From assembly GCA_020829485.1 (NCBI GenBank), contig JAIVFU010000010.1, forward strand, positions 62,062 through 125,293: 63,232 nt of DNA, in the 5' to 3' direction. Shown one piece after another: positions 1 to 63,232 of the stretch (position 1 is its first letter; every line of letters starts with the position of its first letter). The translations under genes were made by a program, and so were the position numbers. Source of the stretch: Nostoc sp. CHAB 5834 (GTDB lineage Bacteria > Cyanobacteriota > Cyanobacteriia > Cyanobacteriales > Nostocaceae). The notes under the pieces are model-generated. The model was not told the origin of the DNA. It did no database searches and saw nothing but the letters and a program-made list of their open reading frames with translations.

Positions 1-162
1 GGAATCTGTAGGAACAATAGGTGTTTCGCTTGTTAACGTTACATCTTCAACGGTGGAATCTGTAGGAACAATAGGTGTTTCGCTTGTTAAGGCTACATCT
101 TCAACGGTGGAATCTGTAGGAACAATAGGTGTTTCTCTTGTTAAGGCTACATCTTCAACGCT
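1..162. repeat. Three tandem 54-bp repeats in the DUF4912 gene
   Basis: Units start at 1, 55 and 109 and are nearly identical. On the minus strand they encode an 18-residue repeat containing ETPIVPTDSTVEDVALT. The array may continue beyond the left edge. Confidence 0.9.
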
Positions 163-3120
163 AGGATCTGGAAGGACTGGACTGAAGACACGAACGATCG
201 CTGAACGGGCGATGAACAACCAGTACTCGCCATAAGCGACATAGCCAATTTCAGCTATGTAATTGCGATCGCTGAGGGGAATTTCCACCAGGCGATCGTG
301 TGCTGTCTCGTCACATTCATACTCCTGCACCAGGTGGGGACTTTGATAACTCAAGTCAATCCCAGTTGCATCGTAAAGCCGCACTACCAATTGAGAGCCA
401 CCCTCTTGGTGCAGCGCTGCCTTCTTGGCTTCGGAAATCTCCCAAGAGACATCAGCCCATTGGGAAGTGCGAGGTGTGAGGACAATACTGCTCTCTTCTT
501 CACTGATCTCTTCTTGGACATCTACCAAGTCAATATCTGTTTCATCCGCAATCCTCACATCAATTATGGGATCTGGAAAGACTGGACTGAAGACACGAAC
601 CATCGCTGAACGGGCGATGAACAACCAGTACTCGCCATCAGCAATATAACCAATTTCAGCTATGTAATTGCGATCGCTGAGGGGAATTTCCACCAGGCGA
701 TCGTGTGCTGTCTCGTCACATTCATACTCCTGCACCAGATGGGGACTTTGATAACTCAAGTCAATCCCAGTTGCATCGTAAAGCCGCACTACCAATTGAG
801 AGCCACCCTGTTGGCGCAGTGCTGCCTTCTTGGCTTCGGAAATCTCCCAACTGACATGAGCCGATGTATAAGTATGTAGTGTGAGGACGATACTACTCTC
901 TTCTTCTGCATCTATCAAATCAACAGCAGTTTCAGCCCCTGATCCAGAAATGATAGTCCAGCCTGCAATTCCTACGCCTGCTGCTAAAGCCGCAGCACCC
1001 ACTAAATCTGTGGAGTCAGTTTCAGCAATACCTTCCTCAACAGTAGGCTCTGCTTGAGATTCTTCCTCTAGCAAATTGACAGTGGGTTCAGCTGCGTCTG
1101 CTACCACATTAAATAAATCTTCTTCTGATAATTCTGGCAAATCGACTTGTGAGGATGTTTGTAACTCTGACGGTTCCACATCGGCTGCTACTTCGCCAGA
1201 CTCTGGTAAGGGTAATTCATCTACTGAGTCTGTATCTTCAGTTGAGGTAATACTCTCTAGCCAGTTTAATTCTGCCTGAAGTTGGTGATCTATCTGATCT
1301 TCATTAATATCTGTGTCCCAATATCCAAAATCAGATGTTATTTCTAGCACATCTGGTAATTCTGGTAGTGGGGTTGTCTCCTCAGTTAAAGGCAGTTCAA
1401 CATCAGATACCTCTTCTGGAATTTTAGGCAGGTGAGGATATGAAGTATTTACTACAGCTGCTGGGGCTTCTATGTCCCATTCAATTTCATCAGAATCCCA
1501 AGCGATTTGATCAGAATCAGACTCAAGATTGTTCATCTCAGTATAATCACCCTGATGATTTGTCTCATCAGTCGCATCTACATCTGTTTCTTTGTTAGTA
1601 AAGGCAGACCAGCTAGCCGCCCCGATGCCCGTTGATAGAGCCGCACCATTAGTTAAAGCTACGGCTCCCAAGTTGTTATTGTCTGAGCCATTAGCTACAC
1701 CTGATGTTGTGTCTTCATAGGAATTAGAGCTACCATTAGTTCCCTCTCGGACTAAATTTGATGCCCCTTGAGTAGCATTCTGGGTCAGGTCAGATTCTTT
1801 TTGAGCATAGATGTTAAAAGGAGTGCGATCAGGGCTTTCTTGCTCTTGGAACTGCGGCACTGGCTGCTCCTCCATCGCTCCGTTAATAGAGGGAGATGTG
1901 CTGGCATTGAGTACTGCCATTTCTCCATCTTCTGTGCTAGGTGGACGAGGATCTGATTCTGGTAAGTTGTCTGTTTTCTCAGTAGACAATGGGCGTTTTC
2001 CCAGAACCCACCATAGGAACGCTCCAGCTACAGGAGCAAAAAACAAAGGTAGGAGCAACCAAAATGGTGTTTCCCTATTGACAATTGGGCTGGGTTGTGC
2101 AGTAGCAGGAGCCACAAATGGCTCTTCGGCAAATGCAGAAGTAGTTGCACTAGGGGAAGGCGTAGCAGCTGGTGTCGTCTGGGCACTGGGGGAAGCCGTG
2201 AGTGCAGGTTGTAATAGGTTGGTGGCGATCGCCTCTGCTTCGGCAGTTCTACCTTGTTCTACAGCATTCTTTCCTGAAGATGCAATAAAGCCGATAAATT
2301 CTACTATGCTTGAACTTGGATTTTTTTTGTAAACGTAAACTAAAGGTTGCGAGAAGGGATATTTCTCATCATCTGGTAAGGTTTGATCTAATTGCAGAAC
2401 TCGCACACCTTTCAATTTTGACACCTGATTAGCTAACACATAGCTGATGCCGTCTTTGCCCAGTTGTTTGATGATTTCTGCGGTATTATTTTCAGTTAGT
2501 TGGGTAGCATTGGCCCCTGTGGCAAATTTAGCAGTCTTGAAGGCTGGATAAGTCCGAAAAGTATTGCGAGTCTCACTCGTGTTAGGGTGATCGATTAACC
2601 GAATCTTCCCTGAAGTCCCTCCCAGTTGTGACCAATTTGTAATTTTTCCCCGGAAAATCCGGGCGAATTGCCTATTAGTCAAGTTTCCTTTGAAAGGATT
2701 ATCTGCACCAACCACGATCGCAATCTTTTCACGGTGCAAGACATTTTGCTCTAGTCCTTGGGCTTTTTCTGCTGGTGTCAACCCACGCCCCATTGCTACT
2801 ATGTCAATTTTGCCATCTAGCAAATCTTTCAGTGCCCTATCAGTACCGTTGGCAGCAACTTCAAGCTTTGCGCCAGAAAACTGTTTTTCAAAATTTTCTT
2901 TCATGCTTTGGTTGATTGCAGCCAAGCTACTTGAACCATCAATCTTTACTGGCCTCCCATTCTGCACTGTTTGCGGCAGTGTTAAAGAAGGAGTTTCAGG
3001 TTGAGATTGTGCCAGCATGGGTTTTGACACCAGTAAATTTGCTGCCATAGGGGTTGTAGCTAAGGCAAGCCATAATACCAGTCTAATTATCGAAGTATCT
3101 TTTTTTTCTTGTTGCCACAT
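1..3120 (-). CDS. PstS-like substrate-binding / DUF4912 multidomain protein, C-terminus cut by window edge
   Basis: The frame is open without a stop from an ATG at 3120-3118 to base 1 (1040 codons), so the C-terminus lies outside. Residues 1-39 look like a signal peptide or anchor. Residues about 50-275 resemble a phosphate-type (PstS-like) periplasmic binding domain, with motifs such as KIDGSSSL and GRGLTPAEKA. A Pro/Ser/Thr linker leads to a strong membrane segment at about 351-373 (FWLLLPLFFAPVAG), then a long acidic low-complexity region, a second hydrophobic stretch near 705-723, and two DUF4912 domains (about 741-847 and 876-983) with the shared signature VSWEISEAKKAAL. The visible end is an 18-residue tandem repeat. 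Function is unknown. Domain order suggests an envelope protein with one part outside and DUF4912 modules on the other side of the membrane, which is inference. Confidence 0.85.
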   Translation of the reverse strand, partial: MWQQEKKDTSIIRLVLWLALATTPMAANLLVSKPMLAQSQPETPSLTLPQTVQNGRPVKIDGSSSLAAINQSMKENFEKQFSGAKLEVAANGTDRALKDLLDGKIDIVAMGRGLTPAEKAQGLEQNVLHREKIAIVVGADNPFKGNLTNRQFARIFRGKITNWSQLGGTSGKIRLIDHPNTSETRNTFRTYPAFKTAKFATGANATQLTENNTAEIIKQLGKDGISYVLANQVSKLKGVRVLQLDQTLPDDEKYPFSQPLVYVYKKNPSSSIVEFIGFIASSGKNAVEQGRTAEAEAIATNLLQPALTASPSAQTTPAATPSPSATTSAFAEEPFVAPATAQPSPIVNRETPFWLLLPLFFAPVAGAFLWWVLGKRPLSTEKTDNLPESDPRPPSTEDGEMAVLNASTSPSINGAMEEQPVPQFQEQESPDRTPFNIYAQKESDLTQNATQGASNLVREGTNGSSNSYEDTTSGVANGSDNNNLGAVALTNGAALSTGIGAASWSAFTNKETDVDATDETNHQGDYTEMNNLESDSDQIAWDSDEIEWDIEAPAAVVNTSYPHLPKIPEEVSDVELPLTEETTPLPELPDVLEITSDFGYWDTDINEDQIDHQLQAELNWLESITSTEDTDSVDELPLPESGEVAADVEPSELQTSSQVDLPELSEEDLFNVVADAAEPTVNLLEEESQAEPTVEEGIAETDSTDLVGAAALAAGVGIAGWTIISGSGAETAVDLIDAEEESSIVLTLHTYTSAHVSWEISEAKKAALRQQGGSQLVVRLYDATGIDLSYQSPHLVQEYECDETAHDRLVEIPLSDRNYIAEIGYIADGEYWLFIARSAMVRVFSPVFPDPIIDVRIADETDIDLVDVQEEISEEESSIVLTPRTSQWADVSWEISEAKKAALHQEGGSQLVVRLYDATGIDLSYQSPHLVQEYECDETAHDRLVEIPLSDRNYIAEIGYVAYGEYWLFIARSAIVRVFSPVLPDPSVEDVALTRETPIVPTDSTVEDVALTSETPIVPTDSTVEDVTLTSETPIVPTDS
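166..909. repeat. Direct repeat encoding duplicated DUF4912 domains
   Basis: Bases about 166-504 recur at 571-909, an offset of 405 bp (135 codons), with very high identity across the middle. This is an in-frame tandem domain duplication that is recent or homogenised. Confidence 0.85.
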
Positions 3121-3476
3121 AAGCCCCTTATTAAAGTAAAAAATAGAAAGCCTGCCAATCCTAAATCGCAATCTTTTTAAAGATTATGGAGGAGACGCGC
3201 TAATTATACATCTGAGTTATCTTTACTTCTAAGTTCCTTTAAAGTACTGTACTGATTTATACTTCGCATTTGTTTGTGTAGCATGATAATTTATACTCTA
3301 ATCCCTAGAGTTTGTTTACTATAAAATGTTCTAATTTAGATTGCAACTTACACCAAGGTGGTAGCCTATGGCCACAATTATGAATTATTGAATTACTAAA
3401 ACTGGTAAAGTGTAGCAAATTCAATATTATTTAACAATATTATTTTCAGTAGTGCTGAGTACTGAGTCCTAATTGT
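3121..3476. other. AT-rich intergenic region, no gene seen
   Basis: 356 bp between the start of the DUF4912 gene and the stop of coaR. It must carry the promoter of the DUF4912 gene. No convincing small gene or terminator was seen. Confidence 0.6.
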
Positions 3477-4628
3477 TCAGTACTCACCGGAATCTACTGC
3501 ATTTTTGAGATAACAATGGCAATCTGGCTTATCAATCAATGACTCCACCAAGGCATTTAGGGCAGTAGCAGCTAAAGCGCCACCTCCCAAAGTCCCTGCA
3601 ACTGTAATAAAAGGTATCTCTTGTTGCATCAGTTGTCGCTTGGCTGCGGGAGCATGGCTAAAGCCAATGGGCATTCCAATTATTAATGCAGGCTGAATTT
3701 TCTGGTTGGCGTTGGCGTAGCCCGTCGTAGACATCGCCTCACAAACTTCTACAAGTACTGAGGGAGCATAACCAACTACCAGCACACAACCCTTACTTAC
3801 TTGCTGCAATTTTTCTCGCCATTCTCGATGCTCCCAGAAGGCAACTTCTGCCTCTGTGGCGGTGGTAATATGGGGATTATCAATCAAGGTTTCAATGTGA
3901 CATCCCAAGTGAAGTAATCGGGTTTGATCTAAAGCAGCAGCAACCGTTTGGGTATCGACAACAATTTGACAGCTTGAAGATAAAGCTTCTCGACTAGCTG
4001 CGATCGCATCTCGACTCAATTTGACAAAGGATACTAAACTGACATCCCCACAAGCCAAAACCAACTGAGAAATTAAGTGTTGTTCAATTTCCGAACGGTG
4101 AGATAAATCAGGTAGTAAGCGTTGTAGCGATTCTGTAAAAGCTTCTGAGTGCGTATGAATTTCTGCATCTAAGCCACTCCAGAGATTTTCCAATCCTCCC
4201 AATCCAGCTTGAGTTTCGACATCAAGTAACTTAAGTTGTGCCAAAACTTCCGCCTGCATAATTTGACAATGGCGATCGCGCCCCAATAAGCCTTCTAATG
4301 CTGATGCAGTTTGTCGCAGTTGAGAAATTTGTTGCATCACCGCGCGATATTGCTGCTGAAGTTGTCCCATGAGATTAACAGTTGTGTCAGCTTCTGGTTC
4401 CACCTCCAAAATATTGCGGATATGGTTTAGCTGAAACCCTTGCTGCTTAAGTGCTACAATCCGCTGCAACCTAAGAACATCTTTTTTGGTGTAGAGACGG
4501 TAATTGCTGTGCGATCGCACTGGTTGCGGTAGCAGTCCCAATTGATGATAATGGCGCACCATCCGCGGAGTTAAACCGCCTCCTACTGCATCAGTGAGTT
4601 CTTTTATAGTTAAACAGCTAGCGTTCAT
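3477..4628 (-). CDS. coaR: CoaR, cobalt-responsive MerR-family regulator with precorrin isomerase-like domain
   Basis: 383 residues. The N-terminus (about 7-75) is a MerR winged HTH with TPRMVRHYHQLGLL and NYRLYTKKDVLRLQRI. The C-terminal part (about 180-370) resembles precorrin-8X methylmutase (CbiC/CobH), ending with PALIIGMPIGF and TVAGTLGGGALAATALNAL. This combination is diagnostic of CoaR, which in Synechocystis activates the cobalt exporter gene coaT. Its ATG overlaps the stop of the upstream TOPRIM-like gene as ATGA (4625-4628), so the two are probably translationally coupled. The classical coaR-coaT divergent pair is here split by two extra genes. A 24-bp dispersed repeat lies in frame at 3714-3737 and seems to lengthen a loop before PALIIGMP. 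Confidence 0.9.
   Translation of the reverse strand: MNASCLTIKELTDAVGGGLTPRMVRHYHQLGLLPQPVRSHSNYRLYTKKDVLRLQRIVALKQQGFQLNHIRNILEVEPEADTTVNLMGQLQQQYRAVMQQISQLRQTASALEGLLGRDRHCQIMQAEVLAQLKLLDVETQAGLGGLENLWSGLDAEIHTHSEAFTESLQRLLPDLSHRSEIEQHLISQLVLACGDVSLVSFVKLSRDAIAASREALSSSCQIVVDTQTVAAALDQTRLLHLGCHIETLIDNPHITTATEAEVAFWEHREWREKLQQVSKGCVLVVGYAPSVLVEVCEAMSTTGYANANQKIQPALIIGMPIGFSHAPAAKRQLMQQEIPFITVAGTLGGGALAATALNALVESLIDKPDCHCYLKNAVDSGEY
3714..3737. repeat. 24-bp dispersed repeat inside coaR
   Basis: The sequence begins GGCGTAGCCC and ends TAGACATCGC. The same word occurs at 24797-24819 and 43112-43135, with a degenerate copy at 33981-34004. On the minus strand this copy is read as part of the CoaR loop AMSTTGYANAN. 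Confidence 0.8.
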
Positions 4629-5203
4629 AAGTTATTTAATAACGGCAAAAGTCTTTGTAACTCTTCACAAGCCGCCTGAAGAGATGGCGGTGCATTTTCA
4701 TCTAAACTCCCTTGAGAACACTGGTTTGCTAATTGTTCAACACCGGGTTTACAAATTGCCTCATTTTTAGGGAATTTTGGATATTTGGATTTTTCTGCTT
4801 CTTCTTCAACAACTTCTCCTGTTCGTAAATAATGTATCCAAGTTTCAATATTTCTTTTTGGCACGAATATTGCTATTTTCTCATCAGGCTTACGAAGTTC
4901 CTGTGAGTTCTCTATCAGTGCATTATCTAATTCTTTTAGTGTTGCCCTTACTGTTTCAGTATCTGCATCAATCAATACTACTAGCATTCCTGAACGATAG
5001 TTTTTTCGCCGATATTCTTTAATCTCTGCTGCATAATGCTTTCTAACAAACTGCTCTCCTGCACCTTTACCTGTTGGGGAAGTCCTAATTATGACGTTTT
5101 TTGGATTTATATTAAAGCCTCGCTTTTTCAAAAAATGATATGCAAAAACTTGCTGTTGTAAATCCTCACACAAAATTACTATCTGTACTCTATTCTGGGT
5201 CAT
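4625..5203 (-). CDS. TOPRIM-like (DUF4276/RloB-like) protein paired with an AAA ATPase
   Basis: 192 residues from the ATG at 5203; a TTG 18 bp upstream is a weaker start. A TOPRIM-like core is suggested by an early acidic motif (VILCEDLQQQVF), a central DxD in VVLIDADTETV, and a later PKRNIETWI. The last resembles the ELEAWI motif of the other TOPRIM-like protein in this window (47497-48228). It overlaps the end of the ATPase gene by 14 bp and the start of coaR by 4 bp, giving a tight three-gene operon. ATPase plus TOPRIM-like pairs occur in OLD-type nucleases, PARIS (AriA/AriB) and AbiL-like systems, so a defence nuclease role is plausible but inferred. Which known family it belongs to was not determined. 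Confidence 0.65.
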   Translation of the reverse strand: MTQNRVQIVILCEDLQQQVFAYHFLKKRGFNINPKNVIIRTSPTGKGAGEQFVRKHYAAEIKEYRRKNYRSGMLVVLIDADTETVRATLKELDNALIENSQELRKPDEKIAIFVPKRNIETWIHYLRTGEVVEEEAEKSKYPKFPKNEAICKPGVEQLANQCSQGSLDENAPPSLQAACEELQRLLPLLNNL

Positions 5204-6311
5204 ACAGCCAGCCCCGTGCAATCAATTCTGAAATTGGTAATCCTGAATTTTCAGCTTCTTGATTACTAATTGGTTTTACTCGTACAGGTGCATTACTTTG
5301 ACGCTCAAACCAATAACCTATAGGTGAAGCTAAAAGATAATTAATTAATACAGGATGATGGGAGATTAGTAAAGCTTGTATTTTTCCGTCAATACAGAAA
5401 TCATAAAGTTGAATTAGCCAAGGTTGAATTTCTGGCAGGGCTAAAAAGTTCTCTGGTTCATCAATGCAAAGTGTATAATCTTCAGATTCAGTACAATACA
5501 GAATAGTGTACAGAGCAATTACCACTTTTTGACCATCGGATAATTCACTAAAACGATAATCAATAAATTTTGTCCTATCTTTATCTGTTGAAAATCTTAA
5601 TTTTAGAGTTCGATAATTTTCACTAAACTGTTCAAATTTAAAACTTAAAAACCCATCTAATATATCTTTTAAAACGTTGATAAGTTCAGCGACTTTACCC
5701 TGATCTTGAGAAATATAGCGATACCAAGAAACAAAATTTTCCATTCTCGAAGTTAGATGAATTTCTTCTTTTTCACTACCATCAAGCATGAGACTAGGAA
5801 TAATTTGTACAATAATAAATCGCTGCATACGTTTTGTGAACCAGTCCAACTTTGTACTGTTACTATCTACCGTAAATAACCATAGGAAAGATCCTAATGG
5901 TGAAGGAAATGTAGCTTTTGCAACCTCTTCATAATCATCTCTAAAAATTTTAACTTCGCCCCCCTCAGACTTTAGTAAAGCTTGGTTATTAAACCAGAGA
6001 CGCTCATATTCGACATGACTTTTCTCTTGATTATGTCTAATAGCAAATTCATATTTATAACTTCCACCATTTCCAGCAATTTCTAGCTCAAAACGCTGAA
6101 TTGGTGAAGTCTGCCAGCGAGTACAGTCAGCAGATTTAAAAATTCCTTCTACTTTTTCGTCACCACTTATAAAAATTTGAATTTTTCGTAAAACTTCAAA
6201 AACTGTTGATTTACCTGCTCCGTTACCACCAAGAAACAGGTTAATCGAGTCAAAATTCATCTCGAAATTTACCAACCCGCGAAAGTTATCAATATATATT
6301 CGCTTTAGCAT
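5190..6311 (-). CDS. AAA ATPase (OLD/AAA_15/21-like, ABC-type), partner of TOPRIM-like gene
   Basis: 373 residues. The N-terminal strand MLKRIYIDNFRG leads to Walker A GGNGAGKS at about 28-35. An ABC-signature-like FSELSDGQKVV, a Walker B at LCIDEPENF and a switch histidine in LLISHHPVL follow in order near the C-terminus. The architecture is that of overcoming-lysogenization-defect/RecF-type ATPases that work with nucleases. It is the first gene of an operon continuing into the TOPRIM-like gene and coaR, and its promoter must lie in the 200 bp shared with coaT. Base composition is more AT-rich than coaT, in line with later acquisition. Biological role unknown; phage defence is the leading hypothesis. 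Confidence 0.75.
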   Translation of the reverse strand: MLKRIYIDNFRGLVNFEMNFDSINLFLGGNGAGKSTVFEVLRKIQIFISGDEKVEGIFKSADCTRWQTSPIQRFELEIAGNGGSYKYEFAIRHNQEKSHVEYERLWFNNQALLKSEGGEVKIFRDDYEEVAKATFPSPLGSFLWLFTVDSNSTKLDWFTKRMQRFIIVQIIPSLMLDGSEKEEIHLTSRMENFVSWYRYISQDQGKVAELINVLKDILDGFLSFKFEQFSENYRTLKLRFSTDKDRTKFIDYRFSELSDGQKVVIALYTILYCTESEDYTLCIDEPENFLALPEIQPWLIQLYDFCIDGKIQALLISHHPVLINYLLASPIGYWFERQSNAPVRVKPISNQEAENSGLPISELIARGWLYDPE

Positions 6312-6448
6312 AGATTTTTTTCTACTAGTGCAATTTTAAACGTAACAGTTAAATCGTCTCATTTACCCACATCCCACTTTTGAAAAACACTCCCAGAACT
6401 CAGATAAAAATTTAACTCTGCGTACCTCTGCGCTTCAAAATCATTATA

Positions 6449-6478
6449 AAGCTTGACATTAACATTAATGTCAAGCTT
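6449..6478. promoter_or_regulatory. Probable CoaR operator/promoter of coaT
   Basis: A perfect dyad with 14-bp arms (AAGCTTGACATTAA and its complement) around a 2-bp centre (CA). It contains a -35-like TTGACA at 6453-6458, followed about 20 bp later by a weak -10-like TAGCGT (6479-6484), 28 bp before the coaT ATG. The long spacer over a dyad is the hallmark of MerR-family activated promoters and matches the known coaT promoter logic. Confidence 0.8.
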
Positions 6479-6511
6479 TAGCGTAAGAGAGTCCCTGTTC
6501 ATTCATCTCTC

Positions 6512-8428
6512 ATGCTCTACCCCCAACGTTTTAGCCAATTCACCAGAGAACACGCAGATACCTTAGCAGCCCTTTTGTGTGGCTTGCTGCTATTTCTCGG
6601 ATGGTTCGCCTTGCATCTCGGTTGGTTGAAATTGGCGTTGCTACTGCTACCCGCCGCTTACGTAATTGGTGGTTACGAAAGTGCGCGGGAAGGATTGACT
6701 ACTCTCTTCAAAGAAAAAGAACTTGATGTAGATTTGCTGATGATTGTGGCGGCTATTGGTGCTGCTAGTCTCGGCTTATGGCGAAGAGAATATCATCTAA
6801 TTATTGATGGGGCAATTTTGATTCTGATCTTTGCTATCAGTGGCGCACTAGAAGGCTATGCAATGGCGCGAACTGAGCGGAGTATCAGGAGTTTGATGAG
6901 CCTGACACCAGATACAGCAAGGGTTTTACTTCAAGGAAAGGAAGAGGAAATTCCTATCAGTCAGCTAAAAGTCGGTGATGAAATTGTCGTCAAACCCGGA
7001 GAGCTAATTCCTACCGATGGGATAATTTCATCTGGTTACAGCACCCTCAATGAAGCTGCAATCACAGGCGAGTCTTTACCTGTAGAGAAAACAGTGGGCG
7101 CAGAAGTATTTGCTGGCACACTCAACGGCTATGGTGCATTGCAGATTAAGGTACACAAACCAGCCCAAAGTAGCTTGATTCAGCGTGTGATTCGCTTGGT
7201 AGAACAGGCGCAAACAGAAGCACCACCTTCGCAAGAGTTTACCCTTCGCTTTGAAAAAGGATATGCCAAAGTCATTGTAGTAGCCGGGATATTACTGGCA
7301 ACTTTACCGCCATTTCTCTGGGGTTGGGATTGGGAAACGACGATTTATCGGGCGCTTACTTTCTTAGTGGTGGCTTCTCCCTGTGCGCTGATGGCTGCAA
7401 TTATGCCTACGCTGCTTTCAGGAATTGCCAATGGTGCAAGACAAGGGATTTTATTTAAAAATGGGGCGCAGTTAGAGAAAATTGGCAAAGTCCGAGCGAT
7501 CGCATTTGATAAAACTGGTACTCTAACAACAGGACAGGTGCAGGTATTCCAAGTAATTGCAGTTAGTGAATACACACAAGCAGATGTATTAAAAGCAGCC
7601 GCTAGTGTGGAATCCTATTCAGAACATCCCATCGGGAAGGCAATTGTGCAGGCGACTGGTGATTTGAATTGGATTGGTGCAGTTCAAGTACAAGCTATAC
7701 CTGGACAGGGAATTGTGGGAATCGCCCAAGAACAACAGATAATTGTGGGGAATGCCGTTTTTGTGCAAAAGTATGTAACAAATTTACCTGAAGAGTTGCG
7801 AAAAATAGCTAAATCTTTGGAGCAAGAAGGTAAAACTGTGGTTTGGGTAGCACAGGGAAGTAAGGAAGCAGAGGTGATGGGTGTAATTGCGATCGCAGAT
7901 GAAGTAAGATCGCAAGCAGCCGCAACCATTACCCGGTTAAAGAAACTGGGAGTTGAACAAATTGTCATGCTAACCGGGGATAATGAAGAAACTGCTTACA
8001 GTGTCGCCAAAGCAGTAGGAATCGATCGGGTCTATGCTCAACTTTTACCAGAAGATAAGCTTGATGTTATTCGCCGTCTACAGCAACAATATCAAACAGT
8101 TGCAATGGTAGGCGATGGAATTAATGATGCACCAGCCCTAGCCCAAGCATCTGTAGGTATAGCGATGGGAGTATCTGGTAGCGATGTGGCATTGGAAACC
8201 GCAGATATAGTACTGATGGCAGACAAGTTAGAAAAAATTGCCGTGGCGATGCATTTAGGTAGGCGATCGCAAGTCATACTAAAACAGAATATATTCGTAG
8301 CGCTGGGTTTCATTATGTTGCTTTTAGTGGGCAACTTTCTAGGAAATATTAACCTACCCATTGGCGTGATTGGGCATGAAGGTTCCACAGTGTTAGTTAC
8401 CCTCAATGGACTAAGATTGCTGAAATAA
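6512..8428 (+). CDS. coaT: CoaT, P1B-type cobalt-exporting ATPase
   Basis: 638 residues, an inner-membrane P-type ATPase expected to export Co2+ (possibly Zn2+). Visible motifs in order: the actuator loop TGES, the transmembrane ion-binding SPCALMAAIMP (SPC rather than the CPC of copper/zinc pumps), the phosphorylation site DKTGTLTTGQ, the ATP-binding HP in SEHPIGKAI, the hinge VGDGINDAPAL, and the C-terminal membrane motif HEGSTVLVTLNGLRLL. There is no N-terminal CXXC metal-binding domain. SPC plus the C-terminal HEGST motif fits the P1B-4 cobalt class. It is preceded by a MerR-type dyad promoter and is divergent from the operon that ends in coaR, its expected activator. Confidence 0.9.
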   Translation: MLYPQRFSQFTREHADTLAALLCGLLLFLGWFALHLGWLKLALLLLPAAYVIGGYESAREGLTTLFKEKELDVDLLMIVAAIGAASLGLWRREYHLIIDGAILILIFAISGALEGYAMARTERSIRSLMSLTPDTARVLLQGKEEEIPISQLKVGDEIVVKPGELIPTDGIISSGYSTLNEAAITGESLPVEKTVGAEVFAGTLNGYGALQIKVHKPAQSSLIQRVIRLVEQAQTEAPPSQEFTLRFEKGYAKVIVVAGILLATLPPFLWGWDWETTIYRALTFLVVASPCALMAAIMPTLLSGIANGARQGILFKNGAQLEKIGKVRAIAFDKTGTLTTGQVQVFQVIAVSEYTQADVLKAAASVESYSEHPIGKAIVQATGDLNWIGAVQVQAIPGQGIVGIAQEQQIIVGNAVFVQKYVTNLPEELRKIAKSLEQEGKTVVWVAQGSKEAEVMGVIAIADEVRSQAAATITRLKKLGVEQIVMLTGDNEETAYSVAKAVGIDRVYAQLLPEDKLDVIRRLQQQYQTVAMVGDGINDAPALAQASVGIAMGVSGSDVALETADIVLMADKLEKIAVAMHLGRRSQVILKQNIFVALGFIMLLLVGNFLGNINLPIGVIGHEGSTVLVTLNGLRLLK

Positions 8429-8559
8429 AGCATTTTTCTCTTTGCTGTGTGTCCTCTGGAACTCTGTGGTAGCCTAGCCTCTACGTTAAACTGCGATCGC
8501 ACTTTGGTTTTGGAATGGTGATTTTTTGAGCAAAGGATGTTGTTAAAAAGTTTACGAAA

Positions 8560-9135
8560 TTATACCACAAAACAGCGACATTGTAACGCTTGCTTAAGTA
8601 GTATTTGATATTCTTCATCCTCAACCCGATAAGCGCCAAACCTCTCCAAATGCGGATTCATCATTTGGGCATCAAAAAACACAAATTTTCTCTTACGCAA
8701 CCTTTCCACCAACTTTACCATCGCTACCTTCGAGCCTTCAGGAATCCGGTAAAACATCGACTCTCCAATAAAAGCCCCACCAATAACAATCCCTAAAATT
8801 CCCCCAGCTAATTCGTCACCCTGCCAAGTTTCAAAACTAAAAGCATAACCACTCTGGTAAAGTAGCCAGTAAATCTTTTGCAATTCCGGTGAAATCCAAG
8901 TTGTCTCTCTGTCAGCACACCCAGCCACCACAGCTTGAAAGTCCCGATTAATCGCCACACTAAAACGCTCTTGATTCAAGACACGCTGCAAAGACTTAGG
9001 GTAACGAAACCGTTCATCCAAAGGAATAAAAGTCCGATCGCAACTTCCGTACCAACTCAGGCGATCGGACTCATCAGCCATGAGAAAATAGCCTTGTGCA
9101 TAACCCTCAATAATAGCCGCGATATCATATTCCAT
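8560..9135 (-). CDS. aat: Leucyl/phenylalanyl-tRNA--protein transferase
   Basis: 191 residues from the ATG at 9135, which gives the family-typical start [20 protein letters not shown]; an upstream in-frame ATG at 9171 adds 12 unconserved residues. The protein transfers Leu/Phe from tRNA to proteins with N-terminal Lys/Arg, marking them for Clp proteolysis in the cytoplasm. Conserved features include [16 protein letters not shown], the central [18 protein letters not shown] block and [17 protein letters not shown]. Length is normal for the short cyanobacterial form. Confidence 0.93.
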
Positions 9136-9243
9136 AAATAAATATAAAAAAAACACTCTTAGAAACGCCATCTGATCCTATCAATCATCCTCCGCGTTCC
9201 TCTGCGTTTCCCTCCGCGTCCCTCTGCGTTTAAAATAAAAAAA

Positions 9244-9573
9244 ATGACTCAACCAATTCCCCCCATTACCCTACCACCGCCTGAAAACCCTCTCCTCGAA
9301 GGTGAATGGTTACGAGAACGCTTACAACGGTGGCTAGATACAGAATTTATCCCCGAAGCAATCAACCAAAACATTTCCCAACGAGCCGCCCAGATTTTTG
9401 TGCGTCAACGGATGGAAGGAGAAAACGACCTTGGTTCTCTGGTAATTGCCATTGTCACAGAGATGCAGTCTTATGATTTTTCCAATAGCTTCTATGGAGA
9501 GTTTGCGATCGCCAACGCCGTCAGCGATCTACTCTTAGAAAGTCTGGGAATTGATAAGTGCTGTGGTCAATAA
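9244..9573 (+). CDS. Conserved cyanobacterial hypothetical protein
   Basis: 109 residues, mostly helical, with no signal peptide or membrane segment. It has a proline-rich N-terminus (PPITLPPPENPLLEGEWL) followed by an amphipathic helical region (RLQRWLDTEFIPEA). I recognise it only as the sort of small soluble protein kept among cyanobacteria. It ends directly before a STRR run (9574-9650). Function unknown. Confidence 0.7.
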   Translation: MTQPIPPITLPPPENPLLEGEWLRERLQRWLDTEFIPEAINQNISQRAAQIFVRQRMEGENDLGSLVIAIVTEMQSYDFSNSFYGEFAIANAVSDLLLESLGIDKCCGQ

Positions 9574-9650
9574 TATTTTGTCATTTGTCATTTGTCCTTT
9601 GTCATTTGTTCTTTACCAATGACTAATGACTAATGACTAATGACTCTTAA
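9574..9650. repeat. STRR heptamer repeats
   Basis: Runs of TCATTTG and AATGACT heptamers between the convergent 9244-9573 gene and rpsN. Similar STRR tracts occur at 11870-11915, 12062-12128, 30076-30115, 40625-40680 and 41541-41575. Confidence 0.85.
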
Positions 9651-9953
9651 CTACCAGCTAGACTTAACAACTCCAGGCAAAAGACCTTCATGGGCCCATT
9701 CTCGCAGCACGTTCCGAGACAACCCAAAATCGCGGTAAACACCTCTAGAACGACCAGTCAACCAGCAACGATTGCGGTGGCGGGTGGGCGCACTATTCCG
9801 GGGTAGCTGTTGAATCTTCCGGTGGATTTCTAGCTTATCCAGAGGAGATGCTGCACTTCTGAACTCTTCTAAGAGAGCTTCCCGTTTGTCAGCATACTTT
9901 TCTATCAACCTGGTGCGCTTTTTCTCGCGCTCAATCATGCTCTTTTTTGCCAT
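9651..9953 (-). CDS. rpsN: 30S ribosomal protein S14
   Basis: 100 residues, the long bacterial/chloroplast form of uS14 without zinc-binding CXXC pairs. Conserved blocks are [27 protein letters not shown] and [19 protein letters not shown], ending LPGVVKSSW. It binds 16S rRNA in the head of the small subunit. It stands alone rather than in a ribosomal operon, as usual in cyanobacteria. Confidence 0.97.
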
Positions 9954-10029
9954 ATATTCTCTAACTTATTTAAAGACACCGTTTTCCATTCTACAGTCTC
10001 TCCATCAATTCTGGGGTTACTTGTGTCCC

Positions 10030-10701
10030 TTACCCTACAACCACTGGTTTATTTGCAGCAGGACATAAATCAGCAAGTTCACAAGCAATGCAGACGGGAG
10101 AGCGGGCTTTACAAATAGCACGACCGTGATAAATCAGCCGAATTGACCAATTTTCCCAATCAGGCTGCGGCAATAAACCCATTAAATCTTGCTCAATCCG
10201 AACTGGGTCTTTTGCTTGGGTTAAACCCAAACGTTCGCTAAGGCGCTTAACGTGAGTATCTACCGTCACTCCAACATTAATGCCATAAGCGTGACCCAGA
10301 ACTACATTGGCTGTCTTCCGCGCCACACCTGGAAGCTTTAATAATTGCTCCATTTGGTTAGGCACAACAGAGTCAAATTCGCTAACAATCATTCGACAGG
10401 CAGCTTGAATGTTCTTAGCTTTATTGCGATAAAACCCTGTTGAACGCACCAAGCTTTCTAATTCTACCAAGTTAGCGATCGCTAAACTCTCAGCATCAGG
10501 AAACCGATCAAATAAAGCTGGTGTCACCTTATTCACCCGCTCATCAGTACACTGAGCAGAGAGAATCGTTGCCACCAACAATTGTACTGGCGTTGAGTAG
10601 TTCAAAGAGCAAGTAGCATCTGGATAAAGACGCTTCAGCCGAGCTAAAATTTCTATCGCCCGTTGCTTTAAAGGTAAAACTTCCTTTTCCCTATTCCCCA
10701 C
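10030..10701 (-). CDS. nth: Endonuclease III (base-excision repair DNA glycosylase/AP lyase)
   Basis: 223 residues. The helix-hairpin-helix LPGVARKTANVVLGHA carries the catalytic Lys, the catalytic Asp sits in VTVDTHVKRLSERLG, and four Cys near the C-terminus in the pattern C-x6-C-x2-C-x5-C bind the 4Fe-4S cluster. The enzyme removes oxidised pyrimidines. The 10701 start is a GTG lying in a G/A-rich STRR tract, so the first 8-10 residues (MGNREKEV) may be repeat-derived and the true start may be nearer VLPLKQRAIEIL. Only 23 bp of repeat separates it from the upstream rseP gene on the same strand. Confidence 0.93.
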   Translation of the reverse strand: MGNREKEVLPLKQRAIEILARLKRLYPDATCSLNYSTPVQLLVATILSAQCTDERVNKVTPALFDRFPDAESLAIANLVELESLVRSTGFYRNKAKNIQAACRMIVSEFDSVVPNQMEQLLKLPGVARKTANVVLGHAYGINVGVTVDTHVKRLSERLGLTQAKDPVRIEQDLMGLLPQPDWENWSIRLIYHGRAICKARSPVCIACELADLCPAANKPVVVG

Positions 10702-10724
10702 TCCCTACTCCCCACTCCCTATTT

Positions 10725-11825
10725 TCACTGAAACAATCTTTGTACCCACTCTAATTGACTAGTTAATTGAGTAGTTTCTTTGACTATCAGAAAAATTCCT
10801 AACCCTAAGAGTAACACCAAACCGGTTTGCATTACACCTTCTTGAATCCGGGCTGGTACAGGCTTACCGCGTAAACCTTCAATCAGCAGAAAAGCGAGTT
10901 GTCCGCCATCCAAAGCTGGTAAAGGCAAAATGTTGATAATAGCCAAGTTAATGCTGATAATTGCCGCAAAAGACAACAGATTTGCGCTATTGTCTTCAGC
11001 TAATTTTGCACCTATTTTGACAATATTAACTGGCCCAGAAACTTGTCCAGCAGTTTGTTGAAAGTTGGTAATCAACTGACCAAAACCGCTAAGTGTACCA
11101 ACAAATAATTGTTGAAACCTGTTAGCAGCAATGCCAAAAATTTCCAAAGGACTATTAGGACGACGATAAAGTGCTGTAGCATTTGGACTAAGTGCTACAC
11201 CAACAACACCTTTACCATCGGCTCCCAGTTTTGGCGTTAATTTCAGGGATTGTTGTTGGTTTTCCCGCAAAATTTTCAATTCGATTTGCTGATTGGGATG
11301 AGTTTGAATTTCTTTTGTCAGCAAAGGAGTTGATTTTTCAGAAGCCGGGAGTTCTTCACCATTAACAGCCAGAATAATATCTCCTTCCCGAATTCCTGCT
11401 TGATAGGCAACAGATTCTTGATTAACAGGCTGTACGGCGACACCAGCTTTATAATTTAATTCTTTGGGAATACCGACGATACCCAATTGTAGAACCAACA
11501 CTAAATAGGCAAATATTAAATTTGCGATAACTCCGGCACTGATAACAATCGCCCTGTCTAAAACTGGACGATTACGCAGTAGATTCGGGTCATTGGGTGG
11601 AATATCGCTATCGGGGTCATCATCGGGAAAGCCCACAAAGCCGCCCAAGGGAAAGGCGCGGATAGCATATTCGGTTTGCTTTCCTTGATACTTAAGAAGA
11701 ACCGGGCCAAAACCCAAAGAAAAACGGTTAACGAGAATGCCTTGAGAACGGGCTGCAACAAAATGTCCCAACTCGTGTACCAAAATCAAAACAGCCAAAA
11801 CTGCGATCGCTGCTAAAACTGACAT
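10725..11825 (-). CDS. rseP: RseP/S2P-family intramembrane metalloprotease with PDZ domain
   Basis: 366 residues. The first membrane segment carries the zinc motif HELGHFVAA; a PDZ domain (about 125-210) includes GIREGDIILAVNGEELP; a late membrane segment carries the third metal ligand in LPLPALDGGQLAFLL. This is the site-2 protease/RIP family, which cleaves membrane-bound substrates such as anti-sigma factors within the membrane. It lies downstream of serS on the same strand, with 303 bp of repeats between. Confidence 0.93.
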   Translation of the reverse strand: MSVLAAIAVLAVLILVHELGHFVAARSQGILVNRFSLGFGPVLLKYQGKQTEYAIRAFPLGGFVGFPDDDPDSDIPPNDPNLLRNRPVLDRAIVISAGVIANLIFAYLVLVLQLGIVGIPKELNYKAGVAVQPVNQESVAYQAGIREGDIILAVNGEELPASEKSTPLLTKEIQTHPNQQIELKILRENQQQSLKLTPKLGADGKGVVGVALSPNATALYRRPNSPLEIFGIAANRFQQLFVGTLSGFGQLITNFQQTAGQVSGPVNIVKIGAKLAEDNSANLLSFAAIISINLAIINILPLPALDGGQLAFLLIEGLRGKPVPARIQEGVMQTGLVLLLGLGIFLIVKETTQLTSQLEWVQRLFQ

Positions 11826-12128
11826 AGAGTAAATTAGTGAAAATATTAAGCTATAGTTATCTCCATTCTAATTGGGCATTGGGCGTTGGGCGTTGGGCAT
11901 TGGGCATTAGTCATAGTTCGATTTTTCGTATCTCGTTCTAACATCTAAAGCTAGTAGTGGCGTGACGAGGCTAAATTGTTGCAAAAAAAATTGTAGGTTG
12001 GGTTGAGGAACGAAACCCAACATTGATCAAAGTGTTGGGTTTCGCGTTGCTCAACCCAACCTACTAGCTAATTGGGCATTGGGCATGGGGCATTGGTAAA
12101 AGACAAAGAACTAATGACTAATGACTAA
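11826..12128. other. Intergenic repeats between serS and rseP
   Basis: Contains TTGGGCA-type STRR heptamers (11870-11910 and 12070-12128) and a 72-bp dispersed palindrome at 11993-12064. No gene seen. Confidence 0.75.
11993..12064 (-). terminator. Dispersed palindrome, likely terminator of serS
   Basis: Long inverted repeat with outer arms GTAGGTTGGGTTGAG and CTCAACCCAACCTAC and an inner pair AACCCAACA/TGTTGGGTT-like. On the minus strand it is followed by ATTTTTTTTGC, a good U tract, about 65 bp after the serS stop. A relative lies at 38976-39062. Confidence 0.6.
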
Positions 12129-13409
12129 TTACAATACTTCCCGTCCCAAGTAAGGTTGCAACACTTCTGGTATCCTTACTGTCCCATCAGGTTGTTGATA
12201 ATTCTCCAAAATTGCTGCCATAGTCCGTCCCACAGCCAAACCCGAACCATTGAGGGTATGTACAAACTGAGTGCCTTTCTTCCCCGCCTCTTTGAAGCGA
12301 ATATCAGCCCGTCGCGCCTGGAAATCTATAGTATTGGAACAGCTAGAAATTTCGCGGTATTTGCCAGAATTCGGCAACCAAACCTCTAAATCATAAGTTT
12401 TGGTAGAGGCAAATCCTAAATCACCAGTACTTAAATTTACTACTCGGTAAGGCAACTTCAACGCCTGTAAAATTGCTTCTGCATTCCCCACCAATTTCTC
12501 CAGTTCATCAAAAGACGTACTGGGTTCGACAAATTTCACCATTTCCACCTTATTGAACTGATGCAGGCGAATTAATCCTCGCATATCGCGCCCATAGCTA
12601 CCAGCTTCCCGGCGAAAACAGGGAGTAAAAGCACAGTGGTAGATAGGCAAGTTTTCAGCAGCGAGAATTTCACCCCGATAAAGATTTGTAACTGGAACTT
12701 CCGCCGTAGGAATCAGCCACAAGTCGTCATCAGCGCATTTAAAGCTTTCTTCCGCAAACTTGGGTAACTGACCGGTCGCTGTCAAAGACTCGGTATTAAC
12801 TAACAGAGGCGGACTGACTTCCACATAACCCGCTTGAGTATGGAGAGACAGCATAAATTGAATTAATACCCTCTCCAATGCTGCACCAGCGCCCATCAAA
12901 GTCACAAAGCGACTTTGGGCAACTTTAACAGCCCGCTCAACATTGAGAATACCCAGCTTTTCGCCAATTTCCCAGTGAGGGAGAATATTCGGATTTTGGG
13001 GAATGTACTCATCACCCCAACGCCGCACTTCTACGTTATCTTCCTCATTTTTACCAAGGGGTGTAGAGTCGCTTGGTAAGTTGGGAAGTGCCAACACAAG
13101 TTGGGCAATTTCAGCTTTGAGGTTTTTTTCCTGGGGTTCCAGTTCGCTCAATGTAGCTTTGACAGAGTTACCTTCATCCCGCAAAGCCTGAATTTCTGGG
13201 TCTTGAGAATTTATCCCAGATTTAATTTTTTGCCCGACAATTTTACCAATTTCGTTGCTACGAGCTTGGAGTTGACTGCGCGTTCCCTCAAGTTCCCGTT
13301 GTTGCCGATCTAACTGTAAAATCGGTTCAATGTCGTATTTACCACTACGACTATTCAATCGTTCTTGAACTAATTGCGGATTTTCCCGTATTTGCTTGAT
13401 ATCCAGCAC
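12129..13409 (-). CDS. serS: Seryl-tRNA synthetase
   Basis: 426 residues, GTG start. The N-terminal coiled-coil arm (about 27-105) binds the long variable arm of tRNA-Ser. Class II motif 2 is seen in [22 protein letters not shown] and motif 3 in [19 protein letters not shown]; the serine-site [10 protein letters not shown] is present. Length and order are standard. Confidence 0.97.
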
Positions 13410-13584
13410 AGATTTTTCTCAGTTTTTAGCCTATTATCTACCTGCCAACACATCAGCATATACTGATTTTGGCTTGCCATGAGCAGAAAAGCAAACATAA
13501 AAATTTTGCCTTGCCAATCTTGCTACGGCTATAAAAATTTAAAATCCAAAATTTAAAATCCAAAATTTGGTATTACTCCCCTTT

Positions 13585-14163
13585 CTAAGGACGGTTAATG
13601 CGATTGAGCAACCAAAGTGATGCAATAAGTCCTGCAAAATGCGCTGAGACAGTGTTAGTGTTTGCCTGTACCACAAGCATATCTAGACCGCTAATAATCC
13701 GGGTGGGGTCAAAAAATTGGGTAGTTATAGCTTGAGGAGATATGGATCTTGCGACCAGTGTACCAACGATCGCTTGCGCCCCCAAAAGAGTTACCAGCGT
13801 TCCCCCTAAATTCACCCACAGCCCTAAGCGTAATACTTGCACAGTCTCGCTTTTCCGAGGGCGGTTGCTGGGATTGGAGGATTCTAATTGCTTGCCAATT
13901 CTAGTGTAACGGTAAGCTAAATAAATCCCCCCACCCAGAATAACCAGTCCACAAATTGCTAAAAATACGCCAAAGCCAGTCCCAGGATTATTACTAGGAC
14001 TGCCAGTTCTTTGATTAAAGATGGCGAACAGCAACACAATTATGCTAGAAACAACGCCTAGTACTAACTGAATCCAGAAGCTAATCCAACCTGTAAGGCG
14101 AAAAGTTTGGGCAATTGCCCGGAGAGTTGAGGAAGATGATGGAGCATCGGGAGTTTGTGACAT
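13585..14163 (-). CDS. DUF3611 family membrane protein
   Basis: 192 residues from the ATG at 14163; a TTG at 14175 is possible. Four hydrophobic segments are visible, including WISFWIQLVLGVVSSIIVLL and FGVFLAICGLVILGGGIYLA, and the family-like RLTGWISFWIQL and VVQANTNTVSAHFAGL. DUF3611 proteins occur in cyanobacteria and plastids and are taken to be thylakoid or envelope proteins; function unknown. Confidence 0.8.
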   Translation of the reverse strand: MSQTPDAPSSSSTLRAIAQTFRLTGWISFWIQLVLGVVSSIIVLLFAIFNQRTGSPSNNPGTGFGVFLAICGLVILGGGIYLAYRYTRIGKQLESSNPSNRPRKSETVQVLRLGLWVNLGGTLVTLLGAQAIVGTLVARSISPQAITTQFFDPTRIISGLDMLVVQANTNTVSAHFAGLIASLWLLNRINRP

Positions 14164-14927
14164 AGACTGAACCAATGTGCTGGGCGCTTAATTAAGGGAC
14201 ACGGGGAAAAGGGGACACGGAGAGTTCTTTACCCGCGTCAGAGCGTTTCCTCTTTCTGACTTTTTACGGTATTTAGAAAACCTCACTTCTATTTCTCTCT
14301 CCTAGAAGGAGAGACTTTGAATTTTTCCCCCTTCCCGACACGGGAAGGGGGTTAGGGGGTTAAGTTTTTCCATATAACGCGAAAATCAGGTCTTCTTTGA
14401 TAAATTTACTATCACAATTGCCATAACAGACAAGAGATTCTCTGATGGAGGAAATCAGTAATGGTTACTGCTTAAGTGTTTCCACTGGCGTAGCAGCTTT
14501 AACCCAGACATATCCCTTAGCGTAAGCTTTCAGAATTCGCATTGGAAAAATCACTGGAAAACAAAGTGTTTATTAACTTTTACAGACAAAATAGCATTTT
14601 ACCTGTAAAATTTCTTCGATGGCATTTTATTGCTTAAGCAGTTCTAACTAGCTCGGCATCACTTAACACCAAGACGGTGAATTTGGCACTGTCTGTCCGC
14701 TCCTCAGCACACCGGATCGAGCTTGAGTAGGGATACACTATTTTGTGCCCCTAAAACTCGCAAACTCGTCCCACAACTTCACAGGCGTGGGTAGTTATTT
14801 CGTATTTACGCAATGGATATCTAGTCTAAGTAGTTTTATATATATTACTCATTTAGTAGTAGCACTATATACTGACTACAAAGTTGTAGACCCTACCCTA
14901 AGGCATTTTTTTAGCCATTCACTAACC
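14164..14927. other. Intergenic region with degenerate repeats
   Basis: 764 bp up to the chosen PadR start. It holds a purine/pyrimidine hairpin around CCCCCTTCCC...GGGAAGGGGG (14327-14352) of the dispersed-repeat type. A long in-frame extension of the PadR ORF (14745-14927) looks non-conserved. No other gene seen. Confidence 0.6.
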
Positions 14928-15275
14928 ATGAAACTTGAGGATATATATCAATTCTTTGAGAATCCTCCGCCAACTTACCTTTGTCAGGAAGTAGCAGTTT
15001 GTTACATACTGTCTGTTTTATTACAAGGTGAATCTTACGGAACCGAGTTGATTGAGCAATTAGAAACTGAATATCCAACCTATAGGCTTTCGGATACCGT
15101 ACTTTATAGTGCAATCAAATTTCTGGAAGATGAAAGGGCAATCAGTGGATATTGGAAGAAACTCGAAGGACGAGGACGCCCCAGGCGAATGTACCAAGTT
15201 TCTCCAGAATGGCAAGTTCAAGCGCAGGATTTAGCTTTTCAATGGCTTGACTACATCAATAGGAAGACAAAGTAA
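14928..15275 (+). CDS. PadR-family transcriptional regulator
   Basis: 115 residues from the ATG at 14928; the frame is open from 14745, but conserved sequence begins at MKLEDIYQFF. A winged HTH of PadR type is shown by CYILSVLLQGESYGTELIEQ, LSDTVLYSAIKFLEDERAI and the wing GRGRPRRMYQVSPEW. It lies 51 bp upstream of a CCB1-like gene on the same strand, so it may belong to that transcription unit. Ligand and targets are unknown. Confidence 0.85.
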   Translation: MKLEDIYQFFENPPPTYLCQEVAVCYILSVLLQGESYGTELIEQLETEYPTYRLSDTVLYSAIKFLEDERAISGYWKKLEGRGRPRRMYQVSPEWQVQAQDLAFQWLDYINRKTK

Positions 15276-15326
15276 CGAATAATTGATAATGAATAAGTCT
15301 CCTCCAGTCAACAGTAACAATTAGTT

Positions 15327-15857
15327 ATGGATACTGCTATTCTGCCATCTACGTTCCTGCTAACCTTGTTGTTATCGGTTGGGCTGTTTTTCTTTATTCG
15401 TGCCTCGACTAAAGACCGCATAGAAACAGCGCAACTGGTATCTGAGCAAGACGAAGCTGCTTTAATGTCTCAATTAAAAGAGTATTTTCGCTCCCGGTCT
15501 TATCGAGTGGCAGCGGTAGACCAAGAACAAAACAAAGTGACTTTTGAAGGTAATGTTCGTCCCAGTTGGTTTTTAGCTATATTTTTAACTCTGCTGGCAG
15601 CGACTGGTATTGTTTGTCTATCACTAGTCGTGTACCTGCTTTTTCCTAACCTCAGTACCTTTGTTCTGCCTATGGTACTGCTGTCACCTTTGAGTGGTCT
15701 ATTTTATTGGAAAAAATCTGGAAGACTTGAGAAGGTGTCGCTCAAAGTAGAAACAACTAAGAACGAACAAACCTCCTCAAGTAAGATCACTGTAGTTGCC
15801 CATCGAGATGAACTCAGCGAGTTACAGAGGACTTTACAGATCAAGGCTGGTGAATAA
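15327..15857 (+). CDS. CCB1-like cofactor assembly of complex C (cytochrome b6f) protein
   Basis: 176 residues: an N-terminal membrane helix, a short soluble segment with EQNKVTFEGNVRPSWFLAIF, and two further membrane helices (about 72-120), then a soluble tail. This fits the DUF3529/CCB1 family needed for covalent attachment of haem c-n to cytochrome b6 in oxygenic phototrophs. The family call rests on recall of sequence pattern and topology. It follows a PadR regulator gene by 51 bp. Confidence 0.6.
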   Translation: MDTAILPSTFLLTLLLSVGLFFFIRASTKDRIETAQLVSEQDEAALMSQLKEYFRSRSYRVAAVDQEQNKVTFEGNVRPSWFLAIFLTLLAATGIVCLSLVVYLLFPNLSTFVLPMVLLSPLSGLFYWKKSGRLEKVSLKVETTKNEQTSSSKITVVAHRDELSELQRTLQIKAGE

Positions 15858-16309
15858 TTGTTGGTTTTTATGACGATCTATTAACTATGGTATGCAGACT
15901 TCTGACCTGACCTACTCTTTAGGAAATAAAAAGTAGGAAGGAGGAAACCGAGACTTCTGCTTTGTCAATTTTCCCCACGACTTCTGTCGCGGGGAAAAAT
16001 TTAAATTTATTAACTTAAATTCGTTGACAGAGCAAGGTTTAACAATTTACGGCCCAAGAGCGCAACTTCACTAGCGCTTTTGGAGGCGCTTGGCTCTATA
16101 CCTATTCCCTTCTGCATCATGACACTAGTATCAACCCATGCAATCTAGCGTGGTTTGAGACAAGTTGATTTTCCAACTACCTGGACTAGCCTTAAAAAGC
16201 AAATCAGCTCCAAACTAAAAAAAATTAAATTTTGCATAAACTTAGCAATTTTGCCAGTTCAATGATAGTCAGGAGCCACATTACAATGCGTAAAATGACT
16301 GTTTATGAT
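15858..16309. other. Intergenic region with hairpins
   Basis: Includes a compact hairpin at about 15973-15997 (TTCCCCACGAC...GTCGCGGGGAA), a possible terminator of the CCB1-like gene although the following tract is A-rich, and a second inverted pair near 16054-16096 (CCAAGAGCGC/GCGCTTGG). No gene seen. Confidence 0.5.
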
Positions 16310-16687
16310 TCACCGACTAGCTAAAGCAAGAGGTTCTTGACCTGGCGAAGGTTCTAACACCCTCAAGCTAGGAAACAAGAAATGATTTTCCTCTACGTAT
16401 TGAGCACCAAAGAGTCCCTTTTCTGCCCAGAAATAACGGTCTGTGGTGTGTTCATTTCGCTTTACGAGTAGCAACGCAGGTGGCAAAATACCTTCAGCTT
16501 GAATGAATCTTCTCGCTGCTGTCACAGGTTTTTCTTCGCCACTTTCGATGCTATATTGAGGCACATGCTCCAAAATTCGCCGTCCCTCCTGACGACGACG
16601 ACTTTTCCTTTTGCGTCTCCTTGCCAATCTATTGTCCTCCTCTTTCAAGCTATAGATTGTAGTGATAGCTACAAAATCAGTCGTCAT
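16310..16687 (-). CDS. DUF3155-like conserved cyanobacterial protein
   Basis: 125 residues. A strongly basic stretch LARRRKRKSRRRQEGRRIL is followed by HVPQYSIESGEEKPVTAARR, then a less charged tail ending EPLALASR. This pattern matches cyanobacterial DUF3155 as I recall it. The basic patch suggests RNA or ribosome association, which is inference only. Confidence 0.65.
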   Translation of the reverse strand: MTTDFVAITTIYSLKEEDNRLARRRKRKSRRRQEGRRILEHVPQYSIESGEEKPVTAARRFIQAEGILPPALLLVKRNEHTTDRYFWAEKGLFGAQYVEENHFLFPSLRVLEPSPGQEPLALASR

Positions 16688-16922
16688 TATATAGGTTCTA
16701 GTTCAAAATATCAATAGTTTTTAACCTTTTAATTTAAGAAAATTAATATCTTTGGAGATATTTGGAGATAGAGAAAATAAAATAACCTAAGGATATAATG
16801 CCTTGGTACAAACCTTTCATGTAGAAGATTTTAGTTAAGCTTTATTAAATGGGTGAGGTAAAAACTAAGTATCTTCTCTTAATCATGCCTCAAAATCTGT
16901 AATATTGAGCAAAAGCTAAAAA

Positions 16923-18269
16923 ATGTTAATGTCTGCCAGTTCCGATTTTCTTGCTCTATGTCGAGAGCAAATAGCGCTGCTAACCCAAGGGCTGGGAGCA
17001 ACTTTAAGTATTGTGTACCTGACACAAGAATTGGTAGAGACTCCTTCGGGTGAGGCCAAACTGATTCCTGTGGTTATCCACCCGGAAACAGCATTATTAC
17101 CAGCAGGGGAAGAGATTGCTGAAGCGACAGTACACAAGCAACTTCAAGTTGGAAATGTGTTTATTTTACCCAATCAACAGAGAAGGTTATTGACAGCAGG
17201 ATCAAAATCTCCAACCTCGTCACCGGAGTCTGAGATCCCAGATGCGTCAGGGCCCCATCTAAAAGAGGAATATTTATTTAGTGGCAACCAAATTGTTTTA
17301 CCTCTGGTTTATGAGGGTGTGATGATGGGGTTACTAGTGACGGGTAGGAAAGATCGGGGATGGAATGAACACGAGGAAAGTCAGATTCAACGGATAGCCC
17401 AAACACTGGCGATCGCTTGTATTTTAGATCAACGGCGAGCATGGTTTGAGCAGCAGTTGCATGAGCAACAAGTTCTCCAAGAAAAACAGCGAGATTTGCT
17501 GGATAATCTATTGCATCAGTTTCGTAACCCTTTAACGGCATTGCGGACTTTTGGTAAACTGCTATTGAAAAGGTTGCGACCAGCAGATACCAACCGAAAT
17601 GTGGCAAATAGTATTGTGCGGGAAAGCGATCGCCTCCAAGAATTGCTGCAACAATTTGATCAAGTAATTGACTTAACAGAGGCAGATTTAGCACCACTAC
17701 ATCTCCCTGAAGAAGTATTTGTAGAAGCAACTATCCAAAAAGACGCTAAACCGCCCTTATTATTGCCGGGAACCGGAGATAAAGCAGTTGACTGCTCCTT
17801 AGCAGATATATTAGAACCATTATTAATATCAGCCAAAGCGATCGCACAAGAGCGAAAGCTAAAACTAATAACTGAAATTCAACAAAATTCACCCCTAGTC
17901 CGTGCCAACGTCAAAGCATTGCAAGAAGTCTTAACTAATATTATTGATAATGCTTTGAAATACACTCCCACTGGGGGCAAAATTTTGATTCAGGCGGGGC
18001 AAGAAAAAGCAAATTTTCAGGGAATTGTCATTAGTGACAATGGGCCTGGCATTCCACCCCAGGATTTAAAGCATCTTGGAGAACGGCATTATCGGGGTGT
18101 ACAAGCGCAAACAGAAATCCCTGGCACTGGTTTGGGGTTAGCGATCGCTAAACAATTAATAGAGCAAATGCAGGGCAAAATAGAGATTTTTAGCCCTGCA
18201 ATCAACTCTAAGCTAACTTCACCCGATGCGCCGGGAACTACATTTATTATTTGGTTGCCGGAAGTTTAG
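16923..18269 (+). CDS. GAF-domain sensor histidine kinase, Hik2/CSK type
   Basis: 448 residues, soluble. The N-terminal GAF-like sensor domain spans about 10-180. The dimerisation/phosphoacceptor helix has the H-box LLHQFRNPLTALRTFGKLL, with the phospho-His at about 199. The ATPase domain shows N-box NIIDNALKYTP, G1 DNGPGIPP and G2 GTGLGLAIAKQ. The HQFRNPL H-box and domain order match cyanobacterial Hik2, the homologue of the chloroplast sensor kinase, which senses plastoquinone redox state and salt. No response regulator is adjacent. Confidence 0.8.
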   Translation: MLMSASSDFLALCREQIALLTQGLGATLSIVYLTQELVETPSGEAKLIPVVIHPETALLPAGEEIAEATVHKQLQVGNVFILPNQQRRLLTAGSKSPTSSPESEIPDASGPHLKEEYLFSGNQIVLPLVYEGVMMGLLVTGRKDRGWNEHEESQIQRIAQTLAIACILDQRRAWFEQQLHEQQVLQEKQRDLLDNLLHQFRNPLTALRTFGKLLLKRLRPADTNRNVANSIVRESDRLQELLQQFDQVIDLTEADLAPLHLPEEVFVEATIQKDAKPPLLLPGTGDKAVDCSLADILEPLLISAKAIAQERKLKLITEIQQNSPLVRANVKALQEVLTNIIDNALKYTPTGGKILIQAGQEKANFQGIVISDNGPGIPPQDLKHLGERHYRGVQAQTEIPGTGLGLAIAKQLIEQMQGKIEIFSPAINSKLTSPDAPGTTFIIWLPEV

Positions 18270-18302
18270 GATTTGTCCTTTGTAAAGACTAATGACCAAT
18301 GA

Positions 18303-19544
18303 CTATCTTACTGAAACCAACAAGTTTTGATTGATGGTCATTTGTAAATCGGTATCTGGGTCAATGGCGATTAAGTCAACACTATTTCTGCCGAAGAACA
18401 GACCAACCAACGCACCGATACCAGCGCCACCCAAGACTTCTTCTGTGGCAATGGCGCGATCGCCTGTGACGGCAGATACCGCAGCTGCTGCACCTGCGCC
18501 CAATACAGTATTCTTGATAATTGAACCAGTACTAGTACCTTTGTTGACGGTTTCAGTTTTAGTAATCACTTCAGAGCTAGCGTTAAGCTGATACTCTTGA
18601 CCTGTAGTTAAAACTAGTCTCTCGGCAACGAATTGAGAACCACCTGTAGCTGGTTTGAGTTGACCAATCACCTGACTACCAGCCGGAATCACTACAGCAC
18701 CTTCTTGCGTAACCACGTTTTGGGAGACTGTCAATGTCAAAGGCGCTGTTTCATCCTTTGTAACCAGAATTTTTTCTGCCTTGTCATACTTGACAGGGAT
18801 AGCAGTCCCTTGAGGAATTGTCACAGTTATAGGTGTTGGGGTAGTAGAACCGACAGCCACGACATAAGGCGAGTTAATTGCTGAGGCTTGATTAGAACTA
18901 ACCAACGCTTGGTAAATAAAGGCTGCTACCTGGGCGCGAGTGGCGGTTGCAGTTGGATTCAGGAACTTCACATTAGGATAGTTGACCACAATTTGCTTTT
19001 GGGTTGCTGCTGCGATCGGGCTACGGGCATAGCTAGCAATGTTAGAAGCATCGTTGAAGTATTGCAGAGTGCTTTCGGTATTGCCGCTAGGACTATATTC
19101 TAGACCGTTGGCAAGGGCAACTAAAACCTGCTGGCGAGGAATAGCTTGGTTAGGCTCAAAACGATTTCCAGGATAACCAGATAAGAAACCAATGGTATAG
19201 GCTTGTTGAATAGCGCTGGATGCCCAATAGTTGCTGGGCACATCAGCAAAATTGATTGCCTGCCGTTGCGCTGGTTTTTGGAAAGCCTTGTTGACCATAG
19301 CAGCAAATTGAGCGCGTGTCACCGCTTCTTCAGGGCGGAAAGTACCATCAGGAAATCCGGCAATTACACCTCGCCCTGACAATTGTTGAATAAATTGTGC
19401 TGCCCAATAGTTAGATGAAACATCAGAAAAAGTAGTTTGAGCAAAAGATGGTGAAGCTGTAATGAAAGGCGCTACAGTAACGACTGTGACGCTTAAAGCC
19501 ATGAGTGCAGCTGTTCCAGATTGCAAACGATTTAAGTTAAACAC
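18303..19544 (-). CDS. SLH-domain surface protein with glycine-zipper C-terminal module
   Basis: 413 residues, GTG start. A signal peptide (about 1-35, ending SPSFAQT) is followed by three SLH domains: TTFSDVSSNYWAAQFIQQL, INFADVPSNYWASSAIQQA and a third ending RAQVAAFIYQALV (about residue 215). The C-terminal module (about 235-413) begins VTIPQGTAIPVKY, has a beta-rich part, then a glycine-zipper-like hydrophobic stretch (NTVLGAGAAAAVSAV), and is homologous to the whole protein at 22390-23103. SLH domains bind secondary cell-wall polymer or peptidoglycan. Its SLH DNA is about 90% identical to that in the next gene. Confidence 0.88.
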   Translation of the reverse strand: MFNLNRLQSGTAALMALSVTVVTVAPFITASPSFAQTTFSDVSSNYWAAQFIQQLSGRGVIAGFPDGTFRPEEAVTRAQFAAMVNKAFQKPAQRQAINFADVPSNYWASSAIQQAYTIGFLSGYPGNRFEPNQAIPRQQVLVALANGLEYSPSGNTESTLQYFNDASNIASYARSPIAAATQKQIVVNYPNVKFLNPTATATRAQVAAFIYQALVSSNQASAINSPYVVAVGSTTPTPITVTIPQGTAIPVKYDKAEKILVTKDETAPLTLTVSQNVVTQEGAVVIPAGSQVIGQLKPATGGSQFVAERLVLTTGQEYQLNASSEVITKTETVNKGTSTGSIIKNTVLGAGAAAAVSAVTGDRAIATEEVLGGAGIGALVGLFFGRNSVDLIAIDPDTDLQMTINQNLLVSVR

Positions 19545-19927
19545 TATTTTTACTCCAGTTCAATTATTTTTTTACTGTTAATTAATTAGACATATTTTGA
19601 AGTATGAGGTTCCCATTAATTTCTATTTCTTGTAAAAACCATTACTTTCGACATACAGGCAAATCAGATAGACAAAATCAGAAATTACCTGTCAAAAGAG
19701 CTAGCAATGGGTAAATAGTGTAATCAGTCTCTTACCAATTAACGCTATAAAATAAGTATTAAAAAAAATCTGAATACTGAGTGAGACGATACAGAGATAG
19801 AATAGTTGCTGGGAAAGAGATTTTTTAGGGTTAAAAATGAAGGCGATCGCCCACTATAGTTAAGGTGGCGATCGCCTATCAGGGATGATTAAAGTCACAA
19901 CTTGAATTTAGTTACGACATAAGGCAA
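19545..19927. other. Intergenic region with HIP1 hairpin terminator
   Basis: Carries the upstream region of the SLH gene and, at 19841-19880, a HIP1 hairpin described separately. No gene seen. Confidence 0.6.
19841..19880 (-). terminator. HIP1-based hairpin after the beta-helix/SLH gene
   Basis: Arms AGGCGATCGC and GCGATCGCCT flank about 18 bp. Read on the minus strand the stem is followed by a T-rich CATTTTTAACC. A sister hairpin with the same neighbouring sequence lies at 22314-22350, after the gene at 22390, so the 3' flank was duplicated with the genes. Confidence 0.55.
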
Positions 19928-22003
19928 TTAATTTCTGGGGTTTGACACGACATAAGGCGAATTAATTGCTGGAGCTTGATTAGAACTAACCAGTGCTTGG
20001 TAGATAAAAGCTGCTACCTGGGCGCGAGTGGCGGTTGCAGTTGGATTCAGGGACTTTACATTGGGATAGTTGACCACAATTTGCTTCTCTGTTGCTGCTG
20101 CGATCGGGCTACGGGCGTAGCTAGCGATTTTAGAAGCATCGTTGAAATACCTCAGAGTGCTTTCGTTATTGCCACCAGAAGTATATCCCAGACCGTTGGC
20201 GAGGGAAACCAAAACCTGCTGGCGGGGAATAGCCTGGTTAGGCCCAAAGCGATTACCAGGATATCCTGCTAAGAAACCAATGCTATAGGCTTTTCCAATG
20301 GCACTAGATGCCCAGTAATTGTTAGGCACATCAGAAAAAGCGATCGCCTGCCGTTGCTGTGATTTCCGGAAAGCTTTATCGATCATTGCGGCAAATTGAG
20401 CGCGTGTCACAGGTTCTTCAGGGCGGAAGCTACCATCAGGAAATCCGGCAATTATACCTCGCCCTGACAATTGTTGAATAAATTGTGCCGCCCAATAGTT
20501 AGATGAAACATCAGAAAAAGCAGTAGTTTGAGCCGAAGGTGAACCAGTAGTTTGAGCCAAAGATGTCGAGGAGCATCCCACTTGAATGGGTTTGCTTTGC
20601 AAAGTATAAGTCATTGGCTCACAAACTAAACTTGCCGACTTAGACTCTACATTAGTCCGCCTTGGCGGATTTTGTCTATCTAGCTGTGATTGCCAATTGT
20701 CAGATATTTTTTCTAGAGCAGGATACTTACTTAAAAACTCTGAGTCTGCAACAACATCGTTGGGGCCCTTAACACTTACCTTAGAACTATTGAGGTAGAT
20801 ATTATAGTCATAAGTAACGTTTTTATTTCTAAAATTGCTGTTAACAACCTTACCGGGGAAAGCATAGAGAATATTCCTTAATATTCTGACATTCGATGAA
20901 TTATTAGCAAATATTTGCCCATCTTTAATTTCTGGACTCTGATTATTTAAAATAGCAGTGTTATTTACAATATCAACATGCTCACTTATAAATGTATGAA
21001 TGCCGGAACCACCATTATTAAATGTAAGATTGTTTTTAACTAAAGTACGTCCTGTATATGGACTTAATTTTAAGTTCTTTTGATCATTTCTTGAACTATC
21101 GATAATGATGCCATTCCCATCTGTGATCTTTCCGACTGCAATCCAAGGGATGTACATGCGATTGTTGTAGCTTTTGTTGTTAGTTACGAACATCTTGTAT
21201 CCCCGGTTATTGTCAGAATTCCAATTGTTCAGCATTGAAATGCCACTGTTACCATAAACACTATACCAGGCATTATTGAACACCACGTTATTATCTATTG
21301 TCACATAGTCGGATTGAATCGCTGAAATACCTGCTCCTCCACAGTCATGCACTTTGTTGTTCAGAATACGGATGTGATGAACACGACCCTTGGTTCGTCC
21401 GTCAACGCTGATGCAGTTTCCATTAGTCAGTGGGTTTAGTTTTTTAGTCTTCTGACTCATCGCATAATCAAGGGTGATATTGGCATTGTTCCCTATGACC
21501 TCCAGCCCGTTGATTTCGATATATGAAGCTCCATTTGAAATCAGGATACCGTTCCATGTATTATGCTGAATTTTTGGGGAATGCCCAGGATATGCTTTAT
21601 ACCTAATCCATGCATTTGCAGTTCCAGAACGTTTAATACTTACTACGCTCCCAGCTTTGCCTATATTTTTGTATACTCCGTTCATAATCAATACTGTATC
21701 GCCAGGATTGGTAAGGTCTGCTGCCTTTTGAATTGTCCTAAAGGCGGCTGAAGTAGAGAGTCCACTATTTTGGTCTTTTCCGGTACCGCTAACATGGTAT
21801 ATTTTCGGTGTTGAATTCTTGCTAATTAGCTCGCGGCTAGATAGGCTCATTTCCTTGTTAATGGAAACCTGACGGACGTTTCCAACTAAAGATATTTTTA
21901 TCCTTTCTCCCTGAGTTAAAAGACTTAATATTACGGGAATTGCAAGATATGTGCTTAAACTGAAACCTTGAATTACCACAAGTAAAAGCTCCTTTATTGC
22001 CAC
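19928..22003 (-). CDS. Parallel beta-helix protein with three C-terminal SLH domains
   Basis: 691 residues, GTG start. An N-terminal hydrophobic signal-like segment (about 5-30) precedes a right-handed parallel beta-helix (about 65-400) opening with YHVSGTGKDQNSGLSTSAAF and containing many NN/DN turns such as VTIDNNVVFNNAWYS, a fold common in polysaccharide lyases and surface adhesins. After a linker come three SLH domains (about 500-685), nearly identical to those of the 18303-19544 protein but with the C-terminal module missing; the protein stops right after the shared INSPYVV. A role in binding or processing extracellular polysaccharide while anchored at the cell surface is inference. Confidence 0.85.
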   Translation of the reverse strand: MAIKELLLVVIQGFSLSTYLAIPVILSLLTQGERIKISLVGNVRQVSINKEMSLSSRELISKNSTPKIYHVSGTGKDQNSGLSTSAAFRTIQKAADLTNPGDTVLIMNGVYKNIGKAGSVVSIKRSGTANAWIRYKAYPGHSPKIQHNTWNGILISNGASYIEINGLEVIGNNANITLDYAMSQKTKKLNPLTNGNCISVDGRTKGRVHHIRILNNKVHDCGGAGISAIQSDYVTIDNNVVFNNAWYSVYGNSGISMLNNWNSDNNRGYKMFVTNNKSYNNRMYIPWIAVGKITDGNGIIIDSSRNDQKNLKLSPYTGRTLVKNNLTFNNGGSGIHTFISEHVDIVNNTAILNNQSPEIKDGQIFANNSSNVRILRNILYAFPGKVVNSNFRNKNVTYDYNIYLNSSKVSVKGPNDVVADSEFLSKYPALEKISDNWQSQLDRQNPPRRTNVESKSASLVCEPMTYTLQSKPIQVGCSSTSLAQTTGSPSAQTTAFSDVSSNYWAAQFIQQLSGRGIIAGFPDGSFRPEEPVTRAQFAAMIDKAFRKSQQRQAIAFSDVPNNYWASSAIGKAYSIGFLAGYPGNRFGPNQAIPRQQVLVSLANGLGYTSGGNNESTLRYFNDASKIASYARSPIAAATEKQIVVNYPNVKSLNPTATATRAQVAAFIYQALVSSNQAPAINSPYVVSNPRN

Positions 22004-22129
22004 TATTTAACAAAAATATCAGGATATTATGTAATTTTGAATACTCTTTTGGATAGAGAAGAAAATAGAGCCGATTTTACTAGCCCCCCACATAGCGCAA
22101 TTAAATAAGTATTTTAATAAATACTGATA

Positions 22130-22244
22130 AGACCTCTTGCATAAATCAAACAATTTGAACCCCACCCCGCCAAAGCTACGCTTTGTCTCCCCTCCCCTTA
22201 GCAAGGGGAGGGGGTGGGGTATTGGGGACTTTTGCAAGAGGTCT
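22130..22244. mobile_element. MITE-like element, family A, copy 1
   Basis: Terminal inverted repeats AGACCTCTTGCA/TGCAAGAGGTCT, an internal CCCCTCCCC/GGGGAGGGG hairpin, and no coding capacity. It is flanked by the direct repeat ATACTGAT (22121-22128 and 22245-22252), consistent with a target-site duplication of about 8 bp. The second copy is at 43211-43331. Confidence 0.8.
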
Positions 22245-22313
22245 ATACTGATTAAGACAATATAAAGGTAGAAGAGTTACTGTTAAATATAATTTTTTAC
22301 TGTCAAAAATTAA

Positions 22314-22350
22314 GGCGATCGCACAGTATATTTAAAGTTGCGATCGCCTA
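22314..22350 (-). terminator. HIP1-based hairpin after the glycine-zipper gene
   Basis: Arms GGCGATCGC and GCGATCGCC. On the minus strand it is followed by TTAATTTTTGAC. The 3' flank CTATCAGGGATGATTAAAGT is the same as at the sister site near 19880. Confidence 0.55.
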
Positions 22351-22389
22351 TCAGGGATGATTAAAGTCACGACTTGAATTGAGTTAAAT

Positions 22390-23103
22390 TTAGTAGCGGG
22401 ATTGTGGTACTAAATTCAAGTTAGAATCCAGTGTTACCCTCAAATCTTGTGCGGGTCTGAGAACAAAGGCATTTCCTTGTTTTTTCCGCAACAGGATACT
22501 TGCTCCAGCACCCGCAGCCCCACCGATAACAGGTTTTAAATCGTCAATTCTGCGGTTACCAGTAACTAGTGAACCTAAAAGACCAGCACCCGCACCGATA
22601 GCTGTATCAGTTAGAACCTGACCTGTGCTAGGCCCCTGTGAAACTCTTTGAGTTGTGGTATATGTCCGAGAACTTGCATTAATCGACTGACGCTGACCAT
22701 TAGAAAATTCTAATTCTTGAGCTACAAACCGCACGCCTTTTCCTTGATTATCGTCTGTATCTCTTGAATAACTATCTAGGTCAACAGCTTCTAGTCGTCC
22801 ATTTACTTTAGTACCGGCGGGAATCAAGACATTTCTATTCCTGTCGATAATGTCATTGGCTATTCTCAAGGTTAGAGATTTAGTTTCCCCAGGAGCAATA
22901 GTAATTGTCTCTTTCTCGTAGGTAACAGGTAAAGCAACCCCAGAAGGAATGGTAACGCTTCCATATTGCCCAATTCTGTCTTGCCCAATTCTGTATTGGG
23001 CATTAGCAGGAGCTAAAGTTAACAGTGGGGCAGTCACGCTTGCGGTAACGGCTATTGCCATAAGTGCAGCAGTTCCAGATTTCCATTGATGTATGCGAGT
23101 CAT
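22390..23103 (-). CDS. Secreted glycine-zipper protein, homologue of the SLH protein C-terminal module
   Basis: 237 residues. The signal peptide MTRIHQWKSGTAALMAIAVT resembles that of the 18303-19544 protein (SGTAALMA shared). The rest (VTIPSGVALPVTYEKETITI to the C-terminus) is homologous to the C-terminal module of that SLH protein, including a glycine-rich hydrophobic stretch AIGAGAGLLGSLVTGNRR. It has no SLH domain. It is likely periplasmic or outer-membrane associated. Function unknown. Confidence 0.78.
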   Translation of the reverse strand: MTRIHQWKSGTAALMAIAVTASVTAPLLTLAPANAQYRIGQDRIGQYGSVTIPSGVALPVTYEKETITIAPGETKSLTLRIANDIIDRNRNVLIPAGTKVNGRLEAVDLDSYSRDTDDNQGKGVRFVAQELEFSNGQRQSINASSRTYTTTQRVSQGPSTGQVLTDTAIGAGAGLLGSLVTGNRRIDDLKPVIGGAAGAGASILLRKKQGNAFVLRPAQDLRVTLDSNLNLVPQSRY

Positions 23104-23847
23104 AAGTGGCTAAACCTTTGTGTTTGTTATGTATCTAATGACGTGGATGCACTGAGTTTGTTTCTGAAATTTATAAAACCTGTTTATAGGCGTATTCGGA
23201 AATATTAAGGTGCTTATATAATGTGGAGTTTGTGTTACAGCTACGCCTATCGAAGATATCGCTCCTTAGAATTTGTATCTTGCTAATGTGCGCCACTAAA
23301 TAAATGGTTAGATCCTCTCAAGATGAGGCAAAATTGGTCTAATTGTTTCCAAAGTTGCTTCATTGTTTACTTCTATTGTAGATTTATTTGCTAAAACTTG
23401 GGAAAGGTTTTGGCTTTCTTTGTCAAGTAGTAAAGTTTATTGAGAATAAATTTTGATGCGATCGCAGCAATTCTTGTGCTGGGTTAAAATTTATCAATTA
23501 TGGAATATGGGTATAGGACTAATATTTGATTTCTGAAAAAGCTCCGTACAGATCGAAAAGCCTAATTCCCTACTCCCTACTCCCTACTCCCCACTCCCCG
23601 CCCACATAGATAATTTCAAAAATCAAATAGGATTCCTATATGTAGCGGTTCTCAATTGCATAAAATGCATAAAACTACAGCAGCCAGTTATGTGGGCATC
23701 TTAAGAGAGTTGAGCAAACTGGCTTATCTTTGGTAGGATTTCTCACAGGTACGAGCGCTAAAAACCTTCTATTGGAGCCGAAAAAATTTCTAGTGTAATT
23801 ACATCTTCAAGCGCGAACAGAAGCAGATGTTTTAACAGCGAAAGCTC
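23104..23847. other. Long intergenic region with STRR
   Basis: 744 bp with a TCCCTAC-type STRR run at 23564-23600 and otherwise unremarkable AT-rich sequence holding the promoter of the upstream minus-strand gene. No gene, tRNA or clear structure seen. Confidence 0.5.
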
Positions 23848-24597
23848 TTAGTGTTTCTTCTCCAGCAATTTTTTACTAGATATCAAGTACATCCCTACCA
23901 GGAATAGATCCGCTACTGTTGCTGGTTCTGGTATGGTTTTGATTTTGGCATAAATAGCTGTTTTAGTTGTGCCTCCTTCAAGAGCCTCAATACTTATCTG
24001 GGGAACGTCTGGATTAAAACCAGTTAGTTTAAGCGTGTATTCATTGCCTTCAAAGGTAAAAGTGGGATTACTCAAGTTTTCGTCTATAAATACAAAGTCT
24101 GCATTCTCTTCTTCAGAATTTGTTGCCTTATTAGGTGTATTTACTAGATGCAACTTCAAGTCAAAAACTTGGCTGATTCCAACGGGAGGGTTGAAGGATA
24201 CATTGATATTTAAAGGTACATCTTCAACGCTTGTATTTTTAAGTACCGTTCCATTAAAGTAAGCTAAATCACCTATTTTGAATACAGAGTTAATGTCAGT
24301 TGAAAACGAATTTCCAGTAAAGGTAAGTTTATTTGAGCCTGTTATTGTACATCCACTAGGAGGATTTGGACTTGGTAGACACACATTAGGATCACCCCAA
24401 GTAAATATGTTGTTTCCCACACCTGTGTATACGGGATTGGGATTGATATCGATGCTTCCTGGAGTAGGTTCTCCCCATGTACCAGTAGAGATACCAGAAA
24501 AAGTTAGAGCATCTGCTTGGTTAGAGAAACCAAGTGCTGTTGTCGCACCCACAAAAAAACTAGATATAGCAGCCGCAAAAACCAAACTTAGTTTCAT
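23848..24597 (-). CDS. Secreted PEP-CTERM-like protein
   Basis: 249 residues. A signal peptide (about 1-31, ending SNQADA) is followed by a beta-rich body containing TFSGISTGTWGEPTPGS and TGVGNNIFTWGDPNVC. The C-terminus has IPEPATVADLFLVGMYL, then a hydrophobic stretch and a basic end (KKLLEKKH), the layout of a PEP-CTERM sorting signal for exosortase. The body resembles choice-of-anchor proteins. It is likely exported to the surface or extracellular matrix. Confidence 0.75.
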   Translation of the reverse strand: MKLSLVFAAAISSFFVGATTALGFSNQADALTFSGISTGTWGEPTPGSIDINPNPVYTGVGNNIFTWGDPNVCLPSPNPPSGCTITGSNKLTFTGNSFSTDINSVFKIGDLAYFNGTVLKNTSVEDVPLNINVSFNPPVGISQVFDLKLHLVNTPNKATNSEEENADFVFIDENLSNPTFTFEGNEYTLKLTGFNPDVPQISIEALEGGTTKTAIYAKIKTIPEPATVADLFLVGMYLISSKKLLEKKH

Positions 24598-25035
24598 AAC
24601 TTAAGTATCCAAATCTCATTCTGGAGCTTTTAAACTATGTCTCCAGTGTAACTTAGTAAATTTACGGAATACACACCAATATTTTATTGGATTTTATTAT
24701 TATAAAATCTTATTTAGTAACTTATATTATTAAGTTAATTTTATATAAAGTTACAATATTTTACCACTTTGTAGTTAGTAAGACAGTAATTGCGTAGGCG
24801 TAGCCCGTCGTAGACATCGTTACTTTACTTGGTTCTCTAATTAGTTGTCAAGTCAATATAAAGTTACTCTTTTTAACAAACACTCCCCGCGCTATTGGGA
24901 CGAATCTGATTCGTTGGTCGAATTCAAGATGATTTACTGCGCCGTTCTCTTGTTGTTGATGGTAGAATCCCAATACTTTTTATCCCCTTGCTCCCTGCTC
25001 CCCTGCCTTTTTTTCAAGGGTTTTCGGTATATGCT
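24598..25035. other. Intergenic region with dispersed repeat
   Basis: AT-rich upstream region of the PEP-CTERM-like gene, a copy of the 24-bp dispersed repeat at 24797-24819, and a CCCTGCTC-type STRR near 24981-25008. No gene seen. Confidence 0.55.
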
Positions 25036-27246
25036 TTATAGCTTTGACAAAATCTCTGGCAACAACTGACTAGGAACTTTAGATAAAGCCAGATTTTGTC
25101 CCTGTATGCCTAATTCATTATGAAAAGCACGAATAGTTTTCACTATATAATTAAAGGCTGTTTGATAAGCCTCTGGCTGTTTACTTAATCCGTTTAAGGC
25201 TTGCAAATGGTTGTCTAATGCTACTTCTAAGTGTTGAGAACGTGTTGCTTTGTCGCCATTAAACGACTTATCTATTACTAGCTGATAATGTGCCAGTCCC
25301 AGGTTATTATAAGAGGCAAGCAAATCAAAACTTAAAGGAGTACCGCTAAGTGAGTCAGCCAAAGCTATCGCTTCTTCGTAAGCGCTAATACATAGTTGCA
25401 GATACTTTTGTCGTGCCTCTTTAGTTGTCTGAGATAGGTTTGCTAAATGCCAGTAGGCAGTACCCAGATTATTTTGTGTAGCGGCGCAGGCACTGGGAAC
25501 ATTAGCTGGAGTGCGATACTTGAGAGCTTCGCTGTAGACATCTATAGCTAGCTGGAGATTTTGGGCAGGTTGTTCGTATTGTGCTAGATTCCAACAGGCG
25601 GTGCCGATGTTGTTTTGAATCATGCCATACTTGAGCGGTTCCTGTTCAGGGTTGTAGTGTATTAGTGCTTCGTTGTAAGCTGCGATCGCTTTCTTTAAAT
25701 GCACAATCGGTTGGTTGTATTGCCCTAGATGCCAGTAAGCAGTACCCAAATTGTTCTGGCAAGCCGCATATTTTAATGAGTCCATGTCGGCTGTACGGTA
25801 GCTGAGTGCTTCACTATAAGCTAAAACTGCTTGCTGCCAATTTTCAGATGGGTGAGAAAAACGAGCTAAATCACCGTAAGCCGTCCCCAAATTATTTTGC
25901 ACACGAGCGTAAGTTTCTAGATGTGTCTGGGGCGAAATCATCTTTAACGCCAAATGATAAAATTCTATTGCCTGCTTTATATAAGTTTGTCCTTCCTCAG
26001 AATTGGGCGGTATACGGTATAGCATCCAGTAGAGTGTACCCAAATCATTCAAGATATCTGGGAGTTGTGGTGAGGTTTCGTCATAGCTAATTGCCTCCTG
26101 ATAGGCAATAATTGCTACCATAAGATTTTCTAGGGTTGAATCTCCTTGCTCAATGCGAAGGCGGTATAAAGTGCCCAAGCGATGATAAGCTTCTGCCAAA
26201 ACCTCCCCTGGAACTTGCTTTTGGTGTAATTCTTCAATCTCCAACAAAATCTGCTGCGGTTGCAAGGAATCCTCTGTATTTTGAGCAATATTTGTATTTA
26301 TTGTTGCTATTACTAGCTCCGTTAACTCGCTACTAATATGAGATAAAGACGACAGTGATTGATTATTACTCCCACTACCAGATCTATTAGTAGATTCTTG
26401 CTGTTGTGGCGCAGCCTTCAATAAATCTGCTGTTGAGGGCGATTCCTGGGTTTTATGTACGCCATTCCCTTGTGTTTCTGCCGGAAAATCGGAATGATTC
26501 TTCAACTTTAACTCGGTGGCTGCGGTTCTGAGTTCTGCCTGGGTAACTGATTCATCTACTATCGACTGCTCAATATAGCCTAAATCCAAGCTTTTGGCAT
26601 TAGCAAAACGTTCTGGATAACCCGAATTCTGAGTCGCTGGTGTGGGTTCTCCGGCAAATACAAATACGCCAGTCCGACAACGCCAAAACTGTGGCGCTGA
26701 TTGCTTGATAGCAGATAACCAAGGACGCGGTATCCATAACAGCAAGTTAGATTCAAAGAATCGGCTAGATTCTTGTACAGAGAAATATTGTTCGCTTAAG
26801 CGGAGATGGTGCAAAAATAACCGTTGTGTAGCGACTGGTTGCTTGGTGAGATGCTCCATGCCGACAATCTGAAATGCTGGTACTGGAAAAGGTCTTCCAG
26901 GGGTATCTTTTGATGCCCCAATAATTGGCGGTGGATAGTTTGCCAACCATTGATTTATTTGAATTATGGGATTGGGATCGTTTAAATTCAAACGCAACGT
27001 AACTAATCGTGGATAAGCTACAGTGCTATTTTCCTGCCTATTTGATGGCTGAGATAGCACTTGTCCAATAGGATAAGCCAATGTCGAATGCAAACGGGTC
27101 GCTACTTTATTTCTCAAGTGTAAATCATCACATACTGCTAAAAAAATTTGTCGTCGTAAGCCAAGACTTAGGGCAAGTTTCAGGCGGTGGTATACTTGCC
27201 GATTCCAACTAGAATTATCATTTTGTGCAGTATCATTCACGCTCAT
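25036..27246 (-). CDS. TPR-repeat protein with cyanobacterial N-terminal domain
   Basis: 736 residues. The N-terminal part (about 1-215) contains LALSLGLRRQIFLAVCDD and LFLHHLRLSEQYFSV, an ATPase-like but Walker-free domain I recognise only as common at the front of cyanobacterial TPR proteins. A Ser/Gln-rich linker (about 265-310) leads to about nine tetratricopeptide repeats (about 340-690) with the recurring core NNLGTAYWHLAQY. TPR arrays mediate protein-protein contacts. No membrane segment is present. Confidence 0.85.
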   Translation of the reverse strand: MSVNDTAQNDNSSWNRQVYHRLKLALSLGLRRQIFLAVCDDLHLRNKVATRLHSTLAYPIGQVLSQPSNRQENSTVAYPRLVTLRLNLNDPNPIIQINQWLANYPPPIIGASKDTPGRPFPVPAFQIVGMEHLTKQPVATQRLFLHHLRLSEQYFSVQESSRFFESNLLLWIPRPWLSAIKQSAPQFWRCRTGVFVFAGEPTPATQNSGYPERFANAKSLDLGYIEQSIVDESVTQAELRTAATELKLKNHSDFPAETQGNGVHKTQESPSTADLLKAAPQQQESTNRSGSGSNNQSLSSLSHISSELTELVIATINTNIAQNTEDSLQPQQILLEIEELHQKQVPGEVLAEAYHRLGTLYRLRIEQGDSTLENLMVAIIAYQEAISYDETSPQLPDILNDLGTLYWMLYRIPPNSEEGQTYIKQAIEFYHLALKMISPQTHLETYARVQNNLGTAYGDLARFSHPSENWQQAVLAYSEALSYRTADMDSLKYAACQNNLGTAYWHLGQYNQPIVHLKKAIAAYNEALIHYNPEQEPLKYGMIQNNIGTACWNLAQYEQPAQNLQLAIDVYSEALKYRTPANVPSACAATQNNLGTAYWHLANLSQTTKEARQKYLQLCISAYEEAIALADSLSGTPLSFDLLASYNNLGLAHYQLVIDKSFNGDKATRSQHLEVALDNHLQALNGLSKQPEAYQTAFNYIVKTIRAFHNELGIQGQNLALSKVPSQLLPEILSKL

Positions 27247-27430
27247 GGTGGCTAAAGAGCCAAAACACAGTACATAATCACTTTTCTGGACGCATCCAAG
27301 TGGGCTAACTTTATAATAGAAATGATTTTTAAGCTAAGTTGTGCCGCTTAGGATAAATTGAGCTTTTCAAGTATAATAGAAAAAACAGTATATAATTATA
27401 CTTTAAATTTTAATTTAATTTTAACAAAAA

Positions 27431-27470
27431 ATAAAAAAGCAGGCTCCTTTTAAAATCGGAACCTGAAAAA
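27431..27470 (-). terminator. Intrinsic terminator of psb34
   Basis: Minus-strand stem CAGGTTCC...GGAGCCTG (27440-27465), followed by CTTTTTTATTTTTTG, about 45 bp after the psb34 stop. Confidence 0.85.
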
Positions 27471-27508
27471 CTATCAAGAAAATCAAATTTTATTAAAAAG
27501 CTTTATGA

Positions 27509-27688
27509 TTAGCTGCTCTTAGAAACAAAGAAGGCAACTAGAATCAAGCCGCCAACCAAAACTGTAGCGGCAATTCCTAGTAAAAGATAAGTTTGCTTTT
27601 GCCCTTCCGAGGGAGGTTCTGCTTGATAAATCTTTGGTTCACGGGCAAAATTATTCAGAAGGCCGCCTTCTTCGTTTGTATAGGGCAT
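27509..27688 (-). CDS. psb34: Psb34, small photosystem II assembly protein
   Basis: 59 residues, ATG at 27688, TAA at 27509-27511. The N-terminus MPYTNEEGGLLNNFAREPKI is the conserved soluble arm of the Ssl1498/Psb34 family, followed by a single membrane helix (YLLLGIAATVLVGGLILVAF) and a short SKSS end. Psb34 binds the CP47 side of PSII assembly intermediates at the site used by HLIPs. The gene is monocistronic with its own strong terminator. Confidence 0.9.
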   Translation of the reverse strand: MPYTNEEGGLLNNFAREPKIYQAEPPSEGQKQTYLLLGIAATVLVGGLILVAFFVSKSS

Positions 27689-28061
27689 GAATTAATTCCT
27701 TTATATTTATCGTTCATTTAATGTTACATAAATGCTAAATCCGCCCTCAAACTGCTAGACAAATCGTTACATTGGGCATTGGGCATTGGGCATTGATTAT
27801 TCCCCACGCCCATGCTCTATGCCCCATTCCCCATTCCCCAGATACTGTTGGTCAATTTACTTTCTTGTTAAACCCGCCATCCCTAAAATCGTGGTTTTGC
27901 GTTGCTTTCTCGCCCTGCAATAAATTGCGGGCTAATAGCTAAAGTGCGTTGAAACGCACTGAAATTAAAGAAATTAAGATGGATTGGGGCTGATGGGTTA
28001 GAAATCCCTACCAATTCGCCAACAGTATCTGCTCTATGCCCCATGCCCCATGCCCCATTCC
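27689..28061. other. Intergenic region with STRR
   Basis: TTGGGCA and CCCCATT STRR runs (27771-27840, 28030-28060) flank a unique-looking centre with a small hairpin AAAGTGCGTT...AACGCACT (27940-27960). No gene seen. Confidence 0.55.
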
Positions 28062-30074
28062 CTAACTAGTAATCGTTCCAGTCAGAGGTGAACTTGGACT
28101 GGCGTAGTCTTTGATGGGCATTCTGCCAGCAAGGTATGCCAAACGACCGGCAACTGTTGCTAAATTCATGGCACGAGCCATTGCTGCTGGGTTTGGAGAA
28201 AGTGCGATCGCACTATTAATCAACAAAGCATCTGCTCCCAATTCCATTGCTTGGGCGGCTTCTGAGGGTGAACCAATACCGGCATCTACCACCACTGGCA
28301 CACCCGCATTTTCGATGATGATTTGGATGTTAGCGGTTGTTTTTAACCCTTGTCCAGAACCAATCGGCGATGCTAAAGGCATTACCGTAGCACAGCCTAC
28401 TTCTTCTAAACGCTTGGCTAACATGGGGTCAGCGTTAATATAAGGCAATACTGCAAAGCCTTCTTTAACTAATTGTTCTGCGGCTTGCAATGTCCCAATT
28501 GGATCTGGGAGTAAATACTTAAGGTCAGGTATTACTTCTAACTTTATAAAGTTATTATCTTCCTGCCCCAACAATTTCGCCATTTCTCGCCCCAAACGCG
28601 CCACCCGAATCGCCTCTTCAGCAGTTTGGCAACCTGCGGTATTGGGCAACATCCAAATTTTTGTCCAATCTAAGGCTTCAGCTAAACCTTCATGTCCGGG
28701 GGCCTTGGTTTGTACCCGTCGGACTGCCACGGTGACAATTTGACAATCACTGGCGGCGACACTTTGCTGCATTTCTTCAATGCTGCGATACTTCCCAGTT
28801 CCAGTCATCAAACGGGATTGGAAGGTTTTGCCAGCAATAATTAGTGGGGAGTGGGGAGTGGAGAGTGGGGAATGGGGGGATATGGTAGGACGATTCCCGT
28901 TGGAGAAATTGGCAGAGTGAGTCAGCATTGGGGTGGAGGTAGATGGCTTGGACTGGAAGCGTGAATAGTGGAAATCTGAAAGTAGAGAGTCAGACTTTTG
29001 TTCTAAGATGAAATCGGCAATTAAGGCGGCTGTTACAGGTGCAAGGAGAATTCCGTTACGGTAATGGCCTGTAGCAAAGGTTAAATTTTGACAGTGGCTA
29101 GTGCCAAGGATGGGCAACTCATCGGGGGTGGCTGGGCGAAATCCCCACCAGAATTCTTGGATGGGATAATGCTTGAGTTGGGGATACAGGCGGATGGCAG
29201 ATTGTAATAGTGTTTGAATGCCGTCTGGGGTGTTGTTGGGGGTGAAGCCAACGTCTTCGCTGGTTGCGCCAATAACAAGGCGATCGCGTCTTGGTACGAT
29301 GTAAGTATCCTGCCCAAACAAAACCCGCTTCAATGGCAATTCCGGCGCAAATTCTGGTATCCGCACACTCAGCATTTGCCCTTTTCTGGGTAGCACAGGT
29401 AGCGGTAACAACTCATTTGACCAAGCACCTGAAGCTAAAACATAGTGCGCGGCACGAATTATTCCAGCATTGGTTTGCACGCCAACCACTTGTCCTTGCT
29501 GCTGTAAAAATCCTTCTACTGTAATCCCGTCTTTAAGTTCAACACCAACAGACTCAGCCGCCGTCCACAATACATTAGCTAGAGCCTTATTATCAACTTG
29601 TGCGTCTTCAGGATACCACCAGCCACCAACTACTTCTGCTCCCAATCCGGGCTGATATTGATGAATTGCCTCTTTGTTTAACCAGTAAGCCGGGGAAGAG
29701 GTAGGGGGGCAGGGGGAAGGGTGCAGAGGAGAGAAATTTTCCCCCTGCTCCCTGCCCCCTGCCCCCTGCCCCTCTGCCTCCTCAAAGACGGGTGCGAGGA
29801 TGCCGCAGGGACGGTAGCCAGTATTTAAACCAGTTAGTTCTTCTAGTTTGCGCGTCCAGTCGGGATATAAAGCACGCGATCGCCAACACAATGAACGCAT
29901 TGCCCCATTAGGGATTTTTTCTGCATCTGGTGCTAACATCCCAGCAGCAGCGTGGGTAGCAGCAGCCTGAAAGTCACGACAAAGCACGGTGACACTTGCC
30001 CCGCGCAGTTTTAGCTCAATGGCGATCGCTAAACCAATAACGCCGCCACCAATAATTACAGTCTCACTAGTCAT
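28062..30074 (-). CDS. thiO/thiG: Bifunctional glycine oxidase ThiO / thiazole synthase ThiG
   Basis: 670 residues. The N-terminal ThiO half (about 1-365) begins with the FAD dinucleotide fold [20 protein letters not shown] and oxidises glycine to dehydroglycine. The C-terminal ThiG half (about 410-670) begins with [16 protein letters not shown] and has the ThiG features [12 protein letters not shown] and [20 protein letters not shown]; its Schiff-base Lys is in FIKLEVIPD. Fusion of the two steps of thiazole formation is known in cyanobacteria. Two STRR tracts are translated within it: an insertion at about 29695-29785 in ThiO ([18 protein letters not shown]) and the inter-domain linker at about 28843-28890 ([13 protein letters not shown]). 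Confidence 0.93.
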
Positions 30075-30116
30075 TAGTCATTAGTCATTAGTCATTAGTC
30101 ATTAGTACATAACTAA
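30075..30116. repeat. STRR, TAGTCAT heptamers
   Basis: Several tandem copies of TAGTCAT upstream of thiO/thiG, between it and the 30167-30565 gene. Confidence 0.85.
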
Positions 30117-30166
30117 TTAACTCATAACTTATAACTTATAACTCGTAACTATAGACGGATCTATCG

Positions 30167-30565
30167 TTACCATAAGGCGCGAATTGGTTCGTTGCCTTGA
30201 TTTGTATCGCTGGATGGCGTATTTGTTTGTGAAGAATCTGTGCTGCCGTCTGTTGTAGTGTCAGCAGGTGATGTTGAGTCATCAGAAGGATTCTGAGCAA
30301 CGTTACTCCTGTTGTCAGGTCTTGGGGCTACAATAGTGCGTCTGTTTTGGTTTGTTTCAGTTGTTTCATTTCCTTCAGTTGCAGTTTCTTCATTCTTGCT
30401 GCCAGCACTGCTATTAACATTGATATTAGCTGGGAGGACTTGTGATTTTTTGTCACTGGGAGCGTTAGCGGTTTGTACGCCCATAGGAAAGTTGATGCCC
30501 AGTAATGTACCAAGCAGAATGGCTAAACCTCCAGCCATTAAAATTAAGGGTGTCCATCTACCCAT
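30167..30565 (-). CDS. Membrane-anchored low-complexity protein
   Basis: 132 residues. One N-terminal membrane helix (LILMAGGLAILLGTLLGINF) is followed by a disordered Thr/Ser/Asn/Asp-rich tail with many DTTTDGS-like runs. It starts 16 bp after the 2Fe-2S protein gene on the same strand, so the two are probably co-transcribed. Conserved function not recognised. Confidence 0.6.
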   Translation of the reverse strand: MGRWTPLILMAGGLAILLGTLLGINFPMGVQTANAPSDKKSQVLPANINVNSSAGSKNEETATEGNETTETNQNRRTIVAPRPDNRSNVAQNPSDDSTSPADTTTDGSTDSSQTNTPSSDTNQGNEPIRALW

Positions 30566-30581
30566 CTTGTCTTACTCCTTT

Positions 30582-30920
30582 TTAACCTTTTGGTGTCCAC
30601 ACTATTCGAGAACCTTGTCCCCAAAATCCATCAAACTTTGTCACTTTCACATCGCCTAAAACCAGAGTTTGACAGGCTAAACGCAAGTCTGTTGTAGGAG
30701 AATGGGGAGGAAGCGAACGCCGTGCTCGATCGCGCCAATTCGCTGCTGATACTTCGCCCTCTACCTTAACCGCACAGGTTCCGCAACTGCCAATGCCTCG
30801 ACAGTTTATTACCTTAGTACCGTTATTGTAGAGGTCAATACCATTTTGCAGCAAAATTGTTCGGAGATTGCTATTGCTTACGCACTCAATTGTTTTACCT
30901 TGAGCTAGTACTTTAGGCAT
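30582..30920 (-). CDS. 2Fe-2S ferredoxin-like protein
   Basis: 112 residues. The cluster loop CRGIGSCGTCAV and the distal LACQT provide the four Cys of a plant-type 2Fe-2S fold; N-terminal QGKTIECVSNSNLRTILLQN is typical of the small cyanobacterial ferredoxin-like family. It probably acts in soluble electron transfer, partner unknown. It precedes the 30167-30565 gene by 16 bp and is divergent from cimA. Confidence 0.85.
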   Translation of the reverse strand: MPKVLAQGKTIECVSNSNLRTILLQNGIDLYNNGTKVINCRGIGSCGTCAVKVEGEVSAANWRDRARRSLPPHSPTTDLRLACQTLVLGDVKVTKFDGFWGQGSRIVWTPKG

Positions 30921-30995
30921 TTTTTAATTGCCAAACTGGCGTTTTGTTGTATATTGACACATTGCCTCGAAAGTTGTCTCGTCGGTCCCAGTTTT

Positions 30996-32684
30996 ATGAC
31001 CACAAATTCTTCACCTCAACTTTGGCTCTATGACACTACATTACGAGATGGCACTCAGCGCGAGGGGCTATCAGTTTCGATAGAAGATAAGTTACGCATT
31101 GCTCGTAGACTCGATCAACTGGGAATTCCCTTCATTGAAGGCGGTTGGCCTGGTGCCAATCCCAAGGATGTACAATTTTTCTGGCAACTCCAAGAAGATC
31201 CGCTAAAACAAGCTGAAATTGTGGCTTTTTGTTCGACTCGCCGCCCCAATTCCACTGCCGCAACCGAACCGATGCTACAGGATATTTTGGCTGCGGGAAC
31301 TCGCTGGGTAACGATTTTTGGCAAGTCTTGGGATTTACATGTCACAACCAGCCTCAAGACGACATTAGAAGAAAATTTGGCGATGATCCGCGACACGATT
31401 GAGTACCTTCGTTCTCAAGGTCGTCGCATTATCTACGATGCCGAACATTGGTTTGATGGTTACAAGCACAATCCAAGTTATGCTTTACAGACATTAGAGG
31501 CTGCGATCGCATCTGGTGCTGAATGGCTAGTCCTTTGTGATACTAATGGTGGCACTTTACCCCATGAAATTAGCCAAATTGTTCAAGATGTCATTTGTCA
31601 TTTGTCATTTGTCATTTGTCAAGAACCAATGACGAAGGACATAGACGCGCCAGCGGCTTCCCGCAGGGTAGGACAAAGGACAATCCCCCAAATTGGAATT
31701 CATACTCATAACGATTCGGAAATGGCGGTTGCTAACGCAATAGCCGCCGTCATGGCAGGGGCGAAGATGGTACAGGGGACAATTAATGGTTACGGTGAAC
31801 GTTGCGGGAATGCTAACCTCTGTTCGTTAATTCCCAATTTACAATTGAAGCTGGGTTACAGTTGTATCACAGAAGACCAGCTAACACAACTTACAGAAGC
31901 TAGTCGTTTTGTGAGTGAGGTGGTCAACCTCGCGCCAGATGAACACGCTCCCTTTGTGGGACTTTCGGCTTTTGCCCACAAGGGCGGTATTCATGTATCA
32001 GCCGTGGAACGTAATCCCCTAACTTACGAACATATTCAGCCGGAACAAGTCGGGAATCATCGCCGCATTGTGATTTCTGAACAGTCTGGACTTAGTAATG
32101 TTTTAGCTAAAGCCCGCAGTTTTGGCATTGACCTCGATCAACTCAAAGCTGAAGCCAAGCAAATTCTCCAGCGCCTCAAAGATTTGGAGAGTGAAGGATT
32201 TCAATTTGAAGCAGCAGAGGCCAGTTTTGCGTTACTGATGCACGAAGCTTTGGGAGGTCGCCAGAAGTTTTTTGAAGTCAAAGGTTTTCAAGTCCACTGT
32301 GACTTGATTGAGGGGAAGGAAACTAGCAATGCCTTAGCCACAGTTAAACTCGCTGTTGACGGCAAAAATATTCTGGAGGCGGCGGAAGGTAACGGCCCCG
32401 TAGCAGCTTTGGATGCAGCTTTACGCAAGGCTTTGGTGAACTTTTATCCCCAAATAGCAACCTTTGATTTGACAGATTACAAAGTGCGGATTCTCAACGG
32501 ACATACGGGTACTGCGGCGAAAACCCGTGTGTTGGTAGAGTCAGGGAATGGTCGTCAACGCTGGACTACGGTAGGGGTTTCTACTAATATTTTGGAGGCT
32601 TCCTATCAAGCTGTGGTGGAAGGCTTGGAATATGGTTTGTTATTGCACTCTCAAGCGGAAGCGGCGGTGAAAGCCTCTAGTTGA
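30996..32684 (+). CDS. cimA: (R)-citramalate synthase CimA (HMGL-like / LeuA family)
   Basis: 562 residues from the ATG at 30996; an upstream ATG at 30954 would add 14 unconserved residues. The TIM-barrel opens with LWLYDTTLRDGTQREGLSVS, contains metal-binding GIHTHNDSEMAVANA, and is followed by the LeuA-type regulatory domain (about 420-560, GHTGTAAKTRVLVESG). The family condenses pyruvate and acetyl-CoA for isoleucine synthesis. Between QIVQDV and PQIGIHTH a STRR plus dispersed repeat (31588-31683) is translated in frame, adding about 25 residues beside the active-site strand. A hairpin terminator follows at 32778-32812. Confidence 0.88.
   Translation: MTTNSSPQLWLYDTTLRDGTQREGLSVSIEDKLRIARRLDQLGIPFIEGGWPGANPKDVQFFWQLQEDPLKQAEIVAFCSTRRPNSTAATEPMLQDILAAGTRWVTIFGKSWDLHVTTSLKTTLEENLAMIRDTIEYLRSQGRRIIYDAEHWFDGYKHNPSYALQTLEAAIASGAEWLVLCDTNGGTLPHEISQIVQDVICHLSFVICQEPMTKDIDAPAASRRVGQRTIPQIGIHTHNDSEMAVANAIAAVMAGAKMVQGTINGYGERCGNANLCSLIPNLQLKLGYSCITEDQLTQLTEASRFVSEVVNLAPDEHAPFVGLSAFAHKGGIHVSAVERNPLTYEHIQPEQVGNHRRIVISEQSGLSNVLAKARSFGIDLDQLKAEAKQILQRLKDLESEGFQFEAAEASFALLMHEALGGRQKFFEVKGFQVHCDLIEGKETSNALATVKLAVDGKNILEAAEGNGPVAALDAALRKALVNFYPQIATFDLTDYKVRILNGHTGTAAKTRVLVESGNGRQRWTTVGVSTNILEASYQAVVEGLEYGLLLHSQAEAAVKASS
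31588..31683. repeat. STRR plus dispersed repeat inside cimA
   Basis: TCATTTG heptamers (31591-31620) followed by a stretch containing ACGCGCCAGCGGCTTCCCGC, read in frame as HLSFVIC and DAPAASRRVGQ. Confidence 0.85.
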
Positions 32685-32738
32685 CAAAAGAACTTATGTA
32701 GTGTAATAAAAGTTTACGCTTTTCGATGAGGAGGGGAA

Positions 32739-32949
32739 GCGATCGCACAACTCACTTGTGTACTAAAAAATTTATTCCACAAAAAGACCCCTGGTTTGCA
32801 CTAGAGGTCTTTCCGTTTGAGAACGTTGTAAAATTCATTAGCAACATAAAACGCTGATATGGTTAATTTAGTGCCTTCTGTGCCATGAATGCAAAAACAC
32901 CAACCCAATTGCCAATCCCATACTGAAAATTATTGTTACTCTTTTACAG
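32739..32949. repeat. 210-bp direct repeat, left copy
   Basis: About 96% identical to 33760-33970, same orientation, offset 1021 bp. It contains the bidirectional hairpin 32778-32812. It spans most of the 32685-32993 interval, which holds no gene. Confidence 0.9.
32778..32812 (+). terminator. Bidirectional hairpin terminator (cimA / DUF5648 gene)
   Basis: Arms AAAGACCCCT and AGAGGTCTTT (one mismatch) with T-rich CTTTCCGTTT following. It is placed between two convergent genes. A copy lies at 33799-33833. Confidence 0.6.
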
Positions 32950-32993
32950 GATTTCATCAATGCATGACGAATTGAGCTTGTGAAATTTTGTAC

Positions 32994-33653
32994 TTAGTTA
33001 GGAATTACGTAACCTGCAATACCTTCAAATACATACCCAATTCTGCCACCACCCAGTTCACTAAAATTAGTAGTGTAGAAGTGGTCTGAACCTGCGCCAC
33101 TGTAATATCGATATAGAGGAATAGTACCTGTGGTCGGTTCAGAATATACATAACCTGCAATACCTTCATACACGTACCCAATTCTGCCACCACCCAGTTC
33201 ACTAAAATTAGTAGTGTAGAAGTGGTCTGAACCTGCGCCACTGTAATATCGATATAGAGGAACAGTTCCAGGGTAAGATATTTTGGGAATATAGCCGGCA
33301 ACTCCTTCAAGGATATATCCGCCGTTACCATATCCTAACTCATCAAAATTAACCGTATAGAAGTGGTCAACATTTGATCCGTTATAGTAACGGTAAAATG
33401 CGTATGCTGTAACTACTACACCATCAATTGTTCGAGTAACATAACTTGCATTTTGAGCAAGTAAGATATTTGAGGATCTAGTTTTGCTTTCGCCAATAGT
33501 TAATTGATCAGTGTTCTGAAGTTGAGAAGAATTTGATGTTGCTAAAGCTACATGACCATTAGTTAAATTGTTAACTGTACTAATACTTGCAATGCCAACA
33601 GCCAAGCCACCAAAAGTTTTTAAGACTCTACGCCAAGACCAATTACCAAACAT
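32994..33653 (-). CDS. Secreted DUF5648 repeat protein
   Basis: 219 residues. An N-terminal signal/anchor (about 1-38) is followed by three DUF5648-type repeats of about 47 residues with the signature LYRYYSGAGSDHFYTTNFSE. The last two repeats are almost identical at DNA level, offset 141 bp. DUF5648 modules occur in secreted hydrolases and lectin-like proteins; here no catalytic domain is attached. The gene is bracketed by 210-bp direct repeats. Confidence 0.8.
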   Translation of the reverse strand: MFGNWSWRRVLKTFGGLAVGIASISTVNNLTNGHVALATSNSSQLQNTDQLTIGESKTRSSNILLAQNASYVTRTIDGVVVTAYAFYRYYNGSNVDHFYTVNFDELGYGNGGYILEGVAGYIPKISYPGTVPLYRYYSGAGSDHFYTTNFSELGGGRIGYVYEGIAGYVYSEPTTGTIPLYRYYSGAGSDHFYTTNFSELGGGRIGYVFEGIAGYVIPN

Positions 33654-34067
33654 ACTACCGTCCTTTTAGCTTGATATTAGACGTAGGTATATTATCACAC
33701 TATGGAACAACGCAATCCGGTGGGGGACAAATAATTATTCTCATCTTGACAGCAAAAATGCGATCGCACAACTTACTTGTGTACTAAAAAATTTATTCCA
33801 CAAAAAGACCCCTGGTTTGCACTAGAGGTCTTTCCCTTTGAGAACGTTGTAAAATTCATTAGCAACGTAAAACGCTAATATGGTTAATTTAGTGCCTTCT
33901 GTGCCATGAATGCAAAAACACCAACCCAATTGCCAATCCCATACTGACAATTATTATTACTCCTATACATAAAATGCGTAGGCGCAGCCCGTCGCAGGCA
34001 TGGCCAATATTTAGGTGCAAAACTAAAAATCTAATACTGGGACAAAAACTTCATTTTATACAAGGTT
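33654..34067. other. Intergenic region with right copy of the 210-bp repeat
   Basis: Contains the repeat at 33760-33970 and a degenerate copy of the 24-bp repeat at 33981-34004. No gene seen. Confidence 0.7.
33760..33970. repeat. 210-bp direct repeat, right copy
   Basis: Same sequence as 32739-32949 with about eight substitutions. It is located upstream of the DUF5648 gene start. Confidence 0.9.
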
Positions 34068-34301
34068 TTAGGAGAACTTTTCCCAAGATTGGGCAACTAA
34101 TTGGGTCAACCAGCGACGTTGCTGCTGATCCAACACTGAATCATCTGCTAGCAACTGAGCGGTTAATTCTTCCAAAGATTGACCTTGAGCGCGGACAATT
34201 TTAATTACTCCAGCGATCGCACTGGCAACTAGTTCTTCATCAATCGGCTGTTGTCGGAGAGCAAAAATTTCCTGGGGACTGTCTGGAATGGGATAATTCA
34301 T
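34068..34301 (-). CDS. Small conserved hypothetical protein
   Basis: 77 residues, acidic and helical, beginning MNYPIPDSPQEIFALRQQPI and ending RWLTQLVAQSWEKFS. No signal or membrane segment. It is divergent from the lycopene-cyclase-like gene with 160 bp between. I do not recognise the family beyond a general cyanobacterial look. Confidence 0.65.
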   Translation of the reverse strand: MNYPIPDSPQEIFALRQQPIDEELVASAIAGVIKIVRAQGQSLEELTAQLLADDSVLDQQQRRWLTQLVAQSWEKFS

Positions 34302-34461
34302 GGCGTGGGTTTACAGAAATACAAAATGTACAATAAATTTGACAACTTCTTAAAATTTCTTCACTGAATCTTTACGAAAGTAATAGGGCGGAGTTTACCT
34401 TACTTTGTACCTTCATAAAATCTGTCTTAGTGAGTAGATTGATCGGAGATGTCAGGAAACG

Positions 34462-36606
34462 ATGAGAGAAATTCTTTATTTAGAAATTCCAACTTCGGAT
34501 ATAGCAACTGTTCGTAGTTGGTTACAAACAGATTTTGAACCCGGAAATGGAGAAAAAGTGCTTACCTCGGAAGGCTTTCGCCTCAAAATCCCCACTGCAA
34601 CTACAACTGCTGGGGTGGCTCTTTGGGAAAACTTGCCTGCGGAACTTTCGGTATTTGTCTGGTCGGTGCAACGAACTACTTATCTAAAAGTGTTTCGTTG
34701 GGCAGAACAACCCTTTCCCAAAGAGGGGCAAATCCTGCAACGCCTAACCAAAGAAATCAGAAGCCGTTTTCCGCATCATTACCCAGAACCGCCAGCGATT
34801 GATTTATCTAAGCAATCAATATTTGCAGCACTAGGCTCTGCTTACCCCCTCACCGTCAAGTATTTTCAGAAAATGCCCAACGGTGAATACGATCTAATGC
34901 GTGCCTACTGGTGGGAACAGCGATGGCGCGAAGGAGTACGGAATCCGCAGCAGCCGCGTCAGGTGGTGTTTTCCAGTCAAGGGGACTGGGGACTGGGAAC
35001 TGGGGACTGGGGAAAAGGTAATCCCAATACCCAATCCCTAATCCCTAATCCCCAGTACGACATTATCTACATCGGTGGCGCACTAGGCGCGATTCATGCA
35101 GCACTGATGGCAAAACTCGGATATAAAGTCTTGCTGGTAGAACGAATGCCTTTTGGGCGAATGAACCGAGAATGGAATATTTCCCGCGATGAGATTCAAA
35201 GCTTAGTTAACCTGGGTTTAGTCACCCCCGCTGAGTTAGAAACCATCATTGCCAGGGAGTACAAAGACGGATTCAATAAGTTTTTTGATGCTAATAATCC
35301 AGCCAAACTGCGATCGCCCGTCCTCCACACACCCACAGTCCTAAATTTAGGTTTAGATTCCGAAAAATGGCTCCAAATGTGTGGGCAAAAATTGCAAGCG
35401 GCAGGCGGTGAAATCTGGGATGAAACAGAGTTTATCCGTGCAGATATTGATATATCACAAGTACTTCTGAAAGTCAAGCACTTACCCAGTCAGGTTGAGA
35501 AACAAGTAAGTGGACGACTGCTAATAGATGCAATGGGAACTGCATCGCCCATAGCTTGGCAATTAAATGGTGGTCGTGCTTTTGATAGTGTATGTCCGAC
35601 AGTGGGAGCGGCAATTGAGAGCGGATTTGAGCCGGAAGTATGGGATTCCCAGTATGGGGATGTTCTTTACAGTCATGGGGATATTTCGCGGGGAAGGCAG
35701 TTGATTTGGGAACTGTTTCCTGGGGCAGGTGAGGAACTGACGATTTATTTATTTCATTACCATGAGGTGAATGCTGAAAATCCCGGTTCCTTACTAGAGA
35801 TGTACGAGGACTTTTTCACGATTTTGCCAGAGTATCGCAGGTGCGATATGGACAAATTGGTGTGGAAAAAGCCGACATTTGGGTATATACCAGGGCATTT
35901 TAGTGTGGGAAGTAGCGATCGCACAGTTGCCTTTGATCGATTGATTGCGATCGGTGATGCTGCATCACTCCAGTCTCCCCTCGTCTTCACCGGTTTTGGT
36001 TCCCTAGTTCGCAATTTAGAGCGTTTAACAACCCTGTTGGATACTGCTCTTAAACATGACTTGTTGAGTTTTTGCCACTTGAACCAAATTCGTGCTTACC
36101 AAAGCAACGTTTCCGTCACTTGGCTATTTTCCAAAGGCATGATGGTACCCACAGGGAAATTTTTACCACCCCAGCGCATTAACTCCATGCTCAACACCTT
36201 CTTTGGACTGTTAGCAGACGAACCCCAAGAAGTAGCAGATAACTTCATTAAAGATAGGTGTGATTGGTTAACCTTTAACCGCCTAGCACTCAAAGCAGCT
36301 AGAAAAAATCCTGCTTTACTTTTATGGATTTGGGAACTTGCTGGGCCAAGAGATTTGCTCAGATGGCTTGGTAGTTATTTCAATTTCGGTCGTCATGCCT
36401 TAATTAGCTCTTTGCTGAGTCCGTGGTTCGGGCGCTTCTTGAACCGGGTAGGTTTGTGGCTGGAACCCCGGAATCCGGGATTGTGGCTGTGGCTGTTGGC
36501 GATTAATTATGCGATCGCCACAGGCAAACCGCGATCGCGCGCTCAAGTAGTAAAAGCCAACCCAGAAGCCATAATTCCGAAGTCAGAAGTAAGAATTAGT
36601 CATTAG
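34462..36606 (+). CDS. CruA/CruP-family lycopene cyclase (FAD-dependent), probably CruA
   Basis: 714 residues. An N-terminal domain of about 170 residues precedes a dinucleotide fold YIGGALGAIHAALMAKLGYK, the family block ERMPFGRMNREWNISRDE and a later FAD motif LIAIGDAASLQSPLVFTGFG. These match CruA/CruP-type lycopene cyclases of cyanobacteria, which close the rings of carotenoids. Between the N-terminal domain and the FAD fold a STRR run (34978-35053) is translated in frame as GDWGLGTGDWGKGN plus a spacer. CruA rather than CruP is favoured by length. Membrane-associated C-terminal segments are visible near 600-690. Confidence 0.65.
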   Translation: MREILYLEIPTSDIATVRSWLQTDFEPGNGEKVLTSEGFRLKIPTATTTAGVALWENLPAELSVFVWSVQRTTYLKVFRWAEQPFPKEGQILQRLTKEIRSRFPHHYPEPPAIDLSKQSIFAALGSAYPLTVKYFQKMPNGEYDLMRAYWWEQRWREGVRNPQQPRQVVFSSQGDWGLGTGDWGKGNPNTQSLIPNPQYDIIYIGGALGAIHAALMAKLGYKVLLVERMPFGRMNREWNISRDEIQSLVNLGLVTPAELETIIAREYKDGFNKFFDANNPAKLRSPVLHTPTVLNLGLDSEKWLQMCGQKLQAAGGEIWDETEFIRADIDISQVLLKVKHLPSQVEKQVSGRLLIDAMGTASPIAWQLNGGRAFDSVCPTVGAAIESGFEPEVWDSQYGDVLYSHGDISRGRQLIWELFPGAGEELTIYLFHYHEVNAENPGSLLEMYEDFFTILPEYRRCDMDKLVWKKPTFGYIPGHFSVGSSDRTVAFDRLIAIGDAASLQSPLVFTGFGSLVRNLERLTTLLDTALKHDLLSFCHLNQIRAYQSNVSVTWLFSKGMMVPTGKFLPPQRINSMLNTFFGLLADEPQEVADNFIKDRCDWLTFNRLALKAARKNPALLLWIWELAGPRDLLRWLGSYFNFGRHALISSLLSPWFGRFLNRVGLWLEPRNPGLWLWLLAINYAIATGKPRSRAQVVKANPEAIIPKSEVRISH

Positions 36607-36847
36607 TCATTGGACTCCTAACTCTGCCAATTTTAGATTTGGAATTTTGGATTTTGGTGAAGCAGCGCGGTGAGGCAGCCCCCGTCTTGGCGGTTTCCGT
36701 CGATGGGGGACTGCCGAACCCGAAGGGTCTTGGGGGTTTCCCCCATGAGTGACTGCTGTTAGCGAAGCGTTAGCGACGTAGGAGCGTCACCCGAAGGGAT
36801 TGAAAGAAAAATCTAAAATCTAAAATCCAAAATCTAAAATCCTATGC
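36607..36847. repeat. STRR and dispersed repeats
   Basis: A GC-rich dispersed repeat (36660-36800, with GTTAGCGAAGCGTTAGCGAC) is flanked by AAATCTAAAATC-type tandem repeats. No gene. Confidence 0.65.
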
Positions 36848-38395
36848 CTATTGACTCTTAGGGCGAAAATTTGGTAGTTCCACAGATGCCAATGACTTAC
36901 GCCCCTTAGGTGGACGCTGGGGATAAACCACTGGTGAAGGTGATGTATCATTGGTGTTATCACCTAATGACTCTGGAGGCAAATCAGTTGCCGACAATTC
37001 CAACTGTGTCAATTGTGATTCTGACCAGTAGTCTTCAGTTCCTTCAGCCAGCGTCTCAGTGTGAGGTGAAGTAGAAGAAACTGGTAAGTTATTGGCTGGT
37101 GAGACTACAGAATCTATTGTCCAAGAAGTGGAGGTAGTTGTAGGAGGATTAATTTCTGCTTCCAATTCCTCCTGTGGATTTTCTAATTCCTCATCGTCTT
37201 CTAGGATTGTTGCTAAAGTCTCCCAGATAGGGGCATCACCCTGATTATTATCCACATTCGTTTTCGCCACAGGTGGTGGTGATGCAGATGCAGGCTGGGA
37301 GGTAAAAAACATTTGGATGAGACTATCTAATTGCTGATCTAAATTTGATGGCCCTGAAGTTGAAACAGCTTCCGATGTTTCTAGGGGATCATCAATTTTT
37401 GGAGGAGGGGCGGATTCTGCTGGTGTTGACGAATCTTGCTTAACTGACCAGTTCCAAGAAGATGATGGTGTCGGAGTCGGTTCATTTCTTTGGAATGGGA
37501 TTGGTGTTGACGGTTCACCCCAAGAATTATCTAGATCATCAGTCAGGGATTCGGGTTCTGCTGACCAAGGTTGAATTGGCTGGGCATTAGGAAACAAAGA
37601 TCGAGCTTTTCTAGAGAATCTTCCTTGCCCACTAGTTATGTCTTTGGGATGTTTTGCAGTATCTTCTAGGGAGTCATAGTTAGGAACTGATGTATCTAGA
37701 CATTTTTCCAAAGCTGCTTTATATTGCAGCGTCTGGCGTTGTTGTCGCATCAGTCTAGTACGTAACTCCCGACAAACAGTTTCTGATTGCAATAACTGCT
37801 GAGACTGTTCGCTACTGTTAGTGTGTAACAACGTACATTCTCGCTCTAACTGGGCAAGGCGTTGTTGGCTGATTTGTAGCTGTGCTTTATAACTTTCGGT
37901 GAGAATTTCCTGGCGTTTAACAGTTTGTACAGCAGTTTCTAATTGTTGAAATAGGGATTTTATCTGTTCTTGAGCCGCAGACAGTTCTTTTGCGTGTTGG
38001 TTGAGCATTGACTCACTAACGCTGGAACGCGTTTTCTGCCACTGCAAAACCTTTTCTGACTCAGCTAGGTTGTCTTTTAGCTGCTCCACTTCTTCATACA
38101 AGTTATTGTTAGCCGCACGCAATTCTTCGTTCAATGCCAGCAGATTCTGAAATTCCGAGTCAATAAGTGCTTGTTTGCCGCTTTCAGGCTCTGCAACCCA
38201 GTCCTGCTGGGTGGTATCTTTTGAAAATTTTGTATCTTCAGCTGGCATGAGGAGTGGTAGTTTGCTGACTACCATATTGTCATTAGGCACAACTGAGTAA
38301 AAGGGACAACTCGCCTGCTCCGATTGTGGCGAATTAGCAGAATTTAGGGATTCCATCACAACCCCCTTATTTGAGGTGTTAGCTTCATTCATCAC
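36848..38395 (-). CDS. Coiled-coil protein, unknown function
   Basis: 515 residues; a GTG then ATG start. An N-terminal region of about 75 residues precedes a long coiled coil (about 80-245, e.g. LNEELRAANNNLYEEVEQLK). A Pro/Ser/Thr-rich acidic disordered region follows, and a short conserved-looking basic end (PPKGRKSLASVELPNFRPKS). The layout suggests a scaffold or filament-type protein. No family recognised; similar proteins appear restricted to heterocyst-forming relatives as far as I recall. Confidence 0.65.
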   Translation of the reverse strand: MMNEANTSNKGVVMESLNSANSPQSEQASCPFYSVVPNDNMVVSKLPLLMPAEDTKFSKDTTQQDWVAEPESGKQALIDSEFQNLLALNEELRAANNNLYEEVEQLKDNLAESEKVLQWQKTRSSVSESMLNQHAKELSAAQEQIKSLFQQLETAVQTVKRQEILTESYKAQLQISQQRLAQLERECTLLHTNSSEQSQQLLQSETVCRELRTRLMRQQRQTLQYKAALEKCLDTSVPNYDSLEDTAKHPKDITSGQGRFSRKARSLFPNAQPIQPWSAEPESLTDDLDNSWGEPSTPIPFQRNEPTPTPSSSWNWSVKQDSSTPAESAPPPKIDDPLETSEAVSTSGPSNLDQQLDSLIQMFFTSQPASASPPPVAKTNVDNNQGDAPIWETLATILEDDEELENPQEELEAEINPPTTTSTSWTIDSVVSPANNLPVSSTSPHTETLAEGTEDYWSESQLTQLELSATDLPPESLGDNTNDTSPSPVVYPQRPPKGRKSLASVELPNFRPKSQ

Positions 38396-38835
38396 TCTTG
38401 ACTCACCTGCTTAAAAATATTCAGCAGCGCTGGCATTAGCATTGCTTATCAACTGTGTCTAATCAGGGTTTGCTCTAGAAGCTAAGTTTAACTCTCCAAG
38501 CACCAGCAATTAATCATCAATTGGTGTTCCCGATTTTGTATCTAGACTGATGCCGTTATAACACTATGATGCTCTTCCCCGTCAAGAAGAGACGCAAGGG
38601 GAATTCGGGCCGCCTTTGGGGATAGGCGGCACAGAAGGCAAACCCGATGCTTAAAAACTAAACTGGATTGGCTGATGAAGTTTTTCTACATGAAAAAACT
38701 GCCTCACCACATAAATTATTGTCTATAATCGTATCCGCCTTAATATATAAATTAAAAGTGTATTTAAGGATACATTTTTATACTGAGTTTTTTCTTACTT
38801 AGGATAGATGTCAGTACAAATATCTATGAGCAATA

Positions 38836-38957
38836 AGCTGATATGCGTCTAAATTATATAAACATTCTTTATAATCGTTGACGGTTGACTGATGACTGTT
38901 GACCGTCAACAGTCAACAGTCATCAGGTAAATGTACAATGTTATTTGCGTAACAGCT
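38836..38957. mobile_element. TA-flanked MITE, family B, copy 1
   Basis: TIRs AGCTGATATGC and GCGTAACAGCT, flanked by TA on both sides (38834-38835, 38958-38959). The interior has an AATTATATAAACATTC block and a nested GTTGAC/GTCAAC hairpin. No coding capacity. Confidence 0.85.
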
Positions 38958-38975
38958 TACCTTAGCCATTTTTTT

Positions 38976-39062
38976 GTAGGTTGGGTTGAGCGATCGCGTA
39001 GCGTCCCGTAGGGAAGCAAAACCCAACGTATTTGTTGGGTTTCGGGCCTCAACCCAACCTAC
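38976..39062. repeat. Dispersed palindrome with HIP1 insertion
   Basis: Outer arms GTAGGTTGGGTTGAG and CTCAACCCAACCTAC, as at 11993-12064, but with a different centre containing GCGATCGC. It sits downstream of the 39125-40624 gene. Confidence 0.75.
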
Positions 39063-39124
39063 GAATCGAGGTATTTTTCGATTTGGCAAAGGTATTCTTA
39101 GAGAAGTCGGGAATCTCAGCTTTT

Positions 39125-40624
39125 TCAAGGTAGCCAACGGGGACGAAATCCGGCTAAGGGGAGTTGTTCTGGTCTAATTTCAACAGTTGTAGCATCAGCG
39201 ATGGGTAACAGAGGCATTAACCATAAGCTACTGGTTGCGATCGCATCTCCGTCATCAGTTTTCAAAGTGTTTGTGGGTAATGATGCTGGGGGGTTTGTCT
39301 GCGGTACTACTTGGTCAAATAACAAACCCAAACCGTCAGCAGATAAACTCATTTGCACATTTCGTTGAGCGGGAGGCAGTACTAGCAGTGGTTTCTGTTG
39401 CCCGGTTTTCAGATCAATTGCCACCACATAAGGCTGTTCTATGTATTGTTCCTTAGATACTAGCTGTGTCAGCAAGCAATAGAGGGTGGGTGAGGCGATA
39501 TCAAATTGGCAGATGAGAATTGAGCCTGTAGTTTTTAATAGTTGTTTCTGCACACCTTGGTTTGTTACTAAAAACAAATCTCGCGTGTAATCTGTATTAA
39601 ACTTTACCATCGCTGCTTGAGAGCCATCTTTGGAGAAAGCTTGTACCAAGCCAAACTGCGGCAGAAAATCTAAGGGTTTACTCGCATCACCTTGCAGTGG
39701 TAGGATGGCTGCTCCCTGTCCTTGGGCAACTGCTACGGCTTGACTATCTGGTGTGATCATAAAGTCTCCCCCAGGTTGGCTTTCCAGACGTTTAGGGGTG
39801 GGTTTTTCTGCTGAACCGTCACTGGTTGCTGGCATAAACCATAGTCCAAAGTCGCCGGGATTAGTTTTATTTCCCCGTTGGATCACAATAGTTTGCCCAT
39901 CAGGTGATAAGTCAAATTTCAGGTTTTGATAATCTTTACTATCTAAAATCAGGTCAACTCTACCTGCTGGTTCTACTTCTTGTTCAGATTTACCAGGAAC
40001 GCCTGTTGTCACTGTGTACAATTGGGCTGAAAGTAAGTCTTGGTTGTTAGCGGTGCGAGCCGAAAATAAAATTTTCTCCCCATCAGGAAAAGACTCAAAG
40101 TCCATTATTATCAAATCTTTAGGGGTAAGTAGCCTTTTTTGCTCTTCGGTTAAGTTGTAAAGAACTAATCGTCCCTGTTCTTCTTTATCAGTTCCTATGT
40201 AAAGAATGATGCGATCGCGTGTGCGGAAGCTACCTGTAAAGGGCTGTATCACGCGATTTTTGCCTTCTTGTTCAGCAAACTGATCTTTGGCTCCCTGCAA
40301 CTGCACTTTATAATTCGTGCCATAAGGTGCTGGTGTCACCAGTGTATAAACCATCCGCCGCCCCGCCCAACTGAATTTACCTGCTAGGGGTGGCTCGATT
40401 TTCAAATTCTCCTCTACGCTTTTTACTTCCATTGGGCGGCTGAAGGTGAGGGTGAAAGAATTATCTTCTGCGCCAATTTGTTGATTTTGCCAGGTAAATT
40501 CCCGGACACGAGCAGTGACCACATCACCTTGCAATATGATGAACCCAATCAGCACACTCAGCAGTAGCATTATTGCGATCGCTATCCGATCTAGTGGTTG
40601 GATAAATGCTTTAGATTTCGTCAT
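39125..40624 (-). CDS. Membrane-anchored protein with Ig-like and beta-propeller-like domains
   Basis: 499 residues. One N-terminal membrane helix (IAIAIMLLLSVLIGFIILQ) is followed by an Ig-like (Big_5-type) domain with NSFTLTFSRPMEVKSVEENL, then TolB/WD40-like blades with LSPDGQTIVIQR, ITPDSQAVAVAQ and LSADGLGLLFDQ. It probably resides in the periplasm, anchored to the plasma membrane. It is the third gene after a UPF0718 permease and TIGR03943 protein on the same strand. Function not recognised. Confidence 0.7.
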   Translation of the reverse strand: MTKSKAFIQPLDRIAIAIMLLLSVLIGFIILQGDVVTARVREFTWQNQQIGAEDNSFTLTFSRPMEVKSVEENLKIEPPLAGKFSWAGRRMVYTLVTPAPYGTNYKVQLQGAKDQFAEQEGKNRVIQPFTGSFRTRDRIILYIGTDKEEQGRLVLYNLTEEQKRLLTPKDLIIMDFESFPDGEKILFSARTANNQDLLSAQLYTVTTGVPGKSEQEVEPAGRVDLILDSKDYQNLKFDLSPDGQTIVIQRGNKTNPGDFGLWFMPATSDGSAEKPTPKRLESQPGGDFMITPDSQAVAVAQGQGAAILPLQGDASKPLDFLPQFGLVQAFSKDGSQAAMVKFNTDYTRDLFLVTNQGVQKQLLKTTGSILICQFDIASPTLYCLLTQLVSKEQYIEQPYVVAIDLKTGQQKPLLVLPPAQRNVQMSLSADGLGLLFDQVVPQTNPPASLPTNTLKTDDGDAIATSSLWLMPLLPIADATTVEIRPEQLPLAGFRPRWLP

Positions 40625-40772
40625 TAGTTATTGGGCATGGGGCATTGGGCGTTAGTCATCTACAAATGACAAATGACAAATCTAGTAGTTGGATAAATGC
40701 TTTAGATTTCGTCATTGGTTATTGGGCATGGGGCATTGAGCGTTAGTCATCTACAAATGACAAATGACTAAT
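40591..40772. repeat. 91-bp tandem duplication spanning a gene start
   Basis: Bases 40591-40681 and 40682-40772 are near-identical; both include the first 10 codons of the 39125-40624 gene plus the STRR upstream. Only the proximal copy is joined to the gene body. Confidence 0.85.
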
Positions 40773-41541
40773 AACTATAAGGATTCTGTGGTTGAGGAAT
40801 CTTTTTGAGAGACGTAGCGGCAATGGTAAGTTGGCGTTTACCTGCCAAATTTTCTGTTACCATTTGTCCTTCTACTTCCAGCCATGTGTCAGGGGAATAA
40901 GCTTCTTGATTGTTTGGAAGTTTGACGGGTAATCCTACAGGGTAAGCATCTGCTGCACAGCAAGTTAAGACAAATCGGGCTAAGAACAAATATTCTTTTC
41001 CTATATCTGGCGGGTGGATAACAAATCCTTCTACCTTGACTTTTTGCCCTGTATATGAATCTGGTTCGGGATAGACATTGACAGTGCGTACCCAGTCTAC
41101 AAGCGATCGCTCCTCTGGACGAACAGTAACCCGAAAAGCTTGGGGTTTGACGCGTGTGCTTCCCAATAAATCAGCCGTCACACCTCTTTGGAGTGCTTTG
41201 TCACTAGCAAAAACTTGGGGTGTAATGATAAAACCTAGAATCGCTGTAGTCAACAACAAAGCACTGCCCCAACCAGGGGGAAATAAACTAATATGCTGGA
41301 TATTTGGCGTAACATCACGGCGATGCCGTTGCCAAAGTTCCTGCATCTTAAAGAAACCAATAATAATGAAGCTGATACCAGTCACAATCACCAACCAAAT
41401 GTAATTTGGGTGAATTAACAGGTTCAGCTTGTTAGTTAGCCAATATCTCAACATCAAAATGCCCCAAGCTGTAATTGCTAAAGCATCCAGCCAAGGGAAT
41501 AAAAGATTAGGGATTTTAGATTTGGAATTTTTGTTAGTCAT
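40768..41541 (-). CDS. TIGR03943 family protein (permease partner)
   Basis: 257 residues. Three membrane segments in the N-terminal half are followed by a soluble domain with YTGQKVKVEGFVIHPPD, ARFVLTCCAADAYPVG and LEVEGQMVTENLAGKRQL. The CCAADA motif and TIGR03943/DUF1980 layout mark the usual partner of UPF0718 permeases, found directly upstream here. The transported substrate is unknown; metal roles have been suggested for related pairs. Confidence 0.82.
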   Translation of the reverse strand: MTNKNSKSKIPNLLFPWLDALAITAWGILMLRYWLTNKLNLLIHPNYIWLVIVTGISFIIIGFFKMQELWQRHRRDVTPNIQHISLFPPGWGSALLLTTAILGFIITPQVFASDKALQRGVTADLLGSTRVKPQAFRVTVRPEERSLVDWVRTVNVYPEPDSYTGQKVKVEGFVIHPPDIGKEYLFLARFVLTCCAADAYPVGLPVKLPNNQEAYSPDTWLEVEGQMVTENLAGKRQLTIAATSLKKIPQPQNPYSY

Positions 41542-41575
41542 TAGTCATTGGTCATTGGTCATTAGTCATTGGTCA

Positions 41576-41692
41576 CTTGTACTGAGCGTTGCCGTAAAGC
41601 CTGCGCCATAGCTACACTTAGGGTGCAGCCTTTCGTAGAGAAGTCTTGGTCATTAACAAAGGACAAATGACAAATGACAGATAGATAGTTTT
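41576..41692. repeat. Dispersed repeat with STRR
   Basis: Between the two permease-pair genes, a TGGTCAT STRR run (to 41575) is followed by a repeat containing CCTGCGCCATAGCTACACTT. It breaks an otherwise simple operon. Confidence 0.55.
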
Positions 41693-42745
41693 TTAAAAGA
41701 CGTGCAAATTCAGAAAAAGGGTGAATACAAATGTCAATTGTGCTGCTAAAGCAAATAAGTAAAAGATAGTTTTGGGTTTAAAAATAGATAACATCAAACC
41801 AACACTTTTAATGTCAATCATTGGGCCAAACACCAGAAATGCCAACAATGAACCACTGCTAAAGGTTGAGGCAAAAGATAGTGCAAAGAAAGAATCGACT
41901 GTAGAACAAATTGACACTACTACTGCTAACATCAGCATGACCACAATTGAAGTAATGGGCCCAGCACCCAAACTGAGAATTAATTCACGGGGAGCTAGCA
42001 CTTGAATAGCCGCTGCGATCGCACTTCCTAAAATCATCACTCCGCCTAATTCTCGCAATTCTTGGATGCTATTATCCACAACTAGGTGCAGTTTAGCTGC
42101 AAGGGGTTTGTCGGAGGTAGAGATTAAGGTAGGCGGTACCAAATTCTGATCTATCCGCATAGGTATACCTGCTTTTCCTCCTAAGATATAAGTCCCGGAT
42201 TGTAACAGATTCGGTACTGTTGCTTCCTGTTCTACTTGGTAACGTTTACCACGGCGTTTGCTTTGTGGCTGTGCGGACGGATTAAACTTCATATACCGAG
42301 CGATCGCAGGTTGGACTATGGGATTTAAGTCTTTTTGAAAACTGAAAACAAAACCGATAATTGTGGCAATTGCTAGAGAAAATACGACTCGTAAAATCAC
42401 TATTTCTGGCTGATCTCGAAATGCTGTCCAAGTTGACCAAATTACAATTGGGTTAATTGTTGGTGCTGCTAGCAAAAAACTAATTGCGACTGGTGTGGGT
42501 ACTCCCTGAATTAGGAACCGCCGTGCTACCGGTACATTCCCGCACTCACACACCGGAAATAAAAAGCCGATCATGCTGCCAACTAAAGCACCTAGCAGTG
42601 GATTTTTGGGCATTTTTTCTACTAATTTGCGCTCATCAACAAAAAACAGCAGCAAACTGGAGAATAAAACCCCAAGAAGCAAAAAAGGCATCGCCTCGAC
42701 TAGCAGACTTAGAAATATTGTAAAACCATTGTTCAGTTGATTCAT
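41693..42745 (-). CDS. UPF0718/DUF318-type permease (ArsP_1 family)
   Basis: 350 residues from the ATG at 42745; a TTG lies 15 bp upstream. Eight or so membrane helices in two halves are split by a central soluble loop (about 165-220). Hallmarks are FPVCECGNVPVARRFLIQGV and LLAAPTINPIVIWSTW in the first half and ICSTVDSFFALSFASTF in the second. It pairs with the TIGR03943 protein encoded just downstream. The Cys-X-Cys in the membrane suggests metal or metalloid handling; the substrate is unproven. Confidence 0.85.
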   Translation of the reverse strand: MNQLNNGFTIFLSLLVEAMPFLLLGVLFSSLLLFFVDERKLVEKMPKNPLLGALVGSMIGFLFPVCECGNVPVARRFLIQGVPTPVAISFLLAAPTINPIVIWSTWTAFRDQPEIVILRVVFSLAIATIIGFVFSFQKDLNPIVQPAIARYMKFNPSAQPQSKRRGKRYQVEQEATVPNLLQSGTYILGGKAGIPMRIDQNLVPPTLISTSDKPLAAKLHLVVDNSIQELRELGGVMILGSAIAAAIQVLAPRELILSLGAGPITSIVVMLMLAVVVSICSTVDSFFALSFASTFSSGSLLAFLVFGPMIDIKSVGLMLSIFKPKTIFYLFALAAQLTFVFTLFLNLHVF

Positions 42746-43210
42746 GGGAGTCGCAGTCAAAAGCGGTTTTTAGTTTAGGGTTCTGCCTAGTCATTCTATC
42801 GAAATGGGGATCAAAAGCTGTTCGGGAAAATTAAACATTATTTAAGTACCAAGTTGTCTTCCGTTTCAAGTAGCGTTTAAGCCCTATAAACCTTTGCTTC
42901 AGCTAAGATAGTGATATTTACCTGAGTGCATTTACTGAAGATGACCATTTCTAAGATTGTCTAAGTTCAGAAATTGTTCCAACCTAGAGGGCAAGTAGCT
43001 GGATAGATGATTTGAAATTACCTATGTTTATACTTACAGTAATTTGCTGGATAAGATATTAGCTCGGCTGTATTTTCATCAAGGATTCACAGTTCTTCAA
43101 CAATTGGGGTAGGCGTAGCCCGTCGTAGACATCGCTCTTGGTTGCTAACAGCATTGATTTTAGCTAGTTTTGGCAAAATTTTATCTAAGCTCTGGTTGAT
43201 TTTTTACCAT

Positions 43211-43331
43211 AGACCTCTTGCATAAATCAAACAATTTGAACCCCACCCCGCCAAAGCTACGCTTTGTCTCCCCTCCCCTTGCTAAGGGGAGGGGTTGGGG
43301 GTGGGGTATTGGGGACTTTTGCAAGAGGTCT
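43211..43331. mobile_element. MITE-like element, family A, copy 2
   Basis: Same TIRs and interior as 22130-22244, with a slightly longer GGGG-rich stem. No clear target duplication at this copy. Confidence 0.8.
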
Positions 43332-43430
43332 TATAAAAACTTTAAAAATGCAAGATTAAAGTTTAGCAAAGACGGTAAATGATTGGGGGAATTTTCGGCG
43401 TTAGCGATCGCCTGACTTTCTACATGACTA

Positions 43431-43541
43431 AGCTGATGCGCGTCTAATATAATTATGTCGTTAACTGCTGACTGATGACTGTTGACGGGTTTTCAGTCAT
43501 CAGTCATCAGGTAAATGTACAATATTATTTGCGTAACAGCT
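43431..43541. mobile_element. TA-flanked MITE, family B, copy 2
   Basis: TIRs AGCTGATGCGC and GCGTAACAGCT; TA present on the left (43429-43430), GA on the right, so that side has mutated. The interior is shorter than in copies 1 and 3 but shares GTCATCAGGTAAATGTACAA. Confidence 0.8.
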
Positions 43542-43655
43542 GAGGACTTACGCATTGACAAGAAATACCAAATATGAATCAAGGTTAAAAACTATATCTT
43601 TCGTAAGGGCACAGCATTGCTGTGCCCCTACAGCAACCCCTATGTACGATCGCTA

Positions 43656-44723
43656 TTAATTAGGTTTTGATGGAGTTCCCCAAATCTTGATTTGTTGATC
43701 AAATCCACCACTGGCAAGAACTTTACCATCTGGACTAAAAGCGATCGCACTTACCCAGTCTGTATGTCCACTCAGTGTATTTATTAACTCACCTGTAATT
43801 AAATTCCACACTTTAATCCCATCCCTGCCGGCACTAGCAAGGGTTTGTCCATCGGGGTTAATCGCGATCGCATTCACCCAGTTATTATGTCCTGTAAGGG
43901 TGCGGACTAATTCTCCAGTATTAATATTCCATAGTTTGACTGTGCGATCGCGGCTAGCAGTAACTAATGTTCGTCCATCTGGTGTAAAGATCACATTGCT
44001 AACAGCATTATCATGAGCTACAAATTCATTAATTAATTTACCAGTACTTAAATTCCACAGCTTGATTACACCCTTATTGTCACCACTAGCCAAAGTCTGC
44101 CCATCAGGACTAATAGCCAGGGTATAAATCAAATTGTCAAACCGTACTAGAGTCCCTAGAGGGCGCTGTTGTAGCAAATCCCATATCCGAATCCCATCTA
44201 AAGCTCCACTAATGAGAACTTTGCTATCAGGAGACACCGCTAAAGATAATACGTTACTGGTATGTCCAACAAAAGATCGGGTAAATTTAAAATTTTTCAG
44301 GTTCCACAGGTTAATCGTATTGTCATCACTACAGCTAGCGAGGGTTTGCCCATCTGGCGAAATCACTAAAGATTTTACGGCTGTTTGATGTGCTTTGTTA
44401 ATATTCCCCAACTTTTTGCCATTTGCTGGGTTCCACAGGCGAATTACACCCTCGTTTTCTGCGCCTCCACTCACCAGAACTCTGCTATCTGGACTGAAAG
44501 CGAGGGATTTAACGGTTCCGGTATGCCCTCTGAGTGTGTAAAGTAGTTGGGCATTAGCAAAGCTGTTGGTAGTTTGGGAGTTTGGTGTTACCTCAATGGC
44601 AGCATGAGCTTCACGAATATAAAACCCTTGCCAGGTAGTCACTGGAAGGGCAACAGCTGCCATAAATGCCAGGATAATATACGGGCGTAGAAAATTACTC
44701 CCACCTCTTCCCTCACTACTCAC
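43656..44723 (-). CDS. WD40-repeat protein with N-terminal membrane anchor
   Basis: 355 residues, GTG start. A hydrophobic N-terminal segment (PYIILAFMAAVALPVTTW) suggests export or membrane tethering. Seven WD40 repeats (about 60-352) form one complete propeller, with recurring LAFSPDSRVLVSGG, IRLWNPANGKKL and GHTDWVSAIAFSPDGK. It is likely a protein-interaction platform. A perfect 26-bp dyad lies 45 bp upstream (44768-44793). Confidence 0.88.
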   Translation of the reverse strand: MSSEGRGGSNFLRPYIILAFMAAVALPVTTWQGFYIREAHAAIEVTPNSQTTNSFANAQLLYTLRGHTGTVKSLAFSPDSRVLVSGGAENEGVIRLWNPANGKKLGNINKAHQTAVKSLVISPDGQTLASCSDDNTINLWNLKNFKFTRSFVGHTSNVLSLAVSPDSKVLISGALDGIRIWDLLQQRPLGTLVRFDNLIYTLAISPDGQTLASGDNKGVIKLWNLSTGKLINEFVAHDNAVSNVIFTPDGRTLVTASRDRTVKLWNINTGELVRTLTGHNNWVNAIAINPDGQTLASAGRDGIKVWNLITGELINTLSGHTDWVSAIAFSPDGKVLASGGFDQQIKIWGTPSKPN

Positions 44724-44767
44724 TCTTTTTCCTCACTTTTATAGATACGGTTACTCCAATCAATTTT

Positions 44768-44793
44768 GCAGAGTTATTAAGTAATAACTCTGC
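44768..44793. promoter_or_regulatory. Perfect 26-bp dyad upstream of the WD40 gene
   Basis: Arms GCAGAGTTATTA and TAATAACTCTGC separated by AG. It lies between the stop of the 44799-45095 gene and the start of the WD40 gene. It could be an operator or a hairpin terminator, but no T tract follows on the minus strand. Confidence 0.45.
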
Positions 44794-44798
44794 ACTTC

Positions 44799-45095
44799 CT
44801 AAAGAGGTGGTTTTTTCTTAGAAACGCTTAACATTGGTAAAGGCGCACTAGAAGAACGAGACGGCAAATAATGTTGCACTACAGGCTCCTCTGGTAAAGG
44901 ACGACGCTGCTGGAAACGCCACAACTTAAAAGCTAGCGCTATGCCTGTTGTTCCCAAACCAAAAGCGAACAACGACCAGCTATCATTCAATCCGCCAATC
45001 AGGGCATCTATAGCGCCCATCGTAATCAATACACTGATTAGTGGCTCTTTTCGGTAGGTTGACTTCAAAAAACGAGGTAATACAGCATTCATCAC
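44799..45095 (-). CDS. Small membrane protein, unknown
   Basis: 98 residues; GTG or following ATG start. Two hydrophobic segments (PLISVLITMGAIDALIGGL and SWSLFAFGLGTTGIALAFKL) are followed by a basic, proline-rich cytoplasmic tail ending SKKKPPL. No family recognised. It lies upstream of the WD40 gene on the same strand. Confidence 0.6.
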   Translation of the reverse strand: MMNAVLPRFLKSTYRKEPLISVLITMGAIDALIGGLNDSWSLFAFGLGTTGIALAFKLWRFQQRRPLPEEPVVQHYLPSRSSSAPLPMLSVSKKKPPL

Positions 45096-45567
45096 AGCTT
45101 GGTTGGTTCCAGTTCACCTTTTGTGTATATTTACCAAGAATACCTCACCCATAATTTGCCTTTCTCATCCAAGGCAGATACTAATTATAATTTTCTTTGG
45201 TAGGGGAGGAAGTGGACTCATTAATCGCCTTGTATATATTAGTAGATTGTGGCGGAACTTTGCCTACCTTTAACTGTGGGATTTTGTGGGATTTCCCCCT
45301 TGCCAAGTCTTGTTAATTGACATAGTAGCTGGATTTGCGCCCTACTGTACTAGTTGCAGGTCTATAATATTTCTATCACTAATAAATATTTCGGTTCCTC
45401 TCTTGCTTACATTCTAGGGGAATAATTTACGAATAAGTCTAATTAAAGTATCTAGGGCGAAGTACTTGGCTATCAATTGTTAAAGTCAAAACCAACTGGT
45501 TGTTCCAGCTGGTTGAAACTCTTTTAATTACTAGCTTACAACTTCTACTTTGTGGTTGTGGGTGGCA
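45096..45567. other. Intergenic region, no gene seen
   Basis: 472 bp. The only structure is a hairpin at 45490-45515 (ACCAACTGG...CCAGCTGGT), about 50 bp after the HLIP stop and probably its terminator. Confidence 0.5.
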
Positions 45568-45738
45568 CTACTTCAGACCCAGCCATGATAGCACCCCTTG
45601 ATTGGTGACGTATTCAATCACCAGCAGCAAAGCGAAGCCAATCATTGCAGCTCGACCATTCAAGCGTTCAGCATATTCGTTAAAGCCAAACTTAGGCTCC
45701 TCTAGTTTAGGTGTAATCGTTGGTTGTGTTTGTGTCAT
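45568..45738 (-). CDS. High light-inducible protein (HLIP/SCP)
   Basis: 56 residues from [15 protein letters not shown] at 45738; an in-frame ATG at 45762 adds eight residues. The single membrane helix holds the chlorophyll-binding signature [20 protein letters not shown]. HLIPs bind chlorophyll and carotenoid and protect PSII assembly in the thylakoid under high light. Together with psb34, which competes for the same CP47 site, the window carries two small PSII-assembly factors at separate loci. Confidence 0.93.
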
Positions 45739-46154
45739 TTTTATGAAACCTTTTTTCGGCAAACGGGACTTGATATTAGACTTCGCAGCAATTGTCTAAG
45801 AAGGTGGGGATAAACGCTAAAGGTTAAAGGAATTATTTGCCCTTAACTTTTACCCTAGACTTGGTAGCTTATAAGCTGATTGCAGGCTTAAATACCAAGA
45901 TGACTTGATAAATTCAGCAATAGCTTCCTAGTAGGAAGCTATACAATCGCTCTTTTAATAAATTGTTACTATTCTTTATATATTGTATAAATACTGGGGC
46001 AATAGTCAAGGGTAAGAGTTTGAGGCTACTCAGATTAAATTGAGAAACTTAGGACACAGATTAACTATCTCTAATACAGCTATCTGTAATAGATCAGTAG
46101 CAGGCTTAAAATTCGCAGGCTACAGTTAAACAAAAAAATTATCAGAGGCGATAT
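45739..46154. other. Divergent intergenic region between HLIP gene and ald
   Basis: Must contain both promoters. AT-rich; no clear operator or gene seen. Confidence 0.5.
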
Positions 46155-47246
46155 ATGGAAATTGGCGTTCCCAAGGAAAATAAAGATCAAGAATTTCGGG
46201 TAGGTTTAAGTCCTTCTAGTGTGCGGGTGCTGCGGGAAAATGGTCATAGCATCTTCGTCGAGACACAAGCAGGTAATGGTGCTGGATTCTCAGATGACGA
46301 CTACAGAAGTGCTGGAGCCGAAATTGTCCCTACATCAGAAACGACTTGGAATCGGGAATTAGTTGTTAAAGTCAAAGAGCCTTTGACATCTGAGTATAAA
46401 TTTTTGCAGAAAGGGCAGATATTATTTACTTATTTACATTTAGCAGCCGATCGCAAATTGACAGAGAATTTAATTGATTGTGGCACAACTGCGATCGCCT
46501 ACGAAACTGTAGAACAACCAGGCGCTAACAGATTACCATTGCTCACCCCCATGAGCGTGATTGCCGGTCGGCTAGCAGTACAATTTGGGGCGAGATTTCT
46601 AGAACGCCAACAAGGTGGTAGAGGAGTTCTTTTAGGTGGTGTTCCTGGAGTCCAACCAGGTAAAGTAGTAATTTTAGGTGGCGGTGTTGTTGGCACAGAA
46701 GCAGCTAAAATTGCTGTAGGCATGGGTGCGATCGTCCAGATTTTAGATGTGAGTGTCGAGCGCTTATCTTATTTAGAAACCCTTTTTGGCTCTAGAGTCG
46801 AATTGGTTTACAGCAACTCTGCTCATATTGAAGCCGCAGTCAAAGAAGCCGATTTGCTCATCGGTGCAGTTTTAGTACTGGGACGGAGAGCGCCAATATT
46901 AGTATCCCGCAAATTGGTTAAACAAATGCGTCTTGGTTCTGTAATAGTTGATGTAGCCGTTGACCAAGGCGGTTGCATAGAAACTTTACACCCGACATCT
47001 CACACAAATCCGGTATATGTTGAAGAGGGAGTGGTACATTATGGCGTTCCCAATATGCCAGGAGCAGTACCTTGGACAGCAACCCAGGCACTTAATAATA
47101 GTACATTACCTTATGTCGTCCAGTTAGCGAATTTAGGAATTAAGGCACTGGAAGTTAACCCAGCATTAGCTAAGGGTGTGAATGTGCAGAATCATCGCTT
47201 AGTGCATCCTGCTGTACAAGAGGTATTCCCTGATTTGGTAAATTAA
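46155..47246 (+). CDS. ald: Alanine dehydrogenase
   Basis: 363 residues. Opens with MEIGVPKENKDQEFRVGLSP. Catalytic Lys in VVKVKEPL and His in FTYLHLAADR are present; the NAD-binding fold shows VVILGGGVVGTEAAKIAVGM. The enzyme interconverts L-alanine and pyruvate with NAD+; in heterocyst formers it supports nitrogen metabolism. Length is normal. Confidence 0.95.
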   Translation: MEIGVPKENKDQEFRVGLSPSSVRVLRENGHSIFVETQAGNGAGFSDDDYRSAGAEIVPTSETTWNRELVVKVKEPLTSEYKFLQKGQILFTYLHLAADRKLTENLIDCGTTAIAYETVEQPGANRLPLLTPMSVIAGRLAVQFGARFLERQQGGRGVLLGGVPGVQPGKVVILGGGVVGTEAAKIAVGMGAIVQILDVSVERLSYLETLFGSRVELVYSNSAHIEAAVKEADLLIGAVLVLGRRAPILVSRKLVKQMRLGSVIVDVAVDQGGCIETLHPTSHTNPVYVEEGVVHYGVPNMPGAVPWTATQALNNSTLPYVVQLANLGIKALEVNPALAKGVNVQNHRLVHPAVQEVFPDLVN

Positions 47247-47320
47247 GGTGTGCAAGGATTACGCGATCGCTTATTTTAATAGAGGTAGCGATCGGTAATT
47301 AGACTAATTTTCTTGCTAAA

Positions 47321-47423
47321 TGCGCGGATGGGTAGGTGTACAAAATGAGAAGGGGCAAAAAAGCCTGTACGCTCCATCTATACAAGACTTTGAGGGGAAT
47401 GGTACTTTCAAACCATCCGCGCA
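47321..47423. mobile_element. Possible MITE or IS remnant bounded by inverted repeats
   Basis: Arms TGCGCGGATGG (47321-47331) and CCATCCGCGCA (47413-47423) enclose about 80 bp. A small open frame across it has no protein character. Confidence 0.4.
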
Positions 47424-47496
47424 CCTTATGGGGACTATGTTTCAGCTATTTGGAGCTTTAAGTAGTAGCGCGAAGCGCATAACGCATCAACAGCTT

Positions 47497-48228
47497 TTAA
47501 CCATAGTTTGATGGAGAACAACAAAAATTATTAAGATAGTCATAGAGTTTGCGAAATAAAGGACATCTTCGTTGAACTTCATCTGGTCGAATGTCTTGTA
47601 ATAGTGCTGGGGTATGCAATCCTTTAGAATAACGTGTTGAAAGGCTATCAAATTCAGCTAAAACACTTGAATCAACTAGTGCCTGTGATAGCTTTTCTCG
47701 ACAACAATCTCTGTCTTCATCATATTCACTAAATGATTCTGGTTCATTAAAAGGAATATTTTTTTCCTGACTAAGCCAGTAACGCATCTGCTCGTGTCTA
47801 CCTCGAAAATCTGGATGTCTAGCTATTGAGTTATTCCAATCTGCAATAATCCAAGCTTCCAGTTCAGGAGCAGCAAACACAACAAGTTTATTAATATCAG
47901 CACATTCTGGTATAGTTGATATCGCATCTAAAATTTTATTTTCTTGAAGCTCTGCCGTGCGGCAATCTAAATCGTCAAACACTAAAATTAGATTACATTT
48001 ATTTGGTTCATATCTTAAGGCAATAGGTAGTTCTTTAATGATTTGCTCAATTAAGCTTTGACTTGTTCTGCCATAACTATTTCCCTTACCAGGCTTAGGC
48101 CCAGGTTTTTGACGAACTGGTGTTTTTCGTTCAAATTTACAATTAGAAAAATTTTGTTCTAAAAAAGGGATTAATCCTCTAACTTCAGCTTCCCCACCAC
48201 CGGCAAGAACCCATACTACCACGGCCAT
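47497..48228 (-). CDS. TOPRIM-like (DUF4276-type) protein paired with a broken AAA ATPase
   Basis: 243 residues. TOPRIM-like features: an early glycine-acid motif VLAGGGEAEVRGLIPFL, a central acidic motif LILVFDDLDC and the later APELEAWIIADW. It overlaps the upstream ATPase gene by 13 bp. The pair mirrors that at 4625-6311 but is diverged and located beside ald and dusB. The same range of hypotheses applies (OLD/PARIS/AbiL-like nuclease); the ATPase partner carries an in-frame stop, so the module may be inactive. Confidence 0.65.
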   Translation of the reverse strand: MAVVVWVLAGGGEAEVRGLIPFLEQNFSNCKFERKTPVRQKPGPKPGKGNSYGRTSQSLIEQIIKELPIALRYEPNKCNLILVFDDLDCRTAELQENKILDAISTIPECADINKLVVFAAPELEAWIIADWNNSIARHPDFRGRHEQMRYWLSQEKNIPFNEPESFSEYDEDRDCCREKLSQALVDSSVLAEFDSLSTRYSKGLHTPALLQDIRPDEVQRRCPLFRKLYDYLNNFCCSPSNYG

Positions 48229-49532
48229 CCTCCAATACTGGGGTCGCCAACACGATATAAATCACCTAATTGCCATCCTTCTTTTAATTTTTGATTTAGC
48301 ATTTCTTTGGAGAGTGTTCTGATGGAGAAATGTGTTTTATCTTCTGAAGCAAAACAAAAAACATTTTCTAAACAATCCGTGAAATGATCTAAAAGATCCG
48401 GACTATGTGTGGTGATAATTAATTGGGTTTTCCCGGCAGCTTTTTTAATCCACTCTGCTAAAATTGGCATCCACGATATGTGCAATCCTAATTCTGGCTC
48501 ATCGATGACTAGCAATGAAGGAAGAACTGGAGAATGCAATATAGTAGCCCAACAAAGCATTCTGACAGTTCCATCTGACATTTCATTTAGATAAAAAGCT
48601 TCCTTAATATCATGAAAATACCATTCTACAGTTAGAGACAAGCGACCAGAACGTATAGGTCTTAGACGACGAGTTTTTGGTAAAATCGACTTCATTGCCT
48701 TGTTGATGCTGTCCTCGAAGTCTATATCTTGCTGAGTCAAATTATCTAAAACTAGTGGTAAATTATCTCCAGATGAAGATAAATAAATATCACTTCCTCC
48801 TATTTTAGGTTCTGCCGTTCTAATTTGATTTAAATCCATATTGTTGGCATTATAAAATTGCCATTTGGAAATAAATTCAACAAGGTCTCTTCTAATTCTG
48901 AAAACAGGTGTACTTTCGGGAGGATATTGGCTATATTCAAGCAGCCTAGGAATAGCAGAAAGCCCCAAAGAATTGGTATCTATATTGTCTAAAGGTTCAA
49001 AATGAGTGCTGGAATTTTGTCCGGGACTATCATAAACTGATACAGCGCCTTTGCCCGCTTCCCTGTCATGAAACTTATAATAATAGAAAGGTCTTGATGA
49101 AGCTGATTCATGTAAATCTTCTCCGCTATATAAACATTATTCGGAAATACTAACTCTTGGTTGATTTTTGTCAACATAAATCTTCAAATCAAGAATTCCA
49201 CTGTTTCTTGCGGGAGTACCAGTTTGTGAAAATTGTGAAAAACAATAAGCAAGTGTTACTACAGCAGGGCTTGCTACACTGCCATCTAAAATCCGATTAG
49301 CACCAATTTGAGTAACTGCATTTTCAAAACTACTGACACCCCGACTTTCATCAGGAATAGTAGTTAAGCTATCTTTTAAAAATTTCAAACAACTGATAAA
49401 GTTGCTTTTGCCTGAACCGTTTGAACCTATAAATATATTGAGGTTTTTTAGCTCTATTACTTTATCTAAAGACAGATTTTTATAATTTTTGCTAGCAACA
49501 AAGCGAAGTAGTGGTTGATTCATAGGATTCAA
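48216..49532 (-). pseudogene. AAA ATPase gene interrupted by one in-frame stop codon
   Basis: Two open segments, 49532-49137 and 49136-48216, are in the same frame, separated only by TAA at 49137-49139; together they make 439 codons. Translation continues sensibly across the stop (PRVSISE, stop, CLYSGEDLHESASS). Motifs in order: N-terminal KNYKNLSL, Walker A GSNGSGKSN, signature-like LNEMSDGTVRML, Walker B LLVIDEPELGLH and switch LIITTHSPDLL. It is followed by the TOPRIM-like gene. A sequencing error at one base would restore it. Confidence 0.75.
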
Positions 49533-49645
49533 AATAAGTTTCTAGTCAGTTAGCAATCATGATAATGTGTCTGGTTATCATTGAGGAACTATGGTAACTA
49601 TGATTAACAGCAATATCACCCCAAGCTATCAGTAAAATCAACTTT

Positions 49646-50698
49646 TTAAAGCATTACCAAACTACTTTGTGTTTCTTCTAGTTCATAACCATTAGCCAGT
49701 TTTTCAATTGTTTGGTCAATCATTGCCAAACCCTGATCTACTTTTTCAACTAAACTTAGCTGTCCTCGGAGTTCGGCAGCACCAACGAAACCTTTAGCAT
49801 ACCAAGTCATGTGCTTACGGGCTTGACGTACACCGCGATCGCCTTTATATTCCCACAAGGCTTGTAAATGATCTCTTGCACATTCCAAACGCTGAATTGG
49901 GGTTGGTGTCGGTAATATCTCCCCTGTTTTCAGGAAGTGATCAATTTCTCCCACCAAAAACGGATAACCCAAAGTCCCACGGGAACACATCACACCATCA
50001 GCGCCAGTTTGCTCTAAACATCTCACAGCCGCTTCAACAGAAAAAATATCTCCGTTCCCAATCACTGGGATAGAAAGCACTTCTTTCACACGCGCAATCC
50101 ATTCCCAACGGGCATTGCCATTGTATCCTTGGGCGCGGGTACGTCCGTGGACTGTGATCATTTTCGCGCCTGCATCTTCCATCCGCTTGGCAAAGTCGAG
50201 AATAGTAATTTCGTTGTCATTCCACCCAATACGGGTTTTGACTGTCACAGGTACATCAACAGCTTTTACTACTTCTCGCACAATTGCTTCTGCTACTTCT
50301 GGTTGCCGCAACAACGAAGAACCGCCACCATTTTTAGTGATTTTATTTACCGGACAACCCATATTAATATCTACAGTATCAGCACCTTCGGCAACTGCTT
50401 TTATTGCTGCTTCTGCGAGGAAATCTGGACGGCAATCAAATAGTTGAACGCTAATTGGGCGCTCATTTGGATCTACCTCCATGATTTTGGGTAACTGCTT
50501 GACATAATGCAACCCCGTAGCATTCACCATTTCGGTATACATCATCGAATCTGGGGCATAGCGACGCACAAGACGGCGAAACACCATATCTGTTACCCCA
50601 GATAGAGGCGACTGGAGAACGCGACTTTTTACCTCAAAGGAGCCAATTTTGAGGGGTTCGGAGAGTCTAGCTTGGAGAATGGGAGAGAGGGAAATCAT
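49646..50698 (-). CDS. dusB: tRNA-dihydrouridine synthase DusB
   Basis: 350 residues. FMN-binding TIM barrel with SPLSGVTDMVFRRLVRRYAP at the start, the catalytic Cys in DINMGCPVNKITKNGGGSSL, TVKTRIGWND, TVHGRTRAQGYNG and IPVIGNGDIFS. It reduces specific uridines in tRNA D-loops. The wording of the MGCPVNK motif and length fit the DusB/NifR3 branch. Confidence 0.93.
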   Translation of the reverse strand: MISLSPILQARLSEPLKIGSFEVKSRVLQSPLSGVTDMVFRRLVRRYAPDSMMYTEMVNATGLHYVKQLPKIMEVDPNERPISVQLFDCRPDFLAEAAIKAVAEGADTVDINMGCPVNKITKNGGGSSLLRQPEVAEAIVREVVKAVDVPVTVKTRIGWNDNEITILDFAKRMEDAGAKMITVHGRTRAQGYNGNARWEWIARVKEVLSIPVIGNGDIFSVEAAVRCLEQTGADGVMCSRGTLGYPFLVGEIDHFLKTGEILPTPTPIQRLECARDHLQALWEYKGDRGVRQARKHMTWYAKGFVGAAELRGQLSLVEKVDQGLAMIDQTIEKLANGYELEETQSSLVML

Positions 50699-50775
50699 AC
50701 AAAAAATAAAAAATTAATGGGAATGGAAAATAGCAGGAAGATTTAGAGGTATCTGCGATCGCGGATAATTGTAGG

Positions 50776-51710
50776 TTACGTATCCTGACTTGGAGGCTGT
50801 TTTTGCATTTCTTGCTGAATCTCTTCTAGGCTCAAACCTAACTCTTTTGCAGTTTCTTCAAAACTCAATCCCAATCTCAACAATAAAGGTATCATTCTAA
50901 ACTTTTCTTCATACGCTCCTTCTTGCTTGCCTTCTTGCTTACCTTCTTGCTTGCCTTCTTGATAAACTCGTGTTTGTTTCAAATCACTTAACCCAAACAT
51001 ACCTTCAATCTCCTCTCGACTCATCGTCGGAAACTTGTAAACCAAAATTGTCTCTATTAATTCTAGTAACTGCCGCCGTTGTGGTTTAATGTTGATTTCT
51101 TGCTGGGTTCTCTCTATTAACTGCCTAGCAGATGTAATTGCTGTCTCCTCTTCATCGACCACTAATTTCATCGTAGCAATTCCAACTGGCAATGATGCAG
51201 TTTCACCTAATTCATGCGATTGACGCGCTGACTGGTGAAAAATTCACTGTAATTCTTGATATCTGCTGTATCTAAACTGCGATTGGGATAGATAGCTACT
51301 CCTCGCCAAGAATTTTTAGATTTATTTTGGCGTAAGTATAAAAAAATTTCTGAAAATAAGCGTGAATAAATTTCTGTGTCGATTTGAAACTGGACTTCAA
51401 CAAAGTAAATAAGCTGATACGCGTCTAAATTATATAAACATTCTTTATAATCGTTAACGGTTGACGGTTGACGGTCATCAGTCAACGGTCAACAGTCATC
51501 AGGTAAATGTACAAGTTAAATGCGTAACAGCTTAGGATTTTCTTCTCCTTGTGTTGGGAGAAAAACACCATCTATGCGGAATGCAGTTTGCTTGATTTCA
51601 ATTGAGGAGAATTTATAAGCCTCTGCAATTTGGGGGGGATTACCAATTAATTCAAAAAAGATGCCAGGAAGTTCTTGAAAAAGGCGAAAAAAAATGCTGT
51701 CAGTTTTCAC
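50776..51710 (-). pseudogene. PD-(D/E)XK-like (Rpn/COG5464-type) protein, disrupted by a MITE and a frameshift
   Basis: Three fragments of one gene: 51710-51535 (KTDSIFFRLFQELPGIFFEL to GEENP), 51409-51207 (YFVEVQFQIDTEIYSRLFSE to SQRVN) and 51192-50776 (PVGIATMKLVVDEEETAITS to the end with a QEGK repeat). The family is common in cyanobacteria as recombination-promoting nuclease or transposase-like proteins. The MITE at 51412-51532 splits fragments one and two; a short indel near 51210-51225 shifts the frame between two and three. Removing the MITE and one TA restores GEENPIYFVEV exactly. Confidence 0.85.
51412..51532. mobile_element. TA-flanked MITE, family B, copy 3
   Basis: TIRs AGCTGATACGC and GCGTAACAGCT with TA duplications at 51410-51411 and 51533-51534; 121 bp. 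It shares the AATTATATAAACATTC block with copy 1. It is inserted in the coding sequence of the Rpn-type gene, where excision in silico restores the reading frame. Confidence 0.92.
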
Positions 51711-51848
51711 GCTTGATATATTGCGGTGATTTAAACCGTTAGATTTTACTGTGAAATAAATAGTACCGCATGGCGGAAGTCAAATAACTTATTAAGCCGA
51801 CTGCAAGAAGCAATCGGCTTAACAAATTCATGATAATTTAGTTGCAAT

Positions 51849-52730
51849 TTAGCCGTGAGTTGCACCTTGAGGAGGACGCGAAACAACTTTTTTGGCTAAA
51901 CCTAAAGTCTGCAAAACTAGGATGCTCCACCAAGTAACATCAATCTCCCACCAAGACAACCCAGATTTTGCCATGTGGGGATAAGTATGATGGTTATTGT
52001 GCCATCCTTCTCCATAAGTGACGATGGATACCCACCAAAGATTACGAGCGCCATCATTGGCATCAAAGGTGCGATAACCCCACAGGTGTGATGCTGAGTT
52101 CACAAACCAGGTTGAGTGCCAAAGCAAGACACATCTGAGAAACACTCCGTAGAATACAAAAGGCCATCCTCCTAATACATAAAGCAGCAGCGCGAAGGGT
52201 ATTTGCAACAGCAAGAAGTAGCGATCTAACCAGCAATAATAGGGTTGTCTTGCTAGATCAGGGGCGTATTTTTTATAGGTTTCATAGTCAAAAAATTCTG
52301 GGCGCGGGTAGAAAATCCATAATATATGGCTCCACCAAAAGCCTCTTTGGGCAGAGTAGGGGTCTAAATTAATATCTTCCGTGTGGGCGTGATGCTGGCG
52401 GTGTCCACCTACCCAAAAAATTGGCCCCCCTTGCAAAGCCAACGCTCCAATGAGGGCGATCGCATACTCTAACCACTTAGGAACTTGGAAACTCCTATGG
52501 CTCAGTAGTCGGTGATATCCCAAGCAAATACCAATGCTCCCAAATAACCAGTGCAGAAACACTAGCAAACCTAATGCTGACCAGGAGAAAAACCAAGGAG
52601 ACAGAAGTGCTAAGGCATGGAATGTACCAAAAAATACTACATTCGTCCAACTGAGCCGAGGTGAGTTGCCTCTCTCAGGGGCGATGGCTTCGCCAACGCT
52701 TTTAGCGAACGCCCCAAAATTTGCGGTCAT
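51849..52730 (-). CDS. desC: Acyl-lipid delta-9 desaturase
   Basis: 293 residues from the ATG at 52730, preceded by AGGAA. Three His boxes for the di-iron site are GYHRLLSHRSF, GGHRQHHAHTED and GEGWHNNHHTYPH. Four membrane helices lie in the expected places. It introduces the first double bond into membrane glycerolipid acyl chains. It is divergent from a TetR-type gene, with two palindromes in the 173-bp gap, so it is a likely target of that regulator. Confidence 0.9.
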   Translation of the reverse strand: MTANFGAFAKSVGEAIAPERGNSPRLSWTNVVFFGTFHALALLSPWFFSWSALGLLVFLHWLFGSIGICLGYHRLLSHRSFQVPKWLEYAIALIGALALQGGPIFWVGGHRQHHAHTEDINLDPYSAQRGFWWSHILWIFYPRPEFFDYETYKKYAPDLARQPYYCWLDRYFLLLQIPFALLLYVLGGWPFVFYGVFLRCVLLWHSTWFVNSASHLWGYRTFDANDGARNLWWVSIVTYGEGWHNNHHTYPHMAKSGLSWWEIDVTWWSILVLQTLGLAKKVVSRPPQGATHG

Positions 52731-52831
52731 AAAAATTCCTGTTGATGGATGAATCAAGCAATTTGCTTTTTCTTAGGCATAATCCCACAGAGATTTACCC
52801 ACCCTGTATACGAGTCCGTTACAGTAGAGAA

Positions 52832-52848
52832 AAGCAAGTATCACTTAC
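52832..52848. promoter_or_regulatory. Operator-like palindrome 1 between desC and the TetR gene
   Basis: AAGCAAGTATCACTTAC, an imperfect relative of the palindrome at 52880-52896 (shared GCAAGT...CACTT). Confidence 0.5.
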
Positions 52849-52879
52849 ATTTGTTATGCTAGCAGAAATCTGATATCCG

Positions 52880-52896
52880 TGCAAGTGCCACTTGCA
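52880..52896. promoter_or_regulatory. Operator-like palindrome 2 just before the TetR start
   Basis: TGCAAGTGCCACTTGCA, perfect 8-bp arms with one central base, ending 8 bp before the ATG at 52904. The position fits autoregulation by the TetR-type protein. Confidence 0.6.
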
Positions 52897-52903
52897 TTAT
52901 TTT

Positions 52904-54133
52904 ATGTCATCTCAACTTGTTTCCACTCGTCAACGCCTAATTCAAGCTGCACTTGAGTTGTTTTCTGCTCAGGGAGTTAGCGCTACTACAACCCGCCAAA
53001 TTGCTGAAAAAGCCGAAGTCAACGAAGTGACTCTATTTCGGAATTTTGGCAATAAGCATGGACTGCTTTTGGCTGTGCTGGAAGAGTCCGCAGCTTTCAA
53101 AGATTTAGGTGAGTCGCTGGTGCGGCGGGCAACGCCTCCCGGCAATGTCTACCAAGCTCTTAAAGATTATGCAAGTGACACTTTACATACATTAGAACGA
53201 GTGCCAGAGTTCGTCCGGTCTGTGGTGGGTGAAGCCGACCAATTCCCGGCAGAAAATCGCCGCGCACTAGGCAGGGGAGTAACAGAGGCAAACCGCTATG
53301 TAGCTCAGTATTTAGCTACTGTAATCCAGCAAGGACACCTAAACACCTACTTACCGGCAGAAAAATTAGCCAGTTTACTAAATGGGATGATCTTGGGGTA
53401 TGCCGTAATTGAGTTTACCAGCGAATTTCACGAACTTTGGGAGGATCGCAATGATTTTCTGGAAAATTTGGTGGAATTGTTTTTACATGGAGCCATGTCA
53501 TCCTCAGCAGAAATAGCAACAAATTCTTTACAAGGAGGCTTGACTACTACAGAAGTTGCTGATTTGCCTGCTACTTTAGTTCACGAAATTCTGCAACAAG
53601 CCAGAAAATGGGGAGTAAGAGATTATGCCTTGGCTTATGTGTTATTTGGGGCTGGATTATCTGCTACAGAAATAATTAGCTTGGAGCGATCGCACCAAAT
53701 CTACGATACTCAAGGGCACTTCTTGCAAATCACGATTCCCGGATTTGTCCGACAAGTACCTGTGAATCAGTGGATTTTGGGCAAACGTTATGGCTCTTTC
53801 ACTAATAATCCTCTAATCAAATGGCTAAAAAGCCGTAAAGATAATCAAACAGCCATGTTTTTGAATGAAACAGGCAAACCGCTTTCAGAATCAGAGCTTC
53901 AGACACGTTGGCAAATATGGAGTGATGGACTGTTAACCCCCCAAGGACAAACGCCAGCCATAGCACAAGCACAACAAACCTGGCGTGTAGAAATGTTAAT
54001 GCGGGGGATCAGCTTGGAAAACCTGATTATTTTAACAGGTTGCGATCGCGCCCAATTACAACCCTATGTCCGCCGAGCCAAAGAAAAAGCTGCCTTAGAG
54101 CAAGCGACTCGTTTGGATCATAAACCGGGATAA
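52904..54133 (+). CDS. TetR-type regulator fused to a degenerate tyrosine-recombinase-like domain
   Basis: 409 residues from the ATG at 52904; a TTG 12 bp upstream overlaps the palindrome and is less likely. The N-terminal TetR HTH (about 5-52) has STRQRLIQAALELFSAQGVS and TRQIAEKAEVNEVTLFRNFG, followed by a TetR ligand-type helical domain to about 205. Residues about 215-400 resemble the catalytic half of tyrosine recombinases: RDYALAYVLFGAGLSATEII matches the box I region but the catalytic Arg is Ser; later LMRGISLENLIILTGCDRAQ and LQPYVRRAKEK match the box II/Tyr region. The domain is probably non-catalytic. It is divergent from desC. Confidence 0.8.
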   Translation: MSSQLVSTRQRLIQAALELFSAQGVSATTTRQIAEKAEVNEVTLFRNFGNKHGLLLAVLEESAAFKDLGESLVRRATPPGNVYQALKDYASDTLHTLERVPEFVRSVVGEADQFPAENRRALGRGVTEANRYVAQYLATVIQQGHLNTYLPAEKLASLLNGMILGYAVIEFTSEFHELWEDRNDFLENLVELFLHGAMSSSAEIATNSLQGGLTTTEVADLPATLVHEILQQARKWGVRDYALAYVLFGAGLSATEIISLERSHQIYDTQGHFLQITIPGFVRQVPVNQWILGKRYGSFTNNPLIKWLKSRKDNQTAMFLNETGKPLSESELQTRWQIWSDGLLTPQGQTPAIAQAQQTWRVEMLMRGISLENLIILTGCDRAQLQPYVRRAKEKAALEQATRLDHKPG

Positions 54134-54373
54134 GGAGTATCAGATGGCGTTCTCCGACGCAGAGCCAGTGACCGAATAATTAGTAATTTGTAATTCGTAA
54201 TTTGTAATTTGTAATTAAGAATTCATTAGGGACTTCCAAATAAAAAAATATCCAATAAACTGCTGTGGGGTGGGCATCTTGCCCGCCCTATGGACTGGGC
54301 GCTCATGTTGCCCACCCCACAATATTGGATAATTTATTTCTTGGAGTTTCCTTAGCATGATGCAGTTAAACGA
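54134..54373. repeat. STRR and a long palindrome
   Basis: TTTGTAA-type repeats at 54182-54215 and a 58-bp palindrome at 54265-54322 with arms TGTGGGGTGGGCA... and ...TTGCCCACCCCACA. It lies between two converging genes and may act as a terminator. Confidence 0.65.
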
Positions 54374-54796
54374 TTAAGGTAAAACAACAGAGGTTTCTTT
54401 ACCATTGTTGTTTGCACCATTCAAGGTTGTAGCTATACTTTCAGATGGGGATTGGGTGTTGCTCGAACGGCGTGATAATTTCTTGCGTGGCTTGCCTCCC
54501 GCCTGCATATATTGCAAACTGTCTTTGCCATAATGGGTTGCCACACTCATTAACATCTTTTCAGAATAGCCGCCCAATTCTTCTTCAATTAGAGAGAGGC
54601 GACCCGTCATTTCATCCAGGGTAGAGAGTAAAGTGTTGTAGGTAGATAGCTGGGTTTGCAAGGTTTGGATGCGGCTGTCGTAGTCTGTCAAATTTAATCC
54701 GTTGCCAAATTCTAGCGTCGGGTTAATTGATCGCATTCCTGCAATTCGACGGAGAGCCTTTTCTAGACTTGGTGAACTGCGTTTTAGTCGTGCCAT
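54374..54796 (-). CDS. Conserved hypothetical protein, coiled coil
   Basis: 140 residues. Starts MARLKRSSPSLEKALRRIAG. Residues about 35-75 form a probable coiled coil (SRIQTLQTQLSTYNTLLSTL); the C-terminal 45 residues are basic then disordered. Soluble. Family not recognised. Confidence 0.6.
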   Translation of the reverse strand: MARLKRSSPSLEKALRRIAGMRSINPTLEFGNGLNLTDYDSRIQTLQTQLSTYNTLLSTLDEMTGRLSLIEEELGGYSEKMLMSVATHYGKDSLQYMQAGGKPRKKLSRRSSNTQSPSESIATTLNGANNNGKETSVVLP

Positions 54797-54919
54797 AAAA
54801 TGCGCTCCTGAAGGAAGTTATAGGATTACTACATGTACTCTAGCCAATGCAACCCTAAACTTCTCTGAGAAATAATTCGGAAAAATTAAAGCAAATTAAG
54901 ATCGACCTAATTATTTTTA

Positions 54920-55285
54920 GTGGATTGTACTGAGGTATTTATTAAATTTGTCAAAAAAGTAACATCAAATAAGCAACAGATACCTCAAAGTCGTGTTGAG
55001 GTACTTCAACATCGTTTTGAGGTACTTCAACATCGTGTTGAGGTACTTCAACATCGTGTTGAGGTACTTCAAAGTCGTGTTGAGGTACTTCAAAGTCGTG
55101 TTGAGGTACTTCAAAGTCGTGTTGAGGTACTTCAAAGTCGTGTTGAAGTACTAGATGATGAGTTTTCTTGCCTTAACCCGATTTACGGCGAAGGCGATCG
55201 CGCTCAAAAGGATCATAAATATAATTCAACTATAGGAGTCCTATTTGATTGCGTGAAAAAACTCAGCTTTACCTTAATCTTCTAG
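54920..55285 (+). CDS. Heptad-repeat ORF formed by 21-bp tandem repeats (doubtful gene)
   Basis: 121 codons, GTG start. The middle is eight copies of a heptad RVEVLQH/S encoded by 21-bp tandem repeats (about 54990-55158), which would give a perfect coiled coil. The unit length keeps the frame open on this strand. No neighbour or known family supports it, and the ends look unconserved, so it may be only a repeat. Confidence 0.35.
   Translation: MDCTEVFIKFVKKVTSNKQQIPQSRVEVLQHRFEVLQHRVEVLQHRVEVLQSRVEVLQSRVEVLQSRVEVLQSRVEVLDDEFSCLNPIYGEGDRAQKDHKYNSTIGVLFDCVKKLSFTLIF
54990..55158. repeat. 21-bp tandem repeat array, eight units
   Basis: Each unit contains GTTGAGGTACTTCAA, itself nearly palindromic, joined by CATCGT or AGTCGT. 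Confidence 0.95.
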
Positions 55286-55616
55286 AATCCTTTTGCCTCT
55301 TACCTGCCTATCGCCCTTGCGCTGCGCGCGCCACATAAGTAAGTTCAGTAATCAAACCGGATTTTTATTGTATAGTGACTAATTACAGCAGATTGCAAGT
55401 TAATGAAAGGCTGAAATAAACTTATCTTATATAGGTTTCAGCTTTTTACTTTTCTGTTTTAACCAAACACAAGAAGGCTACAAGCAGACATTAATACTTT
55501 GAGCCATTAAGTCAACGTTTTAGCTCTTTCGTTGAATGCTCTAATCAAATCAATTTGTAATTGAACATAATTTTGAACCATATTTTGACTCTTTTAAACT
55601 ATATCTGATGCAGAAT
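55286..55616. other. Intergenic region, no gene seen
   Basis: 331 bp between the repeat ORF and the GNAT gene stop; no structure of note. Confidence 0.5.
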
Positions 55617-56234
55617 TCAGTTCTGGGGCTTTCTCTTCATCGTCCAAAAGCGTAAGTTGCTTTTAGAGATGTTAACTTCTGTAACTACTGCGAAACCATG
55701 CTTGTGGTAGAAACGTACATTCTTCTCAGTAAACGTTTCAAGATAACAAGGCAGACCTTCAATATCTGCCTGTTTAAGTATCGGTTTTACAAGTGAACTA
55801 CCTATACCTTGGCTTTGATAAACAGGATCTACACCGAGAAGAGACAAGTACCAATGTTTCCACGGTGTATCACGTTTGTGATATTCCTCCATCTCATTTA
55901 GTAATTTGATTACCCGCACTGATGCATTCAAACCAAGCTGAAAGGGTAATGTATATATACCAACTTGAATCAACCGTATAAAGCTTAAAGGAAAAGCACC
56001 TGGAGGTATCCAAACTGCAACACCTTTCAAGCTATCGGCAGTTGTATAAACATGACCAGAAGCAAGACCATAGCGTACTGTAAGGGTACAGAGCCATCCT
56101 ACTAGACGTTTTCTTCTGTTACCTTCTTCAAGGATTATATAAGTGTAGGCAGGATCATTATAGAATGCCCTTCCAAGTAAGTAGTCTGCCTCATTAATCT
56201 GAGATTTATCAAAGTGAATTATTTTGCTCTCCAT
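55617..56234 (-). CDS. GNAT-family N-acetyltransferase
   Basis: 205 residues. The acetyl-CoA binding motif A is LGVDPVYQSQGIGSSLVKPI, followed by motif B LETFTEKNVRFYHKHGFAVV. The N-terminal part (FYNDPAYTYIILEEGNRRKR and VAVWIPPGAFPLS) matches a GNAT subgroup of unknown substrate. Soluble. Confidence 0.85.
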   Translation of the reverse strand: MESKIIHFDKSQINEADYLLGRAFYNDPAYTYIILEEGNRRKRLVGWLCTLTVRYGLASGHVYTTADSLKGVAVWIPPGAFPLSFIRLIQVGIYTLPFQLGLNASVRVIKLLNEMEEYHKRDTPWKHWYLSLLGVDPVYQSQGIGSSLVKPILKQADIEGLPCYLETFTEKNVRFYHKHGFAVVTEVNISKSNLRFWTMKRKPQN

Positions 56235-56264
56235 TATTTAATAGACCAGCCGTTTTTACTAATA

Positions 56265-56565
56265 TTACTGATAAAGTTCAATATGAAAGTTTGTATCACC
56301 GGGTGCAAAGTAATCCGGATACGCAAGCGCATCAATAACTTCATGAAGTATTTCAACTGGATTAGGGAATATGGTAGACCGAAAAGTTTTTCATAACCCT
56401 TACCAGTTCTTGATTTGAATTGGGGAATGTCATTGACAAAATTACCGTATAATCTGGTTTTAAAGTACCTATGTTCTGGATAGACGAATAGAGCGATCGC
56501 AGCCAGAAGCGATCGCTCTTTCCAACACCATCGGGCCAAACCCTTATTATTTCGTGAAATTTCAA
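56265..56565 (-). pseudogene. Gene remnant with a frameshift, family unknown
   Basis: A protein-like frame from 56565 (KFHEIIRVWPDGVGKSDRF, then LKPDYTVILSMTFPNSNQEL) hits a stop at 56362, while a second frame continues sensibly (NPVEILHEVIDALAYPDYFA to GDTNFHIELYQ, stop 56265-56267). Joining HIP to NPVE needs removal of one base near 56364. A HIP1 hairpin (56492-56520) lies inside and encodes KSDRFWLRSLY. No family recognised. Confidence 0.4.
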
Positions 56566-56607
56566 AAGTTTTCAGTCTACTGGTATTGCATCTACACCTA
56601 TTACTTG

Positions 56608-57036
56608 CTAAAGTTTTAGACTTAGTTCAACACGCCCTTTTTGTTGTAGTTCATCTACAAAATTAGAGGGAATATTAGTTACTTGTTTTACTTCAGCATT
56701 GACAGGTATCACAAAAATTTCATCATTTCTCTTAATGTAAGTCCGAATTTCCATGAAGTTCTGTTTATCATCCAAGATGAGATGACTGCCAAGAACTTCG
56801 CCTCTAGCTTTCAAATCTTCTTGTATCCGTCTCACATCTTCTTCGATTCTCTCAAAATCCAATACTCCTTCTTGAACACAAACTAAGTTAGAAGGTTGTC
56901 TCAATCCTTCTTTCAATCCTTCCTCAACTGCGTCTGCAAGTTGCTTAGGTAAGTTTGTGATTTTGTTGTATATCTTATCAAACTTATCTTGAAGGCTCTC
57001 TTGTTTAGTATCTTGAAGGCTCTCTTGTTCATCCAT
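56608..57036 (-). CDS. Soluble partner protein of AAA+ operon (third gene)
   Basis: 142 residues, ATG at 57036 with TAGGAG 8 bp upstream. The N-terminus has a short duplication (QESLQD twice), then an amphipathic helix (ITNLPKQLADAVEEGLKEGL), a helical middle and a beta-rich region (ENLMEIRTY-like, YIKRNDEIFVIPVNAEVK). The C-terminus TNIPSNFVDELQQKGRVEL shares the pattern T-x-I-P-x6-L-Q-x2-x-R-x-x-L with the end of the protein encoded just upstream. No membrane segment. Not recognised; probably an adaptor or substrate of the AAA+ ATPase (inference). Confidence 0.7.
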   Translation of the reverse strand: MDEQESLQDTKQESLQDKFDKIYNKITNLPKQLADAVEEGLKEGLRQPSNLVCVQEGVLDFERIEEDVRRIQEDLKARGEVLGSHLILDDKQNFMEIRTYIKRNDEIFVIPVNAEVKQVTNIPSNFVDELQQKGRVELSLKL

Positions 57037-57055
57037 GACAAACTATCTCCTAAGT

Positions 57056-57391
57056 TTACTGTGCCATTTCCAAAAGTTTCAATCTTGCTCTTTCCTGAAG
57101 TTGAAAGTTAATTTCACCAGGTATTTCTGTAGGAGGAACCTTTTCTTCTTTGTATTCAATTCTTTTCTCATCTGTCAAAACATTTTGAACCCCAATCTCC
57201 ATTCTTTTAACAACATGACCAGTTGTTTCTTTTATCAGATAAACAAAAGCATCTGACGTAACTTCAACTACTTTGTCGATACTATCAAGGATAGGGGCTA
57301 GTACTTGAGTTGCCCATGCCTTTATTTGCTTCCAAAAATAATGACCAACAGCAACTCCAACTAAAAAACTAGCTATTACCCAAAATTCCAT
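57056..57391 (-). CDS. Single-pass membrane protein of AAA+ operon (second gene)
   Basis: 111 residues from the ATG at 57391, preceded by AAGGAG at ideal spacing; an upstream in-frame start at 57442 would overlap the AAA+ gene. An N-terminal membrane helix (FWVIASFLVGVAVGHYFW) is followed by an amphipathic helical region (ILDSIDKVVEVTSDAFVYLI), a charged linker and the C-terminal TEIPGEINFQLQERARLKLL, which resembles the end of the next protein. It lies 31 bp after the AAA+ gene. Not recognised. Confidence 0.72.
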   Translation of the reverse strand: MEFWVIASFLVGVAVGHYFWKQIKAWATQVLAPILDSIDKVVEVTSDAFVYLIKETTGHVVKRMEIGVQNVLTDEKRIEYKEEKVPPTEIPGEINFQLQERARLKLLEMAQ

Positions 57392-57422
57392 AAAGTTTCT
57401 CCTTCGTAATGTTTTTATCAGA

Positions 57423-58286
57423 TCAATTGGCAATATTTTCAACTAAAATCAGTGTTTTCTCGTGTCTTTGTTTTACTTCTTTGTACCGCTCAATTTCTTC
57501 CTTGACTAAAGGCTCATCAATATTCTGTACCTTTTCAGTTAGCAACGCCAAACCTAACTTAATAGTGATATTTCTGATATCACCACCACAAAGACCGTCA
57601 CTAATATTTGCCAAATCCTCATAACTTACTTCTCTAGGTACCTTTTCCGATAAGTGAAATGTCCACAAATGTTCTCTCATTTCTAAATCTGGAGCTAAGA
57701 ACTCTATATGAAAAAGAATTCTTCTCAAAAAAGCCTCATCATAGTTATCAAAAAGATTTGTGGCAAACACAATAATCCCGTTGAACTTATCTAAGTGAGT
57801 AAGCAAAGTACTCTTGGCTGAGTTCACACCATGATCGGCTGCCAATGATGGGTTGGAGATTCTTTTACTAAGGACAGCATCAGCCTCGTCAAAGAATAGT
57901 AGGCTTTTTGTTTCTTCTGCTCTTTTGAAAACTGAAGCTAAGTTATCAGATGTTCCTCCTACAAAAGAAGATTCAAGCTCACCATAGTTAGCTCTAATAA
58001 TTGACATACCAAGTTTATGAGCAATAGCTTCAGCCGTTATACTTTTACCTGTACCTGGTATGCCAAAAAAGTTAATGCTCAGAGCACTTCCTGTTTTCAG
58101 GAACCGATTAAATTCCCAATCAATCAAAAGCTTATCTTTGTGTTTTATGTAAGCAACCATTTGGTCAATTTGCTCAAGCGTACTTTTGGATAGCACTACT
58201 TCTTCCAGAGTCCACTTAGGCTGCTCTACTAAAATCTGTGCTGTTTCTTGCTTCTTTGATGCGTCTTTGATAATTTCGTACTCCAT
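57423..58286 (-). CDS. Classical AAA+ ATPase (SpoVK/COG0464-like), first gene of a three-gene operon
   Basis: 287 residues from the ATG at 58286, preceded by AAGG; an upstream start at 58322 is weaker. Walker A FFGIPGTGKSITAEAIAHKL, pore-like loop YGELESSFVGGTSDN, Walker B SLLFFDEADAVLSKR, sensor 1 GIIVFATNLFDNYD, and arginine-finger-like FLRRILFHIEF are all present. Sensor 2/lid region SDGLCGGDIRNITIKLGLAL. No protease or nuclease domain is attached. It probably acts as a ring remodelase on partner proteins; the two downstream genes are the obvious candidates. Divergent from the NACHT gene. Confidence 0.85.
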   Translation of the reverse strand: MEYEIIKDASKKQETAQILVEQPKWTLEEVVLSKSTLEQIDQMVAYIKHKDKLLIDWEFNRFLKTGSALSINFFGIPGTGKSITAEAIAHKLGMSIIRANYGELESSFVGGTSDNLASVFKRAEETKSLLFFDEADAVLSKRISNPSLAADHGVNSAKSTLLTHLDKFNGIIVFATNLFDNYDEAFLRRILFHIEFLAPDLEMREHLWTFHLSEKVPREVSYEDLANISDGLCGGDIRNITIKLGLALLTEKVQNIDEPLVKEEIERYKEVKQRHEKTLILVENIAN

Positions 58287-58898
58287 GTTAATACCTTGTA
58301 TTGTTTTACATTGCCATGCCACACTGGCATTGAGTTAGGTCGAGGGAGAGTATTGGAGGTTGAACCGAGATGCGTGTTTTTTCCAGCAAGATGACCCCAA
58401 AAGGCTTGATTTATCGTTACCAAACACGGCTTTTTTGACCTGACTGTAACAAATTATCAAACTCATATAGGACAAGAGTTTTCAGACCATCTTGCAGGTT
58501 TTTACATGAATCTCGGTTTCATGCCCATAAGGTTTACCTCATCAGGGATCAACTGATGGAGGGGTATTGCAACAATTAGCAAATGGCGCATTGTTATGAA
58601 TTGTTGCAATACCCGTGGGAAGATGACTAGTATTTTGGGAATAGCAGTCACCGTAACCTCTCAATCAGCTTATTCCTATTCTCACAGTCTGATACTTACA
58701 CTTGGGTATTGAAAAAAGGTGACTTTTGTATAGGTTTAGTATAACTTTGGCTTTAAACTTAAAATGGAGATAGCTTTAATATTTGAAAAACATCTCGATT
58801 TTGTAAAAAATCTGGCGCAGAAAACCGTAAGATTCCCATTTTTTGAATTGGAAGTTCAGTTTGTTCCTTTAAAAGTCAGATCCTATGACTGTTTAACT
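58287..58898. other. Divergent region between AAA+ operon and NACHT gene
   Basis: Holds both promoters and the large dyad at 58562-58614. The frame upstream of the chosen NACHT start (58764-58898) is open but looks non-conserved. Confidence 0.6.
58562..58614. promoter_or_regulatory. Large perfect dyad between divergent genes
   Basis: Arms GGGTATTGCAACAATT and AATTGTTGCAATACCC (16 bp, perfect) separated by 21 bp that contains a smaller AATG/CATT dyad. It is not downstream of any gene, so a terminator is unlikely; an operator or MITE-like palindrome fits better. Confidence 0.6.
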
Positions 58899-61334
58899 AT
58901 GCCTAGAAACTCGCTCAAAGCCTGCAAAGCAGGTATCAGTAAAGCAAAAATAGCTTTAACTGGTAAAAATTGGACACAGGCAAAACTAGCACTACAGGCT
59001 AAGATAACTCGTCAGCCAGTGTTAAACTTCTTTGCAGGTAGAGGAGTAGCACAAGAAAATTTTCTTGAAATTTGCAACCTGCTGGATCTAGATTGGCGAG
59101 AAATCGTTGATATAGACAAAAATTTAACTAATTCAGTTACTGTATTAGAGGAAGCTAATGCCAGTATTGATACTTTAGTGGAAGAGGTACGTAAAAAGAT
59201 AAAGCCGTATATTCAAGAACGTTGTAGTTCAATACGGGTGCTGGATATGAACCAGCCTATTACATTAGATAATATTTACACTTATGTCAATATTTTGGAG
59301 AAAATCACTGGACTCCGACGGGTAGAAATTGCGGATCTGTTAAATAACTTTGATCCAGAGAAATTCGACCGTTTTAGACTCAGCGGCGTAACTGAGGAGC
59401 CAGTGCCAGGGCTCCAAGCAGTGCAACAGTATAGTAAGTTGATAGTATTTGGTAAACCGGGAGCAGGAAAGACTACATTTTTAAAATATCTGGCAATTCA
59501 GTGTATCGATGATCATGTTCAGAAGAATCGCTTCCCAGTTTTTATTATACTGAAAGATTTTGCAGAAAAACCCGAACAGCCGAGCATTCTGGAGTATATT
59601 ACCCACCAGTTATCTATTTGTAAGTTAACAGATGCCAGCATAAAAGTAGAGCAACTGTTAGAACAGGGGAGGGTATTGATCTTGCTAGACGGGCTAGATG
59701 AAGTAGGGGAAAAGGATACGAAGAGGGTTTTAAAGCAAATTCAAGATTTTTCCAACCAGTTTCATACTAATCACTTTGTCATCACTTGTCGTTTTGCTGC
59801 TAAGGAATACACGTTTGAAAAGTTCACCGAAGTAGAAATTGCAGATTTTAACGAAGACCAAATTGCCACTTTTACTCAAAACTGGTTTCAGTTAAGTGAT
59901 CCAGTTAAAGGTGAGCGTTTCATCCAAAAACTGAAAGAAAACAAGCCAATTCAAGAATTGGCAACTAATCCCCTACTATTAACTTTGCTTTGTTTGGTAT
60001 TTGGCGAAGCTGGAAAATTTCCAGATCATCGTTCCGAACTTTACACCGAAGGCATAAATATATTGCTGAAAAAATGGGATGTCAACCGGAACATTGAGCG
60101 AGATCAGGTCTATAAAAATCTATCCTTACAGCGTAAGAAAGACTTGCTGAGCTACCTTGCTCTAACCACTTTTGAGCAGAATCACTATTTCTTTAAGCAA
60201 AAGACGGTTCAAGGGTACATTACTGACTTCATCTCTGACTTACAAGAAGCTTGTACTGAAACGAAGGAATTGCAATTAGATAGCGAAGCTGTGTTGAAGT
60301 CGATTGAAGCGCAGTATGGATTACTGGTGGAACGGGCTAAGGGCATTTTTTCATTCTCCCATCTTACATTTCATGAGTATTTCGCAGCTAATAAGATTGC
60401 CACTATTTCTGACTTAGAGAAATTAAAAAATGCTTTGCAAAATCTGGCTAGCCATATTACTGAAAAGCGTTGGCGGGAAATCTTTTTGTTGACATCTGAG
60501 ATGTTGGCAAGTCCAGATTATTTGTTGCGCTGCATGAAACAACAAGTCAATGCACTTCTATCAACTGATGAAGATCTAGTGCGCTTTCACTTGTGGGTTG
60601 ATGAAAAATCTTGTTCTGTAAAAGCGCCCTATAAACCCGCCGCAATTCGAGCCTTCTACTGCAACGTTGTCCACGATCTCAACTATGAGCTTGCCTACGA
60701 CCTGGCCTCCGACGGCGAGGGTGAAGTCGCCGTCGCCTTCATTCATACCCTTGCCTACGACCCTAACATCGACCTTGACCTCGACCTCAAACGCGCTATC
60801 GCCTTTGCCGAGCTCCTCAATCTCAACAACGAGTCCAACCGTGCTCTTGCTTTTGCCCAGCTCTTCAACTGCGACCGCGACATCAACAACTACAATGCCT
60901 TCGTCCGTGCTCTCGACTTTGACCTTGCCCTGGACCTCGTCCTTGTCCGTGTCCTTGATATCTCCAGTCACTACATCAGCGAGTTTGACATCACCAGCAA
61001 CTACGCCAGTAACCTCGACCACACATTGCAGTATACGCTGCTACAACTCAAAAACCAACTTCCCAACCTAGAGAGCGATTCAGAAGAGTACAAGCAATGG
61101 TGGCAGAAAAATGGTCAAGCTTGGACTCAACAACTCAAAACCGCAATGATTCTACATCGCAATATTGGTTCTAACTGGCAGCTTAACAACTCCCAAAAGG
61201 ATCTTTTGAAGCAGTACTACAACGTTAATAAGTTGTTGGTTGATTGCCTTAATAGCGATTGTAAAGTGAGCCACGAATTAAGGCAAGAGATTGAAAATAC
61301 ATTACTATTGTCAAGTAGCGGTATGCTGAAGTAA
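58899..61334 (+). CDS. NACHT-family STAND NTPase with N-terminal HTH
   Basis: 811 residues from the ATG at 58899, the start that gives the family-like RNSLKACKAGISKAKIALTG; a start at 58764 adds 45 residues. The N-terminal HTH-like domain (about 1-72: WTQAKLALQAKITRQPVLNF) precedes a linker and the NACHT module: Walker A VFGKPGAGKTTFLKYLAIQC, Walker B VLILLDGLDEVGEKD, and ATNPLLLTLLCLVFG. An alpha-helical region with FSFSHLTFHEYFAANKI follows. The segment about 575-708 is a D/L/A-rich irregular repeat (DLDLDLKRAIAF, ALDFDLALDL) encoded by GC-rich DNA. Bacterial NACHT proteins can be phage sensors; no effector domain is evident here. Confidence 0.85.
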   Translation: MPRNSLKACKAGISKAKIALTGKNWTQAKLALQAKITRQPVLNFFAGRGVAQENFLEICNLLDLDWREIVDIDKNLTNSVTVLEEANASIDTLVEEVRKKIKPYIQERCSSIRVLDMNQPITLDNIYTYVNILEKITGLRRVEIADLLNNFDPEKFDRFRLSGVTEEPVPGLQAVQQYSKLIVFGKPGAGKTTFLKYLAIQCIDDHVQKNRFPVFIILKDFAEKPEQPSILEYITHQLSICKLTDASIKVEQLLEQGRVLILLDGLDEVGEKDTKRVLKQIQDFSNQFHTNHFVITCRFAAKEYTFEKFTEVEIADFNEDQIATFTQNWFQLSDPVKGERFIQKLKENKPIQELATNPLLLTLLCLVFGEAGKFPDHRSELYTEGINILLKKWDVNRNIERDQVYKNLSLQRKKDLLSYLALTTFEQNHYFFKQKTVQGYITDFISDLQEACTETKELQLDSEAVLKSIEAQYGLLVERAKGIFSFSHLTFHEYFAANKIATISDLEKLKNALQNLASHITEKRWREIFLLTSEMLASPDYLLRCMKQQVNALLSTDEDLVRFHLWVDEKSCSVKAPYKPAAIRAFYCNVVHDLNYELAYDLASDGEGEVAVAFIHTLAYDPNIDLDLDLKRAIAFAELLNLNNESNRALAFAQLFNCDRDINNYNAFVRALDFDLALDLVLVRVLDISSHYISEFDITSNYASNLDHTLQYTLLQLKNQLPNLESDSEEYKQWWQKNGQAWTQQLKTAMILHRNIGSNWQLNNSQKDLLKQYYNVNKLLVDCLNSDCKVSHELRQEIENTLLLSSSGMLK
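60619..61025. other. GC-rich repetitive segment inside the NACHT gene
   Basis: Codon use changes sharply to C/G-ending codons (CTC, GAC, GCC) for about 400 bp, and frames on both strands stay open, unlike the AT-rich flanks. Confidence 0.8.
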
Positions 61335-61854
61335 GTTGCAGATAAAACGCTTTGTGAAAATTTTTAACGCCGATACTCAAAACCCTTGACTTAAGATTGT
61401 TTCAATACGGAAGGAGGAGACGGTTCCTAAGTCTTAACAGTGCTGTTGCAGCTTATACACAACTTTGAGTCTCGCTACAGATAAAGGCTTAAAAGTGGAA
61501 CACACGCCTAAGTGGAAAAGATATTTTGTAAATCCCAACAAATAACCGAATGTTGGTAAAACGAGAAAAATCTGGCATACTGACGGTAACGCTACCCCTT
61601 GTTCCGTCGAGTTTCGTCATTTGTCTGCCCTGGATATCTTGGCCGATCCCCAATCGCCGAAAGTTGGTAAAACGGAAAAAACTGAGCCTGCTGTATCCAG
61701 ACGCAAGTCGCCAAATCAGCGCAGATATAAGCGTGTGCGATCGCGGGAATATCCAAGAAGATAATGGCTGAAGGCAAGTCCCAAAATTCACATTGAGTCA
61801 AGCTGCTAAATTGAAAAAACCCCGTTACTGGAATGTCAGTAACGGGTTCTATGT
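61335..61854. other. Region after the NACHT gene with a possible coding remnant
   Basis: A plus-strand frame from 61546 to a TAA at about 61762 reads GNATPCSVEFRHLSALDILA, then KVGKTEKTEPAVSRRKS and a basic end, without an ATG. It may be the 3' tail of a lost gene. No family recognised. Confidence 0.3.
61815..61847 (-). terminator. Intrinsic terminator of the DUF6888/DUF6887 unit
   Basis: Stem CCCGTTACTG/CAGTAACGGG with a 6-base loop, followed on the minus strand by GTTTTTTC. Confidence 0.9.
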
Positions 61855-62033
61855 TAACTAGCTTGATTAATACGCCGTTTTAACTCAGCCTCTAATTGTT
61901 CTGGAGTGCTGACCACTACCCCCGGTTTCGCTCTCATGATGCTGAGGTAATGCTGAAATGCCTCCTCATCCTGGGGGTTTGATATCACATATTGTCTTAA
62001 TTCTTGCTCATTAAGAGTTAAATAGTCTGTCAT
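61855..62033 (-). pseudogene. DUF6887-like small protein gene with a frameshift
   Basis: From the ATG at 62033 it reads MTDYLTLNEQELRQYVISNP and continues to AKPG, then meets TAG in a G run near 61919-61922. One added G restores STPEQLEAELKRRINQAS up to the TAA at 61855-61857, where a strong terminator follows. As written it encodes only 38 residues. Confidence 0.65.
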
Positions 62034-62068
62034 CGGATAATGTTCTCCCCATTACTAAGAATTTCTAC

Positions 62069-62206
62069 TTAGATGGTTTCGCCTATCAAAATCACGATTC
62101 GGCTTGTCCTCTGATCAAATCTAACCAATGCTATATCTCTAAGCAAATTACTAGCCCGAACGCAAAAGTCAAAGAATGCTTTAAGTTGCTCGATGGTCGG
62201 TTCCAT
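62069..62206 (-). CDS. DUF6888-like small protein
   Basis: 45 residues: MEPTIEQLKAFFDFCVRASN, then LLRDIALVRFDQRTSRIVIL, ending IGETI. It matches the short cyanobacterial DUF6888 pattern, in which VRFD is followed by a beta hairpin, and is followed after 35 bp by the DUF6887-like gene, its usual partner. The pair resembles toxin-antitoxin modules in size and arrangement, but function is unknown. Confidence 0.6.
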   Translation of the reverse strand: MEPTIEQLKAFFDFCVRASNLLRDIALVRFDQRTSRIVILIGETI

Positions 62207-62440
62207 ACCTCTTACCATTGAATAAAATTAAATCGGTTAATTCGTGACAAGTTAGGATAACATCGTCCCGTAGGGAAGGGGTTGACCCGCCATCGCCAAT
62301 GACAATCAAAAAAAGGGAATGAAAAGGATCTGACCTTCATATTTGCCAGACTGACTGCAACGAACGAATAAATACAAGTCGTCAATTCTCCTTGGGACTG
62401 ATAGCGATCGCACAAAGGCACTAAAATTTAAGAAACCATC

Positions 62441-62680
62441 ATGATGGGTACTGACATGGTATCGATCCCAATTACTTTGGAACAACTCATTACGGCGGTA
62501 CAACAGTTGCAGCCAGACGAACGAGCAAAAGTCGCTAGAGCCTTGATTCAAATAGATTTACGTTCAGATTTGACGGCTTTAATTCAAGAACTTTATGCCG
62601 AACCCCCCGTAAATGAGATTACAGACGATGAAATCAGGGCTGAAATTAAAGCTGTGCGTCAGCAATCCCAGCAGGTCTGA
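62441..62680 (+). CDS. Antitoxin of a PIN-type toxin-antitoxin pair
   Basis: 79 residues; an internal ATG at 62456 (MVSIPITLEQLITAVQQL) is a possible start. Helical and acidic C-terminus (NEITDDEIRAEIKAVRQQ). Its stop overlaps the toxin start as TGATG. Size, helical character and position fit antitoxins that accompany COG1569 PIN toxins. Confidence 0.75.
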   Translation: MMGTDMVSIPITLEQLITAVQQLQPDERAKVARALIQIDLRSDLTALIQELYAEPPVNEITDDEIRAEIKAVRQQSQQV

Positions 62681-63195
62681 TGTTGCGAGTGGTCATCGAC
62701 ACCAACATTTGGATTCGCATTTTGCTCAAAGGGCAAGTTACATTGCCGATTTTGGCAGCATTTAATGAGGATAAATTCCAGTTGGTAATGAGTCAACCCC
62801 TTATGGAAGAACTCCATCTTGTTTGGAATCGCCCCCGTTTAAGAAAGCGGATTGACTCTAGTCAGGCGATTCGCCTAGAACAACAATTGCAGTACCGCGC
62901 CTTATGGGTTGAGTTGAAAACTGTTCCGCCTAATTGTCGAGATCCCAAAGATTTACCTGTGTTGGCTACAGCGATTGATGGCAAAGCGGGGATTATCGTA
63001 TCTGGGGATGATGACTTGCGGGCTGATGATGGCTTGAGAGGGGTAATGGCAAGCTATGGCATTCAGTTATTGGGTGTTCATTCTTTCCTGAAATATCTAG
63101 ATGAAACGCGATGTGCAACTTATTCTGTCACAAGACTATCAAACTGTAATGGTTCCAAACCAAACAGACGATTTAGCCAGACACAAACAGTATGA
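62680..63195 (+). CDS. PIN-domain toxin (COG1569 type)
   Basis: 171 residues. The PIN active site is seen in LRVVIDTNIWIRILLKG, a conserved Glu in MSQPLMEELHLVW, and acidic residues in PPNCRDPKDLPVLATAIDG and VSGDDDLR. PIN toxins are Mg2+-dependent RNases. Family members usually end soon after the LGVHSFLKYL motif; the last 30 residues here look unrelated, suggesting a frameshift or read-through at the true end. Confidence 0.85.
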   Translation: MLRVVIDTNIWIRILLKGQVTLPILAAFNEDKFQLVMSQPLMEELHLVWNRPRLRKRIDSSQAIRLEQQLQYRALWVELKTVPPNCRDPKDLPVLATAIDGKAGIIVSGDDDLRADDGLRGVMASYGIQLLGVHSFLKYLDETRCATYSVTRLSNCNGSKPNRRFSQTQTV

Positions 63196-63232
63196 GCCAA
63201 CACTTTGCGATTCAAACGACTTGTCAAATGCC
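63101..63232 (+). CDS. Possible partial gene at the right edge
   Basis: An ATG at 63101, in a frame different from the toxin tail, opens MKRDVQLILSQDYQTVMVPN and runs off the edge. Alternatively a gene starts at 63192 (MSQHFAIQTTCQM) overlapping the toxin stop as ATGA. Too short to decide. Confidence 0.3.
   Translation, partial: MKRDVQLILSQDYQTVMVPNQTDDLARHKQYEPTLCDSNDLSNA

Follow-up and report, generated by a model that had tools for sequence, protein, structure and literature searches.

An AAA+ ATPase operon with an exchanged small membrane gene in Nostoc and distant bacteria: a candidate conflict module

A 63,232-nucleotide stretch of DNA from Nostoc sp. CHAB 5834 (the window) carries an operon of three genes, which encode an AAA+ ATPase (AAA), a small membrane-anchored partner (mem) and a soluble partner (sol). 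Sequence comparison between loci shows mem to be a hypervariable, exchanged cassette. We tentatively read the operon as a mobile AAA+ conflict module under NLR-like control, in which mem would be a polymorphic membrane effector or sensor. The genes and the region in front of them are as follows:

57423..58286, minus strand: AAA gene, 287 aa (open reading frame and Pfam PF00004)
57056..57391, minus strand: mem gene, membrane-anchored partner, 111 aa, downstream of AAA
56608..57036, minus strand: sol gene, soluble partner, 142 aa, downstream of mem
58287..58898, no strand: intergenic region between AAA and the neighbouring NACHT gene, presumed control region, probably with a promoter role

AAA and mem are separated by 31 bp, mem and sol by 19 bp. 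The original prediction took the three genes to be one unit with a strong Shine-Dalgarno site before each. The strong sites are there for mem and sol (AGGAG-type) but not for AAA, which has merely AAGG. The unit itself was borne out: in all 24 loci with an AAA identity of at least 65% (the core loci), mem and then sol lie downstream of AAA on the same strand (L066 and L067 among them come from a single assembly, as duplicates of each other). The AAA-mem-sol operon is clearly real and beyond chance. We found no description of such a system in the literature searched, and neither mem nor sol has a family match, which agrees with the original statement that no described system has this composition.

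The loci came from a scan with an AAA alignment, one genome per species, which gave 43 loci: the 24 core loci (L061-L084), 10 other cyanobacterial loci with 39-48% AAA identity, two from Thermoguttaceae, six of Oscillospiraceae type (one from an uncultured bacterium) and one from Fructilactobacillus. In addition, among the 28 fetched loci with a full-length sol, AAA was present in 24, mem in 25 and both in 24; homologues of the three genes do travel together. The four loci without AAA in the fetched DNA were L031 (STAND gene and mem present), L044 (contig end), L050 (piece of a STAND gene, mem absent) and L052; the last belongs to the L072 locus, whose AAA gene is outside the DNA that was fetched. 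L031/L122 (L122:1827-4196), which keeps STAND, mem and sol without AAA, and L050/L148, which has the STAND piece and sol without AAA, count against the conflict-module reading. The distribution of sol is patchy: at the level of the order it occurs in 30 of 388 genomes, where two of the matches are weak and partial, and at the level of the family in 12 of 217, where two are partial.

Outside the cyanobacteria, all six Oscillospiraceae-type loci have AAA, a mem-related small membrane protein (E 2e-9 to 5e-6 with the mem profile) and a third small gene in the same order. The same three-gene order was found on a Moraxella osloensis plasmid, flanked by two IS transposase genes; its second gene matched the mem profile (E 5e-9) and its third the profile of the Oscillospiraceae third gene (E 2e-6). 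This plasmid was the sole carrier of the order among the five plasmid records inspected. On a Synechococcus plasmid (L125:1942-4373), a related AAA is preceded by three small genes that match no profile made here.

A second cyanobacterial operon type (L103:5954-9020, L094:3888-8960, L095:5847-8543) has a longer AAA and small proteins of ∼179 aa (soluble) and of 162, 148 and 109 aa (N-terminal hydrophobic helices), several of which end in strand-LPxx(I/V)R-helix. Among 10 loci with an AAA of this type, the 179- and 162-aa members were present in seven; L089, at a contig end, had the 148-aa protein only, and no second-type small proteins were recognised in L086 and L101. The C-termini of the second-type AAA proteins (L085, L086, L089, L090, L091, L094, L101, L102) resemble the end of the small partners (P 8e-5 with the 162-aa family; controls 0.26 and 0.35). 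The Thermoguttaceae operons (L087:4783-8915, L093:4752-8918) adjoin a related AAA and encode two membrane proteins, an alpha/beta-hydrolase-like protein and a 176-209-aa protein with similar C-terminal ends.

On the other side of the intergenic region, the operon of the window faces a divergent STAND gene:

58764..61334, plus strand: NACHT-NCH2 STAND gene (Pfam NACHT 2.5e-16, NCH2 3.5e-36)

The likely start of this gene is 58899, the start of the Scytonema hofmannii orthologue, which is 93% identical and occupies the same place in L141. We did not find the NACHT gene among the ORFs of the other loci compared. The NACHT neighbour that the original prediction pointed to is rare: of the 24 core loci, 21 extend far enough upstream to be judged, and in 13 of them the gene upstream on the opposite strand is instead an NB-ARC STAND gene of ∼460 aa. 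Ten of these 13 genes are intact and lie 59-353 bp from the AAA reading frame; three are broken or cut. The NB-ARC STAND family is multicopy (in 41 of 47 genomes tested, with at least 35 copies in one), and we estimate that adjacency to AAA by chance would be rare per locus (roughly 1%, assuming ten copies in 6 Mb). Further copies, in L104, L110, L117 and L119, adjoin differing small operons of AAA with zinc-ribbon-like proteins, of GTPases, or of a membrane protein with AAA.

Other signalling genes were found upstream as well. A histidine kinase and a LuxR-type regulator take the place in two Nostoc loci (L062, L065), the upstream gene of L147 encodes a TPR protein with an N-terminus like that of the STAND proteins (profile match, E 6e-10), and in L069 an EAD4-NB-ARC-TPR gene lies at a distance of 1.5 kb. 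Because this place is occupied by differing proteins of signal transduction, of which one is certainly a regulator of transcription, a sensing or regulatory role seems probable, which suggests that the upstream gene is an exchangeable sensor or regulator. In our reading the NB-ARC STAND N-terminus resembles an HTH, and the NACHT N-terminus is possibly an XRE-like HTH, with HTH_3 below the Pfam cut-off (20.7 bits versus 23 in L141; 14.6 in the window). Three observations count against the conflict-module reading here: the N-termini of the NB-ARC and NACHT proteins had no Pfam HTH match at cut-off, the STAND N-terminal profile did not match the NACHT protein, and there was no STAND-family gene in the upstream flanks of L066, L067, L068, L070 and L077, where most of the other upstream ORFs are without annotation.

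The AAA protein is a classical AAA+ ATPase (Pfam PF00004, E 1.4e-24) with a short N-terminal stretch and no protease or substrate domain. As originally predicted, it is complete and lacks an effector domain: Pfam finds the AAA domain alone, and Walker A, Walker B, sensor 1 and the RR pair are invariant in 33/33 aligned AAA sequences. Its motifs are these:

58041..58064, minus strand: Walker A (GIPGTGKS, residues 75-82); G75, G78, T79, G80, K81 and S82 invariant, 33/33
57957..57965, minus strand: core of pore loop 1 (F108-V109-G110); G110 invariant, position 108 F/L/Y in 8/23/2 of 33
57879..57896, minus strand: Walker B (FFDEAD, residues 131-136); D133 and E134 invariant, 33/33
57720..57725, minus strand: arginine pair R188-R189; invariant, 33/33

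We take F108-V109-G110 to be pore loop 1 by comparison with known AAA motifs, and R188-R189 is probably the arginine finger. The solved structures nearest to AAA by sequence are p97/Cdc48. The match to the FtsH model was low (65.4 bits, cut-off 600), and the window AAA differs from FtsH in being a 287-aa protein of the AAA domain alone, with no fused C-terminal metalloprotease.

We then turned to the two small proteins, neither of which had a family match better than E 0.01 in Pfam, NCBIfam, PHROGs or PADLOC, or a match better than E 0.06 to solved structures by sequence. No catalytic toxin domain was recognised in either. In the AF2 model of mem (m89f08fd7bf08, pLDDT 87.6) a long helix is followed by strand-strand-strand-helix-strand, and in that of sol (m2eab33e14133, pLDDT 76.4) the C-terminal domain consists of a helix, the same order of elements as in mem and an extra short strand:

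57281..57382, minus strand: mem long helix (residues 4-37), with the membrane span in its first part (AF2 model)
57065..57265, minus strand: mem beta-beta-beta-alpha-beta domain (residues 43-109; AF2 model)
57059..57130, minus strand: mem C-terminal tail (from TEIP), the final helix and strand of the domain
56617..56880, minus strand: sol helix and beta-beta-beta-alpha-beta domain (residues 53-140; AF2 model)
56611..56679, minus strand: sol C-terminal tail (from TNIP), with conserved residues

The hydropathy of mem peaks at 1.5 at residues 1-19, which is marginal in the window sequence. Its domain is predicted with strands at 43-54, 60-70 and 76-85, a helix at 92-100 and a strand at 103-109 (pLDDT 90-97 in 10-residue blocks), that of sol with strands at 80-89, 94-103 and 106-115, a helix at 124-133 and a strand at 135-140.

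The two proteins had been predicted to end in a similar sequence that might serve as a docking element. The tails quoted for this are present letter for letter but stop short of the protein ends (mem continues with EMAQ, sol with SLKL). They are conserved among homologues: P91 of mem is invariant in 28/28 sequences, and in sol N121 and E137 are invariant and P123 is at least 90% conserved (58 sequences). The sol homologues comprise 59 proteins at E ≤ 0.001, namely the window's own, one at 85% identity and 57 at 40-81%. The idea of a loose docking peptide did not survive, as AF2 places the tail as the last helix and strand of a folded domain in both proteins.

Is the similarity between the two tails genuine? 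Profiles were compared for 55 family pairs, with reversed controls. The direct mem-sol match (P 0.0017) was not above its reversed controls (0.00062 and 0.00085), so that sequence similarity alone does not carry this part of the original prediction. The match gains support because the elements follow in the same order in the two AF2 models and because, in the second cyanobacterial operon type, the soluble 179-aa and the membrane 162-aa protein share an end (P ∼1e-7, just over that end; reversed controls 0.65-0.74). Moreover, mem matched the Oscillospiraceae mem (P 1e-11), the 162-aa (8e-7) and the 109-aa membrane protein (9e-7), and the 179-aa protein matched the 148-aa one (9e-6). In these five matching pairs the reversed controls were 0.017 or worse, except for 0.006 with mem versus the Oscillospiraceae mem. 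The alpha/beta-hydrolase-like protein of the Thermoguttaceae has a weakly similar end (8e-5 versus the 148-aa family; two sequences only). For sol there was no clear match to other families (best P 0.034-0.04), and the similarity of the Oscillospiraceae third gene to sol was not above reversed controls. Since the mem-sol match is no better than its reversed controls and sol has no clear match elsewhere, the common domain stays a prediction, with fair support across the wider family and moderate support in the mem-sol pair. The beta-beta-beta-alpha-beta fold, for which the searched libraries contain no family model, is a candidate new domain.

We next asked how the parts of the operon evolve with respect to each other. 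The distances of AAA, sol and STAND agree mutually (r 0.88-0.94), while those of mem agree weakly with the others (0.2-0.5). Over 24 loci the pairwise distances gave r 0.90 for AAA-sol, 0.27 for AAA-mem and 0.30 for mem-sol; the least agreement was found for the mem beta domain (r 0.12 with AAA). In nine loci with an intact adjoining STAND gene, r was 0.94 for STAND-AAA and 0.89 for STAND-sol, versus 0.34, 0.41 and 0.48 for mem with AAA, sol and STAND. With the mem alignment (23 sequences), both the AAA tree and the sol tree are rejected (delta lnL 194 and 122; p-SH 0; p-AU below 1e-8). Tested on the AAA and sol data, the tree of the other gene is not rejected by p-SH (0.054, 0.117) but is rejected by p-AU (0.003, 0.015), in an AU test of 5000 replicates, few according to the IQ-TREE warning. 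The correlation of mem with AAA and with sol was nevertheless above nearly all permutations (exceeded in 1 and 0 of 5000). Thus mem is not fully uncoupled from AAA and sol, which counts against the conflict-module reading.

DNA identity was followed along the operon in 11 pairs. For L082 versus L083 and L075 it was 0.92-1.0 in AAA, 0.47-0.77 in mem and ∼0.85-0.94 in sol. For L083 versus L075, 0.93 was held into mem and fell only near the mem end and in the following gap, and Nostocales pairs showed a shallower drop over mem. For L064 versus L063, mem (0.73) was no more divergent than sol (0.72), which counts against the conflict-module reading. Between the window and S. hofmannii, identity was 0.94 downstream of sol, 0.92 in AAA, 0.94 in the AAA-NACHT intergenic region and 0.96 in NACHT; it was 0.69 in mem and 0.60 in the first 52 codons of sol, with 0.88 in the remainder of sol. 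Joint exchange of mem and the sol N-terminus failed as a rule over 27 loci (partial r -0.18). When AAA and the sol N-terminus were accounted for, mem distances stayed correlated with those of the sol C-terminal domain (partial r 0.33; 6 of 3000 permutations), in a kind of test, the partial Mantel test, that can be over-liberal.

Copies of the mem domain also occur next to mem. In L072 (9252-11118) a tandem array of 331-bp units with helix-less mem-domain copies lies between mem and sol, each unit consisting of a mem-like gene end and a stretch that resembles the sol start, and in L043 a 66-aa ORF with two mem-like ends lies at the same place. These may be donors or by-products of mem exchange.

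What could such an operon do? In the conflict-module reading, which we favour tentatively, an upstream sensor or regulator would turn on or arm the operon. In the window this role would fall to the NACHT protein; in other loci it would fall to an NB-ARC STAND protein, to a two-component pair or to a TPR protein that has the N-terminal domain of the STAND proteins. The bare AAA+ ATPase would assemble on the cytosolic beta-beta-beta-alpha-beta domains of mem and sol and would pull on or rearrange their assembly. At the membrane, mem would act as a polymorphic effector or sensor, with sol as its cytosolic counterpart that may cap, deliver or release it. Conflict is preferred to housekeeping because of the patchy spread, the plasmid carriage, the STAND/NACHT partners and the single exchanged component, and we infer defence as the purpose. 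As mem is the exchanged part, it is the likely face of an arms race, and AAA, sol and the sensor gene would be the more constant chassis. A hypervariable mem would likewise suit a surface on which phages or predators exert selection, with no killing role; this counts against the reading, as do the lack of a recognised catalytic toxin domain in mem and sol, the similarities of mem and of the Oscillospiraceae third gene to sol that do not exceed reversed controls, and the failed rule of joint exchange of mem and the sol N-terminus. If the reading is true, bacterial NLR-type immunity would gain a membrane branch driven by an AAA+ motor, in which the exchange of the polymorphic component is legible straight from genomes. 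It would also offer a testable pairing of mem with sol and AAA, and a case of a sensor gene, a motor and a membrane part that evolve under differing rules within one small locus. It is possible, but more doubtful, that the operons represent an undescribed, phylum-crossing immune machine built of an AAA+ motor, partners sharing one new domain, interchangeable NLR-like sensors and swapped mem cassettes, sometimes with helix-less spare copies.

Alternatively, the operon could be a quality-control or stress module for membrane proteins like Msp1, FtsH or PSP, with mem as tether, sol as adaptor and AAA pulling damaged proteins out once the regulator gene has signalled stress. The closeness of AAA to p97/Cdc48, its canonical motifs and hydrophobic-Gly pore loop, the membrane anchor of mem and the two-component regulators in two loci would all suit this. 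We nevertheless consider it unlikely, as a patchy distribution, carriage on a plasmid beside IS elements, STAND/NACHT partners and an exchanged membrane gene would be unusual for a housekeeping tether.

Less likely again is a polymorphic toxin-immunity system, in which mem would be a membrane-disrupting toxin, sol an immunity-like inhibitor with the same domain, and AAA a threshold-setting chaperone that removes sol. The exchange of mem, the helix-less copies adjoining it and its residual link with the sol C-terminal domain would be expected of such a system, but that link comes from the possibly over-liberal partial Mantel test and there is no known toxin fold. Moreover, a dedicated immunity protein should track its toxin, whereas sol tracks AAA and not mem.

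C-terminal recognition by an AAA protein is familiar from ESCRT-III. In Vps4/ESCRT-III and PspA-AAA associations the AAA gene adjoins membrane-associated partners (PMC11237479), as it does here. Paralogous membrane-associated subunits might likewise form a scaffold that a Vps4-like AAA takes apart via their C-terminal ends, and the second cyanobacterial type would fit, with its AAA accompanied by as many as four small proteins, several of which have the C-terminal end in common. The predicted folds differ, however: mem and sol are beta-rich in the AF2 models and not helical hairpins of the ESCRT-III kind, and no Snf7/PspA or MIT match was found by Pfam in the window operon, which makes this remodelling improbable.

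The IetAS anti-phage system consists of an AAA ATPase, IetA, and a subtilisin-like protease, IetS. The operon shares the AAA family with it, and IetA is the best match of AAA both in PADLOC (E 9e-37, with no curated cut-off shown there) and in NCBIfam, where the model is named IteA. That the operon is a divergent IetAS, with the protease exchanged for mem and sol, is the least probable of these explanations, as AAA is far under the NCBIfam cut-off (120.7 bits versus 510) and Pfam, run on six window proteins from 54374 to 61334, picked up no subtilase. The operon also differs from IetAS in an AAA that is shorter at the N-terminus and in its partners, a membrane and a soluble protein without family model.

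The conflict-module reading can be set beside other known systems. In CBASS with TRIP13 and HORMA, an AAA remodeller acts on a small folded partner. The window operon is similar in this pairing, and AAA has a weak PADLOC match to TRIP13 (E 9e-9), but one of its partners is membrane-anchored; HORMA had no Pfam match in mem or sol and did not appear among the fold comparisons listed, although these leave room for it. For the NTP-dependent ternary conflict systems of multicellular prokaryotes (MoxR-vWA-VMAP, iSTAND, FtsH), Kaur et al. 2020 (PMC7159879) propose an AAA+ chaperone as threshold-setter with variable effectors. The AAA+ chaperone and the STAND-type partners are alike; the window differs in having a classical AAA (PF00004) rather than a MoxR type and in varying by exchange of a small membrane gene, and there is no vWA in the six window proteins scanned. 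In DGR-diversified NACHT and ternary systems, a reverse transcriptase creates variation in a target repeat (PMC10907252). These too have a hypervariable component tied to NACHT or AAA genes, whereas here a small membrane gene is replaced, whole or in part.

Two further features were noticed in the window. A short ORF at 54920-55285 of the window consists of a repeated VEVLQSR-type unit derived from a DNA tandem repeat. At 62441-63195, two adjoining small ORFs resemble what we take to be an antitoxin and PIN-type toxin pair.
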